From a virus: a stretch of 64,000 nt of DNA. Location: IMG/VR virus record IMGVR_UViG_3300036790_000317, positions 1 to 64,000 of that record; one strand, written 5' to 3'. Position numbers and translations under genes: made by a program. Below the pieces are notes generated by a model. The model searched no databases. It saw only the letters and a program-made list of their open reading frames with translations, and had not been told where the DNA came from. Positions 1-64,000 of this stretch are shown here, piece by piece. Every line of letters begins with the position of its first letter. Position 1 is the stretch's first letter.

Positions 1-26
1 GATACCTCACGGTATTGGTGGTTCAT
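1..26 (-). CDS. 5' end of a leftward gene leaving the window
   Basis: An ATG at 26-24 on the minus strand follows an AGGGG ribosome-binding motif and opens a frame running off the left edge after eight codons. Too little is present to say anything about the product. Confidence 0.3.
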
Positions 27-119
27 GACCCCTGCCGCGGATGCTTCTGTCTCCGGGGGGCTTGTTAGCTGCCCTTATGCGGTTTTTCCTGCGGTCTTTC
101 TTTCCGTTTCCTACGTCGC

Positions 120-135
120 TGTCAAAGTCTAGCAA
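120..135 (-). promoter_or_regulatory. TTGACA-type leftward regulatory block
   Basis: On the minus strand a TAGACT hexamer is followed directly by TTGACA. The same TAnnCT-TTGACA arrangement recurs at about 1626, 2903, 4447 and 5484, each upstream of a leftward gene group. It may be a promoter, or a binding site that includes an extended -10 (TGCTAGACT here). The function is inferred from position and recurrence only. Confidence 0.35.
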
Positions 136-246
136 ACGAGATGCCTGAGGAACGTACGCCACACAAGCAGTGACGCACCTCATGCATAACCATTGCATAA
201 CGTGACAGCAGTGCCCGGCAAGGATGTGACTCCCGGCCGGGCTGGC

Positions 247-351
247 TTACTCTCCGATCTTCTTAAACAAGTAGATGACGATGCCGGCGCTGAGGACCGG
301 CACCACTATGACCAGCTCGAACAGTACCGTGCTGAGCAGGTTCCAGTTCAT
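247..351 (-). CDS. 34-residue single-helix membrane protein
   Basis: The frame encodes a short hydrophilic start, one hydrophobic helix of about 20 residues (rich in V, L, I) and a KK-containing tail. It would be a type of tiny inner-membrane peptide. The ATG is chosen because a long array of GGAAA/GGAAG repeats (352-393) lies immediately upstream, as for the other genes of this arm. It is the last gene of an operon that starts near 1085. No family is recognised. Confidence 0.6.
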   Translation of the reverse strand: MNWNLLSTVLFELVIVVPVLSAGIVIYLFKKIGE

Positions 352-391
352 CCCGGTTCTTTTCCTTCCTTTCCTTTCCTTTCCTTTCCTT

Positions 392-826
392 TCACCGTCC
401 TCTTTTCTGCTCCTCCATAGATTCGCGGCCTGCGAGGCCTTCCGTCTTCCAGTTCTGCCGGCGAGGCTTCTGCCTCGCCGGTGCTCTCGCCGCCGCGGGG
501 CCGTGCTCGTGCCCGGCCTTGACGTCCTTCTGCGTGAGGTAGCGCCCGCACAGCGAGCACCAGACCCGCCGCCTGCGCCTGCGCGCCGTGGCCCGCGGCC
601 ATCCCGCCGAGGCATCTGCGACCTTGACGTCCTCGCCGGTCATGCCGTTCACGACGTGGTCAGCATGACCTGGAGGCTCCTGCGGCAGCCGTGACCTCAG
701 CCACCATTCCCGCAGGGCCTGCGGCTGCTGCGGCATGGCCCGGGCCTCCGCCTCCTGCAGCGTAGCGGCCGGCACGAAGCCGGCCGGCCGCTGCCCCGGC
801 AGCGGCGGGCGCCGCCTCCGGCTCAT
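392..826 (-). CDS. Small basic zinc-knuckle protein
   Basis: This 144-residue protein is Arg/Ala/Pro-rich and carries one CxxC...HxH cluster in its second half (C-S-L-C-G-R-Y-L followed by G-H-E-H), suggesting a single zinc-binding knuckle. The start at 826 overlaps the stop of the preceding 28-residue gene as TGATG, and AGGA lies about 8 nt upstream, so the two are probably translationally coupled. Function is unknown; nucleic-acid binding would be a guess from composition. Confidence 0.5.
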   Translation of the reverse strand: MSRRRRPPLPGQRPAGFVPAATLQEAEARAMPQQPQALREWWLRSRLPQEPPGHADHVVNGMTGEDVKVADASAGWPRATARRRRRRVWCSLCGRYLTQKDVKAGHEHGPAAARAPARQKPRRQNWKTEGLAGRESMEEQKRGR

Positions 827-912
827 CAGTAGTTTCCTGATGCAATCGCCAGGGGGGCGCCGATGACCAGGCAGGCTACCCAGAGCAAGAACGGCCGCTC
901 CACCCAGATCAT
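826..912 (-). CDS. 28-residue membrane peptide
   Basis: A minimal frame encoding a peptide that is almost entirely one hydrophobic segment (L-L-W-V-A-C-L-V-I-G type). Its start overlaps the stop of the 909-1085 gene as ATGA, and its stop overlaps the next start as TGATG. It therefore sits in an unbroken overlap chain, which is the main reason to believe it is translated. No family recognised. Confidence 0.5.
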   Translation of the reverse strand: MIWVERPFLLWVACLVIGAPLAIASGNY

Positions 913-1085
913 TGCGGGCATTCCGTGGCAGCATAGGCGCCATCGCGGTTGTGCTCGGCGATGAGCAGGTCGAGCAGGCTGAACTCGGCCTCGTCATCAC
1001 CATGGACCGTGATGGTAATCTCGGCGAGGCTTTCGACCTCGGTCTCGACCGTGCCGTCCGGGGTCTCGATCGTCACGATGACCAT
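909..1085 (-). CDS. Small acidic protein, unknown function
   Basis: A 58-residue acidic protein (many D/E, and an alternating V-I-T pattern in the first third that suggests beta strands). The ATG at 1085 is preferred over an upstream ATG because a strong AGGAAGGAGGAA stretch sits just before it. It is the first gene of the 1085-247 overlap chain. Not recognised. Confidence 0.6.
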   Translation of the reverse strand: MVIVTIETPDGTVETEVESLAEITITVHGDDEAEFSLLDLLIAEHNRDGAYAATECPQ

Positions 1086-1289
1086 GGTTCCTCCTTCCTC
1101 ATTCCTCATTCCTTCCTGCGAGGTTACTGCGTAACCTCAAGGGCCTGCCGGGGCGAAGGAGCAGTCATCCCCGGCAGGCGGCTTGAGGCGGCGCCTAAGC
1201 CGTGTCGTCGGTGCCCAGCTCGCGGCCGAGGCCGGACAGCGCCTCGGCGGCACTCTCACGCTCCCGGCCGCCGTGCCGTGGCGGCGCTG

Positions 1290-1565
1290 CTACTCGCTGG
1301 GCGTGACCTTCCTGAGCATGTGCCTGATCATGCGGGCAAGGTCCCTGGCCGTGATGCCGGGTGCCGTCGCCAGGCGCTGGAGCTGCCCGAGGTAGTCACG
1401 GGCGCCGTGACGGTACCAGTGAGCCTGCCACCAGAACTCATAGGTGCATGGCAGCGTCTCGCCGGTAATCGTGCGATACGTGTAGAACCCGGAGGCCTTG
1501 CTGACCTCATCGAGGTGCTTGAGCGCCGCGGTTACCTCGGGTGGTGGCTGTGGCTCTGCTGGCAT
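1290..1565 (-). CDS. Hypothetical protein, 91 aa
   Basis: A soluble protein with an aromatic central part (F-W-W-Q-A-H-W-Y) and a basic, helical C-terminal half. The start at 1565 follows GAAGGAAGG with ideal spacing; an upstream in-frame ATG lacks this. The TTGACAT block at 1626 lies about 60 nt upstream. Function unknown. Confidence 0.6.
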   Translation of the reverse strand: MPAEPQPPPEVTAALKHLDEVSKASGFYTYRTITGETLPCTYEFWWQAHWYRHGARDYLGQLQRLATAPGITARDLARMIRHMLRKVTPSE

Positions 1566-1625
1566 GTTTTTCCTTCCTTCTCCCTGGTGGTGGTGGTGCA
1601 TGCGCCCGCTGCTTCTGCGCCGTCA

Positions 1626-1660
1626 TGTCAAACTAACATAACTGGAACAGCGGTGGTTTG
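1626..1660 (-). promoter_or_regulatory. Recurrent TTGACAT leftward regulatory block
   Basis: TTGACAT on the minus strand is preceded by a TAACTGGAAC-type block (plus-strand view) shared almost base for base with 4447-4482. Both lie at the upstream end of a leftward gene. This is the best-conserved pair of the family and supports a functional promoter or operator. The exact -10 is not obvious. Confidence 0.4.
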
Positions 1661-1689
1661 ATAGTGGCTTGCGGTTTCGCCTCGGCTTA

Positions 1690-1830
1690 CACGCGCGTAA
1701 CGCGCGCTGCACGCAGCCGTGGCTGCGCGTGGCGGGCGCTGAGGCTAACGAGGAGGCGTTCGCAGCGCGCAGCGTGTGTGTTGCATGCGCTGCGCGCAGC
1801 GCTCCTCGTGGCGCTGCGTGGCGCGTTCAT
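1690..1830. repeat. GC-rich palindromic intergenic repeat
   Basis: This gene-free stretch is dense in interlocking GCGCAGC/GCTGCGC palindromes and contains a segment (CGTGGCGGGCGCTGAGG) found again at 4900-4916 within a similar palindromic stretch. No coding signal was found in it. It may form RNA hairpins between operons. Confidence 0.45.
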
Positions 1831-2096
1831 GCTTCCTCGAGCCGCTTGCCGGCCAGCTGGGCCTGGGTGGCAGCCAGCTGGTCTTCCAGATAGGTAATCC
1901 TGCTCCTGAGGCGGCCCGTTTCCTTCTCCAGTGCGGTTATTTCCTTGTTTTCTGCTTCTGTGTACGCCTGGGCATGACCATTGGGGCAGTAGAATGCCCT
2001 GTAGTCACGCTGGCGCTGCGCGTAGAACTCTTTCAGCACCGCGAAGGGCATGGCGCATTCGATGCACGTTACCTGGATGATCTGATCGACCCTCAT
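1827..2096 (-). CDS. Zinc-knuckle protein with coiled-coil tail
   Basis: The 89-residue product has CIEC near residue 11 and C-P-N-G-H near residue 37, a plausible four-ligand zinc site. It ends in a heptad-like coiled coil from about residue 50 (E-K-E-T-G-R-L-R-S-R type). The ATG overlaps the stop of the upstream 30-residue gene as ATGA, with GGAG upstream. It could be a small regulator or adaptor, but no family is recognised. Confidence 0.65.
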   Translation of the reverse strand: MRVDQIIQVTCIECAMPFAVLKEFYAQRQRDYRAFYCPNGHAQAYTEAENKEITALEKETGRLRSRITYLEDQLAATQAQLAGKRLEEA

Positions 2097-2185
2097 GACT
2101 CCGGCCCCCTGATGATGGCATAAATGATGCAGGCCAGCGCGATGACGCAGATAATGAGCGTTACCGGGGTGTCCTGACTGCTCAC
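2093..2185 (-). CDS. 30-residue membrane peptide (GTG start)
   Basis: A short polar start precedes a single hydrophobic helix (T-L-I-I-C-V-I-A-L-A-C-I-I). The GTG start overlaps the stop of the upstream gene as GTGA, and its own stop overlaps the next ATG, so it is embedded in a coupled operon. With 247-351 and 826-912 it is one of three such tiny membrane peptides in this arm. Confidence 0.55.
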   Translation of the reverse strand: MSSQDTPVTLIICVIALACIIYAIIRGPES

Positions 2186-2382
2186 CTGACCGGCCTTGTC
2201 TCGGGGCGGGCGTGCCAGCCGCTCGCCATGTCCTCGGCCCGGGCCAGCGTCCGCGCCTTGCCCTGCCGCCTTTCCCAGTAGCGGATCACCCACCACCAGG
2301 CACCCGACTGGCGCTGGCGGGCGATCCACCACCCGCTGGCGCCGAGCCGGTACACCCCGGCCCGCTCGCGTTCCCACCTCAT
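2182..2382 (-). CDS. Small Trp/Arg-rich protein
   Basis: A 66-residue basic protein with many tryptophans (S-G-W-W-I-A-R, G-A-W-W-W-V-I-R-Y-W). The GGAGGGACG ribosome-binding site and ATGA overlap with the upstream gene fix the start. The pattern of alternating aromatic and basic residues suggests a small beta-sheet nucleic-acid-binding fold, but this is inference. Confidence 0.6.
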   Translation of the reverse strand: MRWERERAGVYRLGASGWWIARQRQSGAWWWVIRYWERRQGKARTLARAEDMASGWHARPETRPVR

Positions 2383-2531
2383 CGTCCCTCCAGCTCTCGC
2401 ACCTCAAGCAGCCGCCGCCCGCCGGCCTTCTTCCGGCGGCGGCGGTAGCTGATCATGTACGCGGCCCAGCCGTCTCGGCATGTCCTGCACCGGCACTTCT
2501 GGTTGCTGTAGCCGCACGGGCCATGTTTCAC
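2379..2531 (-). CDS. 50-residue zinc-finger-like protein (GTG start)
   Basis: A GTG start lies directly after a strong GGAGGAGGAGG site. The product has four closely spaced cysteines (C6, C13, C15, C18) followed by a very basic RRRRKK helix, resembling a minimal zinc-binding nucleic-acid protein. The stop overlaps the start of the next gene (ATGA). An overlapping longer frame in another phase has no such signals. Confidence 0.6.
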   Translation of the reverse strand: MKHGPCGYSNQKCRCRTCRDGWAAYMISYRRRRKKAGGRRLLEVRELEGR

Positions 2532-2615
2532 GGGTAACCTCCTCCTCCTTTTTCTTCATTTTCCGGCCAGGCAGCCGCGGGCAGGAACGGCGGCGGGTGC
2601 CGCTCCTCCCCGTGA

Positions 2616-2840
2616 TCACCTGGTGTGGTACTGCCGGCCGCTCGGGTACTCCCGTCCGGTGCGGCGCATCTGCTGCTCGGCCTGTACCGCGGCGGGCTGC
2701 ATGCCGAGGACCTCCCCGGCCGCCTGCCACGGCTTCCTCGGCGCCGTCGCGGCGCGGTTTTCCCGTGCTCTCGCCCGCTCCTGCCGCATCGCGGCGTTCC
2801 CGGTCGGGTCCTGCCACTGCACCCGCGTTGCCTTCGCCAT
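2616..2840 (-). CDS. Small basic helical protein
   Basis: This 74-residue protein is strongly helical in composition (A, Q, R, E rich). The ATG follows GTAAGGAAGGAAGG and is preceded further upstream by a TTGACAT block at 2903, so it heads the 2840-1827 operon. Not recognised. Confidence 0.6.
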   Translation of the reverse strand: MAKATRVQWQDPTGNAAMRQERARARENRAATAPRKPWQAAGEVLGMQPAAVQAEQQMRRTGREYPSGRQYHTR

Positions 2841-2902
2841 CTGCCTTCTTTCCTTCCTTCCTTACTGGTGATGGTGCTGTGCGCTTGCTACTCGGCGCAC
2901 TA

Positions 2903-2920
2903 TGTCAAGCTTACGCGCGA
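2903..2920 (-). promoter_or_regulatory. TTGACAT leftward regulatory block
   Basis: Minus-strand GTAAGCTTGACAT lies 60-70 nt upstream of the 2840 start and overlaps the stop of the 2911-3072 gene. Its placement, separating two gene groups, matches the other copies. Confidence 0.35.
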
Positions 2921-3072
2921 GGACGCTGCGTAGCTTGATCTTTATTGCCGCAAGGCGTGCGGTTTTGCCTCGGGACCTCGTCATCTCCGTCGTCCGGGCA
3001 CCGGCACCGGCAGTACCACCCATGGCAACGGGGGCACCTCTTGCCGGTGAGCAGGAGGGTTAGCGGCGTCAT
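2911..3072 (-). CDS. 53-residue cysteine-rich protein
   Basis: A hydrophobic start (M-T-P-L-T-L-L-L) is followed by C-P-R-C-H-G-W-Y-C-R-C-R-C, a tight zinc-binding cluster, then a hydrophilic tail. The ATG overlaps the preceding stop as ATGA. The C-terminal codons run through the conserved hairpin motif near 2952-2974, so the tail sequence may be constrained at RNA level. Confidence 0.5.
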   Translation of the reverse strand: MTPLTLLLTGKRCPRCHGWYCRCRCPDDGDDEVPRQNRTPCGNKDQATQRPRA

Positions 3073-3329
3073 CCCCGGAACCACCCGTCTGCCAGCCCGG
3101 CGATAACGCAGACCATGCTGGCGATCCCGTAGACGAGCAGGAACGCCGCGAGGCCTTCCTGCCCGGCGGACGGCATGCCTCCCAGGTCACCGTGCAGCGA
3201 GCCGTACCAGCTGATGAGCCCGTACCAGCTCGCGCCGTACGGGATGAGGCCGCCCAGCATGGCCATCTTCCGCGACGACGGCAGCCGAACCCCGTGGTAC
3301 CGCGCCGTCTGCACCACGTACAGCTTCAC
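3069..3329 (-). CDS. Small multi-helix membrane protein (GTG start)
   Basis: An 86-residue product with a basic N terminus, then two or three hydrophobic segments rich in G, Y, W and A (roughly residues 20-45 and 58-80). The GTG at 3329 overlaps the upstream stop as GTGA and has GGGAG just ahead, so it is preferred over the GTG 12 nt further upstream. Membrane location is predicted; the function is unknown. Confidence 0.6.
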   Translation of the reverse strand: MKLYVVQTARYHGVRLPSSRKMAMLGGLIPYGASWYGLISWYGSLHGDLGGMPSAGQEGLAAFLLVYGIASMVCVIAGLADGWFRG

Positions 3330-3616
3330 CTCGGCTCCCACCTCAGGAACCGGAACCCGGACTGCCCGCAGTAGTGGCAGTTAAACAAGCCCGCACGGCC
3401 CGCATGGTGGGCGATGTAGTCGCGGTGGCAGGTGCAGTACAGGAACCGGTGGCCGCGGCTGCAGGCGCCCTTGTCCTCGAAGACCCCGGTGATGACGGCT
3501 TCCTTGCCGCAGCCGGGCATCAGCCAGCAGCAGGCCTTGTCATCACCGGAGAAGGTAACCCAAGACAGGTCTTCCTTCTTCTTCTCCGTTTCCGTTTCTT
3601 CCTTCACGGGTGACAT
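3326..3616 (-). CDS. Cysteine/histidine-rich zinc-binding protein
   Basis: After an acidic lysine-rich start, the 96-residue protein has many Cys/His ligands: C-C-W-L-M-P-G-C-G, then C-S-R-G-H, C-T-C-H, H-H and a final C-H-Y-C-G. That is enough for two zinc sites in a treble-clef or rubredoxin-like arrangement. Two GGAGGAAC boxes precede the ATG. No family recognised. Confidence 0.65.
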   Translation of the reverse strand: MSPVKEETETEKKKEDLSWVTFSGDDKACCWLMPGCGKEAVITGVFEDKGACSRGHRFLYCTCHRDYIAHHAGRAGLFNCHYCGQSGFRFLRWEPR

Positions 3617-3678
3617 TGTTCCTCCGTTCCTCCGTTTCTTCCTTTCCTTCTTCCAGCAGCCCGGCGCTGCCAGGACGG

Positions 3679-3698
3679 CGCCCGGCCGAGGCCGGGCG
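3679..3698. terminator. GC hairpin between leftward genes
   Basis: CGCCCGGCC and GGCCGGGCG form a near-perfect stem with a very short loop. It stands between the end of the 3716-4057 gene and the leader of the 3616 start. There is no T-run, so intrinsic termination is uncertain. Confidence 0.35.
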
Positions 3699-3715
3699 TC
3701 ACCCTCGCGGCGCGG

Positions 3716-4057
3716 TTACCAGAAGCCGTGCTGCTTGTGCTCCTTCAGCACCTCACCCGGGCTGGTCAGCGCGCGGGCTACGGCAATGGCCTCGGCGTAG
3801 AACCCCGGCGAGCGGTACGTCCCGCGTTCCTGCCCGGCCTCGATCACGTCCTCGATCTGGTACCCCGGCAGCGGGGCGCCGAACGCGCCATTCACGTCCG
3901 GAACGTAACCCGGCGCTACGGCGGTGGGCCAGGCCGCCAGCAGTACCGCGGCCGATCCCTCCGCGGGGACGTGGAGGACGTCCCCGTCCTTGATGCCGTC
4001 GTCGGTCTGAGAGGCGTCGTACGCCTCGCCGGACGTGGCGAACTCGTGTACCTTCAT
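3716..4057 (-). CDS. Hypothetical protein, 113 aa
   Basis: An acidic soluble protein with no membrane segment. The start is set by one of the longest GGAAG arrays in the window (about six tandem copies at 4060-4088). It contains a G-D-V-L-H-V-P beta-type segment and an A-R-A-L-T-S helix near the end. Function unknown. Confidence 0.65.
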   Translation of the reverse strand: MKVHEFATSGEAYDASQTDDGIKDGDVLHVPAEGSAAVLLAAWPTAVAPGYVPDVNGAFGAPLPGYQIEDVIEAGQERGTYRSPGFYAEAIAVARALTSPGEVLKEHKQHGFW

Positions 4058-4104
4058 GTCTCTTCCTTCCTTCCTTCCTTCCTTCCTCTTCTCGGCCGGC
4101 AGCG

Positions 4105-4377
4105 TCAGATACCCGCGAGGATCCAGGCGTACCGCCGGGCCCGCTGCTGCCAGCCGCTGACCTGGGCCGGTGCGCTATCGTTCATGGTGTCGTCTACCGT
4201 CCCGTCCTCCGTGATCACGGATTCGAGGACCCCGTCGTACATCACGCTGATGATGTCGCCGGCGTTCGGCAGCTCGCCCTCCTCGGCGATCCGCAGCAGC
4301 CCGGCGAGGTCCTCCCGCGTCATGACGGCGATCGTTTCGCCGTCCCGGCTTGCCCAGGTGATGCGTGGTGCTGTCAT
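4105..4377 (-). CDS. Hypothetical acidic protein, 90 aa
   Basis: The start at 4377 follows GAAGGAAGGAAGG; an upstream ATG at 4452 would read through this array and is rejected. The product is acidic, with a repeated beta-strand-like pattern. A TTGACAT block lies at 4447. Not recognised. Confidence 0.6.
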   Translation of the reverse strand: MTAPRITWASRDGETIAVMTREDLAGLLRIAEEGELPNAGDIISVMYDGVLESVITEDGTVDDTMNDSAPAQVSGWQQRARRYAWILAGI

Positions 4378-4446
4378 CGTGCCTGCCTTCCTTCCTTCCT
4401 TCTTTTCTTCTTTCCGTGACCGCCCTGCGCGCGTCTTCTGCGCACA

Positions 4447-4482
4447 TGTCAAGTGTAAGCTAACTGGAACGGCGGTGGGTTA
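4447..4482 (-). promoter_or_regulatory. TTGACAT leftward regulatory block
   Basis: Minus-strand TTACACTTGACAT with the upstream GTTCCAGTTA segment shared with the 1626-1660 copy. It lies 70 nt upstream of the 4377 start. Confidence 0.4.
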
Positions 4483-4824
4483 GCGCGGTTCGGCGGTTTT
4501 ATCTCCCGGGACGATCTTGTCAAACAGCTCCGGGCTGCCCGACACCTCGGACGGCGCCTCGGTGCCGTCGTACCGGTAGCGGAGCATCTGGTCTTCCTCC
4601 GCGCCGAGGACCTCCGCCAGCTGGCCGGTCTTCTTGTTCCGGATGCGGTCTCCGGCCTGGAAGCCCGGTGGCATGGCCGGGCCGGCGTGGACCTCGACGG
4701 CCTTGATCTGCCACTCCCCGGCCTGCTGGTACGTGGCACCCTCCCGGAACGGGATCTCCCGCTCGCGGAACTCCCAGCCCGTGAGCATCCTGACGGGCCG
4801 GGCCTCGTAGATGATGATCTTCAT
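4480..4824 (-). CDS. Hypothetical protein, 114 aa
   Basis: A soluble protein that begins with a beta strand (K-I-I-I-Y-E-A). It has a central Q-A-G-D-R-I-R-N-K-K segment resembling small SH3-like barrels that bind nucleic acid or ligand, but this is only a compositional resemblance. The ATG at 4824 follows GGAGGAAGGAGGAAGG. The long upstream extension in the same frame is translated GC palindrome and is rejected. Confidence 0.6.
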   Translation of the reverse strand: MKIIIYEARPVRMLTGWEFREREIPFREGATYQQAGEWQIKAVEVHAGPAMPPGFQAGDRIRNKKTGQLAEVLGAEEDQMLRYRYDGTEAPSEVSGSPELFDKIVPGDKTAEPR

Positions 4825-4847
4825 GGTGATCCTTCCTCCTTCCTCCG

Positions 4848-4965
4848 TTGTGCACGCGCGCATGTTGCGCGCGCAGCGCATGCGCTGCGGGGCAGCCCGT
4901 GGCGGGCGCTGAGGTGCAGCCTCGGGCTGCGTGCGCGCGCAGCGCATGCGCTGCGCAGCGCTGCG
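4848..4965. repeat. GC-rich palindromic intergenic repeat, second copy
   Basis: Two GCGCGCGCAGCGCATGCGCTGCG-like palindromes flank the CGTGGCGGGCGCTGAGG segment also present at about 1731. The layout resembles 1690-1830. No gene is visible here. Confidence 0.4.
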
Positions 4966-5022
4966 AGACAGCACCAGGTGGCGCGCCCTGGCTACCGCGG
5001 CGGTGGCCGGCAGCTGCACCCG

Positions 5023-5053
5023 CCGGCGGCCGGCCGGCACGGCCGGCCGCCGG
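5023..5053. terminator. Perfect 13-bp GC hairpin
   Basis: CCGGCGGCCGGCC (5023-5035) and its exact complement (5041-5053) flank a 5-nt loop, just downstream of the leftward gene ending at 5062. There is no T-run, so it may be a pausing or mRNA-stabilising hairpin rather than an intrinsic terminator. Confidence 0.45.
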
Positions 5054-5061
5054 AACCTGGC

Positions 5062-5178
5062 TCAGGACCGGGCGCGCCTGCCGAGGATGTGGTAGCGGAA
5101 GCCGCGGCCGTGGCAGGCGCAGAGGAGCTGGTGGAGACCTCGCTGGCGGAGGAATCCCCGGTAGTGACGGAGGTTCAT
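5062..5178 (-). CDS. 38-residue basic peptide
   Basis: Too short for a standard gene call, but the ATG at 5178 follows GAAGGAAGGAAGGAAAA exactly as for neighbouring genes. The peptide is rich in Arg, His and Leu with C-A-C-H in the middle. Not recognised. Confidence 0.5.
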   Translation of the reverse strand: MNLRHYRGFLRQRGLHQLLCACHGRGFRYHILGRRARS

Positions 5179-5212
5179 GACGGTTTTCCTTCCTTCCTTC
5201 TGCGGGGGCCTG

Positions 5213-5422
5213 CTACAGCACCCTGTCCTTGCCGGGCTCCCAGCGCATGGACCGCCAGTCCCGTTCCCACCTCAGAGCCCCGTTCCGGTCATCCGGGAGG
5301 ATCTCGATCATCTTCCGTGCTATGGCCGGCCCGGTAGCCGAGCGGTGCCCGGTGCTGAATTTTTCCTCGAGGTAGCGTACCGCTGCTTCTGATGATGCTT
5401 CTTCTGCTTCTGCGTTCGTCAC
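5213..5422 (-). CDS. Hypothetical protein, 69 aa (GTG start)
   Basis: A helical N-terminal half (E-A-E-E-A-S-S-E-A-A-V-R-Y-L-E-E-K) followed by a Trp/Arg-rich end. GTG at 5422 is preceded by two GGAAGGAAG arrays. A TTGACAT block sits at 5484. Function unknown. Confidence 0.6.
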   Translation of the reverse strand: MTNAEAEEASSEAAVRYLEEKFSTGHRSATGPAIARKMIEILPDDRNGALRWERDWRSMRWEPGKDRVL

Positions 5423-5483
5423 GGGGGTTCTTCCTTCCTTCTTCCTTCCTGGTGGTGGCGCGTTGCGCGCGTTCTTCTTCCTA

Positions 5484-5500
5484 TGTCAAGTGTAGCGCGT
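5484..5500 (-). promoter_or_regulatory. TTGACAT leftward regulatory block
   Basis: Minus-strand CTACACTTGACAT, 60 nt upstream of the 5422 start and downstream of a conserved AAACCGC-loop hairpin (5513-5533). Same layout as the other copies. Confidence 0.4.
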
Positions 5501-5548
5501 GGCGGTAACCGGAGGCTTGCGGTTTCGCCTCGCGGCTAGCGGTTTGCC

Positions 5549-5860
5549 CTAGCTGGCAGCGGGCGGCTCCGGGGACGTGACCTTCTGGGGGCAGTTCCCG
5601 GCGAGGAGGCGGGAGAGAGCATCCCCGTAGGCGGCCATGTCCCGCCACCACCCCCGGGACCCGGGCGGGGCGAGGTAGCTGTCGCTGGCGATGCGGTCTG
5701 CCTGGCCGGCGACCCGGCCGCAGTACGCGGCGGCGGGGGGCGCGGGTGGCTGGCCGCTGCCGCTGCCTGCGGCGAGGGTGACGGCCCCGTACCCGGCGCC
5801 GGTGATGATGACGGCCGCGGCGGCGATGATGACGCGGCGGCGTGTCTTGCGTGCCTTCAT
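5549..5860 (-). CDS. Membrane-anchored or secreted small protein
   Basis: A KARKTRRR start is followed by one hydrophobic helix (residues about 10-30), then a Pro/Ala linker and a hydrophilic domain with two cysteines (C47 and C90) that could form a disulfide outside the cytoplasm. Ribosome-binding AAGAAGGAAGG lies upstream. Probably an N-anchored extracytoplasmic protein of unknown role. Confidence 0.6.
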   Translation of the reverse strand: MKARKTRRRVIIAAAAVIITGAGYGAVTLAAGSGSGQPPAPPAAAYCGRVAGQADRIASDSYLAPPGSRGWWRDMAAYGDALSRLLAGNCPQKVTSPEPPAAS

Positions 5861-6005
5861 GGTGATGACCTTCCTTCTTCTTCTTCTTCTTCTTCTTGTG
5901 GTGGTGGTGGTCTTATCCCGCAGGACCTCACCAGCCGGCCCGGTGGCGTCACCCTTCCCGTCGCCGTCACCATCGCCGGTACTTTCGCGCGCCCGCTCAT
6001 GGTGC

Positions 6006-6017
6006 TAGACTGCATCC
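6006..6017 (+). promoter_or_regulatory. -10 element of a leaderless promoter
   Basis: TAGACT ends 6 nt before the GTG at 6018 with no ribosome-binding site between, the spacing expected if transcription starts on the start codon. The same layout is seen at 22174 and 35392. Confidence 0.45.
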
Positions 6018-6299
6018 GTGGCAAGGGTGAGGCAAGCGAGGCGGTGCAAGGCGCGGACCCGCGCGGGGCACCAGTGCGGCCGGTACTGCGGCCTGGGGCA
6101 GGTAACGTGCTGGATGCACGGCAGCTGGTCCCCCGAGGCCCGGGCGGCCGCGGCCGCCAGGCTCGCCGGCGACCAGGCCGCCCTGGACCTGAAGATGCTC
6201 GGGGTGCCCGGCTGGGAGGCGGCACGCGGGCCTGAGAGGCTCCGTGACGCCGACGCCGACGCCCCCATGGTGCGGTCCCCGAAGCCTTCAAGCCCGTGA
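6018..6299 (+). CDS. Small zinc-binding CxxC...WMHG protein
   Basis: The only rightward gene in the left arm. Near its N terminus it has the pattern R-C-K-A-R-T-R-A-G-H-Q-C-G-R-Y-C followed by C-W-M-H-G. This resembles the short zinc-binding motif of small proteins often seen in actinophages (R-C-x-A-x-T-x-x-G-x-x-C ... C-x-x-H-G); the resemblance is from memory. The rest is an Ala-rich helix. Start GTG, apparently leaderless. A short palindrome GCCCGT-GA-CGGGC overlaps the stop and may terminate it. Confidence 0.6.
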   Translation: MARVRQARRCKARTRAGHQCGRYCGLGQVTCWMHGSWSPEARAAAAARLAGDQAALDLKMLGVPGWEAARGPERLRDADADAPMVRSPKPSSP

Positions 6300-6307
6300 C
6301 GGGCGCC

Positions 6308-6439
6308 TCAGAGCCCGTCACCAGCGTCCGCGCAGCACGCCGCCCAGAGCGCCGCCGCCCAGTCCGAGAGTGCGGCGGCATCGGCAGCATCCGCGGCCGA
6401 GATGGCCGCGCCGGAGGCGCCGCCGCCGAGGTCACCCAC
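6308..6439 (-). CDS. 43-residue Ala-rich peptide
   Basis: A GTG at 6439 overlaps the end of the upstream gene and opens a frame of mostly A, D, G, W and L codons with high GC at third positions. A competing frame starting at a nearby GTG runs much longer but is Arg/Pro-rich and opposes 6018-6299. Existence is uncertain. Confidence 0.35.
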   Translation of the reverse strand: MGDLGGGASGAAISAADAADAAALSDWAAALWAACCADAGDGL

Positions 6440-6698
6440 CCCGCGCCTCGGTGATGATGGCGGCGAGCGCGGTGCGCTCGGCGGGAGCGAGCGAGGCCGT
6501 GACGCCCCGCACGAGGCCGGCCAGCTCCTGGCTGGTGAGCTGGAACGACTTGACGTAGGTGCCGCGGCCGATGCTGATCAGCCAGCGGTACCGCCCAGAG
6601 CCTGGTGACACGGTGATGGTGCTCGCCGGGGGATCACCAGACCCGTTCTGCGTCACGCCCTTAAGGAGGGCGGCCGCGCCTTCACGGTTGTTGGACAT
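6432..6698 (-). CDS. Hypothetical protein, 88 aa
   Basis: A soluble protein with a central beta-rich part and a C-terminal helix (L-A-P-A-E-R-T-A-L-A-A-I-I-T-E-A). GGGAG before the ATG at 6698 supports this start over the one 27 nt upstream. The tRNA-like minihelix at 6764-6803 lies in its leader. Not recognised. Confidence 0.6.
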   Translation of the reverse strand: MSNNREGAAALLKGVTQNGSGDPPASTITVSPGSGRYRWLISIGRGTYVKSFQLTSQELAGLVRGVTASLAPAERTALAAIITEARGG

Positions 6699-6763
6699 GA
6701 TTATCACTCCCACTTCCACTTCCATTTTTCCTTCCGTCCCGCCATCAGGTGATGGCGGCGCGC

Positions 6764-6803
6764 GCCTCCGTGCGGAATCGAACCGCTTCGCCAGTGCGGA
6801 GGC
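6764..6803 (-). ncRNA. 40-nt tRNA acceptor/T-arm minihelix, copy 1
   Basis: Read on the minus strand: GCCTCCG, a 10-nt linker, the T-arm GCGG-TTCGATT-CCGC, one A, then CGGAGGC. The two 7-nt ends pair perfectly, giving the coaxial acceptor/T-arm half of a tRNA with no D or anticodon arm. The T-loop has the full tRNA consensus (TTCRA, closing G-C). An identical architecture with a different but still self-complementary acceptor occurs at 7421-7460. It lies in the leader of the 6698 gene. Whether it is transcribed or processed is unknown. Confidence 0.6.
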
Positions 6804-6833
6804 TCCTTCTCCTCCTCCTCCTCCTCCTCCTGC

Positions 6834-7061
6834 TCAGTTCCCGTAGCCGGTGACCCGGACCCAGGTCCCGTCCGTGCAGACGCGCTCGGTTCCGCCAGCG
6901 CGGGTAGCGTCACCGGATGGCAGCGCCGGCCGGGTGCAGGCCCGAGGTGAGGGCGGGGGTGCCGGCCGTGAGGCTAGCCCGTTTCCGGTGAGCAGCCCGC
7001 CGGCGAAGCCGGTCGTGGCTGCGAGGATGATGGCCGGGACTGCTAGCCTTGTCCGTACCAT
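6834..7061 (-). CDS. Small secreted or membrane-anchored protein
   Basis: A 75-residue product whose first 30 residues are signal-like (V-R-T-R then an A/I/L-rich helix). It continues into a short Pro-rich linker and a C-terminal part with two cysteines. GGAAGGAAGGAAGG precedes the ATG. The 27-bp inverted repeat at 7130-7214 lies upstream and could control it. Confidence 0.6.
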   Translation of the reverse strand: MVRTRLAVPAIILAATTGFAGGLLTGNGLASRPAPPPSPRACTRPALPSGDATRAGGTERVCTDGTWVRVTGYGN

Positions 7062-7129
7062 GGGTACCTTCCTTCCTTCCTGATCCCAGACAGATGTTTG
7101 TCTGACCTCTGTCTGGCGCCTGTCTGATC

Positions 7130-7214
7130 TTGTCCAGCATTTGTCTGATCTTGCTCAAAACCCCGTGACCACGGTCTGGACACGCTAGAGCAAGATCAGA
7201 CAAATGCTGGACAA
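7130..7214. repeat. Perfect 27-bp inverted repeat with TGTCTG motifs
   Basis: Positions 7130-7156 are the exact reverse complement of 7188-7214, separated by 31 nt. The left flank (7090-7129) contains further TGTCTG/CAGACA copies. It is far longer than a usual intrinsic terminator and has no T-run. It lies about 70 nt upstream of the leftward gene starting at 7061, in a stretch (7062-7488) without other genes, so an operator cluster or attenuator is plausible. Confidence 0.7.
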
Positions 7215-7260
7215 CTATCTCGATTTGACGGCCCATGCTAAGCTACAACTGGCGTTTCCG

Positions 7261-7286
7261 CACCGCCCATGCTCTTCCGGGCGGTG
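7261..7286. terminator. Hairpin, possibly bidirectional terminator
   Basis: CACCGCCC and GGGCGGTG pair across a 10-nt loop. TCGTTTC follows on the plus side. It lies between the inverted repeat and the second minihelix. Confidence 0.4.
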
Positions 7287-7420
7287 TCGTTTCTGGCTTG
7301 ATCATCCAGACGTGGCTGGGCCAGCCAGGGGGGACGGCGCACCCGCCGAGGTGGCGGTCGCTCTATACTCCCTTGCGAGGGAGAGCCGCTGACTTGTGAT
7401 CTTGCCCTGGCTGGCCCTGT

Positions 7421-7460
7421 GTCCCGGTGCGGAGTCGAACCGCCTGCCCGGTTCCGGGAC
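7421..7460 (-). ncRNA. 40-nt tRNA acceptor/T-arm minihelix, copy 2
   Basis: Minus strand: GTCCCGG, a 10-nt linker, GCGG-TTCGACT-CCGC, A, CCGGGAC. It has the same lengths and T-arm as 6764-6803, but the acceptor stem differs at several positions while staying fully paired, i.e. compensatory change. The gene-free stretch 7300-7488 shows no other feature apart from a short CTCCC/GGGAG hairpin. Confidence 0.6.
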
Positions 7461-7488
7461 GGTACTGCGGTAGTGGTGATGGTGGTGG

Positions 7489-7761
7489 TCAGATTCCGCC
7501 GGCGCGCCGGAACGCGCGGCGCAGGTGCCGGTCTCCCCACCAGATGGCGGGGTGGCGGAGCACGAACGCGGCGCGGTCGCGGTGGATGCGGGCGGAAAGC
7601 CCGCACGCCTTGCGGCGGGTACTGCCGCATGCCCTCGCCGCCCCGTAGATGCCGGGGTGCGTGAGCGCGCGGTGGCGGCCGGCGCCACGCCCGAGGCGCC
7701 GGTGGTTGCCGGCTCCCGGGAGCGGGGCGTGACGGCCGGTACTGCGAGTGGTGCTGATCAT
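7489..7761 (-). CDS. Small very basic protein
   Basis: A 90-residue product with about 20 arginines and many histidines. The start at 7761 follows CAGGAAGGAACG. The composition suggests RNA or DNA binding, but no motif is recognised. Confidence 0.55.
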   Translation of the reverse strand: MISTTRSTGRHAPLPGAGNHRRLGRGAGRHRALTHPGIYGAARACGSTRRKACGLSARIHRDRAAFVLRHPAIWWGDRHLRRAFRRAGGI

Positions 7762-7799
7762 GGCGTTCGTTCGTTCCTTCCTGTGGTAGCTGGCGGCGC

Positions 7800-7958
7800 C
7801 TACTGCCACCGCGAGTTGCGGCGCTGCGACTCCCACAGCATCTCGATCCGGTTGCGGCGCATGGTCTCCCGCGTCCGGGTGTCGCACTCGGTGCAGGGCC
7901 GCGTGCAGATGCCGTGGTCGTTCCGCTCACGGCGGATGACCATGACGATGGTGCGCAT
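7800..7958 (-). CDS. 52-residue cysteine/arginine-rich protein
   Basis: The ATG at 7958 follows AAGGGAG. The protein begins with a beta strand (R-T-I-V-M-V-I-R-R), then has C-T-R-P-C-T-E-C and an Arg-rich helix, so a small zinc-knuckle protein is likely. Not recognised. Confidence 0.55.
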   Translation of the reverse strand: MRTIVMVIRRERNDHGICTRPCTECDTRTRETMRRNRIEMLWESQRRNSRWQ

Positions 7959-8054
7959 GACTACTCCCTTCGTGGTGCTAGGTGCGGACCTGGCCCGGTC
8001 GGGCAGGCAGCGTGCTCCCGGCAGCTCTGACACTGCCGGGAGCTGGTGGTGCTG

Positions 8055-8306
8055 TCAGTGCTCGTCGCCGCACGCGGCGGCGCCGGACTTGCTCCTGGCG
8101 ATCCCGCACGGGCACATGTTGCTGCGGCGGGCATCGAACCCGCCGCTGGGCCTGCCGGACTCGTCGAAGCGCATTCCCCCGGCGAGGGCATGCTCGATGT
8201 CAGCTTCGGAGGGCATCTTCATGCCCTGACGCTGGTCGTACATGTTCCCGTGGGAGAATAGCTGGTACTCCCTGGCCAATGCGAATTGTGATTGCAGATC
8301 AGCCAT
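8055..8306 (-). CDS. Hypothetical protein, 83 aa
   Basis: A soluble protein with a helical start and a C-terminal C-P-C-G plus later C. The ATG at 8306 follows GAAAGCAGGAACA. Its codons at about 8120-8145 happen to form a GGCGGG-TTCGATG-CCCGCC hairpin like a tRNA T-arm, probably by chance (coding S-G-G-F-D-A-R). Function unknown. Confidence 0.6.
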   Translation of the reverse strand: MADLQSQFALAREYQLFSHGNMYDQRQGMKMPSEADIEHALAGGMRFDESGRPSGGFDARRSNMCPCGIARSKSGAAACGDEH

Positions 8307-8348
8307 TGTTCCTGCTTTCTTTCATTCTTTCTTTCGGAAGGAATAGCA

Positions 8349-8381
8349 GTAAGAATGACCTAACAGGCAGGCCATTCTTAC
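8349..8381. repeat. 9-bp hairpin upstream of the 8306 start
   Basis: GTAAGAATG and CATTCTTAC pair perfectly around a 15-nt loop. It lies between two leftward genes and could end the upstream transcript or act as an operator. Confidence 0.4.
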
Positions 8382-8420
8382 GCAATCGGGTAGCCAATAA
8401 CCTGCCGTGCACGGTAACTG

Positions 8421-8960
8421 CTACTTGCTGCGCTTGCCCGCTGCAGCGACGGGAACGCGCTTGTCCTGCTGCGCAGCGGGGGGCTGCGCTTCCGGCTGCG
8501 GCTTCGGCGCGAATGCGCTCAGCCGCTCCCGGGTACTCACCCGGCGCGCCGTAGCAGGCACGATGGCGGGTGTGACGGGAACGGGTGCCGTAGCGGGCTG
8601 TACGCCCGTCTGCGGCACGTTCCCGCTACGGACGGGGCGATGATCCGACGTCGCGCACAGATCCCACATGGGGATGTTGTGCCCGAACATCGCGTCATCG
8701 GAATCGATCGTGACGACCGAGTAGTAACCCAGGTACAGGCCCGTCTCTCGGTTGATCAGTCTCACGACCGAGCCGGTAGCGGGAACGTCATCCATTCCGC
8801 TAGCGCAGCGGATGACACGAAGCGTTCCCTTCTCCCAAGGCGTATCAATCGCCTTAATGACGAAGTAGATACGCTCATCGGCCGGATTGACCCGGCTCAA
8901 TGCCGTACTGCGCTTGGTCGTACGGATCTGCCTGTTGGTTGCGTTGTACTTCAGTTCCAT
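8421..8960 (-). CDS. Hypothetical protein, 179 aa
   Basis: The first two thirds look like a beta-rich domain (I-Y-F-V-I-K-A-I-D-T, L-R-V-I-R-C, Y-L-G-Y-Y-S-V-V-T-I-D). The last third is a low-complexity P/A/Q/V region ending in a basic tail. The start at 8960 follows AGGAAGGAACA. It is bracketed by inverted repeats and uses less GC-biased codons than its neighbours in its first half, which hints at separate origin. No family recognised. Confidence 0.6.
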   Translation of the reverse strand: MELKYNATNRQIRTTKRSTALSRVNPADERIYFVIKAIDTPWEKGTLRVIRCASGMDDVPATGSVVRLINRETGLYLGYYSVVTIDSDDAMFGHNIPMWDLCATSDHRPVRSGNVPQTGVQPATAPVPVTPAIVPATARRVSTRERLSAFAPKPQPEAQPPAAQQDKRVPVAAAGKRSK

Positions 8961-8999
8961 GCCGTGTTCCTTCCTAGCCCGATCTAACGGGCGTTCGGA

Positions 9000-9109
9000 G
9001 CGGGAATGAACGACTAAGTGCAATGCTAGTGCTAGGCCCCTTTCAGCCTGCGCAAGCTTATTAAGCGCCCGTACTGTGAACTAGCAATGCCTTAGTCGTT
9101 CATTCCCGC
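9000..9109. repeat. Perfect 19-bp inverted repeat (extended with mismatches)
   Basis: GCGGGAATGAACGACTAAG (9000-9018) is exactly complementary to 9091-9109. The similarity extends inward as GCAnTGCTAGT on both sides, so each arm is about 32 nt. It lies just upstream of the 8960 start, inside the outer 8379/9117 repeat pair. Confidence 0.6.
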
Positions 9110-9149
9110 CGTAGGGCGCACGGCAGGCAATTGGCTATCCGATTGCATT

Positions 9150-10082
9150 CAATTGTCGACAGATCTAGCTCTCGCAACCTGCCCGCTACGCTGCCCCCTT
9201 GCCGTTTACCCGTTACTGCTAGCTAGTGCTAGTCATAGGTTCCGGTTAAAGGATGACGCCGCTCTTTCGGAGCGTGCACGGGGCGATCCCGCTAGTCCTT
9301 GTAGCCAAACGGCAGCGTCAGCGACTTCCGACGCGGGCCGAGCGGGTTGGTTCCGCTCCCGTCCATCTATGAAGTTGTTGTGCACTACGAACACTCTCAT
9401 GACCCATAGGGGATGCACCTATTGACACCCGTAACGAGACCAACCTGTTACCGTCCTGTTATAAAACCGGGTAGATACCTGCCCGGGAATCCCTTTTGTC
9501 CGTAGCAAGAACTATCCAACCCTGTTAAGGCATGTCATGTCATTGGTGATACCCGTTAACTGTCAAAGGCATGTCAACCAGGTAGCTAGATGGAGCCCTG
9601 TGCAGAGCTACTCAGGTACAGCTCTAGAATGCCGCTTCCCAGCTCTGTGCTGCTCGCTACGGCTATTTGATCATGCTAGCCATACATGAGTATGGGTAGT
9701 TGATGATCTTGTTACAGGCGCTCTCACGCATGATCGCTACAGGGCAGGCCCAGGGACAGATGATCATGAGCTAGGTCGTTGTCATACTCATTGACCTAGC
9801 TAACAGAAGTAGTACACATGGGTTAACGAATTTCATTCACATGGGTTAATCATTATCATTAACCTATGTTAACTACTTTCTTTAGCCTTGCTAAGCAGTA
9901 TGTACTGCATGCCGTAGCTACTGCATTACTGCAATGGGCATGTCAAGGTGTGTCAAGCCAGGCCGATATATATTAAACTATGCTATGCACTGCGACGGAG
10001 TAGCAAGCACTTTCTTGCTATGTCAAGCTATGTAAAGGTCTACCGATTGCATAGGGAATTGCCAGAGTACTACGAGCTGCAC
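9150..10082. other. Gene-free AT-richer region, candidate control or origin region
   Basis: No frame here has a ribosome-binding site or the codon bias of the rest. It contains many TGTCAA boxes (9561, 9572, 9941, 9951, 10021), a triplet of ACATGGGTTAA boxes and an AT-rich GATATATATTAAAC stretch at 9963-9978. The local base composition clearly differs from the coding arms. It could hold divergent promoters or a replication origin, but nothing decides between these. Confidence 0.45.
9816..9869. repeat. Three ACATGGGTTAA boxes (two direct, one inverted)
   Basis: ACATGGGTTAA occurs at 9816-9826 and 9839-9849. TTAACCTATGT (inverted, one mismatch) is at 9859-9869. The even 23-nt spacing of the first two and the inverted third resemble operator or iteron clusters. 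Confidence 0.5.
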
Positions 10083-10083
10083 C

Positions 10084-10153
10084 CCATCACAAACCTCATT
10101 TTTTGAGGCCTTAAAGATCTTCCATCACAAACCTCATTTTTTAAGGCCTTAAA
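10084..10153. repeat. 32-nt direct repeat with hairpin and T-run
   Basis: CCATCACAAACCTCA followed by a T-run and a GGCCTTAAA block occurs at 10084-10115 and again at 10122-10153 with one mismatch. The second copy contains the palindrome TTTTAAGGCCTTAAAA. It lies just downstream of the leftward gene ending at 10156 and may be a tandem terminator. Confidence 0.5.
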
Positions 10154-10155
10154 AG

Positions 10156-10605
10156 TTACCCGGTTACCACGGCAACCTGCCAGTGGCACTCGCTGTTCAC
10201 CGACAGGTAATGCGACCCGGCATCTCCGTAGGCATACGTGGCAACCGGCCCCTTGCCGGTCCCCAGCTCGTCCACGCTCACGCCGCCGAGGTCGGGTGAC
10301 CCGTCCGTGTCATACTCGGTCACGATGAAGTTGCCGGACTGCCCGAAGGCCGAGCACGAATACCACCACGACAGGTGCCAGGACGCGGGTACCGTGAACG
10401 GGGGAGTGTTCTCGATCCCGGAGCCCGAGTACCTCGCCACGATGACCGGTTTAGCCGGAGCGGGCGTCTTCGTTACCACGGCAGGCGGCGGCTCAGACGG
10501 CGGCTCAGACGGCGATGCCAAGGTGCTGCCACATCCAGCCAGCGCAGCGGCTGCCAGTGCGCACGTGATGACGTGCTTACGCCTAAAAAGCCAGGAACTG
10601 CCCAC
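10156..10605 (-). CDS. Putative lipoprotein
   Basis: After a basic start (R-R-K-H) there is a hydrophobic signal ending in L-A-G-C-G-S, a clear lipobox, followed by an S/P/T-rich linker and a domain with two further cysteines and several W/Y residues. It would be exported and lipid-anchored at the outer face of the membrane. The GTG at 10605 overlaps the end of the upstream gene by 23 nt. The ribosome-binding site is weak, so the exact start is uncertain. Superinfection exclusion is one possible role; nothing here proves it. Confidence 0.65.
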   Translation of the reverse strand: MGSSWLFRRKHVITCALAAAALAGCGSTLASPSEPPSEPPPAVVTKTPAPAKPVIVARYSGSGIENTPPFTVPASWHLSWWYSCSAFGQSGNFIVTEYDTDGSPDLGGVSVDELGTGKGPVATYAYGDAGSHYLSVNSECHWQVAVVTG

Positions 10606-10852
10606 GCCAGCTGATGTCGGTGATATCACGCCACGGAATGAAGGTATCCGGCTCATTAAGATCCCATCCATCTTTATAGTAGGTTCCTAGATCACACATG
10701 ATTCCCGCAAGATGCACCTCACGGATAATAGCGTGGTAGACGCCGTCGTCGAACGAGACGCGTGCCATCGCGCTATCTTCCGGCGTTCGTGCCGGGAGTT
10801 TGATTGCGTATGCTTCTGCTGCCTCTGCTCCTGCTCCTGTCGTCATCTGCAT
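10583..10852 (-). CDS. Hypothetical protein, 89 aa
   Basis: A soluble protein with Y-H-A-I-I-R-E-V-H-L and W-R-D-I-T-D-I-S-W-R segments that look like beta strands, ending in W-R-G-Q-F-L-A-F. The ATG at 10852 follows GGAAGGGCACTG. It overlaps the 3' end of the HNH gene by 80 nt in another frame. Not recognised. Confidence 0.55.
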   Translation of the reverse strand: MQMTTGAGAEAAEAYAIKLPARTPEDSAMARVSFDDGVYHAIIREVHLAGIMCDLGTYYKDGWDLNEPDTFIPWRDITDISWRGQFLAF

Positions 10853-11498
10853 CAGTGCCCTTCCCTGGTCGTTCCATCAGTGGCCGGGTTCCGTGCTTAT
10901 CGTTGCATTCGCGGTGCGCGGGCAGTACCAGGCCATTATCACCACGCCTGGCTTTATGGTATACATGTGCCCACACCCATTTTTCATCCTTAAGAATGTC
11001 TTTATCACAAAGCCAGCACCACGCTGTCTTGAAAGGTTCCAGAGTGCTGAGATCTACTTCAATCTGCAGCAGGCTGAGGATCCGTGACTTAGGCCGTTTT
11101 GCGCGCCAGTTGCGAGGTGGTGAGACAGCAGGTGCTGTTTCCGTGGTAACAGGCATGACCGTGCTGCCAGCAGCGTACTTCTTGCACGGGCATACATCAT
11201 TATTATGCCGTGTTTCCGTCACGGCAACCGGCACGTCGATGCCGGCGTTCAGCAAGCTTTTCCTGATATCTCCTCCGTCTTTGCCTCCTTTTCCTACTGG
11301 TTTGCCGTTTTGCATCCTTGCCACCGTCGTAAGCGTCAGAAGGTCATCTGCTACCTCACGTACGCTGCCTGGTGAGATATCTTTGCGGTTTTCAAGAACT
11401 TTTACGGCTTCGGTTATCCTGCCATTAAAACCGGGGCCGGCGATAAAATCGTTATCGCAGTAGCAATCTTTTACAGAAAACTGATGCCGCAGTTTCAT
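10773..11498 (-). CDS. HNH-type endonuclease
   Basis: The C-terminal part has C-W-L-C-D, then W-V-W-A-H-V-Y-H, an N-G-L-V-L-P-A-H and a final C-N-D-K-H-G. This is the Cys-ligated zinc and H-N-H layout of HNH nucleases (roughly residues 155-205). The N-terminal 150 residues are unassigned. Codon use is less GC-biased than the structural genes, which fits a mobile or recently acquired gene. The start at 11498 follows GAGGAAGGACC. The last 30 residues are low complexity and overlap the next gene. Confidence 0.65.
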   Translation of the reverse strand: MKLRHQFSVKDCYCDNDFIAGPGFNGRITEAVKVLENRKDISPGSVREVADDLLTLTTVARMQNGKPVGKGGKDGGDIRKSLLNAGIDVPVAVTETRHNNDVCPCKKYAAGSTVMPVTTETAPAVSPPRNWRAKRPKSRILSLLQIEVDLSTLEPFKTAWCWLCDKDILKDEKWVWAHVYHKARRGDNGLVLPAHRECNDKHGTRPLMERPGKGTDADDDRSRSRGSRSIRNQTPGTNAGR

Positions 11499-11518
11499 TC
11501 ATATGGTCCTTCCTCAGA

Positions 11519-11546
11519 TTGCGCTGTTTAGCGTAACATGTATACT
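11519..11546 (+). promoter_or_regulatory. Rightward promoter
   Basis: TTGCGC and TATACT are separated by 16 nt and lie upstream of the TTG-started gene at 11563, divergent from the HNH gene. Confidence 0.5.
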
Positions 11547-11562
11547 CGCACCGGGAGGCACA

Positions 11563-12210
11563 TTGGCAACCGCACAAGCTCAGGGCGCCTTCGGCGATAT
11601 TACCCGCGCGCAGTCGGGCCTGCTCCCCGCGCTCAGCCCGCGTGACCGCGCCAGCGCCGCCCTCCGCGAGCTCACCACCCTCCTCCCCGTCCTCGAGCAG
11701 GGCATTGCCCCGGACCCGTCCCGGCCCGCTCTCTCCTTCTCTCCCGCCCGCCCCGCCGCCTCAAGCCGCCCGCCTTGGAGCCCGCGCATCGCGTATGCCC
11801 TGTTTACCGTAGCCGGAGCCATCGAGGATGCCCGAGGGTACGACGATAACGGTAACGAAAACGAGAATGAGAATGAGAACGATTCTGCGCTTGCCGTCAT
11901 GCTGGAATGTGCGCTGCGCGGCGCGCGCGTCGCGCTCGGCCTGGACGAGGCCTGGCGGCCGCTGCCTCGCCTCCCCCGCGCCACCCCGCCGCTGTGCCCG
12001 TTTTCCTGCCGCCTCCCGTCCCTCCGGATGCAGCCCCTCGCCGGCATCGTCCGCTGCGTCACCCCCCGCTGCCGGGACACCCGCGGCAGCCGCCCTCGCG
12101 CCGTCATGCAGCCGGTCTGGGCGCATGACGGCAGCGGCTGGCAGGCCCGGCTGATCTGGGACGACGGCACCCGCGGCCTGCCGGCGCCGGAGGCGGATGA
12201 GACCTGCTGA
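11563..12210 (+). CDS. Hypothetical protein, 215 aa (TTG start)
   Basis: TTG at 11563 is preceded by GGGAGG and by the 11519-11546 promoter. The product is Arg/Pro/Ala-rich with a helical early part, an (N-E)n acidic repeat in the middle and a C-terminal domain with C-V-T-P-R-C and a W-x-A-R-L-I-W-D-D-G-T-R segment. Strong third-position GC supports the frame. Function unknown. Confidence 0.6.
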   Translation: MATAQAQGAFGDITRAQSGLLPALSPRDRASAALRELTTLLPVLEQGIAPDPSRPALSFSPARPAASSRPPWSPRIAYALFTVAGAIEDARGYDDNGNENENENENDSALAVMLECALRGARVALGLDEAWRPLPRLPRATPPLCPFSCRLPSLRMQPLAGIVRCVTPRCRDTRGSRPRAVMQPVWAHDGSGWQARLIWDDGTRGLPAPEADETC

Positions 12211-12412
12211 GAATCCTGACATCCGGTACTGGTCGGCATCCGAGGCCCGGCTCGTGCTCGCCCCGCACCTCAGCACCTCGGATCTGCGCCGGATCATCCG
12301 CTGCGCCGGCCTCGAGCCACAGGGCCGCCGCCACTCCTCGTCCCTGCGTGGCCGCCCGGCCAAGGTCTACCTGGCCGAGGACCTCATCGCCCTCCTCGCA
12401 CCGTTCAGCTAG
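12197..12412 (+). CDS. Small helix-turn-helix-like protein
   Basis: A 71-residue protein starting 14 nt inside the previous gene, with GGAGGCGG just before the ATG. The layout W-S-A-S-E-A-R-L ... L-R-R-I-I-R-C-A-G-L ... G-R-P-A-K-V-Y-L-A-E-D-L resembles a winged or MerR/excisionase-type DNA-binding domain in which a GRPAKxY strand follows the helices. This is a pattern judgement, not a match. Confidence 0.55.
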   Translation: MRPAENPDIRYWSASEARLVLAPHLSTSDLRRIIRCAGLEPQGRRHSSSLRGRPAKVYLAEDLIALLAPFS

Positions 12413-12505
12413 CGGCTGCCGGCCGGCGCAGGGTTATGATGGCAGTCACGGGTCGCATGGCTGCGAGAACGGCGGGTGGGCGGTAACGGCGGCAATCCGC
12501 CGCTG

Positions 12506-12563
12506 GCTGTCATGTGAACACCGGCAGTAAGCTGATCATCCGGTCAGTAGCTGTCATGTGAAC
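12506..12563. repeat. 14-nt direct repeat
   Basis: GCTGTCATGTGAAC occurs at 12506-12519 and 12550-12563, in a 220-nt gap between convergent genes. Possible regulator binding sites. Nothing else is visible in this gap. Confidence 0.4.
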
Positions 12564-12635
12564 CTTGCGGCGACGTTGTCCTAGCATCATAGATCTGGCT
12601 GTCAGCTGGTCACGGCAGCAGGGGGAACCTGGCGG

Positions 12636-12914
12636 TCATGACGTTTCTGGCTGCTCGTCTTCGACGCGGATGAGCGTCCCGTCCCGGCACGTGGCATGCC
12701 GGGCCTGGAACCGCGTCACGGCACCGGCTGACGACGTGACCCGCACCTCGCCACACCGGCAGCCGAGGAAGAACTGCTCTCCCATTCGCACGGCGCGGTC
12801 CATCTTGCTGCTGATAATGTCCGCGAGCAGTGCCCGCTTCCGTGCCAGCACGTCCCGTTCCGGTTCCAGGCGCACGCTGTACGGCGCCCGCGAGCGGTCT
12901 TTCCCGGAACTCAT
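12636..12914 (-). CDS. Hypothetical protein, 92 aa
   Basis: A basic soluble protein with a long N-terminal helix and a C-R-C-G plus later C, possibly a zinc knuckle. The ATG at 12914 follows GCAGGAGGAATGAG. It is transcribed away from the structural promoter at 13009. Not recognised. Confidence 0.6.
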   Translation of the reverse strand: MSSGKDRSRAPYSVRLEPERDVLARKRALLADIISSKMDRAVRMGEQFFLGCRCGEVRVTSSAGAVTRFQARHATCRDGTLIRVEDEQPETS

Positions 12915-13008
12915 CTCATTCCTCCTGCTCGGGAAAAATGCATAATCTAGCGTTATTTTACAGCCGAGGACGCAACCGGGAAACCACAAATCAGTACACA
13001 GCCTCAGC

Positions 13009-13037
13009 TTGACGAAAGCGCCCGGGTCGTTTATATT
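13009..13037 (+). promoter_or_regulatory. Strong promoter for the rightward structural block
   Basis: TTGACG and TATATT are separated by exactly 17 nt, the best sigma-70-like promoter in the window. It stands at the left end of the 46-kb rightward gene block. About 165 nt of leader follow before the first confident gene. A GTG-started frame at 13062 has no good ribosome-binding site and is not called. Confidence 0.7.
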
Positions 13038-13203
13038 TCGTAACTAACGCCACTCGGCAAGGTGTCTCAAGGCCCAGCGGCGAAGCGCCCTCACCAGGCC
13101 GCCCGCCGTTACCGGGACCCCGTACGGCGCGTTCTGGTGCCTCAGGGGAAGGAGCCGGGCGGACGTTACCGGCCGGGGGCCGGACGGCGGAAGGCTCCTC
13201 GCG

Positions 13204-13887
13204 ATGCGAGGCCTCCTCACGCACCTCACGCACCACCCCGCTCGCATCCGGCTCGCAGCCGGGCTCGCCGGCTCAGCGACCGTTTTCTTCGCTGCCGCGG
13301 CACTTACATCCTCGGGCATCCCGCCCGTGACGCTTACCGCAGCAGCAGCGCAGCAGCAGCACCTGCACCTGCACCCGCCGCCGTCGCCAGTCAGGACGGC
13401 AGCAGCAAACAGCACGTACCATGTCTCGGAATGGCGGTACCTGCCCAGGACGCCTCCGCCCCCGGACGTCTCGGTCATGCGGCACGCCGTGAGGAAGCCG
13501 GCCCCGCCACCCCCTCCACCGTCACCGGCGCCTGCCGCGTCATCGCCGCCAGCGTCCCAGGCACCTCCGCCTCCGCCTCCGTCCTCGCCACCGGATCCTC
13601 CGGCCCAGGCCGTGTACTCGTTTGCCGGGCTTGAGGGGCTGTGGGACGGCGCCGGAGGCCCGGCCGGGGAGGCCTCGGCTGCTGCCACGATCGCGGAATG
13701 CGAGTCCGGCGGGCGCGCTGACGCCGTCAACCCGTCGTCCGGCGCTGCAGGGCTGTGGCAGATCCTCGGAGCCCCCGAGGGATGGTCAGGCTCTGACAAC
13801 TGGCTGGACCCGCGCGTGAACGCCCGGGCTGCCGTGGCGAAGTTCCGCGCCGCGGGCGGCTGGGCGCCGTGGACGTGCCAGCCCTAG
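13204..13887 (+). CDS. Secreted lytic transglycosylase-like protein
   Basis: Residues about 15-40 form an N-terminal hydrophobic signal or anchor, followed by a Pro-rich linker of about 80 residues. The C-terminal domain has A-E-C-E-S-G-G ... N-P-S-S-G-A-A-G-L-W-Q-I ... A-V-A-K-F. That is the layout of SLT/Rpf-type muralytic domains, with the glutamate of E-S-G-G as likely catalytic acid. It probably cuts peptidoglycan for entry or release. GGAAGG precedes the ATG. It heads the structural operon. Confidence 0.7.
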   Translation: MRGLLTHLTHHPARIRLAAGLAGSATVFFAAAALTSSGIPPVTLTAAAAQQQHLHLHPPPSPVRTAAANSTYHVSEWRYLPRTPPPPDVSVMRHAVRKPAPPPPPPSPAPAASSPPASQAPPPPPPSSPPDPPAQAVYSFAGLEGLWDGAGGPAGEASAAATIAECESGGRADAVNPSSGAAGLWQILGAPEGWSGSDNWLDPRVNARAAVAKFRAAGGWAPWTCQP

Positions 13888-13894
13888 GAGGCAG

Positions 13895-14326
13895 ATGGAG
13901 AAAGATATCAGGCAGCTGGCCCGCCTGCGCCCTCCGATGAAGGAGGGCGCGGGCGTGGACAGCCGGGTCACGAACCCGCTCGAGGAGCTGCTCAAGGTTG
14001 CCGAGGAGGCGCTGCTCTGGAAGGATGAGCTGAAGCGCCGCGTCGTCGCCCTCCACGAAGACGAGTGGCGGTACGAGACTAAGGGCATGGGTGAGCAGAT
14101 CCGTGCCGAGATCCAGCTCTACGAGAGATCGATTGACCGGCTGGCGCGGATCCTGGTCATGATCGCGAAGCTCGGCATCGAGGAGCGGCTGACCCGGGTC
14201 ACGGAACGGCAGGCGCTGCTGATCGAGAAGGCAGTCGCCCTCGCGATCGAGGAGACGCACCTTCCTGCCCCGGCACAGGACCGGCTCCGCGAGTCGGTAG
14301 CCCGGCATCTGAAGGCGGTCAGCTAG
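13895..14326 (+). CDS. Helical protein, candidate small terminase or accessory
   Basis: This 143-residue protein is almost entirely charged helix, including E-R-L-T-R-V-T-E-R-Q-A-L-L-I-E-K and a final helical segment. The AGGAGGCAG ribosome-binding site is excellent. Its place shortly before terminase and its size fit a small terminase subunit, but no helix-turn-helix is obvious, so this remains a guess. Confidence 0.6.
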   Translation: MEKDIRQLARLRPPMKEGAGVDSRVTNPLEELLKVAEEALLWKDELKRRVVALHEDEWRYETKGMGEQIRAEIQLYERSIDRLARILVMIAKLGIEERLTRVTERQALLIEKAVALAIEETHLPAPAQDRLRESVARHLKAVS

Positions 14327-14337
14327 GAGGCTCGCCC

Positions 14338-14496
14338 ATGTTCGGCATCGCCGCGGTCGTCTTCTTCGCCATCTCGCTCATCCTGCACCTGGGTACCGGT
14401 GGCACCGGCCACTGGGACTACGTCACCTTCGCGCTGCTCGGGCTCATCTGCCTCGCGGTGCAGGCGCTGTGGCCATGGGCGCCGTGGCACCGCTAG
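14338..14496 (+). CDS. 52-residue membrane protein
   Basis: Two hydrophobic helices (about residues 2-17 and 28-45) joined by a glycine-rich turn and ending W-P-W-A-P-W-H-R. AGGAGGCTCGCCC precedes the ATG. It could be a small holin-like protein of the lysis group around 13.2-15.3 kb. Confidence 0.6.
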   Translation: MFGIAAVVFFAISLILHLGTGGTGHWDYVTFALLGLICLAVQALWPWAPWHR

Positions 14497-14625
14497 CAGC
14501 GAGATCATGACACCTGGCCTGATCTCATAGCAGCACGCAGGTAACATGGCAGGCATGACCGCCCGGTGATGATGATGATGCCGGCCAGGAAGTGAAGACC
14601 GGCAACGTACGGAAACGGGGCGAGT

Positions 14626-14895
14626 GTGCGTTGGCGGACCACGGCCTGGCCACTGACCAAAGACGTCATCATAACGGGCAGCGGGGTAGCCATCATCTGG
14701 GTGCAGGCGCTGTCGGTGCACCCGAGCGGGCTGGTGCTCGGGGCTGGGCTGGCCTTGTGCGCGCCGTCGGTAGCGGACCACGTTCGGGCCTTGCTGCCCG
14801 CACCTGGTGGCGATGGCTCATCCTCAGCGCCGCCGCCTCAGCCACTGGCGCCGCAGCCGGGGCCGTTGTTGCAGGAGGAATCCGCTGGTGACTGA
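14626..14895 (+). CDS. Small membrane protein (GTG start)
   Basis: A W-R-T-T-A-W-P start is followed by a hydrophobic helix pair (I-I-T-G-S-G-V-A-I-I-W-V and L-V-L-G-A-G-L-A-L-C), then a Pro-rich cytoplasmic-type tail. The stop overlaps the next GTG. Possible holin or antiholin; role inferred from position beside the muralytic enzyme. Confidence 0.55.
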   Translation: MRWRTTAWPLTKDVIITGSGVAIIWVQALSVHPSGLVLGAGLALCAPSVADHVRALLPAPGGDGSSSAPPPQPLAPQPGPLLQEESAGD

Positions 14896-15271
14896 GGAGG
14901 GAAAAGCACCGGAGCCGATCAGCCCGATAGAGATGCGGTATCGTGGCCCGGCGGGGCCGGCGGGGCCGCAGGGAGAACAAGGCCGCATGCTGAACCGGCG
15001 TACCGCACGCTCGGTGGTGTACCTGTTCGGGCTAGCGGTCGTGCTGTCCGTGGTAAGCCTGTTCTGGATCAATCACGCCGTGCATGACAGCCAGGCCGCG
15101 CAGCAGCGCCAGGGCCAGCAGGTGCTGGCCAAGCTGTGCGCTACCCTGGACCGGCTCGCCGCGCTTAAGCCACCTAGCGGGTCCGCGGCGTCAAATCCGT
15201 CCCGTGCTTATGAGCAGCAGTTGCATGCTACGCTGGCTCAGCTTAGCCCCGACATCGGCTGCAGCAGGTAA
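14888..15271 (+). CDS. Single-pass membrane protein with short collagen-like segment
   Basis: GTG at 14888 follows AGGAGGAATCC and overlaps the upstream stop. The N terminus contains G-P-A-G-P-A-G-P-Q-G, then a transmembrane helix (about residues 45-65), then a helical extracytoplasmic part with two cysteines. It resembles membrane accessory proteins placed near lysis genes, but no family is assigned. Confidence 0.55.
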   Translation: MTEEGKAPEPISPIEMRYRGPAGPAGPQGEQGRMLNRRTARSVVYLFGLAVVLSVVSLFWINHAVHDSQAAQQRQGQQVLAKLCATLDRLAALKPPSGSAASNPSRAYEQQLHATLAQLSPDIGCSR

Positions 15272-15338
15272 AGCAAGATTACCTGACAGCCACCACTCTC
15301 GTGATAAAGCAGGCAGGCAGGCAAACAGGCAGGTAGCC

Positions 15339-15548
15339 GTGACGGTAAAGTTCAGCCCGCGCCCGGCCCCGGGTGCGTTTACCGGCGCGCCACTGAAGAT
15401 CCCGTTCACGCTGTTCTGCACCCAGGGTGAGCGCTGGTGTGGCTGGCAGCATACCGCGAACAGCCAGAAGGAGTTCACGGTCCTCGCGATGAGCCGGCGG
15501 CAGCATGAGTCCTTGTGCAGAGGAGGACTGATCATTGCAGCTAGATGA
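15339..15548 (+). CDS. Small protein, 69 aa (GTG start)
   Basis: The GTG start is weakly supported (GGTAG upstream), yet codon bias is good and the end of the gene carries the AGAGGAGG that serves the next one. The product contains C-T-Q-G-E-R-W-C-G-W and a C-R-G-G near the end. Unknown. Confidence 0.45.
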   Translation: MTVKFSPRPAPGAFTGAPLKIPFTLFCTQGERWCGWQHTANSQKEFTVLAMSRRQHESLCRGGLIIAAR

Positions 15549-15765
15549 GTGCGCCTGCCCGCACGTCATCGCCGGGCATGAGGTTTTCGAGACACGGGCC
15601 TGGAGTGATGTTTGCCCGGTGCACGGCGTTGGCACGGGATACTTCAGGTCTCTGAAGGTGTTACCCTTCGGGTATGCTCATGAGCGGGACACGTCCCGGG
15701 AGGAATGGCTGACGTTCCTGGCGTCAGGTGACGGCGTGGAGGCGGATGACGGCAGCGGAGCCTGA
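15535..15765 (+). CDS. Small zinc-binding-type protein (TTG start)
   Basis: TTG at 15535 lies 8 nt after AGAGGAGGA and overlaps the previous gene. C-A-C-P-H near the N terminus with C-P-V-H-G at about residue 27 suggests a zinc site. The 3' end overlaps the terminase start. Confidence 0.55.
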   Translation: MQLDECACPHVIAGHEVFETRAWSDVCPVHGVGTGYFRSLKVLPFGYAHERDTSREEWLTFLASGDGVEADDGSGA

Positions 15766-17173
15766 TGACGCGCTTCTGCGCGCCGCTGACCGGCTGTCCG
15801 ATCTGCATGCCGATCCCAGGCGGGCATGGCGCAAGACGAGCCGCCCAGATCAGGTCCTGCCTCCGGAACCGTGGAGAACGCTAATCCTGCTCGGTGGCCG
15901 AGGCTCGGGGAAGACCCGGGCTGGCGCGCAGGGCCTGGTCGAGCTAATCCTCTCTGACCCTGAACCCGGTGAGTGGGCGATCGTCGCGCCGACGTACCGG
16001 GACGCATGGGCGACCTGCGTCGAGGGCGAGTCCGGCCTTCTCACCGCGCTCGGGTCGAGCATGGCGAAGATACGCAACGGCGACTGCCCGGTCGTGCTGT
16101 CCGCGGCCCGGGGCTACGCCGAGGTGCGCCTGCGTAACGGGCACGTCGTACGCGCCGACTCGGCCGACGACGGCGCCCTCAGGATCCAGGGCAAGAACCT
16201 GAAGGGTGCCTGGCTGGACGAGCTGGGCCTGTTCGCGAAGTGGGAGGTCGCGTTCGACGAGTCGATCGCGTTCGCGGTCCGGCGAGGCGGGTCCAAGATC
16301 ATCGCGACCGGAACGCCGAAGGTCAGCCGCCCCGCGGCGAAGCTGATCCGGCGGCTCATCAACGAGTCGAAGGACGACGCGACGGTCGTCGTCCGCCGGC
16401 TCCGGACGACCGACAACCTCTCGAATCTCTCGGAAACGTTCTTCCGCAGCGTCGTTGCCCGCTCCAAGGGCACCCGCCTGGAGCGGCAAGAGCTTGAGGG
16501 CGAGCTGCTCGATGACAACGACCAGGCACTCTGGTCGCGTGAGAACATCGAGCGCAACCGGGTTGACCCGGACAAGGTGCCGGACCTGTCCCGGGTCGTC
16601 ATCGCGCTGGACCCGGCCGTCACCAGTCTTACCTCGAGCGACGAGACCGGGATCATCGTCGCCGGCGAAGACGGCCGTGGCCACGGCTACGTCCTCGCGG
16701 ACCTCTCGATGCACGGCAGCCCGCAGCGCTGCATGGAGCGCGCGGTCGCGGCGTACCGGCAGTTCGACGGGGACCGGGTCATCGGTGAGGCGAACAACGG
16801 CGGGGACTTCATCGGCGCGCTGCTGAAAACGGTAGATCCTAACGTGCCGTACCAGAAGGTGACGGCCAGCAGGGGCAAGGCCGTCCGGGCTGAGCCCGTT
16901 TCAAGCCTCTACGAGCTGGGCCGGGTGCACCATGCCGGGGTGTTCATGGAGCTTGAGGACGAGATGGTGACCTGGGTGCCGGGTGATGCCGACTCCCCGG
17001 ACCGCATGGACGCGCTCGTCTGGGCGGTCACGGCGCTGAAGGGTCTCTCTCGCGGCTCGTGGGCTGATGCGTACGGCGTCGTTACCTGCCCGGGATGCAC
17101 CCGCGGATACCTGGGCGAAGGACGGAAGGCATGCCCGCACTGCGGGGCCGAGAAGCCGGCGGAGGCAGCATAG
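15746..17173 (+). CDS. terL: Terminase large subunit
   Basis: The packaging motor and nuclease that cuts and pumps DNA into the prohead. Walker A G-G-R-G-S-G-K-T lies at about residues 50-57, and the W-L-D-E-L Walker B-like segment at about 154. The nuclease has A-L-D-P-A (about 287) and R-M-D-A-L-V-W (about 419) acidic positions. The C terminus carries a C-P-G-C ... C-P-H-C zinc ribbon (about 446-468), an addition to the usual domain pair. The ATG at 15746 has GGAGGCGG directly ahead and is preferred to the GTG at 15728. Length is typical for the family. Confidence 0.9.
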   Translation: MTAAEPDDALLRAADRLSDLHADPRRAWRKTSRPDQVLPPEPWRTLILLGGRGSGKTRAGAQGLVELILSDPEPGEWAIVAPTYRDAWATCVEGESGLLTALGSSMAKIRNGDCPVVLSAARGYAEVRLRNGHVVRADSADDGALRIQGKNLKGAWLDELGLFAKWEVAFDESIAFAVRRGGSKIIATGTPKVSRPAAKLIRRLINESKDDATVVVRRLRTTDNLSNLSETFFRSVVARSKGTRLERQELEGELLDDNDQALWSRENIERNRVDPDKVPDLSRVVIALDPAVTSLTSSDETGIIVAGEDGRGHGYVLADLSMHGSPQRCMERAVAAYRQFDGDRVIGEANNGGDFIGALLKTVDPNVPYQKVTASRGKAVRAEPVSSLYELGRVHHAGVFMELEDEMVTWVPGDADSPDRMDALVWAVTALKGLSRGSWADAYGVVTCPGCTRGYLGEGRKACPHCGAEKPAEAA

Positions 17174-17424
17174 TGAGTAACACCAGTAAGCTGAAGGCCG
17201 AGATCTGCGCTCTCCGTGACGAGATCAAGGAGCTGCGGGAGCAATTGGGCCGTGACCAGCACCATCATTACTGCGGATGCCATGGCGTGCACTGGTGTCA
17301 CTGGAACTACTACACGTCTACCGCCGGCACCAGTCTGGCATCCCCCGTTACCTGGGGCGTCAGCAGCGGGACAACCGGCACATATATGACAGCTATTAAC
17401 GGGATCAACCCGACCAGCAGCTAG
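17173..17424 (+). CDS. Small coiled-coil structural protein (GTG start)
   Basis: The first 35 residues form a coiled coil (L-K-A-E-I-C-A-L-R-D-E-I-K-E-L-R-E-Q-L). Then comes a His/Cys/Trp-rich turn (H-H-H-Y-C-G-C-H) and a Ser/Thr/Gly tail typical of virion proteins. The GTG shares its first base with the terminase stop and has GGAGG upstream. Confidence 0.6.
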   Translation: MSNTSKLKAEICALRDEIKELREQLGRDQHHHYCGCHGVHWCHWNYYTSTAGTSLASPVTWGVSSGTTGTYMTAINGINPTSS

Positions 17425-17434
17425 GAGCACAGTC

Positions 17435-17728
17435 ATGGCAAGCATTGACAGCATGACGTTCGACCAGGCGGCGTATGCGCAAGGCGCAATCGTGACCCTG
17501 GATGTCGGCTACACCCCGGACACCCCGGGTGTGTCGCCGGCCGTCTTCACCGCGACCGCGAACGTGACCGACGTCAACGGGACCGTAGTGGCGACGAGCA
17601 GTGCCCCGTTTACCGTTAACGTCCCGGTCCCGGCCGGCGATACCGTCTCCGTGACCGACACCGGCGGCCGGGCCTGGGCTGAGCAGTCTGACTCCGGCAC
17701 CGTTGCGGTTTTCACGACTACGGCGTAA
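17435..17728 (+). CDS. Small beta-rich virion protein
   Basis: A 97-residue, acidic protein made of alternating V/T-rich strands (V-T-L-D-V-G-Y, F-T-A-T-A-N-V-T-D-V-N-G-T), fitting an Ig-like decoration or fibre-attachment domain. AGGAGCACAGTC precedes the ATG. Confidence 0.6.
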   Translation: MASIDSMTFDQAAYAQGAIVTLDVGYTPDTPGVSPAVFTATANVTDVNGTVVATSSAPFTVNVPVPAGDTVSVTDTGGRAWAEQSDSGTVAVFTTTA

Positions 17729-17729
17729 G

Positions 17730-17930
17730 GTGGCAGCGGCCGGCTACCGGCGCTGGCGCCTGCCGTTCGGTGACGGCGAGGATGACGAGCACACCGTTAT
17801 CACGGAGCGCCCGGACGTGGTCACCGTGACGATCACGGATGCTGAGGGCAACGTCCGGGCGGTCCGGAGCGCCGAGTTCCTCGTCCGCAGGCGCGAGCAC
17901 CGCGAGCACCACCGTGAACGTCACGGTTAG
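17730..17930 (+). CDS. Small protein, 66 aa (GTG start)
   Basis: A basic start and H/R/E-rich end surround a strand-like T-V-T-I-T-D-A-E-G-N-V segment that resembles one in the neighbouring 17435 gene. The ribosome-binding site is weak (TAAGGTG). It overlaps the next frame by 17 nt. Confidence 0.4.
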   Translation: MAAAGYRRWRLPFGDGEDDEHTVITERPDVVTVTITDAEGNVRAVRSAEFLVRRREHREHHRERHG

Positions 17931-18126
17931 CCTGCCGTTCTCGGTATGGCAGCCCGGCGCTCCGATGGCAGCCTGGGCACCCGAGGTGCCGGCCAAGGCA
18001 TGGCAGGCCCAGGTCCTGGGTGGCATGCTGAACGTGCTGATCGTGACCGGGCCTGCCATCCAGGACGAGGGCGGCAGTGCAATCCTCGATGAGGGTGGCG
18101 GTAACATCGAGACGGAAGGCTACTGA
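17914..18126 (+). CDS. Small protein, 70 aa (GTG start)
   Basis: The product starts V-N-V-T-V-S-L-P-F-S and ends in a repeated D-E-G-G-(S/N) pattern. No strong ribosome-binding site is visible, but the stop overlaps the ATG of the fibre gene as TGATG, suggesting coupling. Confidence 0.45.
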   Translation: MNVTVSLPFSVWQPGAPMAAWAPEVPAKAWQAQVLGGMLNVLIVTGPAIQDEGGSAILDEGGGNIETEGY

Positions 18127-21100
18127 TGGGCAAGATCAGTCAGTATGCCTCGCTCACGGACGTCGAAGACGACGATCTGCTCGTCGTGGTCGATGTTAAT
18201 GACACGTCGATGGCAGCTTCGGGCACGACGAAGAAGATGACCATCGGCCAGCTGCCCGGCGGGAGTGGCGCGGTTGCCTCGGTGTTCGGCCGTACCGGCA
18301 CGGTCACGGCGCAGTCCGGTGACTACACCGCCGCCCAGGTTGGCGCACTCTCGGCGGCTAGTGGCGGCACGATCAGCGGGCCAGTATCGGTCAGCGTCAA
18401 TACCACGGCTAGCGGGCTTATCGTCGCTAACGCCCACACGACTCCCACCTCTCCGGCTGTACAGATTCAGTCGGCGGCATCAGGAGACCAGGCGTTCGGG
18501 GTCATCAACTCGACCGACACTAACCAGCGTTTCTATATTGACAGCGCTGGCGGTCTCCACTGGGGTAGCGGCTCGGCGGTGCCGGACACGGGCGTGAGCC
18601 GGAGCAGCCCCGGCCGGCTATCAACGGGCTCCCTGTTCCTGACTACCTCCCTTGCTGCCGGTAAGGTTCTTTCGGTCACCAACCAGGCGTCCGCCCCAAC
18701 CAGCTCCAGCACTCAGTTCACCGCCGCTGCGGCGGCTGACAATACCCTCGGTATCGCCGTCAGCGGTGATGCGAACAACCGGCTCGGGATCGACTCCAAC
18801 GGCAAGCACACCTGGGGAACCGGGGCGGCCGGCGGCGACACCAACCTCTACCGCGGATCAGCCGGGGTTCTGCAGACCGATCAGAGCTTCCAGGCGAGCA
18901 GCGGATTCATCTCTGCTTCGCGCCTTGTTCCCACCGGCATTACCGGTGCCACCGCGGCTAGCCGGTACGTAGGTGCCACAACTGGCGGCGCGCCCGTAAC
19001 CGGCACCTTCCTGGTTGGTGACTTCGTCATTGGCCAGACCGGTAAAATCTTCATCTGCACTACCGCTGGATCACCTGGCACATGGACGCAGGCCGGGGGG
19101 ACTGTCGCCTCGGTCTTCGGCAGGAGCGGTGTAGTCACAGCCCAGACCGGCGACTACACGGCAGCACAGGTAGGCGCTGTTCCGCTGCCGGCGTGGCTGT
19201 TCGATGTTACCGCCTACGGCGCTGCGGGCAACGGCCAGGTCATCACCGACGGGGCTATCACCGGTGGCCAGCCGACGCTAACGACCGTGGGCCTGGCAGC
19301 ACCCTCGGCACCTACACTGGCCCACGCAGGCTCCGGCGGCACGATCCTTGCCGGTACGTACCAGGCTGAGATTACCTACGTTAATGCCTACGGCGAGACG
19401 ACGGCCTCATCGTCGACGTCCGTGACGACGACCGGCAGTGGCTCGACCATCACGGTAGACTCACCAGCGCTCAGCGGTAATGCCACCGGCTTTTACGCGT
19501 ACGTCACCCAGGCCGGGGGCAGTACGTACACCCGGCAGCAGGCTCCCGGGTCGCCGACGGTCATCGGCCAGAACTTCATCCTGACAGCGCCGCCGACTAG
19601 TTCGGGCGCCAGCCTGCCGGGTAGCAACACGACCCCGTCCAACCCGTTCCAGGCCGGTGACGTTGGCAAGCCGGTCATTGTTAACGGCGCTGGTGGTACG
19701 TCCGTTGCCCAGGTGCTCACGATCTCGGCGTTTAACGGCGCAGGCTCCGTTACCCTGAGCGGTAACGCGGTGACGACGGTCACCGGGGCGGCATGCTTCT
19801 GGGGCACCGATGACACCACTGCCATCCAGGCTGCCGTCAACGCCGCTGGCGCGTACCTGCTAACCCACCCGGTGGCCCGGGTCTACCTCCCGCAGGCACC
19901 TGGTGGCCTGTTTTACATGGTTGCCGGGGCCATCAACAACACGGGCCTCGCCAACGCGCAGATCGTTCTCCCGAACCCGCCGGTCAGCATCCAGCAGGGA
20001 ACGCTCGAAATTGTCGCGGACACGCCCACGCCACTACCTATGTGGACTGGCCAGATACCACAGGCATGGGGCGCGATCGTGTCGACGGGGGTGTTTGCCA
20101 GCACCGCTGCGCAGGTCAGCAACAACACCACCTACGACACCCCGGCCGCGGTCATCGGGTCAACGCCAGCCTCGGCGGCGCTGCTCACCCAGGTCGACTC
20201 GCTTCCGGCGTTTGCAAACATCAACGTAATCGTTGAGAACCTGACCGTCGTCACCCCGCAGTCTGACCAGGCCAGCAACTATAACGCCGTGTCACTGAAG
20301 GGCTGTGCCAAGGGCACGTTCCGCAACTGCACGGCACTGATTACCGCGAACTACCTTACCGCGTCAGGACCGAACGAGTTCCCCGTCATCAGCCACCTGA
20401 TCAACGGCCTGTCGGCCGGTTTCGTCCTGCCGGGCAACGGGAACAACGCGGTTGCGAACGCTTACGACTGCACCGTGTCCGGCTACACGTTCGGCGCAAT
20501 CCTTGCTGAGCAGGGCGTCCTGCAAGACGCTCTGATAGTGGGCTGCGGATGGGGATTCCAGTTGTCCGGCGCGGACCCGACGCCGGGCGAGCATCTCATC
20601 CGCGTCCGCGCCAGCGTCCAGAAGTGCTACAACGTTGTCTGGGTGCAGGGCACCGGCTCACCGTCGTTCTCTGTTGACGCCGACCTCGACATGGAGTCGT
20701 TGTCGAACAACGCCAGCACGTTCATCCAGGACTCCAACAGCGGCGCTGGTCTCGCGAGTCTTGGTGGCGAAATCCGCTGCTACGGGAACTTCAACCTGCA
20801 GATCTTCCCGCCGAAACGCCCGCTGTACGTAAAGATCAAGAACAAGCAGCTGGCGGGCAAGGTACCCGGCTACATTGCCGCGTACACTGGGTTCAGTACC
20901 GCCGGGACGACGGTGCCGGTGCAGAACCCGTACTGGGACGACGTCATCGTAGAATTCTCGGGCAGCACGATCACGGACGTCAGCCGCGGCGTTACCTACG
21001 GTGGCACCGGCGGGTCGGCATCGACCGCGCCGTCCATGACAAGCACCGGCCTTGCCGGGTCGGGGTCTGTTACCTGGCACAGTGGCGAGTGGATGTCGTT

Positions 21101-21146
21101 TGCCTTCAGCGGTTCCCCGGTATGGAACATCAGCGTGCCGGCATGA
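18126..21146 (+). CDS. Large tail fibre or spike protein
   Basis: A 1006-residue fibre. The N terminus is followed by a repeat S-V-F-G-R-(T/S)-G-x-V-T-A-Q-x-G-D-Y-T-A-A-Q-V-G at residues about 50 and about 328. It has an R-Y-V-G-A-T-T-G-G-A-P-V segment shared with the 21480 product and an Ig-like domain (about 408-480, core T-Y-V-N-A-Y-G-E-T). The second half has features of a right-handed beta-helix (N-N-T-G-L-A-N, V-E-N-L-T-V-V-T). It probably contacts the host surface. Coupled to the preceding gene. Confidence 0.75.
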   Translation: MGKISQYASLTDVEDDDLLVVVDVNDTSMAASGTTKKMTIGQLPGGSGAVASVFGRTGTVTAQSGDYTAAQVGALSAASGGTISGPVSVSVNTTASGLIVANAHTTPTSPAVQIQSAASGDQAFGVINSTDTNQRFYIDSAGGLHWGSGSAVPDTGVSRSSPGRLSTGSLFLTTSLAAGKVLSVTNQASAPTSSSTQFTAAAAADNTLGIAVSGDANNRLGIDSNGKHTWGTGAAGGDTNLYRGSAGVLQTDQSFQASSGFISASRLVPTGITGATAASRYVGATTGGAPVTGTFLVGDFVIGQTGKIFICTTAGSPGTWTQAGGTVASVFGRSGVVTAQTGDYTAAQVGAVPLPAWLFDVTAYGAAGNGQVITDGAITGGQPTLTTVGLAAPSAPTLAHAGSGGTILAGTYQAEITYVNAYGETTASSSTSVTTTGSGSTITVDSPALSGNATGFYAYVTQAGGSTYTRQQAPGSPTVIGQNFILTAPPTSSGASLPGSNTTPSNPFQAGDVGKPVIVNGAGGTSVAQVLTISAFNGAGSVTLSGNAVTTVTGAACFWGTDDTTAIQAAVNAAGAYLLTHPVARVYLPQAPGGLFYMVAGAINNTGLANAQIVLPNPPVSIQQGTLEIVADTPTPLPMWTGQIPQAWGAIVSTGVFASTAAQVSNNTTYDTPAAVIGSTPASAALLTQVDSLPAFANINVIVENLTVVTPQSDQASNYNAVSLKGCAKGTFRNCTALITANYLTASGPNEFPVISHLINGLSAGFVLPGNGNNAVANAYDCTVSGYTFGAILAEQGVLQDALIVGCGWGFQLSGADPTPGEHLIRVRASVQKCYNVVWVQGTGSPSFSVDADLDMESLSNNASTFIQDSNSGAGLASLGGEIRCYGNFNLQIFPPKRPLYVKIKNKQLAGKVPGYIAAYTGFSTAGTTVPVQNPYWDDVIVEFSGSTITDVSRGVTYGGTGGSASTAPSMTSTGLAGSGSVTWHSGEWMSFAFSGSPVWNISVPA

Positions 21147-21155
21147 GGGAGCAGC

Positions 21156-21473
21156 ATGCTGGCTGACATGACGATTGCTGCCGTTTCGACGGAGTACGTG
21201 AACGTCCCCGTCCAGGTTACGGTAAATGGCGAGCCGTACGACCCGACCGGCGACGTGGTGCAGTTCGCGTTTGTGCCGGGCAGCGCCCAGCCCGTGACGT
21301 GGTATTCCGGCTCGTGGGTAACGACCGTGCAGGGTGGCTACATTGCGCAGTGCCTTGTCGGCCCGGAAAACTCGGGCGTCGTGCTTGCGCCGGGGGCATA
21401 CACGGTCTGGATCATGATCACTGACGACCCGGAGGTGCCGGTACTGCCGGCCGGGAACCTCGCCGTTACGTAG
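21156..21473 (+). CDS. Small virion protein, Ig-like
   Basis: 105 residues of beta-sandwich-like sequence (V-N-V-P-V-Q-V-T-V-N-G-E-P-Y-D-P-T-G and G-A-Y-T-V-W-I-M-I-T-D), placed between two fibre-type genes. GGGAGCAGC precedes the ATG. Probably a decoration or fibre-base protein. Confidence 0.6.
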   Translation: MLADMTIAAVSTEYVNVPVQVTVNGEPYDPTGDVVQFAFVPGSAQPVTWYSGSWVTTVQGGYIAQCLVGPENSGVVLAPGAYTVWIMITDDPEVPVLPAGNLAVT

Positions 21474-21479
21474 GAGCAC

Positions 21480-22178
21480 ATGGCAACCTCGGCCAATGAA
21501 ACCAATGTCCCGTATCAGTTTGATGCCCCGGTTACGATCTCGGGCCTGACCGGCACCCCGTTCCGGTTTGCCGGCGCGACGGGGAGCGGGCCTCCGCTGG
21601 CGGGGCTGTTCGCGCAGAATGATGCCGTCTTCGATCAGACCGGGAACTGGTGGGTGTGCGCGACGGCCGGGACACCCGGGTCGTGGGTGTCGTTTGCCGC
21701 GAACGCCGTAACGGCAACGGCTCCCGTCTCCGGCCGGTTCCTGTGCCCGCCGGTGGTGTACGCCACGGCTACGAACCTTACCGTGGCAAACGCGACGTTT
21801 GCCGCCATCGCCAGTGGCAGCCTTTACACCGGCACCTTTACTGCTCCGGCGTCAGGCAGCGTCCTCGTGTCCGTGTCACTTCTCGCCGGGGCAAGTGCTA
21901 CTGCCTCGGCCGTGGCGTGGGGGCTTGCCCGGACCGGGACCGCCGGGACCGTCATCGGCACCGCCATCGTTCACCGGCCTCAGAGCGCCGGCATCACGGG
22001 CCCGATGTCTCTCCTGTTCCCGCTTGGCAGCCTCAGTGGGTCGTACTGCCTGGACCTGATGTGGGCTGCTCAGGCCTCGGGTACTGGCAGCGTCACCATC
22101 GGAACTGTGCAAACGGGGACAGCTCCGGTGATGACAGCACCGGCTGCCCCGGCTGTCGTAACCGTCGAAGCTGTATGA
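21480..22178 (+). CDS. Tail-associated protein with shared N-terminal module
   Basis: The N terminus reads N-E-T-N-V-P-Y-Q-F-D, nearly the same as in the 34709 product. A module R-F-A-G-A-T-G-S-G-P-P ... T-A-G-T-P-G-S-W matches one in the 18126 fibre. The remainder is a beta-sandwich of about 130 residues rich in T, A, G and S. AGGAGCAC precedes the ATG. Confidence 0.6.
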   Translation: MATSANETNVPYQFDAPVTISGLTGTPFRFAGATGSGPPLAGLFAQNDAVFDQTGNWWVCATAGTPGSWVSFAANAVTATAPVSGRFLCPPVVYATATNLTVANATFAAIASGSLYTGTFTAPASGSVLVSVSLLAGASATASAVAWGLARTGTAGTVIGTAIVHRPQSAGITGPMSLLFPLGSLSGSYCLDLMWAAQASGTGSVTIGTVQTGTAPVMTAPAAPAVVTVEAV

Positions 22179-22185
22179 TGCTTCT
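22174..22185 (+). promoter_or_regulatory. -10 element of a leaderless promoter
   Basis: TATGAT ends 6 nt before the GTG at 22186, with no ribosome-binding site, as at 6006 and 35392. Confidence 0.4.
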
Positions 22186-22557
22186 GTGAGCTGGGACGAG
22201 CTTTCTGAGGACGACAGGAAACTTGTCCGGGACAGTTTTGCCAGTGGCAAGGGCGTCTGCCAGCACTGTGGCGGGATTCACCTGCGCGCCTGCCCGCGCA
22301 TCCGGCGGATCGTGTTCCGCAAGGCGGATGAGGTTGCCGAGGTCGAGTTCTGGCCGCAGAGCATGATCAGCTGGCCCGAGGGCATTATCTGGCCCGAGGA
22401 CGTAGAGCCGGAGGAGACAGCCGGTGGGAGTGAACCCGGGCGGCCCGATGCGCCGGCTGCCGTCGAAGCCCGGCAAGGCGAAGAAGCCGAAGAAGCCGAT
22501 GACCAAGGCCCAGTACAAGGCCTACCTGCATTACCTGCAGACCCACCGCGCGCTTGA
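22186..22557 (+). CDS. Small zinc-knuckle protein (GTG start)
   Basis: C-Q-H-C-G-G-I-H-L-R-A-C sits at about residues 25-36, a likely zinc site, followed by acidic sequence. The start appears leaderless. The last 45 codons overlap the next gene by 134 nt in another frame. That C-terminal part is low complexity, so the functional domain is probably only the first 80 residues. Confidence 0.5.
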   Translation: MSWDELSEDDRKLVRDSFASGKGVCQHCGGIHLRACPRIRRIVFRKADEVAEVEFWPQSMISWPEGIIWPEDVEPEETAGGSEPGRPDAPAAVEARQGEEAEEADDQGPVQGLPALPADPPRA

Positions 22558-23017
22558 CGCGCAGAAGAAGAAGCAGGGGATAGCTGCCGCGGCCGCCTCG
22601 AAGCGCGGGGCGGTCATGCCGTCGTTCGTGGCGAAGAGCTACGGCCGGGACTGCACCTGGGTCATGGGCGAGAATGACCGCATCGAGACGTGCGCCATGA
22701 CCGCGCTTGCTAACCATCAGGTACTCACGGGGATAAGCCGCCCTGAAGATGAGGAAATCACCGCCGCCGGTACCGGCCTCAGTGTTACGGAAGCGCTGGC
22801 GTACGCAGATGATTTCGGCCTCGGTGGGCATGAACTTGCCATGTGGGAGATGACGGACCCGGAAGGCACAGGGCACGGCGCCGTCATTGGGTTTGACACC
22901 CCGTACGGGCCGCATACCGGACTGTACCTCGGGCGCGGGATAGCCGTGTCCTGGGGCCGGCTCATCAAGCTCGGCAGCACGAAGATTGACGAGGCCTGGA
23001 TGATCGGCTGGAGGTAA
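22424..23017 (+). CDS. Putative Cys/His hydrolase-like protein
   Basis: After a basic Lys/Pro start, the domain from about residue 60 contains T-C-A-M-T-A-L-A-N-H (Cys about 89) and later H-T-G-L-Y-L with G-I-A-V-S-W. That is a layout like papain-fold or C39-type proteins with a Cys nucleophile at a helix start and a His on a strand. GTG start with GGAGGAGAC upstream. It directly precedes the portal. A peptidase or peptidoglycan-acting role is inference only. Confidence 0.5.
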   Translation: MGVNPGGPMRRLPSKPGKAKKPKKPMTKAQYKAYLHYLQTHRALDAQKKKQGIAAAAASKRGAVMPSFVAKSYGRDCTWVMGENDRIETCAMTALANHQVLTGISRPEDEEITAAGTGLSVTEALAYADDFGLGGHELAMWEMTDPEGTGHGAVIGFDTPYGPHTGLYLGRGIAVSWGRLIKLGSTKIDEAWMIGWR

Positions 23018-23020
23018 TCT

Positions 23021-26000
23021 GTGGCAGGCTCCCGCTCCGTGGCTGGCGGGCTGAGGGCTGCACAGACCCATGCACAGAGCAGCGCTGGCCAGTCATCACC
23101 GCACCCGAGCTACGTGTCTCCGCTGCTCGGGCAGTACGCCCAGTGGACGATGGGACGGCAGTCACAGCTCAACTCGCTGCCACGTGACCCGCTGGATTTC
23201 CTGACCGGCGCATTCGGGCCGCTGGCGCCGATCAAGCCAATCGGTGTTGACCAGCCGCCCAAGGACTCGGAACGCCCTGAGCCTCGGCGCTGGCAGTACC
23301 CGGTTGCCTGGAACATGCCGGTCGGCGTGCCGGGGTCCGAAGGCCTCAAGCTCGCGGACTTCGCGACCCTTCGCTTGTACAGCGAAATTTACTCGGTCGC
23401 CAGAGCGTGTGTCCAGCTTCGCAAGGACGAAATCCTCGGTATCGGCTGGGACATCGGCCCGACGAATGACGCCTCGAAGGCGATGCGGAACGACCGCGTT
23501 GCCCGCAAGGACTTCGGTGAGCGGCGGGCGGAGCTGCTCCGGTTCTTCCGGCGGCCGGATCCCAACTACAACGACTTCACGACGTGGCTGGAAGCTGTTC
23601 TTGAGGACATCCTGGTCGTTGATGCCCTATCGATTTACCTGCACCCGGCACGGCTGCCCGGGAAGGGCATCCTCGGAAGCGATCTTGCTGCCCTCGATCT
23701 TATTGCCGGAGACACGATCCGGCCTCTGCTTGACCTGCGCGGCGGCAGCCCGGCCCCGCCTAATCCCGCCTACCAGCAGTACCTCTACGGGGTTCCCCGG
23801 TCAGACATGATGACCATCCTCACGGGCGAGGACGTCAAGGACATGGATGCTCCGGCGCATACGTATCGCGGTGACCAGCTGCTCTACCTGCCGCGGAACC
23901 CCCGGTCGTGGACGCCGTACGGGCAGTCTCCGCTAGAGCGGTGCATCGTCCCCGTTATCACGGGGCTCAGAAGACAACAGTATCAAATGGATTTCTACCT
24001 TGAGGGGTGCCATGATCATCTTTCAGAAATCCTTACTAGACAGGGCTGGAAGCGCTTCGAAAAGCTAGATGATAATGACGAGGTAGCTACTCTCTCGGCA
24101 GCCGGTGCTTTTGAATGGCAGCAGCCTTCAGAGCGCCAGTGCTATGCGTTTAATGGCAACTTGCTGCATTTTAAGAGCAAGTCCATGGACCTCATGGTCA
24201 CGCCAAATCATCGTATGTATGCCAGGCGCAAGCCGCAGAAGAAGCAAGCTAGCTTCACCCGCTGGAACAGCTGGCACTTCCGTGAGGCAAACTATTTCGC
24301 GGAACACCCGTCAGCGTATTTCGAACTTCCGGCAGCATCTGAGTGGCGAGGTACTGAGGCGCCAGCAGAATTTACGCTCCCCGGTATGCCTGAGCGGCGT
24401 TTGCATTCACACGGGAATCCGCGGCGGGCGTGGTCCGAAATCAAGATTCCGATGCCGGCATTCTGCAAGTTTCTCGGACTTTACATCGCTGAGGGCTGGA
24501 CGCAGCAGGCTGGTAGCAGCGATAAAGATCACAGCATGATTTTTATCGCGCAGGTGGCGACGTCCAGGCACCTGCATGAGATGCAGGAAGCCCTGGCTGC
24601 TCTCGGGCTTTCTTACGGTTATGACGCCGTGAACTCCAAGTTCATGATCACGAACCTGCCGCTGGCTCGCTGGCTGCGTGAGAACTGCGGGTTCTACTCG
24701 TACGACAAGCATGTTCCAGATGGCTACAAGGACCTAGCACCCGAACTGCTGGAGCAGCTTCTCCGTGGCCTGATGATCGGTGATGGTTTCTGGGGCAACG
24801 GCCACCGGAATCAGCTGAATACACGCCACTACACGACCTGCAGCCGGCAGCTTGCTGATGACGTGCAGGAGATTTTCCAGAAACTCGGTAGCAACGCCTG
24901 GATCGATGAAAACGAGCCTACGGCCGGTAAATACGCAGGCCAGAAGACTAAGCGCATCATATACGTCGTTCACGAACGCCAGGCCAAGACGCTCCTGGTC
25001 CAGCGCCCTGTCCTGGCTGAATACCACGGCAATGTTTACTGCGTAACGGTGCCGAACGGCGTGGTACTGACCCGGCGGAACGGCAAGCTCGCCTGGACGG
25101 GGAACTCTATCCCGGGGATGTTCCTGTCTGTCGGAGACCCGGACATGACCCCGAACCAGATGCGCGAGTTCCAGGACACGATGAACGCTCTCGCAGGTGA
25201 TCAGGCCTGGAAGCATAAGATCGTCGTCGTCCCTGCCGGGTCGAAGTTCGATCCGATGAAACCACCGGAGCTGTCTGACCAGACCGACGAGGTCCTGATG
25301 ACCCAGGTCCTCATGGCGTACTCGGTCATGCCGATGGAACTCGGCATCCTGCCGAAGATCGCCGCGACGCAGACGCCCTCGGCAGCCATGCAGATGGCCA
25401 AGGCGCAGCAGGACATCACGGAGCGGAAGACGCTCAAGCCAGACCTGCTATGGCTGAAGAACGCCCTGTTTGACAAGGTCATCCAGGGCGTCTGCGGGCA
25501 GCATGATATGGAATGGCGCTGGGACGGGCTCGAGGAAGACAAGGACGAGCTGACCGCGACTAACCTGCTCACCGAGCAGATCTCGTTCGGCCTTACATCG
25601 ATTGACGAGGCACGGATCGAGATCGGCCGGGACCCGTGGGGCCTGGAGATCACGCAAGATCCTGGGTGGGCAACCGCCGCGGGCTTCCTCCCGCTGGGCG
25701 CGATCAACCCGGACACCGGAATGCCACGCGCGACCGAGGGCCTGCAGCCAAACGGCGTGCCGGCGATTCCGGGCAGCCCGGCAGGTTCTAGCAGGTCTGG
25801 GACAGCCAAGCCAGGGCAGGGATCTCCCAGTGGCCCGATGAAGCGGCCGGCGAGCAGCACCCAGCCGAACGAGAAGCCGCTGGGACGGCGCCCGCAGAGC
25901 CCCGGGCATGATGCTGCTGCTGCTGGTGAGGCGTCGAACCGGGCAAAGCCTCGCCCGGCGCCGAAGGCGGCCATGGCGGAGCTGGATGCCCTGTGCCGGC

Positions 26001-26734
26001 ATCTGCGCAAGGGGCGGGAGATCACGACCTGGGAGGCGCGGCACCTGCCTGAGAGCATCCTCGCGAAGATGTCTGAGGGACTTGCCGGCGGGCTGACGCT
26101 AGAAACCGTGGCCGCGATCGCGCAGACCGGGATCAGCAAGATCATCGACGGCGAGGCGCTCAAGTCGGTCTATGAGCAGTGGGATGAGGACGTCGTGCCA
26201 GACACGACCGGCATCGACCCGGAGTGGGCAGACAATGACCCGGGTGGCGCACCGCAGCCTGGAGGGCTACCCGTGAAGCCACCGAGGAAGCCGGTCAGGA
26301 AATCAGGTAACGCTGCATATAAGGTCGCTAACCAGCTCGAAGAAGACTACCCGGATCAGAGCCTCGCATGGGTACTGCACGACGTGGAGTCGTGGACGGG
26401 ACCTGTCGAGGTACCGCTGGAGAAGATCGACTTCGATAACCGGCAGAAGTGGAACGCCTGGCACGAACGGGACCGGATCCGGCAGATTGCCGCGAAGCAG
26501 GCCCGCAAGGAAAGCCGGGGCAAGCACCTGAAGCCGGCCGTGATGGTGCAGGTGCCTGGTAAGGAAGAATACCGGGTCATCGACGGGCATCACCGCTCAC
26601 TGGCAGGGCTGCACAACGGCAAGCCTGTCTGGGCGTGGGTGGGGAAGACGAGCAAGGTCAAGGGCCCGTGGGATGAATTCCATGCCTTCCAGCGCACCGA
26701 GGGCTCAGGCGGCAGTGAGTTTGCCGCAGCATGA
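23021..26734 (+). CDS. Portal protein with intein and ParB-like C-terminal domain
   Basis: The host exteins (residues about 1-329 and 696 on) read as a portal: R-L-Y-S-E-I-Y-S-V-A-R-A-C-V, D-A-L-S-I-Y, P-Y-G-Q-S-P-L-E-R, then P-G-M-F-L-S-V-G-D-P and a helical Q-M-A-K-A-Q-Q clip/crown. It forms the dodecameric DNA gate at one vertex. An intein occupies residues 330-695. After a Pro/Gly/Ser linker, a helical spacer and a ParB/sulfiredoxin-like domain follow at about 1129-1215 (V-P-L-E-K-I-D ... V-I-D-G-H-H-R-S-L-A). Without the intein the protein would be about 871 residues, still longer than usual because of this C-terminal addition. The start codon is GTG. Confidence 0.85.
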   Translation: MAGSRSVAGGLRAAQTHAQSSAGQSSPHPSYVSPLLGQYAQWTMGRQSQLNSLPRDPLDFLTGAFGPLAPIKPIGVDQPPKDSERPEPRRWQYPVAWNMPVGVPGSEGLKLADFATLRLYSEIYSVARACVQLRKDEILGIGWDIGPTNDASKAMRNDRVARKDFGERRAELLRFFRRPDPNYNDFTTWLEAVLEDILVVDALSIYLHPARLPGKGILGSDLAALDLIAGDTIRPLLDLRGGSPAPPNPAYQQYLYGVPRSDMMTILTGEDVKDMDAPAHTYRGDQLLYLPRNPRSWTPYGQSPLERCIVPVITGLRRQQYQMDFYLEGCHDHLSEILTRQGWKRFEKLDDNDEVATLSAAGAFEWQQPSERQCYAFNGNLLHFKSKSMDLMVTPNHRMYARRKPQKKQASFTRWNSWHFREANYFAEHPSAYFELPAASEWRGTEAPAEFTLPGMPERRLHSHGNPRRAWSEIKIPMPAFCKFLGLYIAEGWTQQAGSSDKDHSMIFIAQVATSRHLHEMQEALAALGLSYGYDAVNSKFMITNLPLARWLRENCGFYSYDKHVPDGYKDLAPELLEQLLRGLMIGDGFWGNGHRNQLNTRHYTTCSRQLADDVQEIFQKLGSNAWIDENEPTAGKYAGQKTKRIIYVVHERQAKTLLVQRPVLAEYHGNVYCVTVPNGVVLTRRNGKLAWTGNSIPGMFLSVGDPDMTPNQMREFQDTMNALAGDQAWKHKIVVVPAGSKFDPMKPPELSDQTDEVLMTQVLMAYSVMPMELGILPKIAATQTPSAAMQMAKAQQDITERKTLKPDLLWLKNALFDKVIQGVCGQHDMEWRWDGLEEDKDELTATNLLTEQISFGLTSIDEARIEIGRDPWGLEITQDPGWATAAGFLPLGAINPDTGMPRATEGLQPNGVPAIPGSPAGSSRSGTAKPGQGSPSGPMKRPASSTQPNEKPLGRRPQSPGHDAAAAGEASNRAKPRPAPKAAMAELDALCRHLRKGREITTWEARHLPESILAKMSEGLAGGLTLETVAAIAQTGISKIIDGEALKSVYEQWDEDVVPDTTGIDPEWADNDPGGAPQPGGLPVKPPRKPVRKSGNAAYKVANQLEEDYPDQSLAWVLHDVESWTGPVEVPLEKIDFDNRQKWNAWHERDRIRQIAAKQARKESRGKHLKPAVMVQVPGKEEYRVIDGHHRSLAGLHNGKPVWAWVGKTSKVKGPWDEFHAFQRTEGSGGSEFAAA
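24008..25105 (+). mobile_element. Intein with LAGLIDADG endonuclease in the portal gene
   Basis: A 366-residue insertion beginning with Cys330 (C-H-D-H-L-S) and ending T-G-N before Ser696. Splicing block B is M-V-T-P-N-H-R and the C-terminal block is V-Y-C-V-T-V-P-N-G-V. Two dodecapeptide motifs mark the homing endonuclease: L-G-L-Y-I-A-E-G and L-M-I-G-D-G. The penultimate residue is Gly where His is usual, a known but less common variant. Codons are less GC-biased than the flanking portal. The portal should be excised from this precursor by protein splicing. Confidence 0.9.
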
Positions 26735-28349
26735 GCGCCACTGGCCTGGCTGGGAGCATGATGAGGAACTGGCACAGCGTTACGCCGCGCTGATCCAGTC
26801 ATGGCTGTCCCGGTCGGTAGACGCCGAGGCACTGGCGCGGCAATGGCTGGAAATCTCGGCCGTGCCCGGGCGGCAAGCTCCCGGCGATGCCGAGCAGTTC
26901 CTCATGACGGCTTCGGGATCAGCCTGGAAGCATACCCTCGGCTCGGTCCTCGAGAGCCTGTGGCGAGACGGGTGGGCGCTCGGCGCCTCGTCTGCGCTCC
27001 AGCTCATGGCCGGAAGCCGCCGTGAGAAGTCGGCACCGGCACCGGCGCTTCGGGCTAGTGAGCGCGAGGTGCGGTGTGACGCCGGGCACGCACACTGGGG
27101 TGCCTGCGGTGCGGCGGGGCTGTTGATCCGGTCATGGAATGACGAGGGCCGGCGGCTGTACTTGTTCCACAAGCGCGGGCCTGATTCTGCCGATCATGAT
27201 GAGTGGGCGCTGCCCGGGGGCGCTATCCATCCAGATGAAACGCCTCTTGAGGGCGCGATGCGGGAAGCAGAGGAGGAGCTGGGAAAGCTCCCGCGGATGA
27301 AGCTGCGCCACAAGGTCATTGATGATCACGGCAACTGGCGGTACACCACCCACGTCATGGATGTCCCGGCCCCGTTCAGGCCGTCCGTGGACGGCAAGAC
27401 CCCGGACGAGGTCGGGGGCTGGGGCTGGTTTACGAAAAAAGAAGCCAGGCACCTCCGGCTCCATCCGCGGCTGAGGCATACCTGGGACGAGATCCGGCAC
27501 AGTAAACATGACACCGTGATCAACACCGCGCTGTCAAAATCGTCCAGGTACCGGAACCCGCTTGACGGGGCAGAACCGGCGCCGCTACCACAGAGCCCGC
27601 AGCAGGATCCGGCGTCGTGGTGGGCGCAGACGCAGGGCCGGCTCGTGGCAAGTGGGATGATCTCGACGCTGACGGGACTGATCTCAGAAATACTTCTTGA
27701 ACTTCGTGACCAGGTCATTAACCTGATACTGGCTGTCAGGGGGATCAAGGCTGTCCTCGGTGACCATTCCCGGGCGCTCCGGATCGCGGAAACCGAGGTT
27801 GCCCGGGCGGTTGCCCAGGGTGCGCGGCAGGTATACGACCGCGGGCACGTGGACGTCGTGCGGTGGGTAACAGCCGAAGACGGCCGGGTCTGCGTGCTGT
27901 GCGAGGAAAACGAGCTGGAGGGGCCCGTCCTGCTCGGGACGCCGTTTTTCTCCGGTGTGACAATGCCGCCACAGCATCCTCGGTGCAGATGTGGGCTCGT
28001 GCCGGCCGAGATGCCTGATCTTGCCGAGATCGGCAAGTCAGCGCTGACGCCGATGCTAGCTGCAACACATAATCCACTCGGGCCGCACGGGCTGTGGCAT
28101 ACGCCCAGCAAGAAGGTGCCGGTAGCACAAAGCCTGCCCGATTATGTTGAAAACATCGCTCATGCCCTGATCCGTGGTGGCATGGATGAGCATGAGGCAA
28201 TCGCGATGGCGGTAGCAGCGGTCAAGCGGTGGGCGCAGGGCAACCTGGAATGGGGGCCGTACCGGCACGTGACGCCTGAGGTCATCAGGGCATCCCAGGA
28301 AGCAGTCCGGCAATGGTATGCGCTGCGCGCCTCACATGACGGTGCATAG
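26715..28349 (+). CDS. MuF-type head protein fused to a Nudix hydrolase domain
   Basis: The C-terminal part has V-C-V-L-C ... M-P-P-Q-H-P-R-C-R-C-G (about residues 392-428), the zinc-binding signature of MuF/SPP1 gp7-type head morphogenesis proteins. Inserted at about 131-235 is a Nudix domain with the box G-G-A-I-H-P-D-E-T-P-L-E-G-A-M-R-E-A-E-E-E-L, all catalytic acids present. The last 80 residues are a helical module (H-A-L-I-R-G-G-M-D-E-H-E-A-I) of a kind common in actinophage head proteins. GTG at 26715 overlaps the portal end; an ATG 42 nt upstream is possible. A head protein carrying a pyrophosphohydrolase could deliver it into the cell, but that is speculation. Confidence 0.8.
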   Translation: MSLPQHERHWPGWEHDEELAQRYAALIQSWLSRSVDAEALARQWLEISAVPGRQAPGDAEQFLMTASGSAWKHTLGSVLESLWRDGWALGASSALQLMAGSRREKSAPAPALRASEREVRCDAGHAHWGACGAAGLLIRSWNDEGRRLYLFHKRGPDSADHDEWALPGGAIHPDETPLEGAMREAEEELGKLPRMKLRHKVIDDHGNWRYTTHVMDVPAPFRPSVDGKTPDEVGGWGWFTKKEARHLRLHPRLRHTWDEIRHSKHDTVINTALSKSSRYRNPLDGAEPAPLPQSPQQDPASWWAQTQGRLVASGMISTLTGLISEILLELRDQVINLILAVRGIKAVLGDHSRALRIAETEVARAVAQGARQVYDRGHVDVVRWVTAEDGRVCVLCEENELEGPVLLGTPFFSGVTMPPQHPRCRCGLVPAEMPDLAEIGKSALTPMLAATHNPLGPHGLWHTPSKKVPVAQSLPDYVENIAHALIRGGMDEHEAIAMAVAAVKRWAQGNLEWGPYRHVTPEVIRASQEAVRQWYALRASHDGA

Positions 28350-28531
28350 CACAAGGGTTCCGGCAGCAACTTCACCCTAGCTAGCACCTTCACCTCGGCT
28401 GCACGGTGTGGCTGGCTGGCAGGCATGAGCGTAATAGCAGTGGCATTGCGACCTAGGCAGTCAGGCATCCACCTGGCAGTTCAATGCCAGTCTACTTCGT
28501 ATTTTAGCGCAGAATTCATAACGGGAGGCTA

Positions 28532-31414
28532 GTGGCGACCATCACTGCTGAGAAGGAAGCCTGGCTCAGCTTTCCGATCGAGAAAACTGACCGGACTCCC
28601 GAAGGTGACCTGATCGTCTACGGCAAGGTCACGGACGGCACGATCGACGCTGACGACCAGATCGTGGATACTGACTGGTCAGCCGAGGCTCTGAAGACCT
28701 GGTTCAAGACCGGCCCGAACGTCCGGGTGCAGCACCAGGCGCAGCGTGACCCGGCCGGCGTCGGCCTCGAGGTCGAGATCAACCGTGATGGTGACAGCGC
28801 GCACTGGCTGAAGGCGCTTGTCTGCGAGCCGACCGCGAAGCGGCTGGTCGAGAAGGGCGCGCTCCGGGCATTCTCGGTCGGCATCATGCGGCCGAAAATC
28901 GTAACGCATTCCAAGGCACGGGGCGGGCTGATCGCCGGGGGTGACCTGGGTGAGGTCAGCCTGGTCGACCGGCCGGCGAACCGGAACTGCTCGTTTTCGC
29001 TTGTCAAAGCTGCGAAAGACGGGTCGGCGGAATGGACTGGGACGATGGAAGGCGACCAGGGCATGATCAGCAAGGCGCTGGCGCCGAGCCCGGCTGACAT
29101 GCCGCAGCGAAAGGATGGCAGCGCCGTCATGCACAACGGCTCGGTCAGCCCGGCCCCGGAGAAGGGCTCCGTGCCGGACATGATCCAGTCCGGGATGTTC
29201 GCCAGCCCGGTGGCGAACCGGCTGAACGACGCGCTGCGGGCCGAGGACCTGCTCATGAAGCGGGACTTCTCGGCGTCGCAGCGCCGCTCAGCAGCTGGCT
29301 CAGGCGCCGCGATGCCTGACGGGTCTTTCCCGATCAAGAACGGCGAGGACCTCGGCAACGCCATCCACCTCGCAGGGCACGGCAAGAACCCGGCCGCGGC
29401 CCGAGCGCACATCAAGCGCCGGGCTGCAGCCCTCGGCATGTCGGACCGGATCCCGGACTCGTGGAAGAAGTTCGAGGACGGCGAAGATATTTACTCAGAT
29501 GCTATTTTCAAGGGGCAGATGACCGTTGACGACGTCCGCAAGGAACTTGGCCTCGACCCGGATGACGCGGTAAAGGCGAGCAGCGGCGCCTGCCCGACGT
29601 GCAAGGGCAAGGGCAGCATCCGCGGCGGGTCGATGCCATGCCCGGACTGCAAAGGCAAGGCCGCGAAGAAGCCGCCGGACCCGGATGACGACGGTGATGA
29701 CGATGACGGCGGGGACGAGGCTGACACCTCCGGCACCGGCGTGCAGGAAGCCGGGAACAAGGCCGCGTCACGGCCTCCGTCACATGCCGAGCCGTCAACG
29801 GGCGGCAGCGGCCGGAAGCCGAACTCGCATGCAGCAAACCCGTCGGTCACGGATCCTAACGCCGATGACGATGAGGCTGCCGGAGGCGGCGGGCAGTCAG
29901 CGAAGACCGTGAAGTCGAAGCGGTCTCAGTTCGAGTGCAGCGCCTGCGGGTGCATGACGGCAAAGAGCGCGGCGTTCTGCAGTGGCTGCGGGGCTGAGTT
30001 CGCCGGCAAGCGCAATGACCCTGCTGCCGGGGTCACGGGCAAGAAGCCGACCGAGCCCCTGCCGGCGCACCGCGAGCCGGATGGCCCCGTCGAAGATCTT
30101 GAGCCGGACATGGGTATCGCGACCGACCCGGATCACCCGTCTGCACCGAGCCGTGACCAGCAGCTCGGCAGCATGGGCTGGGGCAAGAAGCCTTCACAGG
30201 GTTCCGCGGTCATGGCAGACGGCGGGTCCGGCGCCCAGCCCGTCGGAGGCTCCGGTGGGACGACGATGAAGACCGTCGCCCCGTACAGCATCGCGCGGGC
30301 TCATGATGCGTTCTGCATGGCATGGCCGGCGCAGGCAGTGCTTGATGAGTACCCGTCACTGGGAGCGCTCACGGACGCGCTGGACGTCCCGGAGCTGTAC
30401 GCAGCGGCTACCAAGGCCGTCAATGACGGCGAGTACGAGCTGGGCGAGGGTCTGCTCGGCGCAGCGCGAGGCGCTGCGGACCTGGGCAAGGCCGAGGCCG
30501 GCATCATCGAGGATGCGCGGGCTGAGCTGCACAAGGCCTTTCAGGACATGTACCCCGATGTGCACCTGACGCCGGGCATGGCGTGCCCGTCGGACTTCCA
30601 GCGTGGGTACATCTCAGAAGGGCACGCGCCGCTGTCGGCCGAGCCACCGAAGCCAGACCCGTCCGTGCCGATGCCTCCCGAGGCACCGCACGCCAGCCAG
30701 TTCAGCCGCGGGCCGGTCACGGCCGGCCATGAGCGGCCAAGCCCGGGCAGTACCAAGGACCAGGCCCGGCCGCAGCCCGGCCGGCACTTCTACACCAACA
30801 TGGCGAAGACCGATACCCGGATGGCCATGCAGGCTGTCCATGACCACATTTCCAGCATCTACCCCGATCTCTGCCCGCTGCACGCCGGCACGCCACTGCC
30901 ACGCGCAACTGGCAAGGGAGAAGAGTCCGTGATTGTCAAGGAGGATATGACGCCGGCGCCGGAGGCGCCGCGCCAGTCTGCCGTGATGATCAAGGCGAAG
31001 AAGCCCAGGAAGAACAAGAAGAAGAAGAAGCCGGTGAGTGATGAGGCTGGCAACCTCGGCCCGTCGTTCGCGGAAAGCCAGAAGGCTCTTGCCGAGGAGA
31101 CGGGCAAGGCCGTCATGGCGGAGCTGACCAAGGCATTCGGCGTCAAGTTCGATGCCATCGACAACATCCAGAAGCAGGTCGACCTCCTCGGCTCACAGCC
31201 TGATCCTGCGCAGGCGCCGAACCGGGGCATCATTACCACGAGCACGGCCGCCTCAGGCGGTGCCAGGCCAGCAGAGCGGCGCTCCCTGGTCGACGAGGCG
31301 GTCGTGACAGCCCAGCAGGAGAAGATGCAGTTCCTCCAGAGCCTTGCCATGTCGGGGGACCCGATGATGCGCGAGCAGGCTCAGGCCCAGATCAACAAGA
31401 TGCAGAAGGTTTAA
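28532..31414 (+). CDS. Prohead protease / scaffold with zinc knuckles
   Basis: The first 160 residues read as an HK97-type prohead protease: V-R-V-Q-H-Q (His about 67), A-F-S-V-G-I (Ser about 114) and S-L-V-D-R-P-A-N. The middle is disordered and contains two zinc elements: a DnaJ-like C-P-T-C-K-G-K-G ... C-P-D-C-K-G-K (about 353-376) and a ribbon C-S-A-C-G-C ... C-S-G-C-G (about 468-488). The C-terminal 150 residues are Lys-rich and helical like a scaffold domain. GTG start after GGGAGGCTA. At 960 residues it is long for the class. The 180-nt gap before it shows no other gene. Confidence 0.8.
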   Translation: MATITAEKEAWLSFPIEKTDRTPEGDLIVYGKVTDGTIDADDQIVDTDWSAEALKTWFKTGPNVRVQHQAQRDPAGVGLEVEINRDGDSAHWLKALVCEPTAKRLVEKGALRAFSVGIMRPKIVTHSKARGGLIAGGDLGEVSLVDRPANRNCSFSLVKAAKDGSAEWTGTMEGDQGMISKALAPSPADMPQRKDGSAVMHNGSVSPAPEKGSVPDMIQSGMFASPVANRLNDALRAEDLLMKRDFSASQRRSAAGSGAAMPDGSFPIKNGEDLGNAIHLAGHGKNPAAARAHIKRRAAALGMSDRIPDSWKKFEDGEDIYSDAIFKGQMTVDDVRKELGLDPDDAVKASSGACPTCKGKGSIRGGSMPCPDCKGKAAKKPPDPDDDGDDDDGGDEADTSGTGVQEAGNKAASRPPSHAEPSTGGSGRKPNSHAANPSVTDPNADDDEAAGGGGQSAKTVKSKRSQFECSACGCMTAKSAAFCSGCGAEFAGKRNDPAAGVTGKKPTEPLPAHREPDGPVEDLEPDMGIATDPDHPSAPSRDQQLGSMGWGKKPSQGSAVMADGGSGAQPVGGSGGTTMKTVAPYSIARAHDAFCMAWPAQAVLDEYPSLGALTDALDVPELYAAATKAVNDGEYELGEGLLGAARGAADLGKAEAGIIEDARAELHKAFQDMYPDVHLTPGMACPSDFQRGYISEGHAPLSAEPPKPDPSVPMPPEAPHASQFSRGPVTAGHERPSPGSTKDQARPQPGRHFYTNMAKTDTRMAMQAVHDHISSIYPDLCPLHAGTPLPRATGKGEESVIVKEDMTPAPEAPRQSAVMIKAKKPRKNKKKKKPVSDEAGNLGPSFAESQKALAEETGKAVMAELTKAFGVKFDAIDNIQKQVDLLGSQPDPAQAPNRGIITTSTAASGGARPAERRSLVDEAVVTAQQEKMQFLQSLAMSGDPMMREQAQAQINKMQKV

Positions 31415-31438
31415 TGGCACCACGTTTGATTGGAGCAC

Positions 31439-33316
31439 ATGGCAGACATCATTGATGTCGCTGACGCGCCGGTGCAGCACCCGCTGCAGACCGCCGCGAC
31501 CGAAGCACAGTGGTATGACACGCCCGTGGACATGCTCGCCGGCCGGATGCCGGAAGCAGTCAAGGGCGCGGGGTTCGCACTCGGCGCCGGTAACCAGCCG
31601 CTGAGTGACCCGGACCAGATCTTCGACAAGTCCTTCAAGGCCGCCAAGTCACTGCGCACCGCGACTCACCAGGGTTACCACAACCCGGATTCGGTCCGCA
31701 AGAACCTGAACCCGGCCTTCTCCTCGCAGTTCGGCATGTTCCTTGCCGGCGGGGCGCCGGGCTTCGGCAACGCGGGCCTGGGTGACCTTGTCTCCCAGAT
31801 CAACTCCGCGTTCTCGCAGACCGACGCACTGAAGAACTTCACTCTCGCAACGCCATTGAGCAGCGGCTTCGTGCCGTTCGATCTCGTTGCGCCGTCCCGG
31901 CTGATTTATCCCGTCTACAGCCCGCTGCGGAACAAGATCCCGCGGGTGCCGGGACAGGGCACCAGCCGGCGGGTCAAGGTCATCACGGGCGTGTCCGGCT
32001 CGCAGACCGGCTCGCAGGGCGTCGTTGACATCTCGATCCCGGAGCTCATATCTGGTACGTCCATCTCGGGTACCTGGCCACTGAACCTCCCGGGCTCGGG
32101 TGCGCAGACGGCGATCGACCTGAATGTTCCCTACCAGTTCTTCGGCCTGACCGAGGCGCTGTCCTGGCTGGCGCAGTTCGCCGGCCAGGGCTTCGAGGAT
32201 ATTTCGGCTCTCGCGAACCTGATCCTGCTGCAGGAGTTCATGCTCGGCGAGGAGTACGCGATGCTGTCGGCCACGCCGGCAGCCCTCGCCGCTCCCGGCG
32301 CGGCAACCCTCGCCGCCAGGACCCCGGGCTCCAATGAGGTCGCGCTGACCAACGGCACGTACTACGTGTACGTGACCGCGGTCAACTACTACGGCGAGAC
32401 CGTCGCCGGGACCGCGTCCAGCTCATCGGGCTCACTGTCCAGCCAGGTTCTGGATGTTACAATCAGCCCGGTGCCTGGTGCCCAGCAGTACAACATCTAC
32501 CTCGGCACCTCGAGTACCCTGTCCTCGGTTGCGTTCCTGATGGCCGGCACCTCGGTCCAGGGTACGACGACCTACGTCGGCAAGCAGCAGGCCGGCTCGG
32601 TCGGCGCCCATAAGTTCACGCTGCAGGGTACCGTCGCGAACGCGGCGAACGGCACCCCGCCGACAACCGACACCGGTACCGGCAGGTCTACTCGCATGGC
32701 CGGCATCATCCCGACCCTGTCGGGGCAGGCCGCGACCGCGGGTGTCTACCCGGTCAGCCCGAGCACGTGGCAGGGCGGGTACGTCAACCAGTCACTGGGC
32801 ACCCACTTGTCCATCACTGGCGTCAACAACGCCCTGCAGGCCCTGTTCGACGGCTCCGGCTCCAATGCCCCGGGCGCGTTCCGGGCCGACCCGGCCGAGC
32901 TGATCGGCGAGGGCGGGGACCTGATGCGGATGTCGAACGACATCGTGCAGTCGGGGGCCGCGACCAACTACCGGCTGAACCTCACCCAGGGCGAGATGGC
33001 CGGCGTCCGCTCGGGTGCCGCGGTGTCCGAGTTCCAGAACCCGATCACCCGGTCCATCATCCAGCTGCTGGTCCACCCGTGGCTGACCCAGGGCACCGCG
33101 ATGCTGATGTCCTACACCCTCCCGTTCACGTGGTCGAACGTGGCAAACGTCTGGGAGATGGTGATGGTTCAGGATTATCTCTCGATCTCTTGGCCCGTCA
33201 TCGATGCCACCTTCCGTTATTCACTCTTCCAGTACGGGGCACTCGTAAGCCAGGCCCCCTATTACTGTGGACTGCTACAGGGTATACAGCAATCAGACAC
33301 TACACCCTACAGCTAA
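31439..33316 (+). CDS. Major capsid protein with inserted Ig-like domain
   Basis: Placed right after the protease/scaffold, this 625-residue protein has features of HK97-fold capsid proteins (an N-terminal helical arm, central S-I-P-E-L-I-S and a C-terminal E-M-V-M-V-Q-D-Y). An inserted domain at about 290-405 has the Ig/FN3-like core T-A-V-N-Y-Y-G-E-T, similar to one in the 18126 fibre, and would project from the shell. The start at 31439 has GGAGCAC ahead; an in-frame TTG lies 9 nt upstream. The long intergenic-free run with the protease supports the call. Confidence 0.8.
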   Translation: MADIIDVADAPVQHPLQTAATEAQWYDTPVDMLAGRMPEAVKGAGFALGAGNQPLSDPDQIFDKSFKAAKSLRTATHQGYHNPDSVRKNLNPAFSSQFGMFLAGGAPGFGNAGLGDLVSQINSAFSQTDALKNFTLATPLSSGFVPFDLVAPSRLIYPVYSPLRNKIPRVPGQGTSRRVKVITGVSGSQTGSQGVVDISIPELISGTSISGTWPLNLPGSGAQTAIDLNVPYQFFGLTEALSWLAQFAGQGFEDISALANLILLQEFMLGEEYAMLSATPAALAAPGAATLAARTPGSNEVALTNGTYYVYVTAVNYYGETVAGTASSSSGSLSSQVLDVTISPVPGAQQYNIYLGTSSTLSSVAFLMAGTSVQGTTTYVGKQQAGSVGAHKFTLQGTVANAANGTPPTTDTGTGRSTRMAGIIPTLSGQAATAGVYPVSPSTWQGGYVNQSLGTHLSITGVNNALQALFDGSGSNAPGAFRADPAELIGEGGDLMRMSNDIVQSGAATNYRLNLTQGEMAGVRSGAAVSEFQNPITRSIIQLLVHPWLTQGTAMLMSYTLPFTWSNVANVWEMVMVQDYLSISWPVIDATFRYSLFQYGALVSQAPYYCGLLQGIQQSDTTPYS

Positions 33317-33389
33317 CTTAAATTAGCTGTATTAAAATAACCTCAACTGTTATACTCTTTTGTAGTGCGTAACTACAAGGGAGGAAGCA

Positions 33390-34337
33390 GTGACAGGAAG
33401 ACCGGTAGACCTCGAACGCCGCAAGGGACGGCAAAATGCTTTTCTTGCGGCGTTCGAGGAGACGGGTACTATCGCGGAAGCAGCGCGCAGATCCGGGGTC
33501 GTCTTCGTTTCCCATCATCACTGGGTAAAAATAGACCCTGAATATGCAGCCAGATTTACTGAGCTTAAAGCACGGACACCTGTGCCTTCACCTAAGCCAC
33601 ATCCAAGTGGTTATCGGATCAAAGGCAAGCGCGCGGAAGTTAAGGCTGAAAAGCAGCGTCTCTTCCTAGAAGCTCTCGCTAAGACGGGTATCATTGGCGA
33701 TGCGCTTAAGGAAGCAAACAGCAGTCTCGGAGCTTTTCAAGGCTGGCGAGCTAGTGACCCTGAATTTGAGAAGCTCGTATATGAAGTTATCACTAGAGCC
33801 AAAGCAGACGGTACCCGAGATAGCATTATCCGAGAACGGCTTCGCGTTGCATCTAAGGCTGGCTGGGACGATCCAGCAAAGCGAGAGGCCCAGCGTCAGC
33901 GCCAGGTGAAAATCTGGACAGAAGAAAAACGCCAGAAGCAGCGAGAGCAAGCAAAAGGTCGCTGGAAGCGGATGTCTGATGAAGAGCGGACTGCTTTTAT
34001 GCAGCGTGCTCGTGATAGCCAGCGCCGCGGGATGATTACCCGCATCGAGGCACTGACGCTCAAAGCTCTTACGGAACGACGCATCTCATCGATGGTTCAT
34101 TTTCCGGTAAGCCTTTATGAGGCAGACATCTACATCGAGTCTCTGAATCTCGTTCTCGAATGCGATGGCAAATTCTGGCATGGTGTACCAGGGCGCAGTG
34201 AATACGATAGTCAGCGAGATGCTGCAATGGAAGATCTCGGCTATACCGTCATCCGCCTCACCGAAGAAGAAATCATCGCCGGCAACTGGTCACGGCTTGA
34301 TGCCGCCATCACTGCCTGCCGGGAAAACAACGTCTAG
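33390..34337 (+). CDS. Free-standing homing-type endonuclease (Vsr-like)
   Basis: The N-terminal half contains two helix-turn-helix-like repeats (E-T-G-T-I-A-E-A-A-R-R-S-G-V and K-T-G-I-I-G-D-A-L-K-E-A) followed by a basic helix. The last 90 residues carry Y-E-A-D-I-Y-I ... L-V-L-E-C-D-G-K-F-W-H, the E-D-x-H-D-like core of very-short-patch-repair-type homing nucleases. Codon use is much less GC-biased than the flanking capsid genes. It has its own TATACT -10 at about 33351 and AGGGAGGAAGCA before the GTG. Insertion between capsid and the next virion gene fits homing. Confidence 0.75.
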   Translation: MTGRPVDLERRKGRQNAFLAAFEETGTIAEAARRSGVVFVSHHHWVKIDPEYAARFTELKARTPVPSPKPHPSGYRIKGKRAEVKAEKQRLFLEALAKTGIIGDALKEANSSLGAFQGWRASDPEFEKLVYEVITRAKADGTRDSIIRERLRVASKAGWDDPAKREAQRQRQVKIWTEEKRQKQREQAKGRWKRMSDEERTAFMQRARDSQRRGMITRIEALTLKALTERRISSMVHFPVSLYEADIYIESLNLVLECDGKFWHGVPGRSEYDSQRDAAMEDLGYTVIRLTEEEIIAGNWSRLDAAITACRENNV

Positions 34338-34349
34338 CCTTGGAGGCAG

Positions 34350-34649
34350 ATGGCACCACAGTACGTGAACGTGAGCACGACGGCCACGTACGTGTTCACG
34401 CCCGGACCCGGGGCGTCGGTCCAGATCTTCAACTCCGGGTCTCAGCTCTGCTACATCGGCGGCGGGCCGTACGGTGGCACTGCTACCGCAGTTGTCGGCA
34501 CCGGCTTCCCGCTGACGCCGAACTCGCTGATCAACTGGTACAACGGCTACAACTACGGTGTGGGCACAACCGGCACGACCGCGATGACGATCTTCGCCAT
34601 CTGCCCCACCGGGATGACGACGCTCAATATCACTTCAGACAGCTCATGA
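34350..34649 (+). CDS. Small virion protein
   Basis: 99 residues, beta-rich, G/T/Y-rich with two cysteines. GGAGGCAG precedes the ATG. The position after the capsid gene suggests a decoration or head-completion role. Not recognised. Confidence 0.6.
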   Translation: MAPQYVNVSTTATYVFTPGPGASVQIFNSGSQLCYIGGGPYGGTATAVVGTGFPLTPNSLINWYNGYNYGVGTTGTTAMTIFAICPTGMTTLNITSDSS

Positions 34650-34708
34650 GCCGTGGCTGCTCACGCCTGGCTAGCAGACTCTCAGTAACGACCACATGAT
34701 GGAGGCTC

Positions 34709-35389
34709 ATGCCGCTCTACACCCCGCCGCTTAACGAGACGACCAGCCCGTACCAGTTCGACGGCACCATCAACGTAGGCGGCGCGAACGCCAGCACCGC
34801 CATGTCACCGATGACGCCGGCGACTCTCGGCCTCAAGGCCTGGAACTTCCCGACATGGCTGGCGACAGGAACCGCATCAGCTCTCACGCTGTTCGGGTCT
34901 GTTTACCTGTCCGCGGTTCATCTCAACTACGGGCTGTCGTACAACAATATCTATGTCCGCATCCAGGCTAACATCGGCACGGCACAGGCCGGATCGTGCT
35001 GGGCTGGCCTCTATAACTCGGCTGGCACGCTCGTTGCCACGACCAATGACATCAGCGGGGTTCTCGGTACGGCAGGTGGTACTACCGGTTATCTTGCATT
35101 CCCGCTGTCAACGACTTACACTCCGGCTGCGGGTGGCCTGTATTACACTGGGCTGCAGTTCAACTACGGAACTGCAACCTCATCTGCAGCGGCGTTCTAC
35201 ACGATGGCGAATCAGATTACCGTAACAACGAGCGCGGGTATCATCGGAGGCCCGCTGCTCGTGGCTGGCACGAACGCCTTCCCGTTCTCGGCCATCGCCA
35301 CGGTCGGACCCGGATCACTGCCACCGAGCTTCGCTCTCGGCTCAGCAGGCACTACTGGCGCATATGTCTACTGGGCGGGACTGGCGTAA
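34709..35389 (+). CDS. Virion protein with N-E-T-x-x-P-Y-Q-F-D module
   Basis: The N-terminal L-N-E-T-T-S-P-Y-Q-F-D repeats the start of the 21480 product. The body is a jelly-roll-like beta sandwich rich in T/G/Y. GGAGGCTC precedes the ATG. Likely a capsid decoration or fibre-type protein. Confidence 0.6.
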   Translation: MPLYTPPLNETTSPYQFDGTINVGGANASTAMSPMTPATLGLKAWNFPTWLATGTASALTLFGSVYLSAVHLNYGLSYNNIYVRIQANIGTAQAGSCWAGLYNSAGTLVATTNDISGVLGTAGGTTGYLAFPLSTTYTPAAGGLYYTGLQFNYGTATSSAAAFYTMANQITVTTSAGIIGGPLLVAGTNAFPFSAIATVGPGSLPPSFALGSAGTTGAYVYWAGLA

Positions 35390-35391
35390 GT

Positions 35392-35403
35392 TACGCTTAA
35401 CGG
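35392..35403 (+). promoter_or_regulatory. -10 element of a leaderless promoter
   Basis: TACGCT ends 6 nt before the GTG of the methyltransferase gene, which lacks a ribosome-binding site. Confidence 0.35.
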
Positions 35404-36534
35404 GTGCTAGATACTGAAATAACTGCCTGTGGCAGTTGCGGGGCCGGCGGCCTCGTCACCATCATCGACCTCGGCCTGCAGCCACTTGCCGAGCGCGAAA
35501 GTACCCCGTACCCGCTGAAACTCCTGCAGTGCGGGACGTGCTCACTCGTCCAGCTCAGCTACCAGGCCGACCCGCATGAGGTATTCCCGGAAGACCACCC
35601 GTATGCTACCGGCAATACGACGTTCCTCCGAAACCATTTCTCGTCACTGGCCAGGCAGCTATCGCGGCATCTTCGTGATGGTGACGTGGTCGTGGACATC
35701 GGCGCGAACGACGGCACTCTTCTCGCGGCGTACCCGGGTCAGCTTGCCCTGACCCGGGTAGCCGTCGAGCCGACCGGGCAGGCGGCTAAGTGCCGTGAGA
35801 AGGGGCTCGTCACCTTCAAGGAGTTTTTCAGCCTCGGTGTGGCCAAGGACATCCTGAATGCCACCGGCAGGGCCAAGGTCATCACGGCCTGCAACGTCCT
35901 GGCGCATGTCCCGGACGTGCACGGATTCCTGGAGGGCGTGCGGCTGCTTCTGGCTGATGACGGGATCTTCATCACCGAGAATCATGATATCGACAGCATC
36001 CTGCACGGGCTGCAGGTCGACACCATCTACCATGAGCACCTGCGGTACTACTCCGTAGCATCACTATCATACCTGCTCGGGATGCATAACCTGGACGTGA
36101 GCAAGAGCGAGCTGATTCCCTCTCACGGCGGCTCTTTCCGGGTCTGGGCTCGTCATCGCGAGAATATTCTCGTTTTCCGGGAACGAGCCCGTGAGACGGC
36201 AGCCAAACTGCATGATCTTGTTGCCGCGGCGGCAGCGGAAGGCCCCGTCTACGGGATCGGCGCCACGACCCGGGCCGTCCCGCTCATGCACTTCGGAGAC
36301 CTGGCGGGCCTGGTTACGTGCGTATGCGAGGTCAGCACGAGCGAGAAGATCGGCATGCTGATGCCGGGGACGACGATTCCGGTCATGCCGGATGAGTACC
36401 TCATCGAGCAGCAGCCTCCGCATGCGCTGATGTTTTCATGGCACATCGCCGGCAGCATCATCCCGAAGCTGCGGTCGGCAGGCTACAGGGGAAAATTCAT
36501 CATCCCCCTTCCGGAGCCGGTGATCCGGGCATGA
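35404..36534 (+). CDS. Sugar C-methyltransferase (NovU/TylC3-like)
   Basis: Three parts typical of the nucleotide-sugar C-methyltransferases are seen: an N-terminal zinc site C-G-S-C-G ... C-G-T-C (residues 9-45), a SAM-binding V-V-D-I-G-A-N-D-G-T (about 96-105), and a C-terminal Rossmann-like domain with Y-G-I-G-A-T-T-R-A. Known members add a methyl to a carbon of a keto-deoxysugar nucleotide. It overlaps the epimerase gene as ATGA, so the two probably act in one pathway. GTG start, apparently leaderless. Confidence 0.8.
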   Translation: MLDTEITACGSCGAGGLVTIIDLGLQPLAERESTPYPLKLLQCGTCSLVQLSYQADPHEVFPEDHPYATGNTTFLRNHFSSLARQLSRHLRDGDVVVDIGANDGTLLAAYPGQLALTRVAVEPTGQAAKCREKGLVTFKEFFSLGVAKDILNATGRAKVITACNVLAHVPDVHGFLEGVRLLLADDGIFITENHDIDSILHGLQVDTIYHEHLRYYSVASLSYLLGMHNLDVSKSELIPSHGGSFRVWARHRENILVFRERARETAAKLHDLVAAAAAEGPVYGIGATTRAVPLMHFGDLAGLVTCVCEVSTSEKIGMLMPGTTIPVMPDEYLIEQQPPHALMFSWHIAGSIIPKLRSAGYRGKFIIPLPEPVIRA

Positions 36535-37427
36535 AGGTACTCGTTACCGGGTCATCCGGGTTTATCGGCCGGTATATCCTCGCGGAGCTTGCCCGCCGCG
36601 GGCACGAGGCCGTGACATTCGACCTTGCTGATGGCCAGGACGCCCGAGACCGGGAAGCCGTCTTCACGGCACTCACTGGCTGTGATCACTTCATCGCCGC
36701 GGCAGCACTATGCGGTGGCGTCCGGTACATGAATGCCGTCCCGCATGACATCCTCGCCCAGAACCTGCTGATCTCGGCAGCGTCCAGTGATGCCGCGATC
36801 GAAGCGCACCAGCGCGGGGTGCTGCAAAAGATCACGGTCGTCTCATCATCGATGGCGTACGAGATGGCGGGACATGCGCCGCTCATGGAGTATGACGTGC
36901 GGGATATCCCGGCCCCGCAGACGGCCTACGGGTTTTCGAAACTTGCCGGCGAGTATCTCGCACGAGCAGCCTCGGAGCAGCATGGCTTGCCGTACACCAT
37001 CGTCCGGCTGTTCAACTGCACCGGCCCCGGTGACCGTGATCATGTCATCACCGACCTAGTGCGCAAGGTAACCCGCGGAGATAACCCGCTGCACATTCTC
37101 GGCACCGGAAGTCAGGTCAGGTGCTTTACCTGGGCCGAGGACATTGCCGAAGGCGTCGTCACGGCCATGGAACACCCGGCGGCGCTGAATAATAGTTTTA
37201 ACATCGCCTCTCAGGAAGCTACGACCATCTTCATCTTGGCAAGGAAGATCTGGCAGAAGATCCGTGATGACGAGCCTCGCATCCAGTGTGATGCTTCTTT
37301 CCCGCTGGATGTGCAACGCCGTATCCCGTCGGTAGAAAAAGCCAGGAGCCTGCTTAACTTCGAGGCGAAGACGCCACTTGACGTGATGCTTGACAAGGTT
37401 ATCCAGGAGGCACATGCCAGCACCTAA
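36531..37427 (+). CDS. NAD-dependent nucleotide-sugar epimerase/dehydratase
   Basis: An extended short-chain dehydrogenase: V-T-G-S-S-G-F-I-G-R (NAD binding, residues 4-13), serine at V-S-S-S-M and the Y-x-x-x-K pair Y-G-F-S-K. At 298 residues it has the normal length. It acts on a UDP-, GDP- or dTDP-sugar; which one cannot be told. Coupled to the methyltransferase upstream. Confidence 0.85.
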   Translation: MKVLVTGSSGFIGRYILAELARRGHEAVTFDLADGQDARDREAVFTALTGCDHFIAAAALCGGVRYMNAVPHDILAQNLLISAASSDAAIEAHQRGVLQKITVVSSSMAYEMAGHAPLMEYDVRDIPAPQTAYGFSKLAGEYLARAASEQHGLPYTIVRLFNCTGPGDRDHVITDLVRKVTRGDNPLHILGTGSQVRCFTWAEDIAEGVVTAMEHPAALNNSFNIASQEATTIFILARKIWQKIRDDEPRIQCDASFPLDVQRRIPSVEKARSLLNFEAKTPLDVMLDKVIQEAHAST

Positions 37428-37722
37428 CCGGCCAGGTTTCACGAGAACATCGGCCTGCGGGATCAAGACCATCTCGCCGATGGCAGCAAAGCTGCTGATC
37501 GCCGCGCTGACGACGGGCCCGGGATCTCCGCTGGCGCCTTATACCGGCGTAGCGCCGGACTCGAAGGAAGATAACTGCTGTGACGTGACGCTGTACTGGT
37601 ACACGGCGCAAGTTTCTCTCAGGCAGATGGCGAGAGCCGTCCAGGCCCTCAAGCCATCTGGTGTCGGCCCCGTTACCATCAGCATGAACACGCTTGGCAC
37701 GGTTACTTCTGCAGCAGTTTAA
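37414..37722 (+). CDS. Hypothetical protein, 102 aa
   Basis: Starts inside the epimerase end with CAGGAGGCAC before the ATG. The product has C-G-I-K-T-I-S-P-M-A-A-K-L-L and an E-D-N-C-C-D-V-T-L-Y-W-Y segment, beta-rich in its second half. It may be a virion or tail-completion protein rather than part of the sugar pathway. Unrecognised. Confidence 0.55.
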   Translation: MPAPNRPGFTRTSACGIKTISPMAAKLLIAALTTGPGSPLAPYTGVAPDSKEDNCCDVTLYWYTAQVSLRQMARAVQALKPSGVGPVTISMNTLGTVTSAAV

Positions 37723-37742
37723 ATTGGACATAAGGAGCATAT

Positions 37743-39635
37743 GTGCGCATACTATGGCACAGCAACGCCCCATGGATAGGAACTGGCTACGGGCAGCAGA
37801 CCGCAACCTGGCTTCCGCGCATCGCGGCACTCGGCCATGAGATAACCGTCTCGGGGCCGTTCAGCTTCGCCGGCAGCCCGATGGGGTGGAACGGCTTTAC
37901 CGTCCTGCCGGGGTCACAGGACCCGTTCGGCAACGACATCATCGCCGGGCACTACAACTACATGAAAGCAGACCTGCTGATCACCCTCGCAGACGTTTTC
38001 ATGATGGACCCGAACGTCCTGCAGGGGCTGAACGTCGCGCACTGGCTGCCGGTAGACTGCAACCCGATGGGGGAGATGGACGCGGAGCGCGTCCGCGCGC
38101 TCAGCCCGCAGATCATCGCCATGAGCCGGTTCGGGCAGCGCATGATGCAGGATGCCGGCTTTAACCCGATGTATGTTCCGCACGGCATCGACGTCCAGGA
38201 ATTCAAGCCTCCCCTGAATAAGGCAAAACTCCGCGCAGAGCTGGGCTTTGACCCTGAGATGTTCCTTGTCGGGCTGAATGCCGCGAACAAGGAAGGCCCT
38301 CGCAAGGGCATCGCGGAGCAAATGCAGGCGTTCGCAGAATTCCACGAGGAGCATCCGGGCAGCAAGCTCCTCATCCACAGCAACGGGCAGCCCAAAGGTG
38401 GCCTGGATATCAGGTGCATTGCCGAGCATCTCGGCATCCTGAACGACATCATGCTGCCGGATCAGTACGCCCTGGCATGCGGGCTCATGGGACGGCAGAT
38501 GATGGCGAACTGGTACGGGACCCTCGACGTGCTGATGAACTGCGCGTACGGCGAGGGCTTCGGCCTCCCGGTCATCGAGGCGCAGGCATGCGGGGTGCCG
38601 GTCATCACCACCGACTGGTCGTCAATGACCGAGCTGTGTGGCAGTGGCTGGAAGGTCACCGGCGAGAAATACTGGGTGCCGGGGCACAACTCCTGGTGGA
38701 TGCGGCCTTCGATTCAGCAGATGGCACACTGTCTCACCATGGCCTGGGAGCATACCCAGAACGGCAAGATCCTTCCCATGCAGAGGGCAGCCCGTGAGTT
38801 CTCCATGCAGTATGACGCGGATGCGGTGCTAACGAAGTTCTGGAAGCCGGTGCTGGATGAGCTGGAGGACAGGCGGCCGAAGGTTACCATCCTGGATCTT
38901 GCCGCGCGCAAGCAGGTGCTTGCAGTTACCGGTGATGCCCGGCGAGACATGCTGCTCATCGTGCCGTCACGCGGGCGGCCGGAAAGCGTCAGGCGGTTTA
39001 CCGAGGCGGTCAAGGCGACGTCTGAAGCACAAACGGACATCATCTTCGGTTTCGATGATGATGATCCTTCTCTGCAGGACTGCATCAGGGAGGCCGAGAG
39101 CACGCCGTACCGCACCGGGCCCCGGATGAACCAGATCGAGTGGACGAACGTGCTTGCGCTGGAGCATGCTGATGATTACCGGGTGCTCGTCTGCCTCGGT
39201 GATGATCATGTACCCCGGACGCCGGGTTTTGACACCCAGCTCCTGCTGGCACTAGACGCCGGGAACATCATCGCGTATCCGAATGACCTGGTACGAGATG
39301 ACATCCCGGAGGTTATGGCTGTCCGGTCAGAAGCCGTGAAGGCACTGGGCTGGCTGGTCATGCCGGAACTGAAGCATTACTTCTGTGACAACGTGTGGGC
39401 TGATCTCGGCAAGCACGGGAAGGTTATCGCCTACCTGCCAGATGTCATCGTCGAGCACATGCACCATCTCCGGGTCAAGGAAGTGGAGCGGGACGCAACA
39501 TACCGCGATTCTGAGCATTCCTTCATGCACGATAAGAATGAGTACGAGAAATGGCGGGCGCAGCGTCTCCCTGACGACTTGAAGAAAATCAAAACTGCCG
39601 TGAAGACGCCGGCGCTGGCTGCTCTCGGAGACTAA
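37743..39635 (+). CDS. Double glycosyltransferase (GT-B plus GT-A domains)
   Basis: The first 360 residues read as a GT4-like GT-B enzyme (I-L-W-H-S-N-A-P, V-P-H-G-I-D, G-E-G-F-G-L-P-V-I-E-A-Q-A-C-G, the E-x7-E-type donor site). The last 230 residues form a separate GT-A-like domain beginning L-L-I-V-P-S-R-G-R-P with F-G-F-D-D-D-D and C-L-G-D-D-H as likely metal and nucleotide sites. Probably adds two sugars or elongates a glycan on a virion protein. GTG start after AGGAGCATAT. Confidence 0.8.
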   Translation: MRILWHSNAPWIGTGYGQQTATWLPRIAALGHEITVSGPFSFAGSPMGWNGFTVLPGSQDPFGNDIIAGHYNYMKADLLITLADVFMMDPNVLQGLNVAHWLPVDCNPMGEMDAERVRALSPQIIAMSRFGQRMMQDAGFNPMYVPHGIDVQEFKPPLNKAKLRAELGFDPEMFLVGLNAANKEGPRKGIAEQMQAFAEFHEEHPGSKLLIHSNGQPKGGLDIRCIAEHLGILNDIMLPDQYALACGLMGRQMMANWYGTLDVLMNCAYGEGFGLPVIEAQACGVPVITTDWSSMTELCGSGWKVTGEKYWVPGHNSWWMRPSIQQMAHCLTMAWEHTQNGKILPMQRAAREFSMQYDADAVLTKFWKPVLDELEDRRPKVTILDLAARKQVLAVTGDARRDMLLIVPSRGRPESVRRFTEAVKATSEAQTDIIFGFDDDDPSLQDCIREAESTPYRTGPRMNQIEWTNVLALEHADDYRVLVCLGDDHVPRTPGFDTQLLLALDAGNIIAYPNDLVRDDIPEVMAVRSEAVKALGWLVMPELKHYFCDNVWADLGKHGKVIAYLPDVIVEHMHHLRVKEVERDATYRDSEHSFMHDKNEYEKWRAQRLPDDLKKIKTAVKTPALAALGD

Positions 39636-39702
39636 TGATCACTCTAGCAGCGCAAGCGTCAATCATTCTGGCAATTGACCGTGAACTTTACGGTTTCTGT
39701 TT

Positions 39703-41379
39703 ATGATGACTTATCCGGACGCGATGACTACCGGTCCTGCGGCGGGTGGCTACACGAGTCTTACTCCCGAAACCGGACAGGTTATTAATTCGGGATCCGT
39801 TCCTCCCTGGTGTATCCTGCAAGATGACGAGTCGTACCTGATCGAGGGCCTGGCCATCGCCGGCGGCCTGGACATCGACCTCACGGGCGGCGTGAAAATC
39901 GCCGGCTGCCAGATCACCGTCCCGGGCGGCGGCGATAGCAACGGCATCGTATGGCGCCAGCCGGGGTGGACCGTGCAGTACTGCGAAATCTCCGCCCCCG
40001 ACGACGACCCCGCGGACCGGATCTCGATCGCCGTCCAGGACCTCGCCGGGGGCGGCACGCTCGACCACTGCGACATCCGCTGGTGCCGCCAGTGCCTCGG
40101 CACCGGCAGCAGCGACGTGACCGTTACGGACAACTACCTTCACGACCTGGTGTTCTTCACCGGGGACCACTCCGAGAACATCTACCTCGGCGGCGCCGGC
40201 ATGTCTGGAGTCATGATCAGCGGGAACACGATCCTGAACCCGCTCGACCAGACGGCGTGCGTGTTCATGGACAACGCATCGGCGGGCCCGGCCTACGACG
40301 GCGTGACGATCTCCGGTAACTACATCGCCGGCGGCGGTTACGCCATCTACGGCGGTACCGAGAACGGCGGCGTCGTCACCGGCCTGGTCATCGAGGACAA
40401 CGTCTTCGGCACCGGCTATTTTCCGGGCGTGGGATCCGAGGGCCTGCTTGCTGACGTGCCTGCGTGGGGCACGAGCGGGAATGAATGGTCTGCTAATACG
40501 GTGGGAGGGCTCGTGAGTTTCACCGTTACGGCAACCCAGGGTGGCAGTACTGCCACGAAGATGGCAGGCGTTCTGGAAGTCCTCACCGAGGCATCTGCGT
40601 CACAGCCTGGAACAACTGCCGCCGCGAATGCTATCAGCGCGTCACTCACCCCGGCATATAACGGTTCGTGGATCTATATCGCAGCCGTGGCTACCGGATC
40701 GCCTTCTATTCTTACCGGGCAGACTACTCTGCAATCGGTTGCATCTACTGACCGCTATTACCAGCTTCGCACCACGGCCACCCAGTCGGCGGGGACGCCG
40801 TTTACCGCGGGCTTGTCCGGTGGCACCGCACTCGGCATCGCGGCAACGGAGATCATTCCTGCGGGTATCCTGGCGCAGGATTCTTCATCTCCGGCTGTAT
40901 CCGGAGTGGTTTCGGCTACGTCATGGACCACTGCCGCGTTTACGCCACCTGCCGGGTCATTGCTGGTTTTGATGCTTTCCTGCGAGGCTAGCGCCGGCGT
41001 CATGACCATGGCCGTGTCCGATACGTCTGGCTTGGGCCTGACCTGGGTGCAGCAAGCAGGCAATAACGGTTCTGCGCAGGGTTACACCGGCGTATGGACC
41101 GCGCAGGTTCCGGCTGCTCCGGTAGCAAGTAGCAGCTCATCTCTGATTACGGCAGTCGGTCCTGCCAATACTGTCGTTCAGGTTTTCCCGGGTGCCCAGG
41201 TGCCGGCCATCTGCCCCGTGGCCAGCACCGGCGCGCCACTGTTCCTCGGCACCGCGGTGACAGCCGCCCCGACGTTGAATACCAGCGGAGATAACGAGAA
41301 CGCGGTCATGCAGGTGCAGCCCGGGATGCTGGTGAGAGCCGTGGTGCTTGTGGATACATCCGGTAACTTCGTGTCATAG
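39703..41379 (+). CDS. Beta-helix virion or tail protein
   Basis: Residues about 40-260 form a right-handed beta-helix like pectate-lyase-type spikes (G-V-K-I-A-G-C-Q-I-T, V-T-V-T-D-N-Y-L, V-M-I-S-G-N-T-I). The C-terminal half is a beta-sandwich T/A/S-rich region ending with V-Q-P-G-M-L-V-R-A-V-V-L-V-D, a motif repeated at the start of the next protein. No clear ribosome-binding site is seen, so the start (39703 or 39724) is uncertain. Possible depolymerase or decoration protein. Confidence 0.6.
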   Translation: MMTYPDAMTTGPAAGGYTSLTPETGQVINSGSVPPWCILQDDESYLIEGLAIAGGLDIDLTGGVKIAGCQITVPGGGDSNGIVWRQPGWTVQYCEISAPDDDPADRISIAVQDLAGGGTLDHCDIRWCRQCLGTGSSDVTVTDNYLHDLVFFTGDHSENIYLGGAGMSGVMISGNTILNPLDQTACVFMDNASAGPAYDGVTISGNYIAGGGYAIYGGTENGGVVTGLVIEDNVFGTGYFPGVGSEGLLADVPAWGTSGNEWSANTVGGLVSFTVTATQGGSTATKMAGVLEVLTEASASQPGTTAAANAISASLTPAYNGSWIYIAAVATGSPSILTGQTTLQSVASTDRYYQLRTTATQSAGTPFTAGLSGGTALGIAATEIIPAGILAQDSSSPAVSGVVSATSWTTAAFTPPAGSLLVLMLSCEASAGVMTMAVSDTSGLGLTWVQQAGNNGSAQGYTGVWTAQVPAAPVASSSSSLITAVGPANTVVQVFPGAQVPAICPVASTGAPLFLGTAVTAAPTLNTSGDNENAVMQVQPGMLVRAVVLVDTSGNFVS

Positions 41380-41386
41380 GAGGCAT

Positions 41387-41896
41387 GTGGGTAACCTTGT
41401 CACGGGGGCCGGGGCACCGAATGCCATCATGGCCGTGCAGCCCGGCATGCAGGTGGAAGTTGTCACACTCGTTGACCAGTACGGGAACCCGTTGTCAGGA
41501 CTGTCACCCGCCGGGTCAGCAGGCGGGGTGCTGGCTGGCACATACCCGAACCCGGGATTCGCCGCTGCCCCGTCTTTTACCGGCACTGCCACGGCCGGGG
41601 CTTACTACGCGAGTACCGGTGCCGTGGATGTTGCGACGGCTGGCTTCGGCCTGAAGGTTGCTACGGGCGCGAACGCGAAGCTCGGCACCGGCTCGATGAA
41701 CGGCGGGTCAGCCGTCGTCGCCAACACCAGTGTCACCGCTAACTCTTACGTCTTCATCACGGACACGTCGGCTGCGACGACGAACGTCGGCGCGCTGACG
41801 GTCACGGCCCTGAGCGCCGGGACGAGCTTCACGGTCAAGTCTACCAGTGCCCTGGATGCTTCGACCTTCAACTACTTCATCGTCGAGTCTGGCTGA
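41387..41896 (+). CDS. Small virion protein, 169 aa (GTG start)
   Basis: Begins with A-V-Q-P-G-M-Q-V-E-V-V-T-L-V-D, matching the end of the previous protein. It contains L-A-G-T-Y-P-N-P-G-F (common in phage fibre tips) and a T/A-rich beta domain. AGGAGGCAT precedes the GTG. Confidence 0.6.
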   Translation: MGNLVTGAGAPNAIMAVQPGMQVEVVTLVDQYGNPLSGLSPAGSAGGVLAGTYPNPGFAAAPSFTGTATAGAYYASTGAVDVATAGFGLKVATGANAKLGTGSMNGGSAVVANTSVTANSYVFITDTSAATTNVGALTVTALSAGTSFTVKSTSALDASTFNYFIVESG

Positions 41897-41898
41897 TC

Positions 41899-42222
41899 AT
41901 GGCCGGCACCATTTACCTGCCGGCATGGTACACCTCGGGGGCGCAGGCATCGGTGACGTGCCTGATCCCGTCGGACGCGGCGCGGATGGCGAGCATCCTG
42001 CAGAACAGCCCAGCTCTCGGCACCGCGATCCCGACCCAGGTTACGGGCAACAGTGACCGGTGTGACCTGTACTGGACCTCGACGCCGTGGCCGTCGGGAA
42101 CGGGCACCCCGCAGCCTCTCACCCCGCCGTCCCGGGCACAGGTTACCCGGGCCGTGATGGCGACCGGGATCATGTACCGGCGCATCGACTTTTACCCGAA
42201 CGTGGAAGGAGGGCCGTGGTAA
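41899..42222 (+). CDS. Small structural protein, 107 aa
   Basis: A soluble protein with Y-L-P-A-W-Y-T-S-G and P-S-D-A-A-R-M-A-S-I-L segments, tightly packed between virion genes. Stop and next ATG overlap (TAATG). Probably a head-completion or decoration protein. Confidence 0.55.
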   Translation: MAGTIYLPAWYTSGAQASVTCLIPSDAARMASILQNSPALGTAIPTQVTGNSDRCDLYWTSTPWPSGTGTPQPLTPPSRAQVTRAVMATGIMYRRIDFYPNVEGGPW

Positions 42223-42497
42223 TGCCAAAGGTTGCACTCCCGCCCGGCTGTTTCGGGCTCACCGGCCCGGACGGCTCGAAGACGAAGCCGGTCAAGCCTG
42301 GCAGCAGCGTCATGGTCACGGACGAGCAGGCCAAGGTCATCAACAGCAGCAGCAACGGCCAGCTCGGCATTATCTCAGGTACCCAGGCCACGGTCATCGG
42401 CACGAAGAGAGGCCGGCGCTGCACGTGGTGCGGCCGGCTGTGGCAGGCATGGTCCGTAACCTGCCCCAGATGCGGCAGGGATACCAAGGAGGAATAG
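42222..42497 (+). CDS. Small zinc-ribbon protein
   Basis: 91 residues ending in C-T-W-C-G ... C-P-R-C-G, a zinc ribbon. The first 60 residues are beta-type. GGAGGGCC precedes the ATG. Function unknown. Confidence 0.55.
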   Translation: MPKVALPPGCFGLTGPDGSKTKPVKPGSSVMVTDEQAKVINSSSNGQLGIISGTQATVIGTKRGRRCTWCGRLWQAWSVTCPRCGRDTKEE

Positions 42498-42499
42498 CA

Positions 42500-43264
42500 G
42501 TGCCTCTTTATGCAAGAAGCGATGTGGTCCACATCGCCATTCCTGCTGAGAGCGGAGGGTGTGGCGCCAGTCACGCGCGACCTGTTCTCAACGGGGCTCC
42601 GGCGAAGATCTGGCGGCTGTCCTGTCCCGCGTGCGAGACGTACCTGCGGGACGACATCGAGCGGTCTACGTATGAGATGACGGACCGTGACGGCAAGAAG
42701 CACACGATCAACAACAGCACGTGGGGCACCCACGAGCTCAAGATCCCGAAAACACCGGACGAGGCGCGGATCGCGGATGACCTGGAAAAGGAAGGAAAGC
42801 AGTCCATGGCTGCTGCGTTCCAGGGCGTGGCCGGGTCCCTGATCGCCGACCGCCGCCTGCAGGATATGGCCGCCATTGATGCGGCCATGAAGGCAGAGGA
42901 AGCGGCCCGTGCCGATCAGCGCGTTGCCCAGCTTGAAACGGAACTAGCCGAAATGCGCGCGCTCGTTCAAGGCATCGCCGGCAGCGTCCACAAGCCCGTG
43001 GACGATGCTTTGGCAGCAAGTACGTCAAGTACTGCGCCGAAGCAGCCCGCGGTTTCTCGAGGCATCTCAAAGCCTGTGATGACCGTGACACCCAGGGAGA
43101 AAAACGGCAAGATCGTGCCGCCGATCCCGTCAGGTTCCCTGGCAGACCCGAAATCTGCCTGCTCATCGTGCGGAGGCTCCCTCAGGGCTCCCGGGTCGAA
43201 GGGGCCGACGCCGAAGGGCACCTGCCTGGCATGCCGGGCTAAGGCGCGGAGCAGAGTGGCCTGA
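42500..43264 (+). CDS. Zinc-binding head-region protein, 254 aa
   Basis: N-terminal C and H ligands with C-P-A-C-E-T-Y-L, a long central coiled coil (Q-L-E-T-E-L-A-E-M-R-A-L-V), and a final zinc ribbon C-S-S-C-G-G ... C-L-A-C. GTG after AAGGAGGAATAGC. The stop overlaps the next ATG. It could bridge head and neck proteins, but no family is recognised. Confidence 0.55.
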   Translation: MPLYARSDVVHIAIPAESGGCGASHARPVLNGAPAKIWRLSCPACETYLRDDIERSTYEMTDRDGKKHTINNSTWGTHELKIPKTPDEARIADDLEKEGKQSMAAAFQGVAGSLIADRRLQDMAAIDAAMKAEEAARADQRVAQLETELAEMRALVQGIAGSVHKPVDDALAASTSSTAPKQPAVSRGISKPVMTVTPREKNGKIVPPIPSGSLADPKSACSSCGGSLRAPGSKGPTPKGTCLACRAKARSRVA

Positions 43265-43479
43265 TGTCATGGCGGACCCGTGGCGTTCCCTTCCCCGCCG
43301 GCACTCCGTGTGAGCGCTGCGGGGCAGGACGCCGCGGAGGCCGCCGCAAGGCAGCCGCGATCGCAGACTGTCGAGAATGCCATGCTGCCGTCTGCGAGCG
43401 GCATGCCCGCTGGGATGATAACGACTGGGTGTGCACGCCGTGCGCCCGTAAAATGGGAATGAACGTCAAGCTGCAATAG
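43264..43479 (+). CDS. Small Cys/His zinc-finger protein
   Basis: 71 residues with C-E-R-C, C-R-E-C-H, C-E-R-H and C-T-P-C, eight ligands in a B-box or RING-like order for two zincs. The ATG overlaps the previous stop (TGATG). It is followed by a 115-nt gap with an ATGATCAT palindrome pair (about 43532-43558) and no gene. Confidence 0.6.
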   Translation: MSWRTRGVPFPAGTPCERCGAGRRGGRRKAAAIADCRECHAAVCERHARWDDNDWVCTPCARKMGMNVKLQ

Positions 43480-43594
43480 CAATCGTACTATGACGGCAAG
43501 ACCATCCTGGCTGGCAACGAAGACCTGGCAGCATGATGATCATGGCTAGCTATGATCATGTGGTAGATAGCTAATATCTTAATACAGGAGGCCA

Positions 43595-44533
43595 ATGCCG
43601 GTTACCATTGCCGGGCCTCTGACGCCGTATATCACGCCTCAAATCCTCCTGAACGCGCCGACCGGGATTTCCTGGAAGACGATCCCGTCAACCGGCGCGA
43701 CCGCGGCAGAGCAAGCTGCCGAGCAGATGAATCTCTGCATGCGTGCTACGTCCATGGTTGAGGCGTTCACGAACAACATCCTCCGCGCAACGATCGACAC
43801 CGAGACTCTTTACGGCCCGGATTTCCGGATTACGATTAACCGCAATACCGGGGTGACCCGGTGCGAGCTGTCCCGGTACCCGGTCACGCAGGTGCTGAGC
43901 GGGCAGTTCTCGAACGCTGCCAGCTTCCCGCCGCAGTGGGTTGCGATCGCCCAGGACCAGTTCGCCATCGACCGGCCGGTCATCGGCATCTACGGCTCGT
44001 CAGCGCCCAGCAACGCCGGTGACGGCGGGCAGTCCGTCTACGTTGCGCCGGGCAACATCAGCTGGGCCAACGGCCGGCTCGGCTACCAGCTTCAGATGAC
44101 CTACGTCAACGGGTGGCCACACTGCAGCCTGACGGCTGCCGTGGTCTCGGGCGCGACCACGATTCAGGTTGACGACTGCACCGGCTGGGCACCGGTCACC
44201 TCCGGCGGGCAGGGGGCAACGGGCGTCATCTTTGACGGGGACGACCAGGAGGTCGTCACGGTGACCGCCGCCACGGCGCAGTCCGGTCCCGGGACCTTGA
44301 CGCTCGGGACCGGGCTGTCATTCGGTCACGGTGCCCAGGTCGTCGTCAGCACCTTCCCGCAGCAGGTCATGCTCGCCGCGATCTTCTTTGCCACGGCGCA
44401 GGCGCTTGTCCGAGGCGCGACGGCGACGACGATCCAGGCCATCTCCGGGACAGGGCAGGCGACAGCAAGTGGTCATTACGAGCTGATGAAGACCGGCGAG
44501 GAACTGCTCTGGCCGTACCGCAGGTCAATCTGA
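43595..44533 (+). CDS. Head-tail connector / neck protein
   Basis: 312 residues with a helical start (T-A-A-E-Q-A-A-E-Q-M-N-L-C-M-R-A-T) and strand-rich centre, in the position of adaptor (gp6/gp15-like) proteins. The stop overlaps the next ATG. Assigned mostly by location between capsid and tail genes. AGGAGGCC precedes the ATG. Confidence 0.55.
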   Translation: MPVTIAGPLTPYITPQILLNAPTGISWKTIPSTGATAAEQAAEQMNLCMRATSMVEAFTNNILRATIDTETLYGPDFRITINRNTGVTRCELSRYPVTQVLSGQFSNAASFPPQWVAIAQDQFAIDRPVIGIYGSSAPSNAGDGGQSVYVAPGNISWANGRLGYQLQMTYVNGWPHCSLTAAVVSGATTIQVDDCTGWAPVTSGGQGATGVIFDGDDQEVVTVTAATAQSGPGTLTLGTGLSFGHGAQVVVSTFPQQVMLAAIFFATAQALVRGATATTIQAISGTGQATASGHYELMKTGEELLWPYRRSI

Positions 44534-45042
44534 TGCCGGTCAACACTGTTCACCTGGCTATCAAGTCCATTCTGGATGGCCTGATCGTGCCGGGCAAGGC
44601 CGGCGTCCTGCACTGCTACATCACGCCGGTAGACCCGCGTGAGGACCCGGACCCGGCCATCTATATCTGGCCGAGCCGGGGCCACGAACACCGGCAGTCC
44701 GTGCCACGCGCCAGCCCCGGGTACCAGCCGGCTACCCAGTCAGGATGGAAAGAAATCGAGCATACCATCGACGGGTTCCTGACCTGGTTTGGCGAGGACA
44801 GTGACAGCCAGGCTGACTCGACGTTCCCGGCGGTCGTGGACGCGGTCCTGCAAGCCCTCAGGAACGCCGATGATCCGATGTACGCGGTAACGGACCCGCT
44901 GACCGGGCAGCAGTCAGACCTGGCCGGGATCGGAGAGAAGCTTGAGTACGAGATCGGCCCGGTCCGCACGGTCGCTGACCAGCGGTACCTCAGGTACGAC
45001 GCGCTGATCACGATCCAGTTCTGCGAGTGGTTCCAGAGTTAA
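44533..45042 (+). CDS. Tail terminator-like protein
   Basis: 169 residues, the usual size and place of tail completion/terminator proteins (after the connector, before the tail tube). Contains H-T-I-D-G-F-L-T-W-F and a final R-Y-D-A-L-I-T-I-Q-F strand. Assignment rests on position and fold-like pattern. Confidence 0.55.
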   Translation: MPVNTVHLAIKSILDGLIVPGKAGVLHCYITPVDPREDPDPAIYIWPSRGHEHRQSVPRASPGYQPATQSGWKEIEHTIDGFLTWFGEDSDSQADSTFPAVVDAVLQALRNADDPMYAVTDPLTGQQSDLAGIGEKLEYEIGPVRTVADQRYLRYDALITIQFCEWFQS

Positions 45043-45593
45043 TACTGCCACGCTTGCCCTTCCTGATCATAAGCTGATACCGGGATAATGGTGCCTGGCT
45101 TCACCAGGTTCCGGTACAAGATCCCGTTCAGGTGATCAATTTCGTGGCAGGCTAGCCGCGCTGCGCCACGTTTCAGGGTCGTGAGCACGGTCATCCCGCT
45201 GGTGTCTTCGTGAATGACGTCGATAACTAGTGGCCTTGGCACGATTCCACGTACTCCGAAAAATGATAGGCAGCCCTCGTGCTGCTCATCGATTTCGGGT
45301 GATGAGAAGACAATCCGAGGATTGAGCAGTGCCAATGCCACTCCACGTGGGGCGTGGATGACTGCTGCCGCACGAGATATGCCGATCTGCGGGGCGGCAA
45401 TCCCCATGCCTTTCGGGAAGTCGTGAACAAGACGCAGGCGATCAAGCATCACTATCAGCCGGGAAATGATATTTCCAGCTTCGCTGGCTTCGGCTGGCAG
45501 ATGAAATGGCGTCGTAACCTGAGTCAGTACCGGATCACCTTCCTGGACGATGCCAGCAGATTGCATCAGCTCAGCCGGGGTTGGCATGGTCAT
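45039..45593 (-). CDS. def: Peptide deformylase
   Basis: All three signature motifs are present: G-M-G-I-A-A-P-Q-I-G (motif 1), E-G-C-L-S-F (motif 2, metal Cys) and H-E-I-D-H-L-N-G (motif 3, metal His pair and catalytic Glu). It removes the formyl group from new proteins. Length 184 residues is normal. It is antisense inside the rightward tail block, overlapping the preceding stop by 4 nt. GGAGCAAAAC precedes the ATG at 45593. Codon bias is weaker than in neighbours, suggesting acquisition from a cell or another virus. Confidence 0.92.
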   Translation of the reverse strand: MTMPTPAELMQSAGIVQEGDPVLTQVTTPFHLPAEASEAGNIISRLIVMLDRLRLVHDFPKGMGIAAPQIGISRAAAVIHAPRGVALALLNPRIVFSSPEIDEQHEGCLSFFGVRGIVPRPLVIDVIHEDTSGMTVLTTLKRGAARLACHEIDHLNGILYRNLVKPGTIIPVSAYDQEGQAWQY

Positions 45594-45677
45594 GTTTTGC
45601 TCCTGTTTCTGGGACATGGTTTCTTCTGATCTGTTTTATCTTCTTCATACGGTTCATGACATACAACACGGAGGCAA

Positions 45678-45908
45678 GTGCGATACGTTTTTTCGGGCCC
45701 CGGGACGTATGTTTTCCCGGAACGTGCGGGGACAGGCGGGACACTGACCACGGTACCTGGTGAGTCATATGAGTTTGCCGGAGACCCGCCGGGGCCACCG
45801 CAGTGGTGGAGCAAGGCAGCCAGCGCGGGCAAGAGCACGAGCGCAGGTACCAGCGCAGCTGCCACAGGCACCGGCACCACGAGTCCTGCAACGGAAAAGG
45901 GGAACTAA
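45678..45908 (+). CDS. Small virion protein, 76 aa (GTG start)
   Basis: Begins Y-V-F-S-G-P-G-T-Y-V-F-P and ends in an S/T/A/G-rich tail. ACGGAGGCAA precedes the GTG. It lies just before the tail tube gene, probably a minor structural protein. Confidence 0.55.
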   Translation: MRYVFSGPGTYVFPERAGTGGTLTTVPGESYEFAGDPPGPPQWWSKAASAGKSTSAGTSAAATGTGTTSPATEKGN

Positions 45909-45911
45909 CCG

Positions 45912-47171
45912 ATGCCACTCACCGTCCCGACGACGATCTTTCCTTCCGAACGGCGGGCTATCGGCATCGCGAGGGAGGCCACCCCGGGTACCGGCGTCCT
46001 GCCGGTCTACACCGTCCCGGTGCAGGGCTTCATCCCGGAAGACAAGCCGATCTGGCTGCCGGACACCTCAATGCGCGCCGCGATGGCCGAGACCTACGGC
46101 CTCATCCAGGGCCCGTACGTTGCTGATCTTTCCGTTGAGAACAGCCCCGTCTACGGCGACACCATCGGCCACTTCCTGTGGAACACCCTCGGTGACTACA
46201 CCGTTACCGGGACGGCAACCGGGTCCGTCACGACGACAACAGCAACGCTGAACCCGGGTGCTACCCTGCTCCCGGTGCTATCTACGTCCGGGTTCACGTC
46301 CGGCATGTGGGTTCAGATTGACACCAATGGCGTGTCAGGCCCGTACAACGCCGAGATGGTCCAGTTCGGGTCACTCGTTGCCGGCACGGCGACGCTGACC
46401 GCGGCGACCCCGATCCGGCTGGTACATGCGTCTACCGCAACCGTGACCAACACGCACGGCGCGTATACCCACCGGTTCTCCCTGCTTAATGGTACCGCAA
46501 ACGCGCAGCCACCGTCACATACCCTCACCGACAAGACATTCATTAACCAGAGTGTCTTCTCGCGGTTCTACCCGTTTACCTGCATGTCGGATATCACGTT
46601 CACGGGCAACGCCGAGGCACTGTTCCGGTGGACCGGCAAGGGCATGGGGTACGCGGCGACGATCCCGGCCAGCACCCCGTCTGTCAACATCAGCACCGTG
46701 CCGGCCCAGCCGGTCTGGACGTCCGTTGTCGGGCTCGGTGGCACGGCGGGCGGAGCTAGCCAGATCTATCAGATCGGAGAATGGGAGTTTAATCTCGTCC
46801 GGGTCGTAGAGCCGTACTTCACCGCTGACGGCGCGCAGAACCCGTATGTCTTCGGCCGGGGCAAGTTCTCGACCAAGGGCAAGATGAACTTCATGCCGAC
46901 CATCGACGAGACCCCGCTGCTCGACATGCTGAACAACACCCAGCCACAGCTTCAGGTTATCCAGACCAACAACCTGACCGGCAGTCAGCTCGTGTCGGTG
47001 CAGTTTGACCTGCAGGCTTGCGCGTTCGATGCCTCGGTTATCGAGCCTGGCAAGGCGCTATTCGGTTACAACGACACCTTCCAGGCCATCGCGAACACCA
47101 CGAATGTCGGTAACTCGGCTGGCTACTCACCGCTATCTGTCACGGTCATCAATAATCTCCCGAGCTACTGA
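45912..47171 (+). CDS. Major tail tube protein
   Basis: A 419-residue protein at the expected place before the chaperone and tape measure. The start E-R-R-A-I-G-I-A-R-E-A-T-P-G-T-G is typical of tail tube subunits. Residues about 95-190 look like an inserted beta (Ig-like) domain. It assembles into the tail tube. Confidence 0.75.
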   Translation: MPLTVPTTIFPSERRAIGIAREATPGTGVLPVYTVPVQGFIPEDKPIWLPDTSMRAAMAETYGLIQGPYVADLSVENSPVYGDTIGHFLWNTLGDYTVTGTATGSVTTTTATLNPGATLLPVLSTSGFTSGMWVQIDTNGVSGPYNAEMVQFGSLVAGTATLTAATPIRLVHASTATVTNTHGAYTHRFSLLNGTANAQPPSHTLTDKTFINQSVFSRFYPFTCMSDITFTGNAEALFRWTGKGMGYAATIPASTPSVNISTVPAQPVWTSVVGLGGTAGGASQIYQIGEWEFNLVRVVEPYFTADGAQNPYVFGRGKFSTKGKMNFMPTIDETPLLDMLNNTQPQLQVIQTNNLTGSQLVSVQFDLQACAFDASVIEPGKALFGYNDTFQAIANTTNVGNSAGYSPLSVTVINNLPSY

Positions 47172-47327
47172 CGGATAGGTCCGGCGGCTGTAAGCTTCGA
47201 CAGTTTCAAGCTTCAGCGTGTCGTACCTGGTCAAGACTTCTGCGAGGACTTCCCTGGCTGCCCATTCTTTCCCAAAAGCTTTGCTGAGCAGCACGATAAG
47301 TTCCTGGGGGACTTCTTCCGGCGTCAT
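47133..47327 (-). CDS. Small antisense protein, 64 aa
   Basis: ATG at 47327 after ACGGAGGCAGGA. Helical, acidic (E-V-L-A-E-V-L-T-R-Y-D-T-L-K). It overlaps the tail tube 3' end by 39 nt on the other strand. Unrecognised. Confidence 0.55.
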   Translation of the reverse strand: MTPEEVPQELIVLLSKAFGKEWAAREVLAEVLTRYDTLKLETVEAYSRRTYPSVAREIIDDRDR

Positions 47328-47345
47328 TCCTGCCTCCGTAAGGCA

Positions 47346-48110
47346 TTACGTCTCGGTAAAAAGCATATTAGCATTCTGGATACAGCGCAGGAATTCTGGC
47401 TCGTAGCCGTTACTGCTGCTGGCCTTGATCAGCGCAGCCAGGTCCTTCGGCAGGCACCGCCCGCCAAATCCCGGCGGGAACCCGGCCATGGCCGTATACG
47501 CGGGGTTGATGCGAGAATCCTGCAGCCAGGCCGAGCGAGTTTCTTCCCATGAAATGCCGTAGCTCTGGCAGACCCTGGCCATCTCGTTGGCGAACGTGAC
47601 CCGCATGGCCCAGTAGATGTTCGCGGTGTACTTCGCCAGCTCAGCTGGCATGGCCCGGCACTGGTAGATGACGCCGGGGTATATCTCGCGCAGTACGTCA
47701 TGAAACCACTGTGTAGCCTGCTGGATCCCGCCCAGAATAAGCCACGGAACGTCTGAGCTGTCCTTCCAGATCCCTCCAGGGCGCTCGTGCATGAACTCCG
47801 GGCAAAAGCATGTCAGCCCGCTCCGGATAGCCTGAAGGCTGTCTGTTGTGCCGGGCGGGACGGTGGATCTGATGAGCATTGGCATTGTGGCTGGCAATCT
47901 CGCTGTGGCTGCGTGGAAATCGGTGGTGTCCGCGGCCCCGTCTGGCCCTTCCGGGGTGCCGGTACAGATGACCGCGAAATCACAGCCGGCAATGTCCTGC
48001 TCCGGGTACGTGTCATTGAACCGCGGATCATAGGTGACGAGGTCATGCTCTTTGAAGAACCTGGCCTGGCCGGTGCCGACGGTGCCCATTCCGATAATTG
48101 CCACCTTCAT
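47346..48110 (-). CDS. UDP-glucose/GDP-mannose dehydrogenase family protein, short
   Basis: N-terminal Rossmann I-G-M-G-T-V-G, central helix, and the catalytic cysteine motif F-G-G-R-C-L-P-K-D. The family oxidises a nucleotide sugar to its uronate. At 254 residues it lacks the third (sugar-nucleotide-binding) domain of the usual 390-450-residue enzymes, so substrate binding may differ or activity may be lost. Antisense within the tail block. It could act with the epimerase and glycosyltransferase at 35-40 kb. Confidence 0.75.
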   Translation of the reverse strand: MKVAIIGMGTVGTGQARFFKEHDLVTYDPRFNDTYPEQDIAGCDFAVICTGTPEGPDGAADTTDFHAATARLPATMPMLIRSTVPPGTTDSLQAIRSGLTCFCPEFMHERPGGIWKDSSDVPWLILGGIQQATQWFHDVLREIYPGVIYQCRAMPAELAKYTANIYWAMRVTFANEMARVCQSYGISWEETRSAWLQDSRINPAYTAMAGFPPGFGGRCLPKDLAALIKASSSNGYEPEFLRCIQNANMLFTET

Positions 48111-48137
48111 GCAGTAACCATAGCCTAGGAGGCACAT

Positions 48138-48512
48138 GTGCGTATTGACTTGCCAGGTGACGGGTGGGCCGAGCTGAGAGAGCCTTCAGATCTCCGTGCC
48201 AAGGACAAGATCGCCGTGCAGCGCGCCGTGGTGTTCAGCCTGCTCGGCAACCAGGAAAACGGCGAGGAAACCCGCATCCCCGTCAGTGCCGGGATGTCTG
48301 ACGACATGTGCATCGCGCTGCTGTGCCGGCTTGTTACGGCATGGTCACTTTCTGAGACGCTCCCGCCAACACCTGAAATCCTCGAAGACCTGCCGGTTAC
48401 TGTTTACAATGCTCTCTGCGAGGGCATCGAGCCGCACCTTGACCTCATCCGCACGGTCCCAAAACGCAAGACGCATACCGGGTCAAGTGGCTCATCGAAG
48501 GCAAGGCGGTAA
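48138..48512 (+). CDS. Tail assembly chaperone, short form (gpG-like)
   Basis: 124 residues placed between tail tube and tape measure. It contains helices typical of the chaperone (D-M-C-I-A-L-L-C-R-L-V-T-A-W-S-L). GTG start after TAGGAGGCACAT. Near the end lies the slippery heptamer at 48458-48464 that leads into the -1 frame extension. Confidence 0.7.
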   Translation: MRIDLPGDGWAELREPSDLRAKDKIAVQRAVVFSLLGNQENGEETRIPVSAGMSDDMCIALLCRLVTAWSLSETLPPTPEILEDLPVTVYNALCEGIEPHLDLIRTVPKRKTHTGSSGSSKARR

Positions 48513-48694
48513 CTGACCTCCCGACCGGCCTTGATGTTCACGACATCATGTACCTGATGCTGTATGAGCGATATCACTGGACAACCGAGGACATTGACAA
48601 CCTGCCCGTGAAGCATTACACGTACATCCCGGTTGTCGCGGCAGCGCAGGCTGAAATCCAGAAGGAGGGGCAGCGGAGAGGTGGACTTCAGTGA
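48138..48694 (+). CDS. Tail assembly chaperone, frameshifted form (gpGT-like)
   Basis: Slipping -1 on C-CCA-AAA at 48458-48464 continues into an open -1 frame of 76 codons ending at 48694, giving a fusion of about 185 residues. The extension (K-W-L-I-E-G-K-A-V ... M-Y-L-M-L-Y-E-R-Y-H-W-T-T-E-D-I) has good codon bias and no start codon of its own, as in other siphoviruses. It would load the tape measure during tail assembly. Confidence 0.75.
48458..48464 (+). promoter_or_regulatory. -1 ribosomal frameshift site CCCAAAA
   Basis: A perfect X-XXY-YYZ heptamer in the zero frame (C CCA AAA, codons 108-109 of the 48138 gene), leading into the -1 frame extension. Confidence 0.75.
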
Positions 48695-49169
48695 AGCATC
48701 CAGGGTCTACGCCCGGATCAGCGCCGCGTTCGGCCCCGGTAGTCAGGCAGCATGCAACGCCATGGCAAACGCCTTCCAGAAGGGCGTCAAGCATGAGCTG
48801 TCCCGGTTCCCGCACGGGGCGCATACCCCGACCCCGTCACCTCCCGGAGCGCCTCCGGGGATGATCAGCGGGCGGCTCATGGAATCCGTGACGAAGACGC
48901 CGGCTGTCGGTAGCGGTGGGCGGTACGAGTCCCTGGTCGGCCCGCACACGATTTACGACATGATCCAGGAGTACGGCGGCTGGATGCATGCTGACCGGTT
49001 CCAGTACATGAGCTGGGTTACGGACGGGCGCCGGTACTGGCGGAAGAGCGTCGTGCTGCCGCCTCGCCCGTACATGCGGCCCGTGGCCCGGCGGATGAGC
49101 AGCAACGGGCAGCTTTCCGAGACGGGGCGCGACGCACTAGGAGCCGTTGTTTACCCGGTCGAGATCTGA
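48681..49169 (+). CDS. Neck / minor tail protein (HK97 gp10-like by position)
   Basis: GTG at 48681 follows GGAGGGGCAGCGGAGAG and overlaps the frameshift extension. 162 residues with a helical N terminus and a W-R-K-S-V-V-L-P-P-R-P-Y-M-R-P motif resembling gp10-type tail-completion proteins (P-x-R-P-F-L-x-P-A). It lies here rather than in the usual neck group. Confidence 0.6.
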   Translation: MDFSEASRVYARISAAFGPGSQAACNAMANAFQKGVKHELSRFPHGAHTPTPSPPGAPPGMISGRLMESVTKTPAVGSGGRYESLVGPHTIYDMIQEYGGWMHADRFQYMSWVTDGRRYWRKSVVLPPRPYMRPVARRMSSNGQLSETGRDALGAVVYPVEI

Positions 49170-49187
49170 GGGTGAGGGGGCAGGAGC

Positions 49188-52100
49188 ATGCCTGATCTTG
49201 ACCCCATCATCCAGGAAATCGTCGTCAATGGCGCACAGGCCATCGGTGAGCTGAAAGATTTTGCTGAGCAGTGCCTTGAAGATGCTGCCGCGGCGAACGC
49301 CCTGAACGAGAAGCTTGCTGCCCTCACCGCCTGGTTCGCGGCAGCAGCCGGCCGGGTCAATGACTTCCGCAATTCGCTTCTCGAGCTTGCGGGGATGCTT
49401 TCGGGCGCAGGAGATGAGGAAGAACGCCTCGCCATCACGGCCGGCGAGGCAGCCACGGCCACGGATGTGCAGGCCAGCCGGGTCAATGATCTCCGGAACA
49501 GCCTGGCAGCGGCTACGGTCGCTGCGGGCATGTTCAGTCATGCTGAAGATAACTTGCGTGGCGCGATGGGCACGAAAACTGCTGCCGTCATCATCCAGGA
49601 CAACCGGGTCAACGACCTGCGGAACTCGTTCATCGGCACCGCGATAGCGGCCGAGTCGCTAGTTGTTGTCGAGAACATGATGTCGGTTGCGAATCTCGTA
49701 AACGCGGCCACGATGAACACAGCCAGCAAATCTGCCCAGAACATGCGCCGCTGGTGGTTCTTGTCGCTTACGGCGTTGCACTGGATCGTCGCCGGCACCG
49801 CGGAACTGGCTGCGGTGCTGATCCCGGCCACGGTCGCGGCGGCGGCCTGGGCATTCGTATGGCTTCAGGGTGCAACCAACGTTCAGCAGCACATGACGGC
49901 GCTGTTCGATGCGACCGAGGCGATGGGGCAGGCTGCCGGGCAGACGACTGGTGAGATGCTCGGCCTCAGTGGCGCGTTCCAGCGTGCGCAGAACGCCGCC
50001 AACGTCCAGGTCTACCAGGCGTGGGGCTCAGCCGTTGACATCCTCCGTGAGTCGTTCGGCGGGCTGGCCACGACCGGCCTGGAAGTCGGCACCATCTTCG
50101 ATGCGTTCATGGGCAAGCTGGCGTTTGATTTCAGCAGTGCCGGAGACGCCAGCGACGTTCTAAACAACGTTCTGGCTAAGATGATCCCGGATCTTATCGA
50201 GGTCGGGCAGTTTTTCGGCAACCTGGGGCACGCCCTTGCCCTTGTTGGTGAGCAGATGCCGGGGCTTGCCGAGGTGATGCTCGGAGGACTGGCCGTCATC
50301 ACGCACCTTATCGTCGCGGTGCTGAATTTTACTAACGTCCTCGGGCACATGGGCATCCCGATCCTCACTGCAGTCATCGCGCTTGAGGAATTTCAGCGCT
50401 GGGGCGGGCTATTCACTACGATGATGATCAAAATGGGCGTCAGCGTAGAGGCTGCAACTGGTAAGTGGTTCGGCTGGACCAGGACCGGGACGACGGCTCT
50501 CGCTATTATCAGGATTCTCGGTGCCGGGATCGTCACCTTGGTCAGCGGGATCGGCGTTGCCATCAGGGCAATTCCGATTTTTGCGGCCGAAACGTCCGTG
50601 GCTGGGAACGCCATGATTGGTTTTGCGGCGAAGATCCAGCTTGCCCTGGATGCGATGACACCATTCCAGGCCGTGCTCATCCTTGCCGCGGCAGTGCTTG
50701 CCGGGTACTTTATTTATAAGATGATCACGGCAACTACCGCTGCCCAGAAGTTTACCGACGCCCTTCAGAAAAGCGTAGAAGTTGCCAAGGGCTGGCAGGT
50801 GTTCACAGTTATCGGCAATAATATTGGCGAACTGAGCCGCAAGATCCAGCAGGCCAATGACCAGATAGCCCAGCAGACGGCGCAGCTTAATCATCTGAAG
50901 AGCAGCACGAATAACGCCGCAGAAGGCTCGCATGCGTACACCGGCATCCTCGCAAACCAGGAAAATGCTCTTAACACCTCGAAAGCTGCCGTTGCCACGT
51001 ACGCCGCCGAGATCGTCAAGGAAACGCAGCAAAGCGAGACCGCGAACAAGAACGCCCAGATGCTGGCGAAGACCTTCGGTATCTCGGTACCAGGTGCGGT
51101 CGCGCTTGCTGCTGAGGCGAACGTCAGCCTGACGGGCGTCCTCAAGAATCAGAAGGGTCAGTGGACGGCGCTCGGCCAGCAGATTCTCGGTACCGAGCGT
51201 GGCTTCCAGAACATGGGGGCGACCGCGAACATGGTCGGCTCCTACATGCAGGACATCGCGGTTTCCGAGGGCCTTGCAGGCACCAAGATGCAGACCGTCA
51301 ACCAGGCCATCGACCAGTTCGTGCAGAACCTCACCGGCGGCACGTCGGGCATGAGCCAGTTCGAGGAAAGCCTGCAGAATATCGGCACGATCGCCGCGGA
51401 TACCGCGAATCACCTCGGTTCGACCAACGGGCAGATGACGCTGACGACGAGCCAGTTTGCCCATGCCATGAAAACAGACGTGGGCATCGGTGCTCAGGCA
51501 TGGTCCAACTTCGATCAGCTTGTCGGCAGTACCGTGCCACAGCTCACGGACTGGCTGCGTACCGCGGGGACAGAGGGAGCCCTCAGCTTCGGGCAAGTCA
51601 AGACCGGTATCCTCAGCGCGATCTCGCAGCTTCTTCCGTATGCCAAGGACAGCAAGACGGCGCAGGCGACGATCCTCGGCCTTGCCCAGGCAAACGGAAT
51701 CCAGGCTAGTACGTACCCTGAGCTAGTCAAACAGATCAAGGATGCCCACGATAATCAGGGCAAGCTGAACCAGATCGTGGACCAGGGCACGACCGCGATG
51801 GCAAACCTCAGCAAGATCGCGCAGAACATGGGTGACGTGCTCAGCGGGCAGGTCACGTCGGCGCTGTCGCAGGCGGCGCTCAAGGCCTCCGGCTTCTACA
51901 CCGCCGAGACGCATCTTGCTGATGCCCTCAATCACGGCTCGTCAGAGGGCAAGAATGCCGCGTACTGGGCTAGGGTCGTTGCGGGTGACGTCAATAAGGC
52001 GGGACAGCAGGCCCAGACCGCGGCGAATAAGGTGGGCATCCTGGCGACCAACCTCAGCCGGCTGCACAGCAAGACGATTGACGTGACAACGGTCATCCAG

Positions 52101-52427
52101 ACCATCGGTGGCGTCGGGACGGCTCAGACACAGGGTGAGAGTGGTCATAAGGTCCAGGCAGATGCCGGGGCGCTGCTGCCGCCGGGAATGACCGTGGTGC
52201 ACAACCAGACCAGCGGGTATGAAGCTATTCTCACACCAGGGCAGCTGGGCGGGCTGATGAACCAGGTGGCGGGTGGCAGTGGCGGTGGCACGACGGTTCA
52301 CGTGCACGTGGGCGGCTCTACGTTCGGCACCATGCAGGATATTACCAGAGCGGTGCAGACCGGCCTGAACCAGAAGACCCTGCGCAACGGCAGCACCCAG
52401 GCGTTCATCTCGGGACGGAAGCACTGA
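49188..52427 (+). CDS. Tape measure protein
   Basis: 1079 residues, Ala/Gln-rich, with long helices and two or three hydrophobic segments (about 195-225, 360-400, 430-520). It sets tail length and is ejected with the DNA. Three copies of R-V-N-D-(F/L)-R-N-S occur at residues 56, 98 and 140, exactly 42 apart. The C terminus is G/T/V-rich. Its stop overlaps the next start (TGATG). Confidence 0.85.
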   Translation: MPDLDPIIQEIVVNGAQAIGELKDFAEQCLEDAAAANALNEKLAALTAWFAAAAGRVNDFRNSLLELAGMLSGAGDEEERLAITAGEAATATDVQASRVNDLRNSLAAATVAAGMFSHAEDNLRGAMGTKTAAVIIQDNRVNDLRNSFIGTAIAAESLVVVENMMSVANLVNAATMNTASKSAQNMRRWWFLSLTALHWIVAGTAELAAVLIPATVAAAAWAFVWLQGATNVQQHMTALFDATEAMGQAAGQTTGEMLGLSGAFQRAQNAANVQVYQAWGSAVDILRESFGGLATTGLEVGTIFDAFMGKLAFDFSSAGDASDVLNNVLAKMIPDLIEVGQFFGNLGHALALVGEQMPGLAEVMLGGLAVITHLIVAVLNFTNVLGHMGIPILTAVIALEEFQRWGGLFTTMMIKMGVSVEAATGKWFGWTRTGTTALAIIRILGAGIVTLVSGIGVAIRAIPIFAAETSVAGNAMIGFAAKIQLALDAMTPFQAVLILAAAVLAGYFIYKMITATTAAQKFTDALQKSVEVAKGWQVFTVIGNNIGELSRKIQQANDQIAQQTAQLNHLKSSTNNAAEGSHAYTGILANQENALNTSKAAVATYAAEIVKETQQSETANKNAQMLAKTFGISVPGAVALAAEANVSLTGVLKNQKGQWTALGQQILGTERGFQNMGATANMVGSYMQDIAVSEGLAGTKMQTVNQAIDQFVQNLTGGTSGMSQFEESLQNIGTIAADTANHLGSTNGQMTLTTSQFAHAMKTDVGIGAQAWSNFDQLVGSTVPQLTDWLRTAGTEGALSFGQVKTGILSAISQLLPYAKDSKTAQATILGLAQANGIQASTYPELVKQIKDAHDNQGKLNQIVDQGTTAMANLSKIAQNMGDVLSGQVTSALSQAALKASGFYTAETHLADALNHGSSEGKNAAYWARVVAGDVNKAGQQAQTAANKVGILATNLSRLHSKTIDVTTVIQTIGGVGTAQTQGESGHKVQADAGALLPPGMTVVHNQTSGYEAILTPGQLGGLMNQVAGGSGGGTTVHVHVGGSTFGTMQDITRAVQTGLNQKTLRNGSTQAFISGRKH

Positions 52428-55400
52428 TGGCCTACGCGCTTAACAACTTTGAGGAAGGAACGTCAGGAACGACTCTGACAACGGGGAACACTGACGGGGT
52501 ATCGTCTCAAGGGTTTGATACGATCTTCATCGGCACTGGTGCCACCCTTGCATTCGACAGCACGCATGCGGCACATGGCGGCCTGTCCATGAAGGTGGCC
52601 ATCGGCTCGACGGCCACCGAGGCAGAAGCTGAGTGGTCGACGACCATCGGCACCCAGACGACGGTCTATTTCAGGTGCTACCTGTACCTGACCAGTAACC
52701 CGTCCGGGGTTATCCGGTTCTTTTCCGCGTATTCGTCTGCTACCTTTGCCGGGTTCGTCGGCATTAGTACCAGCGGGCACGTTATTCTCGGTGACAGCAC
52801 CTTTGCTATCAAGCTGACCTTTACAGGCACCGTGCCATTGAACCAGTGGTTTCGTATTGAAGGCTTTATTACCGGGAATGCATCTACGGGGTCTGTTACT
52901 GCAAGCCAGTACAATCTTATGGACAGTACGACCGCTGATGAAACGAAGACCGTTGCTGGCCTTAACACGATAGGATCACTTACTACCTATATCTTCGGCC
53001 AGAACAACAACGTAGCTACCGTTGGCCCGTTCTGGATGGATGACATCGGTGTTTCATCATCGGGGCTCATCGGGCCTGCCACGGCCAGCATCGTCAATGC
53101 CTGGAGCGCGGTTTACACGGAGCTTTCCTGGCAGCTGATCGTTGACGACACCACTGCCGGCGAGGTCGTGCAGCCTGACCCGCAGACGCTCTCTCTTGAG
53201 ATACCGGTATCGAATGCCGCGGGTGACTGGATGGTCTGCTGCATGACCTGGCAGACACTAACTGCTGTCGGGTTCCCGGTCGCGCCGACCATGTCGGTCG
53301 CAGATGACGTGCATAACTGGTGGGAGCCCGTTGCGCAGAACATCACGAGCAGCGCAGATGGCTATACACGGTCATCCATCTGGGTGGCGCCTGCGGCTAA
53401 GGCCGCCAGCACGGTCTATATTGCCCCGTCCGGGTATACCATCGGGCTTGCTGCTACCGTCTATGACGTGACCGGAATCTTGCCGTGGTTTACAGCCTCT
53501 GCATTCACGAACGGCTTTGCCAACATCGCGACAAACCTGAGCATGACCGTGGCATCACCTTCATCGAGCGCCATTATCTTCACGGTAGCCGGTGCTGATG
53601 ATTTCTCTCAGACATACGCTCTTGCTGCCGGAGATGGCTGGTCAGGCGTTACCGTAGAAGATGGCAGTAACGGTGAGAATGCAAATATCGTCTGTATCTC
53701 GGCTTACCAGGTTACGGGAGGCTCAGGTTCCGTAACGGCGGTATGGTCATCCAGCGGGACCGTGAACTTTTCTGGTGCTACCGCGGGCTTTCTCATCCAG
53801 GCTCCGGCACTGACGGCTTACAGTCCCATGTGGCCGGTTATCGTCTACGAGTGTGCGCCGGGATTCGGTTTTCAGTCCACTCCGGATGACATTGCCTGGA
53901 CGGCACTGACCGCGCAGGCACTGAAGCTGGATATCACCCAAGGCCGGCAGTACGAGGTAGCCCAACTTTCCGCCGGCGAAGGAACGCTGCTGCTGGACAA
54001 CCCGCTCGGCATGCTCATCCCGCCGGGATCTGGCAGCTTTGCCGGCCTGGACTCAGGAACGCCCGTCCGGGTCAGGACGGCGTGGCAGGGCGGGGCCTGG
54101 CAGGTGCAGTGGTACGGGAACGGGACGACGAGCCAGCCGAAGGCTGAATCCTTTTCCACGGTTCCGGTTATCATCGGGCAATCCTACTGTGTCAGCGCGT
54201 GGATAGGATCTTCCGTAACGTGGTCGGGCGGGATGAATATCTCGATTGCCTGGAAAACATCAGGCGGGTCATTCATTTCAAGCTCTCCGTCGACCGCGGT
54301 AACCGGGCCGGCCCCGCAGCTTGTCACGGCCACCGGAACGGCGCCACCCACCGCCGCGAAAGCTGACCTGATTCTCGTAGCTCAAGGCACCCCGCCTGCT
54401 TCCACGGCATTCTATGGCGCTGCTGCCTTTCCCGGGGCAGCAGCAGGCAGCACCTACATGACCATCGCGCCGGCAACGGTATGGACCGCAGAAAACAACG
54501 CCACGGTCTCGGTGCTGGCGCCGTGGTCACCAGACCCGCGAGGCGAGCCGAATATCACGCCATGGTACGTGCCTTACTCGGGATTCATCGAGCGGCTGCC
54601 TCAGCAGTGGGATGAAAACCTGCGTGGCAAGACGGACGCGGCCATCACCGACGCCTGGTTCGGCTGCAACTTCGTGCCGAACCCGATCATGTTCGATGAA
54701 ATCCTGAATGATTTCCCGTATGCATACTGGCCGTGCGTTGACGCTGCTGGTGCTGGCCAGGCGTCGAACTTTGCTCTGGGCAACACCAACCCGCTGATTG
54801 AGGTCACGTCTAAATACGGGGTTGGTACCGCGGTTGCTGATTTCGGGCAGAACGCTCAGGCACTGCTCGGTGCCCAGGTAACAACGATCGTGTCTACCGA
54901 CCTGCGCGTGACATCTGGTGGCGGGATGTGGGGGCAGTCGGGCCTGGGAACCGGCAGCTATTCAGCCAGCAGTCTCGGTCTTCAAGGCTACAGTCTTCAG
55001 TGCATCGACTCGAACTTCCCCCAGATCGGCGCTGATGGCGTTACGATCGAGATGTGGTTTCAGTTCACGAGCCTGTCGGTTTACGGAGGAATCCCGCCGA
55101 CGGATAATTTCTACCAAGGGACGCTGTGGACCCTCGCTGACAGCAACTTCGGGTTCCTGAATCTCAGCATCGAGGCGATAGGCACCAACAACCCGACGGG
55201 AACTTGCCAGCTCGTTACCAGTTTCGTCGGCACCAGTGATTCCACGAATATCGGCACGGATGTCGGGAACTTCATCCCGGGCCAGATTTACCAGACCGTC
55301 ATGTCCTTCACCCAGACAGAATTCAGCCTGTACGTCAACGGCGGCGCCCAGTACAGTGCGCAAAATCTAAGTTTTGGTGCGGGTGGGCTGAAAAGCTCGT

Positions 55401-56422
55401 CGTTCACGACCATTGTTGCCGCAGGCGGGTCAAACCTCAACTTCGCTTCGGGAACTGTCGGCTGGATCGTGCCTCCGCCACAGGGAAGCTGGAACGGCTT
55501 CGCCGGGCATATTGCCATCTACCCGTACCTGTTGTCCGAGAACCGGATTCTGACGCATTATCTGTCCGGCATCCAGGCCATGCAGCAGGAATCAGCGTCA
55601 AACCGGTTCGAGCGGCTGCTCCAGATCGGGCTGGCGCCGGGCCGCCGGGTTATCATGCAGGAACCTGAGCCAGATACGAATGCAGTCGTGTCTTGCCAGG
55701 ATGTATCTGGCCAGCCGATGTCCGCGGCTATCGATAACATTGCTGGAGACCTGCTGCCTGGCATGTTCCTCATTGCGCCGACCGGGGACCTGTATTATCT
55801 GAGCAAGCTGTATTCCTGGAATCAAGGTATCAAGTGGGTGCTGGGCGAGGACGTGTTCTCGGGTGAGTATTCCTACCTTAATGATATTACTTTTGATTAT
55901 GACGTCAGCCGGGTAATCAACGAAATCCAGCTTACCCAGCTCGACAACCAGGATGTTATTGTCCCGACCGTCACGGCTATCGAAACAGCATCTCAGAACC
56001 AGTACGGGACTATCTCGGATCTTGCCACCGGATACCTGTACGGTGACAACACCGTGCCGTATACCTACGGTCCCGGCTTGCAGGACACCGCGAACTGGCT
56101 GGCGTGCGCCTACCGGGCACCGCAGCTCCGGCTGACGACCATCAAGATCAACGCCGCGAGCAACCCGGGGCTGTGGGAATTCGTCCTCGGCGCGGCAGTT
56201 GGTGACACGGTCACGGTCAACCGCCGCAGCCTCGGGCAGGCGAGTATCGTCATCCAGGTGACGGGCCGGATTACCCAGACGACCCGGACGTTTGAATACT
56301 CCATCAAGGGTGCCGAGGCAAGCATCGAGTGCGTCATTGACCCCATGCCGGAAGAGAATGCCCTGACGTGTGATGACCCCGTCCGAGGGCTGCTCAACGG
56401 TACCGATATCTTCGGGTGGTGA
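52427..56422 (+). CDS. Large tail tip / distal tail protein with LamG-like domains
   Basis: 1331 residues following the tape measure. The N-terminal region and a segment at about 850-1040 (V-T-I-E-M-W-F-Q-F ... F-S-L-Y-V-N-G-G) have the layout of concanavalin/LamG sugar-binding domains. The C-terminal 250 residues contain the T-L-D-Y-V/E-type strands of tail tip (gp27-like) proteins. It probably forms the baseplate and contacts surface glycans. Confidence 0.7.
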   Translation: MAYALNNFEEGTSGTTLTTGNTDGVSSQGFDTIFIGTGATLAFDSTHAAHGGLSMKVAIGSTATEAEAEWSTTIGTQTTVYFRCYLYLTSNPSGVIRFFSAYSSATFAGFVGISTSGHVILGDSTFAIKLTFTGTVPLNQWFRIEGFITGNASTGSVTASQYNLMDSTTADETKTVAGLNTIGSLTTYIFGQNNNVATVGPFWMDDIGVSSSGLIGPATASIVNAWSAVYTELSWQLIVDDTTAGEVVQPDPQTLSLEIPVSNAAGDWMVCCMTWQTLTAVGFPVAPTMSVADDVHNWWEPVAQNITSSADGYTRSSIWVAPAAKAASTVYIAPSGYTIGLAATVYDVTGILPWFTASAFTNGFANIATNLSMTVASPSSSAIIFTVAGADDFSQTYALAAGDGWSGVTVEDGSNGENANIVCISAYQVTGGSGSVTAVWSSSGTVNFSGATAGFLIQAPALTAYSPMWPVIVYECAPGFGFQSTPDDIAWTALTAQALKLDITQGRQYEVAQLSAGEGTLLLDNPLGMLIPPGSGSFAGLDSGTPVRVRTAWQGGAWQVQWYGNGTTSQPKAESFSTVPVIIGQSYCVSAWIGSSVTWSGGMNISIAWKTSGGSFISSSPSTAVTGPAPQLVTATGTAPPTAAKADLILVAQGTPPASTAFYGAAAFPGAAAGSTYMTIAPATVWTAENNATVSVLAPWSPDPRGEPNITPWYVPYSGFIERLPQQWDENLRGKTDAAITDAWFGCNFVPNPIMFDEILNDFPYAYWPCVDAAGAGQASNFALGNTNPLIEVTSKYGVGTAVADFGQNAQALLGAQVTTIVSTDLRVTSGGGMWGQSGLGTGSYSASSLGLQGYSLQCIDSNFPQIGADGVTIEMWFQFTSLSVYGGIPPTDNFYQGTLWTLADSNFGFLNLSIEAIGTNNPTGTCQLVTSFVGTSDSTNIGTDVGNFIPGQIYQTVMSFTQTEFSLYVNGGAQYSAQNLSFGAGGLKSSSFTTIVAAGGSNLNFASGTVGWIVPPPQGSWNGFAGHIAIYPYLLSENRILTHYLSGIQAMQQESASNRFERLLQIGLAPGRRVIMQEPEPDTNAVVSCQDVSGQPMSAAIDNIAGDLLPGMFLIAPTGDLYYLSKLYSWNQGIKWVLGEDVFSGEYSYLNDITFDYDVSRVINEIQLTQLDNQDVIVPTVTAIETASQNQYGTISDLATGYLYGDNTVPYTYGPGLQDTANWLACAYRAPQLRLTTIKINAASNPGLWEFVLGAAVGDTVTVNRRSLGQASIVIQVTGRITQTTRTFEYSIKGAEASIECVIDPMPEENALTCDDPVRGLLNGTDIFGW

Positions 56423-56425
56423 GAC

Positions 56426-57568
56426 ATGCCTCCTCCGTTCGTGGCAACCGTCCCGGCTCCGATGACATGGGGCACCGGGACCATCGTCAAGGCACCGTAC
56501 CTGAGGCACGATGTCACGAATGCGGTCGGGTTCCTGGCACAGCGCCCCTTCTTTATCGGAAAGGTTGCCACCGCCACGGCATGGCCGAACGGCACAGACG
56601 CCGCGATGGCTCTTACCCAGGAAGTTACAGATACCTGGAACGGCCACAACCCGCTTATTAACACCGCCCAGTATTTCGCCCAGGCTCCCGGATGGTACCT
56701 GAGCCAGGTAACGGTCCCGTACAGCTACACCGGCACGACGCCCGTGCTCTTCACCGCCGGCTTCAACTTCACGTATAACGGCGTGTCAACCGGGCCTGTC
56801 CGCGGGCCCGTGACAATCGGCGGGGTCGGTACCTTCCACAACTATGCCGTCCGGGTATGGGACCTGATCCCGCAGATCCGCACCGGAGCGATCGGAAGCG
56901 CAGATTACATCCAGTTTACGACCGGGCAGTTCAGCACCGGTGCGCTTAGCTTTATCTTCAACCCGCAGCAGTATGCCTACGCGTCTGTCCGGTGGGTGGC
57001 AGCACTGTCCGGCACGGCGACACTTCCCGTCCCGGCCAACGCTACCTGGCCGGTCCCGCCTTCGATCGTCACGTCCACGTTCATGAACACAAATGTAAGA
57101 GACACGATCAACTTCCTGACGTACCCGCCGGTTTGCAAGGCTAATTATGTCGCGGGTGCCGCGGCCTTGATCAACCAGACCTTCCCGGCAGCGCAGGCCA
57201 TCGAGCTGAATAACGTCGTCGTGGACAACTATGGCGGGTTTACAACCGGCACAGCCGCCTTTTACACCACACCAAGAACTGGGAACTACTTCTGCTACGG
57301 CCAGGTAAACCTGGCTGCCACCACGGCAACCACGAACTACTGTGCCGGGTTCAGCATTGCCGGGGGTACCACCCAGTGGGGGGATTCTCTCCGTGTCACG
57401 GGTTCTGCTGATGCTACCGGCGCCGGGATGTGCGTGGCTAAGAGGCTGCGTCTGACATCCGGGCAGACGATCCAGCTCATGGCGAGCCAGAACTCCGGCG
57501 CGTCGGTCAACTACGCTGCCAACGCGGTTGACGAGACGCGCATGATTGTCGTCTGGGAAGGCAGTTAA
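56426..57568 (+). CDS. Minor tail protein, 380 aa
   Basis: Beta-rich, ending in a T-G-N-Y-F-C-Y-G-Q-V-N-L and R-L-R-L-T-S-G-Q-T-I-Q-L segment reminiscent of C1q/TNF-like jelly rolls at fibre tips. Directly coupled to the following gene (TAATG). Confidence 0.6.
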   Translation: MPPPFVATVPAPMTWGTGTIVKAPYLRHDVTNAVGFLAQRPFFIGKVATATAWPNGTDAAMALTQEVTDTWNGHNPLINTAQYFAQAPGWYLSQVTVPYSYTGTTPVLFTAGFNFTYNGVSTGPVRGPVTIGGVGTFHNYAVRVWDLIPQIRTGAIGSADYIQFTTGQFSTGALSFIFNPQQYAYASVRWVAALSGTATLPVPANATWPVPPSIVTSTFMNTNVRDTINFLTYPPVCKANYVAGAAALINQTFPAAQAIELNNVVVDNYGGFTTGTAAFYTTPRTGNYFCYGQVNLAATTATTNYCAGFSIAGGTTQWGDSLRVTGSADATGAGMCVAKRLRLTSGQTIQLMASQNSGASVNYAANAVDETRMIVVWEGS

Positions 57569-58128
57569 TGACCGGTACCCCGCCGGCGATCCCGAACTTC
57601 GCGGCCGGGTACGGGCCTCTTCCGGCAGACATGAACACGCTGATCCAGACCCCGTTCATCTTCCTTACAACGAAGATCATGTTCCGGGCGCAGCTCCAGG
57701 CTGCGACGGCACTCACATCAGGAACAGCGACGCTCATTCCGTTCGGCACCACGGCCGGTGATATCCTGGAAGATCCCTACGCCGGCTGGTCGAACACGAC
57801 AACGGGCAGCCAGGCTGCGCGCAGCTGGCTGTGCCCTGCCGGGTGCACCGGATGGTACGAGATCACGATGACGGCTTTTACCGCTAACCCGGCCATCACG
57901 GACGATCTCATGGTCGCGGAGATATGGCTTGACGGCGCGGAATTCCAGATCACAACGAGCCAGATAGGAGCTAATGGGCACGGAGCCGGCTGCTGTGGCA
58001 GCGCCCAGGTCCAGCTCATCGGCGGCGTAGATTATGTCCAGATGTATCTCTTGCAGGAAGCAAGCATCAACACCGGGAGCACGAACGGGCAGTATTGCAC
58101 GATGGAAATCGCCTGGGTTAGTTCCTGA
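57568..58128 (+). CDS. Minor tail protein, 186 aa
   Basis: Shares the jelly-roll-like pattern of the previous protein (G-W-Y-E-I-T-M-T-A, V-Q-L-I-G-G-V-D-Y-V-Q-M-Y) and starts P-N-F-A-A-G-Y-G-P-L-P. Probably a tip or receptor-binding component. Confidence 0.6.
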   Translation: MTGTPPAIPNFAAGYGPLPADMNTLIQTPFIFLTTKIMFRAQLQAATALTSGTATLIPFGTTAGDILEDPYAGWSNTTTGSQAARSWLCPAGCTGWYEITMTAFTANPAITDDLMVAEIWLDGAEFQITTSQIGANGHGAGCCGSAQVQLIGGVDYVQMYLLQEASINTGSTNGQYCTMEIAWVSS

Positions 58129-58156
58129 TGTGCAGCGCCTGGCCTGGGAGGCCGTC

Positions 58157-58603
58157 ATGTTTGAGCACGATGTCCACCCGCATACCGCGATCATGCTCAA
58201 CGGCGGGGCACCCGGGCCGGTCAAGACCGGCGATATGCACGACACCAGGAACCGGCTTGAGCAGTTCAATGCCCGGCTTGCGGTACGTATTACCCGTGTT
58301 GTCGGCTCGATGTGGTGCGCGTATGCCTTCGGGCTATTCGATCTCATCAGCTTGCCTGAGGCTGTTCACGGCGGCATTGCCACGACCATCGCGTGGATTG
58401 CGCAGACGTTCCTGCAGCTGGTGCTGCTGTCTATCATCATGGTCGGGCAGGACGTGCAGGCAAGAGCCTCGGACGCGAGGTCTGAGCAGACCTACAGAGA
58501 CGCCGAAGCTATCTTGCATGAGTGCCTCCAGCTTCAAGCTCACCTGCAGGCGCAGGATGAAACGCTCACTAACCTGATCCTGGCGCACTCACACGAGAAG
58601 TAG
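58157..58603 (+). CDS. Two-helix membrane protein, DUF1003-like
   Basis: ATG at 58157 has GGGAGGCCGTC ahead. The sequence R-I-T-R-V-V-G-S-M-W-C-A-Y, a second helix L-V-L-L-S-I-I-M-V-G-Q-D-V-Q and a following charged helix match the general layout of DUF1003 membrane proteins. Given its place at the end of the tail block, a holin-like role is possible. Confidence 0.6.
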   Translation: MFEHDVHPHTAIMLNGGAPGPVKTGDMHDTRNRLEQFNARLAVRITRVVGSMWCAYAFGLFDLISLPEAVHGGIATTIAWIAQTFLQLVLLSIIMVGQDVQARASDARSEQTYRDAEAILHECLQLQAHLQAQDETLTNLILAHSHEK

Positions 58604-58616
58604 GCAGGCATATGCC

Positions 58617-59015
58617 GTGGGCTTTTTCCAGGAGCTGTTCGGGTGGCCTAGCGGGGCTGAGTGGGCAGACATCACGGCAGATCTTATCTCGGCTGCCATC
58701 GGCGGACTGGTCGTGTTCATCATCCGAGATCACCTGATCCGCAGGTTCCTGCGGCTCTGGGAGAAGCATTCTCTTCCGAGTACCGGAGCAGACATGTCAT
58801 CTCTCATCGAGCATGCCAGGGAGTCCATTCACGAAAAGCTCGACGACCTGCATGGCAAGGTCACGAGCATGCAGGAAGAATTCGGTAACGGCTTCCTGCA
58901 AGGACTACAGGACAAGATAGAGATGATGGAGTCGAAGCTGGGTATAGCTGACGATGAAGATCCTGCTCCGGTCTTCGCTATCGTGGCAGACGAGGAAGAG
59001 CCCCCGCCGGAGTAA
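58617..59015 (+). CDS. Membrane protein with coiled coil (GTG start)
   Basis: 132 residues: a hydrophobic segment at about 22-37, a basic stretch, a long coiled coil (about 60-105) and an acidic Pro/Glu end. Its stop codon lies in the loop of the terminator at 59000-59032. Possible holin or spanin-like partner of the 58157 product. Confidence 0.6.
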   Translation: MGFFQELFGWPSGAEWADITADLISAAIGGLVVFIIRDHLIRRFLRLWEKHSLPSTGADMSSLIEHARESIHEKLDDLHGKVTSMQEEFGNGFLQGLQDKIEMMESKLGIADDEDPAPVFAIVADEEEPPPE

Positions 59016-59032
59016 CTGGCGGGGGCTTTTTT
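59000..59032 (+). terminator. Intrinsic terminator of the structural block
   Basis: GCCCCCGCC (59000-59008) pairs with GGCGGGGGC (59018-59026), followed by six T. It ends the rightward operon. Confidence 0.9.
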
Positions 59033-59033
59033 C

Positions 59034-59321
59034 TTATTCTTCACCCAGGGGGATGTCGATGTACCGGATGTCTTCCTTGTCAGCGTTGCGCCAGATCCAC
59101 TCCATTACATTCGTGATCAGCAAGCAGTTGTCACCGTGGTGCAGCCAGGCCAGGCACCCCGGGCAGTCCACCAGGGATTCGTTCTCCGGCTGTTCGTAGA
59201 TCGAGACCATCGGCTCAGCCGTCTCTGCATCACAAGCAGCAAGAGGAACAGACCAGTTCTCGCGGCCTTCTGTTTTCCAGTTACGGTTCCAGCGGTAAGC
59301 GCGGATTAGATGAGTCGTCAT
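59034..59321 (-). CDS. Small protein with CxxC, 95 aa
   Basis: ATG at 59321 after ATGGAGCATC. Contains D-C-P-G-C-L-A-W-L-H-H and an aromatic, acidic C-terminal half. It converges on the structural block. Unrecognised. Confidence 0.6.
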   Translation of the reverse strand: MTTHLIRAYRWNRNWKTEGRENWSVPLAACDAETAEPMVSIYEQPENESLVDCPGCLAWLHHGDNCLLITNVMEWIWRNADKEDIRYIDIPLGEE

Positions 59322-59340
59322 GATGCTCCATAAAAATGAC

Positions 59341-59367
59341 GGGCCGGGGAGTAGCCTTCCCCGGCCC
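59341..59367 (-). terminator. Intrinsic terminator of the tRNA region
   Basis: GGGCCGGGGA and TCCCCGGCCC pair across a 7-nt loop; read leftward the stem is followed by GTCATTTTTA. It lies just after the last tRNA element and before the 59321 gene. Confidence 0.7.
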
Positions 59368-59465
59368 GCCGTTGCAGTTACCTTGTAATTTAGGTGTTCA
59401 AAACCTAAGTAGGTGTATGCGCTGCTACATGGTTCCGCTGGCGACGTTTAATCCCGGCTGTCATT

Positions 59466-59544
59466 CATGAAGCCTGGCGCTCTGCCCCTTGAGCTACGGG
59501 CCGTCGTAGCCGACCCGGCCGGTTTCGAACCGGCAACCTCCATT
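59466..59544 (-). tRNA. Permuted tRNA gene B (3' half before 5' half)
   Basis: On the minus strand the T-arm GCCGG-TTCGAAA-CCGGC and 3' acceptor CGGGTCG come first. A 7-nt linker follows, then the 5' acceptor CGGCCCG, TA, and a canonical D-arm GCTC-AAGGGGCA-GAGC. The acceptor halves pair over 7 bp (one G-U). T8, A14, G18G19, A21 and the T-loop consensus are present. No partner halves exist in the normal order. Flanking sequence also pairs (CCGGGA with TCCCGG; CCAGCG with CGCTGG), as intron-like ends would. Only 3 bp of the anticodon stem (CCA/TGG) form by simple joining, so the anticodon is unresolved. Confidence 0.6.
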
Positions 59545-59609
59545 GCCTTGCACCCGGGAAGGGGATCCAGCGTACAGCAGCAAGCTAAGCCTGCGAGCGA
59601 GAATCTCAG

Positions 59610-59687
59610 CCTCAGGGCCGGTGCTCTGTCCTTTGAGCTACCCCTGCATGCGCGCAGGGGCCAGGAATCGAACCTGGATCTTCCGCT
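59610..59687 (-). tRNA. Permuted tRNA gene A (3' half before 5' half)
   Basis: Minus strand: T-arm CCAGG-TTCGATT-CCTGG and 3' acceptor CCCCTGC, a 6-nt linker, then 5' acceptor GCAGGGG (perfect 7-bp pairing), TA, D-arm GCTC-AAAGGACA-GAGC. Around the missing anticodon loop the flanks can form CCG/CGG, a GAAG bulge, a GCCCTG/CGGGGC helix and an AGGC bulge, resembling a bulge-helix-bulge splice site. Anticodon identity is not resolved. There is no alternative normal-order partner nearby. Confidence 0.6.
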
Positions 59688-59739
59688 TCGCCCCGTGAGC
59701 CTTAATCTCAGTCTCAGTCTGTTGCTCGTGTCTATTGTA

Positions 59740-60483
59740 CTAGGCAAGCAGCCAGTCAAAAACCGGCTTGCCCGCTGTCTTCAGCGTGACCGGATGGGTG
59801 TTTGCTTCCTCACGAGCAGCACGAACCGCCGCAATCAGCTTCACGGCCCGGTCTTCCAGCTCGCGCTTCCGTTCCGGGCTGATCGCACCGGATAGCTGGA
59901 CCTGGGTCCAGTCACCAATCTTTTCGTCCTTGAACATGACATCGACCTGGGCGTCTTGCTTGAATGCCGGGTCTGACGGAGCCCACTTGACGTGGTTGAA
60001 CGGCGTCTTCTCGGTCTTCTTCCGGGTGACCGGGTCTGTGGCATGCAGGCCCTTGTCCTTGTCAAAGTGCCAGTCATCCTTGGTGTTATACACCGGCAGC
60101 GCCCGGATGAGCGTGCCGATGTGAATGGCTTGCTTTTCCAGCCGCAGCAGGTTCGTGACCGGGACACCCGTGAGGATCGTCGTGCCATCGATCACGAGAT
60201 CGGCCTTGGCCTCGGCATTGGCCGAGTCCTGGGTTAGCTCGGCATCGAGCAGGTCGCTCATCGCCTTACGGGCGCTGGCAAGGAGTTCCTGTACCCGGAG
60301 CTGGACCTTCTTGCCCTCGGCCGGAAGCTGCTCGCCTTCGTCATCAAGTGGCTGGTACGTCCGGATCTGGCCGTCGAACAGGTCCGTCTTCTGAGCAGCC
60401 TGGTATGCTGCGGTAAACCTGCGGTTTTCCTCGGCCTTGATGCCTTCGATCATGGCATTGAACTGGTGAAGCTGCTGCGCCAT
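59740..60483 (-). CDS. DUF7873-like protein, 247 aa
   Basis: ATG at 60483 follows GGAAGGAAAAAGAAG; the longer upstream frame is rejected. The sequence has R-T-Y-Q-P-L-D-D-E-G-E-Q-L-P, V-P-V-T-N-L-L-R-L-E-K-Q and N-H-V-K segments. I associate these with a conserved actinobacterial family of unknown function (DUF7873, from memory). It lies among tRNAs and may act on RNA or translation, but no catalytic motif is evident. Confidence 0.65.
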   Translation of the reverse strand: MAQQLHQFNAMIEGIKAEENRRFTAAYQAAQKTDLFDGQIRTYQPLDDEGEQLPAEGKKVQLRVQELLASARKAMSDLLDAELTQDSANAEAKADLVIDGTTILTGVPVTNLLRLEKQAIHIGTLIRALPVYNTKDDWHFDKDKGLHATDPVTRKKTEKTPFNHVKWAPSDPAFKQDAQVDVMFKDEKIGDWTQVQLSGAISPERKRELEDRAVKLIAAVRAAREEANTHPVTLKTAGKPVFDWLLA

Positions 60484-60566
60484 CTTCTTTTTCCTTCCTT
60501 CCGCTGGATGATCATTGTTGTAATGGCTGTCATTGTTGTAATAGCTGTCACCACGAGGCTGGCAAG

Positions 60567-60637
60567 AGGCACGCCTGAGAGTCGAACTCAGCCTTGTAGC
60601 TTTGCAGGCCACACCCCGCACCGGCGAGACGCGCACC
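60567..60637 (-). tRNA. tRNA-Cys (GCA)
   Basis: Acceptor GGTGCGC/GCGTGCC (two wobbles), anticodon arm GTGGC-CTGCAAA-GCTAC, T-arm CTGAG-TTCGACT-CTCAG, U73 as in bacterial tRNA-Cys. No encoded CCA. A tandem 18-nt repeat (CATTGTTGTAATrGCTGT) follows at about 60515-60551. Confidence 0.85.
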
Positions 60638-60640
60638 ATG

Positions 60641-60889
60641 TCATATCAGGTCTACGCCAGGAAAATATAGCATGTGTCCTCTTGAACTGCTATCGCTTAT
60701 CCGGGCTACGTGCGCTAGCTCATTCCAGCGTCTGGTTCCGATAACCTTAGCTAGAGCCGTAGCAATCTGCACGATATCACTGGACTGCTTATACATGATG
60801 CCCGGGGACCCGGACTTGTGCACGGCGAGTTCTGCGGCAATTCCTGATTGATCCAAGGCGAGCAGGACTTCTTCTCTGTCAAGACGCAT
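60641..60889 (-). CDS. Small protein, 82 aa
   Basis: ATG at 60889 follows CGGAAGTAATAGC. A helical, soluble protein (A-L-A-K-V-I-G-T-R-R-W-N-E-L-A-H-V-A-R) lying between tRNA genes. Its stop is 4 nt from the tRNA-Cys 5' end. Not recognised. Confidence 0.55.
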   Translation of the reverse strand: MRLDREEVLLALDQSGIAAELAVHKSGSPGIMYKQSSDIVQIATALAKVIGTRRWNELAHVARISDSSSRGHMLYFPGVDLI

Positions 60890-61079
60890 GCTATTACTTC
60901 CGTGGGAACGTGAGGCTCGTCCTGAGCGCCGCTGGCGTGCCGTGCCTGTGTTGCGCTCGTGCTGCGCGCTTGCAATGGTGCTGTGGCTGGCAATCACACC
61001 CTGGCAGCATGAGCTATATGGCTGGCAAGCAGGAGATGGCGGCATGGCCATGATGGCAGTCATTACTATGATGGTGGCG

Positions 61080-61152
61080 TGCACCGGGCGGGAGTCGAAC
61101 CCGCGGCTGCCCGCTTAGGAGGCGGGCGCTCTGTCCTCTGAGCTACCGGCGC
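61080..61152 (-). tRNA. tRNA-Arg (CCU)
   Basis: Acceptor GCGCCGG/CCGGTGC, anticodon arm CCCGC-CTCCTAA-GCGGG, T-arm GCGGG-TTCGACT-CCCGC. Confidence 0.9.
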
Positions 61153-61312
61153 GTGGCTTAGCTTTCCCGCCGAGAAAACTAGCTCCCCGGTTAGCATGAC
61201 GAAACTTGTGCTCTGCGCGTCGGCGCTGGGCAGGCGTCAGCCTGCGGATGCCGTCAGCGTTTTTGATTTTCAGGTGCCTGGTATAGAGATCTAGCCGATG
61301 TTCGTTCGTCAT
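61115..61312 (-). CDS. Small basic protein ending inside a tRNA gene
   Basis: 65 residues, Lys/Arg/His-rich. The frame's last 12 codons are the 5' part of tRNA-Arg(CCU) itself, so either the overlap is real or the true stop is earlier through processing. The ATG at 61312 has GAGAAG and AGGA upstream and overlaps the previous gene. Confidence 0.45.
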   Translation of the reverse strand: MTNEHRLDLYTRHLKIKNADGIRRLTPAQRRRAEHKFRHANRGASFLGGKAKPRAGSSEDRAPAS

Positions 61313-61535
61313 TCCTGGCAGCTTTCTTCTCAGGGAAGAGATCTAGCAGGATGTCATAGAGCCGCTGCTCTTCCGGGCTGGATACCGCGTACACACGTTC
61401 TTCGGAAACATTCATCGTCCAGGCGATGACGCCGATGGTGCCGTGGCGCACAGCACGTGCGTATTCGCTGATAGCTGACCGGACGCTTTCGGCCAGCTGC
61501 TTGTCCGTTATATTCCGTACCTGTCCTTCTGCCAT
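61254..61535 (-). CDS. Hypothetical protein, 93 aa
   Basis: Begins immediately after the 3' end of tRNA-Arg(CCG). Helical with G-V-I-A-W-T-M-N-V-S-E-E-R-V-Y, possibly a small HTH-type fold. The ribosome-binding site would lie within the tRNA acceptor (GAGGCGC), so translation may depend on tRNA processing. Confidence 0.5.
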   Translation of the reverse strand: MAEGQVRNITDKQLAESVRSAISEYARAVRHGTIGVIAWTMNVSEERVYAVSSPEEQRLYDILLDLFPEKKAARNDERTSARSLYQAPENQKR

Positions 61536-61536
61536 G

Positions 61537-61609
61537 CGCCTCATGCAGGATTCGAACCTGCGGCCTCGTGCTCCGGAAGCACGCGCGCTCTCCGCTGCGC
61601 CAATGAGGC
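61537..61609 (-). tRNA. tRNA-Arg (CCG)
   Basis: Acceptor GCCTCAT/ATGAGGC, anticodon arm CGTGC-TTCCGGA-GCACG, T-arm GCAGG-TTCGAAT-CCTGC. Confidence 0.9.
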
Positions 61610-61672
61610 AAGCATCTTCAATAGCATGGTGGTTGACATCACTGAGATGGCTGATGGTGGTGGAAGTGGTGG

Positions 61673-61752
61673 TGGTGGAGGAGGGATTCGAACCCCCAGT
61701 GCCGAAGCTACGACTTTACAGGCCGCTGAGCAGCCAGTTGCTCAACTCCACC
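61673..61752 (-). tRNA. tRNA-Tyr (GUA)
   Basis: Acceptor GGTGGAG/CTCCACC, anticodon arm GCGGC-CTGTAAA-GTCGT, long variable arm, T-arm with TTCGAAT. Class II layout as expected for bacterial tRNA-Tyr. Confidence 0.88.
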
Positions 61753-61756
61753 TCGG

Positions 61757-61830
61757 GGTGAATGAAGGGAATCGAACCCTCAACGACCGGGTCCACAACC
61801 CAGCGCTCTGCCAGTTGAGCTACATTCACC
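61757..61830 (-). tRNA. tRNA-His (GUG)
   Basis: Acceptor GTGAATG/CATTCAC with an extra G at -1 facing C73, the tRNA-His identity pair. Anticodon arm CTGGG-TTGTGGA-CCCGG. Confidence 0.9.
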
Positions 61831-61831
61831 G

Positions 61832-61903
61832 TGCGCGAAGAAGGACTCGAACCTTCGGCCTGCCGGATGTGAACCGGCTGCTCTCCCGCTGAGCTACTCA
61901 CGC
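61832..61903 (-). tRNA. tRNA-Val (CAC)
   Basis: Acceptor GCGTGAG/TTCGCGC (wobbles), anticodon arm GCCGG-TTCACAT-CCGGC, T-arm GAAGG-TTCGAGT-CCTTC. One or two bases separate it from each neighbour. Confidence 0.88.
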
Positions 61904-61904
61904 G

Positions 61905-61977
61905 CGCTCCCGGAGGGACTCGAACCCCCACCCTCCTGATCCGTAATCAGGCGCTCTGTCCGTTGGGCTACAGGAGC
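61905..61977 (-). tRNA. tRNA-Arg (ACG)
   Basis: Acceptor GCTCCTG/CGGGAGC, anticodon arm CCTGA-TTACGGA-TCAGG, T-loop TTCGAGT. One D-stem mismatch. Confidence 0.9.
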
Positions 61978-62019
61978 ATGATCATCATCTTGCTGGCAAT
62001 CAAAGCAATGATGGCAGTG

Positions 62020-62091
62020 TGGGCAGTGAAGGAATCGAACCTTCGGCCACCGGCTTGTCGAGCCGGTGCTCTCCCACTGAGCTAACCGCCC
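62020..62091 (-). tRNA. tRNA-Val (GAC) with C33
   Basis: Acceptor GGGCGGT/ACTGCCC, anticodon arm CCGGC-TCGACAA-GCCGG, T-arm GAAGG-TTCGATT-CCTTC. Position 33 is C instead of the near-universal U. Confidence 0.82.
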
Positions 62092-62137
62092 GTAATTAAG
62101 CAGTCCGGTAGTGGTTAGCATGTGAATCGTAGCTACG

Positions 62138-62211
62138 CGGCCCCTACCGGGATCGAACCGGCGACCCCCGCCTTGACAGGGCGGTGCTCTAACCAGCTGA
62201 GCTAAGAGACC
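62138..62211 (-). tRNA. tRNA-Asp (GUC)
   Basis: Acceptor GGTCTCT/AGGGGCC, anticodon arm CCGCC-CTGTCAA-GGCGG, T-arm GCCGG-TTCGATC-CCGGT, G73. Confidence 0.9.
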
Positions 62212-62295
62212 TTGTGCTTACCGTGTGCCACGTACGCTTATTGGCTGTTCCCGTGGCCCCGCAAGCTCTACCTGTCGATTCTGGCAAGCAGGATG

Positions 62296-62367
62296 CTCCC
62301 CCGGCTGGACTCGAACCAGCAACCCTGCGGTTAACAGCCGCTCACTCTGCCATTGAGCTACAGGGGA
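62296..62367 (-). tRNA. tRNA-Asn (GUU)
   Basis: Acceptor TCCCCTG/CGGGGGA, anticodon loop CTGTTAA, T-arm GCTGG-TTCGAGT-CCAGC, G73. The 27-43 pair is A-A. Confidence 0.88.
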
Positions 62368-62416
62368 ACGTAGAGATCAGGATCATGATGGCAGTCAAAA
62401 GATTCCTGGCTATTAG

Positions 62417-62490
62417 TAGCGGAGGGTGGATTTGAACCACCAATCTGTGGATTATGAGCCCACCGGGATACCGAATTTCCCTACTCCGCG
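62417..62490 (-). tRNA. Initiator-type tRNA-fMet (CAU)
   Basis: Acceptor CGCGGAG/CTCCGCT leaves C1 opposite U72 unpaired, as in bacterial initiators. D-stem GGGA/TCCC gives purine 11 : pyrimidine 24, and the anticodon stem has G29-G30-G31. T-loop is TTCAAAT. These features separate it from the elongator at 63279. Confidence 0.82.
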
Positions 62491-62584
62491 ACGCATGCTG
62501 TTTTCATTACTAACTATATGCTGTGGAACCCGATGACGCAACCACAACGACCAGATAAGTAGTTAAAGATCACGTCACCGGGCG

Positions 62585-62610
62585 GCACTAGGGCGGGCGA
62601 GCCCTAGTGC
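62585..62610. repeat. Perfect 10-bp hairpin between tRNAs
   Basis: GCACTAGGGC (62585-62594) and GCCCTAGTGC (62601-62610) flank a 6-nt loop, between tRNA-Glu(UUC) and tRNA-fMet. Perhaps a processing or stabilising hairpin; no T-run follows. Confidence 0.5.
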
Positions 62611-62614
62611 GCTG

Positions 62615-62686
62615 TACCTCCACGGGGACTCGAACCCCGTTCCGAGGATTGAAGGTCCTCGATCCTAACCTATGGACGATGGAGGC
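62615..62686 (-). tRNA. tRNA-Glu (UUC) with C33
   Basis: Acceptor GCCTCCA/TGGAGGT, anticodon arm GAGGA-CCTTCAA-TCCTC, T-arm CGGGG-TTCGAGT-CCCCG. Position 33 is C. Confidence 0.85.
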
Positions 62687-62786
62687 ATAAGCAGGTGCTC
62701 ATGACCGGTGCTAGCAACCCTCATGAACTTGCCCGGGACTCTTACCACTCGACACCCGGGTCCTCAGGCTGCCTGCTACAGCCCCG

Positions 62787-62859
62787 TGCCCCGTACCGGA
62801 ATCGAACCGGTGATTTCCTGACTGAGAATCAGGCGTCATAACCGCTAGACTAACAGGGC
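62787..62859 (-). tRNA. tRNA-Glu (CUC)
   Basis: Acceptor GCCCTGT/ACGGGGC, anticodon arm CCTGA-TTCTCAG-TCAGG, T-arm ACCGG-TTCGATT-CCGGT. The gap 62690-62780 contains a CCCGGG/CCCGGG inverted pair but no tRNA I can fold. Confidence 0.88.
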
Positions 62860-62937
62860 TGGTGATTCCCGGGTGCTATCGGGGGGAACCGGAGAACGCC
62901 ACGTAGCTGAACCACGGGGGCCTGCACCCGGAAATCG

Positions 62938-63010
62938 TGCGTCACGCCGGGATCGAACCGGCGGCCATCCGCTTAGAAGGCGGGGCTCTGTCCAGCTGAG
63001 CTAGTGACGC
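62938..63010 (-). tRNA. tRNA-Arg (UCU)
   Basis: Acceptor GCGTCAC/GTGACGC, anticodon arm CCCGC-CTTCTAA-GCGGA with no nucleotide 26 and a 27-43 mismatch, T-arm GCCGG-TTCGATC-CCGGC. Confidence 0.82.
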
Positions 63011-63017
63011 ATGAGGT

Positions 63018-63182
63018 TTACAGCTTCGCTGCCAGCAGCCCGAGGACCCGGGCAACTTCTTTGGTAACGAGATTTTGCGCAGCTTCTTGGTCCTGCGGGC
63101 TTTCGATATCCGTGATGAGGTCTTCGATAGCAGCCTTGACCTTCTTGGCGAGAAGTGACTGGAGCGTTTCCAGCAAATCCAT
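63018..63182 (-). CDS. 54-residue helical protein
   Basis: ATG at 63182 follows GGTGGAGGATAC. The product is one amphipathic helical protein (L-L-E-T-L-Q-S-L-L-A-K-K-V-K-A-A). It is squeezed between tRNA-Lys and tRNA-Arg. Unrecognised. Confidence 0.65.
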   Translation of the reverse strand: MDLLETLQSLLAKKVKAAIEDLITDIESPQDQEAAQNLVTKEVARVLGLLAAKL

Positions 63183-63203
63183 GTATCCTCCACCGTTCGG
63201 CTG

Positions 63204-63274
63204 TGCCCCGCCAAGGAATCGAACCCTGACCCACCGGGTAAAAACCGGCTACGCTGCCATTACGCCACCGAGGC
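63204..63274 (-). tRNA. tRNA-Lys (UUU)
   Basis: Acceptor GCCTCGG/GCGGGGC with a 7-66 mismatch, anticodon arm GCCGG-TTTTTAC-CCGGT, T-arm CAGGG-TTCGATT-CCTTG. Confidence 0.83.
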
Positions 63275-63278
63275 CCCG

Positions 63279-63351
63279 TGACGAGAGATGGACTCGAACC
63301 ACCGCCCTGCGAGTTATGGGCCCGCTGCTCTGCCTCCTGAGCTATCTCGTC
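63279..63351 (-). tRNA. tRNA-Met (CAU), elongator type, with C33
   Basis: Acceptor GACGAGA/TCTCGTC fully paired, D-stem with C11:G24 (elongator), anticodon arm GCGGG-CCCATAA-CTCGC. Position 33 is C. CAU could also be modified to read AUA as tRNA-Ile; sequence alone cannot decide. Confidence 0.82.
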
Positions 63352-63362
63352 ATAACAGCATA

Positions 63363-63740
63363 CTATGTCATCGTTACCACTGCGCCAGCAGCCTTGAAGA
63401 TTTTCTCAGCAGCCTCAGCTTTTTCTTTCGGCACCCTTTCCAGTATCTTGACCGGTGCCGCCTCGGCCAGGTCCTTGGACTCCTTCAAGCCGAGGCCGGT
63501 GAGAACCCGGATCTCCTTGATGACCTGGATTTTCTTATCACCTGCTGATTCTAGCATGATCGTAAACTCGGTCTGCTCATCAGCAGGCTCTTCGGGTGGC
63601 ACTATCACATCGGTGATGGCTGGCAGCGGCACGTCGGCTGTGACATCAAACTTGTCCTCGAACATCTTGCGGAACTCCGCAAGCTCAGAAAGCCGCATGT
63701 TCTCGAACGTGCTCAGCAGAGTATCCAGGTTAACGTCCAT
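63363..63740 (-). CDS. rplL: Ribosomal protein bL12 (L7/L12) homologue
   Basis: A 125-residue protein with the N-terminal dimerisation helices (L-S-E-L-A-E-F-R-K-M-F-E), an acidic/Pro hinge (about 33-55), and the conserved globular C-terminal domain (K-I-Q-V-I-K-E-I-R, T-G-L-G-L-K-E-S-K-D-L, A-A-G-A-V-V). bL12 forms the ribosomal stalk that recruits translation GTPases. A viral copy could join host ribosomes. GTAAGGAAGGAAAACG precedes the ATG. It lies in the middle of the tRNA cluster. Confidence 0.92.
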   Translation of the reverse strand: MDVNLDTLLSTFENMRLSELAEFRKMFEDKFDVTADVPLPAITDVIVPPEEPADEQTEFTIMLESAGDKKIQVIKEIRVLTGLGLKESKDLAEAAPVKILERVPKEKAEAAEKIFKAAGAVVTMT

Positions 63741-63761
63741 CGTTTTCCTTCCTTACGGAGG

Positions 63762-63836
63762 TGGGCAAGGGAGGATTTGAACCTCCGGTCTACCGCGTAT
63801 CAGACGGTTGCTCTGACCAGGCTGAGCTACCTGCCC
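63762..63836 (-). tRNA. tRNA-Ile (GAU)
   Basis: Acceptor GGGCAGG/CTTGCCC, anticodon arm ACCGT-CTGATAC-GCGGT, T-arm GGAGG-TTCAAAT-CCTCC. Confidence 0.88.
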
Positions 63837-63853
63837 GTCATGTGCCTTTCACG

Positions 63854-64000
63854 TTAGTCTATGACCGGCAAGCCATGCAGAAAACGCTCAACATCTGAGC
63901 GGTAGGTAACTATCCCGTGAGGAGATCCCGGATGAGAGTTATCTACGTACCGCATGAGGCCGTGGTCATAAAGCTGGCCGGTGCAAGAACTAACCGTCTG
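63854..64000 (-). CDS. C-terminal part of a leftward gene entering the window
   Basis: An open frame of 48 codons continues from beyond the right edge to a TAA at 63854. The visible end (L-M-R-Y-V-D-N-S-H-P-G ... F-L-H-G-L-P-V-I-D) looks like a real protein. Function unknown. Confidence 0.5.
   Translation of the reverse strand, partial: QTVSSCTGQLYDHGLMRYVDNSHPGSPHGIVTYRSDVERFLHGLPVID

Follow-up and report, generated by a model that had tools for sequence, protein, structure and literature searches.

The two elements described here, E1 and E2, each 40 nt long, are members of a widespread and apparently undescribed family of look-alikes of the tRNA top half. They lie in a window of 64,000 nucleotides, bases 1-64,000 of a 97,920-base (97.9-kb) virus record. 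We think it rather probable that E1 and E2 are inter-cistronic minihelices at which host tRNA-processing enzymes would split the phage message. For the broader proposal, that 40-nt tRNA mimics form an RNA class of at least two bacterial phyla that divides polycistronic mRNAs via host RNase P and RNase Z, we regard the case as evenly balanced.

Two tRNA-like top halves and their flanking genes

The features around the two elements are as follows.

6764..6803 (6803-6764), minus strand: E1 mini-tRNA; 12-layer helix, T-loop TTCGATT, linker CACTGGCGAA; matched by covariance models R1 and R2
7421..7460 (7460-7421), minus strand: E2 mini-tRNA; T-loop TTCGACT, linker AACCGGGCAG; matched by R1 and R2
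6834..7061, minus strand: gene preceding E1; 75 aa with a hydrophobic N-terminus; stop codon 30 nt ahead of E1
6736..6757, minus strand: short hairpin CGCCATCACCTGATGGCG; follows E1 and comes ahead of the ribosome-binding site
6432..6725, minus strand: gene following E1; 97 aa if started at ATG 6725, 88 aa if at ATG 6698; GGAAGGA ahead of it
7489..7887, minus strand: open frame preceding E2, from which its stop codon is 28 nt away; translation may really begin at ATG 7761

In order, E1 consists of GCCTCCG CACTGGCGAA GCGG TTCGATT CCGC A CGGAGGC, and E2 of GTCCCGG AACCGGGCAG GCGG TTCGACT CCGC A CCGGGAC. The dimensions that the first-pass annotation had given for them, with perfect 7-bp stems, a 4-bp T-stem, the T-loop and a single A, are all accurate, and the compensatory change that it claimed is present: three of the seven stem pairs differ between E1 and E2, with pairing kept. 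It was also right that D and anticodon arms are absent. Only a 10-nt linker is found, ARAGORN called nothing in the E1/E2 region (6.7-7.5 kb), and Rfam gave no match there at gathering score and no relevant one below it. Three features had been overlooked. Both linkers contain GG (ACTGG in E1, ACCGG in E2); the helix has exactly 12 layers when the A mismatch is counted (7 outer pairs, the mismatch and 4 inner pairs, the mismatch being the outer T-stem pair); and positions 73-74 are RC in both, GC in E1 and AC in E2, as they are in most tRNA genes of the window's own phage.

Folding of the single sequences is unremarkable, with z-scores of -0.26 (E1) and -0.88 (E2), no better than shuffled sequence, and a tRNA-like fold within 0.3-1.1 kcal/mol of the minimum. 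Because thermodynamic folding alone gives no support, the case for E1 and E2 rests on comparison. PHROG gave no match for the genes on either side of E1 or for the frame upstream of E2, a search for viral relatives of the E1-downstream gene found none, BLAST of the 1-kb E1/E2 region against phages had no match, and relatives of the terminase, in phage records as in viral contigs, were at most about 43% identical.

Downstream of E1, the short hairpin and GGAAGGA precede ATG 6725, which lies 38 nt from the element, and this order of stop codon, 30 nt, element, hairpin, ribosome-binding site and start fits the gap pattern seen in other phages (below). E2 fits it less well, and may instead border a longer untranslated stretch, since the next clear start, at 7061, is about 360 nt away. 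Two inverted repeats occupy that interval. One, near-perfect and long (TTGTCCAGCATTTGTCTGATCTTGCTC and its complement, with a loop of about 30 nt), spans 7130-7214 between E2 and the gene at 7061; the other, GGGCCAGCCAGGG ... CCCTGGCTGGCCC at 7318-7416, lies directly 3' of E2, encloses further hairpins and could be a larger structured RNA.

A covarying helix of tRNA length

Two covariance models were used. R1 was built from 12 equal-length elements of other phages, none from the window, and R2 from 7 other contigs that had been found with the window's own T-arm, so that its E-values are flattered. Equal-length sets were chosen because MAFFT misaligned the outer strands of unequal-length elements. 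With the whole record searched, R1 scored E1 at 27.7 bits (E 0.0035) and E2 at 28.2 bits (E 0.0027), E-values that are rough given the short calibration; R2 scored them at 51.8 and 48.6 bits. R2 and part of the relatives were gathered with window-derived patterns, and their likeness to E1 and E2 is thus partly by construction; the cleaner evidence is R1 together with the statistics from annotated phages. By both models, E1 and E2 share what defines the mini-tRNA family, namely a 12-layer helix, a T-loop, a GG linker of about 10 nt and no other arms.

Across the family, the common architecture is this helix capped by a tRNA T-loop, with a linker that usually carries GG and with neither D nor anticodon arm. 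In the usual form 6 outer and 6 inner pairs have the linker between them, a common linker being ATGGTCGCAG. Twelve layers is the length of the tRNA acceptor and T-stem stack. Among the 12 aligned R1 elements, 11 of the 12 pairs vary on both sides, giving a covariation score of 0.745, where shuffled controls give 0.139 and sliding the partner strand at most 0.18. Nine 40-mers of the E1/E2 subtype covary at all seven outer pairs (0.712 versus 0.171). The first-pass reading of tRNA top-half mimicry with covarying stems therefore holds as far as it is testable. The helices include 20 G-U pairs. A mean of 11.6 of 12 layers is paired; with the outer strands exchanged among elements the mean is 8.95, a control that allows for the optimization of layer counts over linker position. 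The helix also ends sharply: 95-96% of copies have their outermost layer paired, and only 25-39% the layer beyond it. Covariation by itself is compatible with RNA or with folded single-stranded DNA.

Two further tRNA-like details are less uniform. GG near the 5' end of the linker occurs in 24 of 28 copies that were not selected for it, where shuffles average 17 and reach that count in 5 of 2000, so the excess is real but modest; by analogy, this GG could pair with the T-loop as G18-G19 does in tRNA. RC at positions 73-74 is present in 27 of 28 annotated-phage copies and in 16 of 38 copies outside actinophages. These two bases correspond to the start of the RCCA stretch, which base-pairs with the RNA of RNase P (PMC11143913).

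Occurrence in phages, a plasmid and bacterial chromosomes

Many homologues were found, in phages, a plasmid and bacterial genomes, so the lack of homologues that the first-pass annotation had named as part of a refutation is not borne out. R1 has 14 matches in Gordonia phage VanLee and 10 in Cafasso, counts that include R1 training copies, and one contig has 7. The places listed also include Mycobacterium phage Indlulamithi (12), Morgana (10), Trine (3), MakoManhole (3), Journey13 (2), Dagobah (2), StAB (1), the S. ambofaciens prophage Samy (1, weak) and plasmid pGBRO01 (1), and one or a few copies each occur in other Mycobacterium, Gordonia, Streptomyces and Corynebacterium phages. The named actinophages were reached by short BLAST searches.

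Outside phages, R1 finds copies on actinobacterial chromosomes, on a Gordonia plasmid and in a genome of Hymenobacter, where there are two, so that the family reaches beyond Actinomycetota. Ten bacterial genomes (3.4-13.6 Mb) that carry the linker pattern have 1-5 copies each at E <= 0.001, mostly together at one place. This clustering fits putative accessory islands; the Nonomuraea copies adjoin genes such as WhiB and NUDIX.

Viral contigs were also scanned for the shared T-arm GCGGTTCGANTCCGCAC, which gave at least 120 stretches, ordinary tRNAs among them. Three contigs have the same top-half architecture with 9-10-nt linkers (L042, L049, L118), and three have longer linkers with CTGG and an extra hairpin (L063, L015, L108). 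A second scan, for the T-arm plus GG at the E1 spacing, added more contigs, some of them with several different copies (such as L138, L174 and L179). In L063, L015, L051, L108, L135 and L155 the element stands on the coding strand just ahead of an SD and start codon. Contigs such as L010, L053 and L071, with 20-38-nt linkers and a possible D-like arm, were kept out of the family.

Two further loci were noticed along the way. At about position 64,770 of the record (L186:750-810, minus strand) a further mini-tRNA-like element, TGCCGTT ... GCGAG TTCGAAT CTTGC AACGGCA, with a hairpin in its 22-nt linker, lies inside the tRNA array. At L025:4596-7252 there are three identical mini-tRNAs with encoded CCA within 2.7 kb, and ARAGORN finds no tRNA nearby. 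Encoded CCA is confined to a few relatives (e.g. L025, L106), and the first-pass suggestions of 3' CCA addition, charging and EF-Tu binding found no support.

Position and orientation between genes

In VanLee all 14 matches, and in Cafasso all 10, are intergenic over their whole length, which 11% and 9% of positions, respectively, would allow. All 24 are also in sense orientation, with p ~1e-14 for the VanLee placement and ~1e-11 for that in Cafasso, and the two elements among Cafasso's rightward genes likewise point rightward. Gap after gap between leftward genes in these phages holds one element, with stems that differ and remain paired. Typically the element begins 7-15 nt after a stop codon and ends 30-50 nt before the next start; the distance to the start varies from 13 to >100 nt because extra hairpins are inserted. 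The order of element, hairpin and SD in the E1 gap recurs in VanLee and Cafasso gaps. The orthologues VanLee gp161 and Cafasso gp153 (44% identical) both have an element in the gap before them, the stem being GCCCTGC...CCAGGGC in VanLee and GCCCGGA...GCCGGGC in Cafasso, different and yet paired in each.

One other RNA-related locus in VanLee deserves mention. A gene for a Ro-like RNA-binding protein lies near a tRNA-Arg and a T-arm element (L190:5300-7400; VanLee 65.3-67.4 kb), and this locus possibly encodes a phage Y-RNA-like (YrlA) RNA.

Proposed RNase P processing and its alternatives

RNase P is reported to cleave acceptor/T-arm model substrates efficiently in vitro and needs only the acceptor/T half of tRNA (PMC11143913); it measures the T/acceptor stack from the elbow, and MALAT1 is one of its non-tRNA substrates (PMC4919913). 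As RNase P needs this half, measures its length, and the nearest Rfam model to the VanLee copies is mascRNA, we take cleavage by host RNase P as the likeliest function. That the elements recur between genes as a kind of punctuation in operons was out of reach of the first-pass annotation; it speaks for an RNA-processing signal acting in cis and against a stand-alone RNA or a leader switch.

In our model, each element would act within the mRNA of a phage or mobile element, folding as the acceptor/T-arm half of a tRNA, and the linker GG would dock on the T-loop as G18-G19 does in tRNA. Host tRNA-processing enzymes would then read the 12-layer ruler: RNase P would cut on the 5' side, about 10 nt past the stop codon of the preceding gene, and a 3' nuclease, RNase Z or another, might cut after the discriminator base. 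The polycistronic transcript would thus yield pieces with defined ends at gene boundaries, each translated from an SD 30-50 nt downstream, with a presumed effect on expression. Several results count against this reading, namely the poor fit of the E2 gap, the variable start distances, the unremarkable folding of E1 and E2, the lower consistency of RC outside actinophages and the modest GG excess.

Next after RNase P cleavage we rank a role in translation or stability without any cut, which we consider unlikely. The element would shield the 5' side of a cistron, or recruit the ribosome or a factor that binds the T-loop or elbow, and so aid initiation or insulate genes. Its placement between a stop codon and the next SD, typically 30-50 nt on, suits such a role, as do the hairpin and conserved leader that often follow; the variable distance to the start does not, and a mere roadblock would have no need of a full 12-layer ruler with RC at 73-74.

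Then come decoy and DNA-level roles, both improbable, the latter by a shade the more so. As decoys, many tRNA-like tops would occupy RNase P, T-loop modification enzymes, SmpB, EF-Tu or tRNA-cutting defence nucleases. Genomes with up to 14 copies would be consistent with this, and in several of the phages the elements are accompanied by genes for tRNAs or RNA repair, but many genomes have only 1-3 copies, a decoy would not need to sit just behind the stop codon in each gene gap, and the anticodon arm, where anticodon nucleases cut, is missing here. At the DNA level, the elements would be cassette boundaries or recombination sites acting as folded DNA, like integron attC. Gene order is indeed shuffled between VanLee and Cafasso, with many units carrying an element. 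Nevertheless, the tolerance of G-U pairs, a T-loop specific to tRNA and the RC at 73-74 point to RNA, the copies share too little sequence for homologous exchange, and no dedicated integrase was seen linked to them.

Finally, that the elements are remnants of full tRNA genes whose D and anticodon arms were lost independently, an outcome that the first-pass annotation had named as fatal to its own reading, is very improbable and for E1 and E2 was rejected: a large tRNA array does lie in the same contig (17 ordinary tRNAs by ARAGORN at 60.6-63.8 kb of the window, continuing past it), but dozens of copies have stems that covary and are intact, share a linker motif that recurs (ATGGTCGCA) and keep a constant place between genes, several of them in stretches without annotated tRNA genes.

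Close to that array, at 59540-59730 on the minus strand, ARAGORN called nothing in native order; as it accepts many artificial joins, testing in this way is weak. The locus has a T-arm and 3' acceptor strand (CCAGGTTCGATTCCTGGCCCCTGC), six bases, and then the matching 5' acceptor strand and a D-arm (GCAGGGGTAGCTCAAAGGACAGAGC), an arrangement that looks like a circularly permuted tRNA gene.

Relation to known RNAs and significance

No Rfam family matches the mini-tRNA elements. E1 and E2 are absent from the Rfam match list, and the nearest model to the VanLee copies, mascRNA (RF01684), is sub-threshold at 22.5-26.8 bits against a gathering score of 42.5. mascRNA and menRNA (RF01684; MALAT1, MEN beta) are likewise tRNA-like top halves inside a longer transcript, and mascRNA is released by RNase P and RNase Z. 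They are, however, eukaryotic, with 56 model positions and further small arms, and occur once per transcript, whereas the phage elements stand in many copies between genes. With tRNA (RF00005) and the tRNA punctuation of organelles the phage elements have in common the T-loop, the 12-layer stack, RC at 73-74 and the position between reading frames, but they lack the D-stem, the anticodon arm and usually CCA, and are invisible to ARAGORN and Rfam. The minimal substrates of RNase P (acceptor stem plus T-arm) and its natural non-tRNA substrates use the same tRNA domain; the model substrates are designed, while the phage elements are natural and repeated and have a GG-bearing linker. The tRNA-like domain of tmRNA also combines acceptor and T-arm with a D-loop-like GG and no D-stem. 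A tmRNA reading of E1 and E2 was nonetheless rejected: they are without the tag reading frame and the G3-U70 alanine signal, the third pair being C-G in both, and no tmRNA was found.

Actinophages are reported to have start-associated repeats (PMC3203893, PMC7302621), and Gordonia cluster DJ to have intergenic repeats of unspecified kind (PMC9753669). SAS/ESAS and other such repeats likewise recur in short gaps just before starts (PMC3203893, PMC7302621, PMC9753669), but as published they are short conserved (13-bp) repeats or inverted repeats of 17-18 bp, none of them reported to have a tRNA-like fold. Literature searches and Rfam 15 yielded no description of the present elements, although earlier notice is possible in subscription journals, preprints or annotation forums; the first-pass remark that no phage RNA of this shape had been described thus stands as far as it is testable. 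The principle of a tRNA-like processing signal is known; what appear to be new are this family, its minimal 40-nt form and its repeated use as phage gene punctuation.

If our reading is correct, bacterial viruses have a counterpart of organellar tRNA punctuation and of MALAT1/mascRNA, which would show how certain phages divide up long series of small genes once these have been transcribed. A large collection of natural minimal RNase P/Z substrates would also become available, and one type of conserved gap in the genomes of actinophages would be accounted for. Annotators would gain a strand-specific marker of where genes start. For Octobien14 gp139 (L192:22346-22388) and Trine gp40 (L304:1271-1541) the annotated start is overlapped by an element, and for this reason both starts have probably been called too far upstream.
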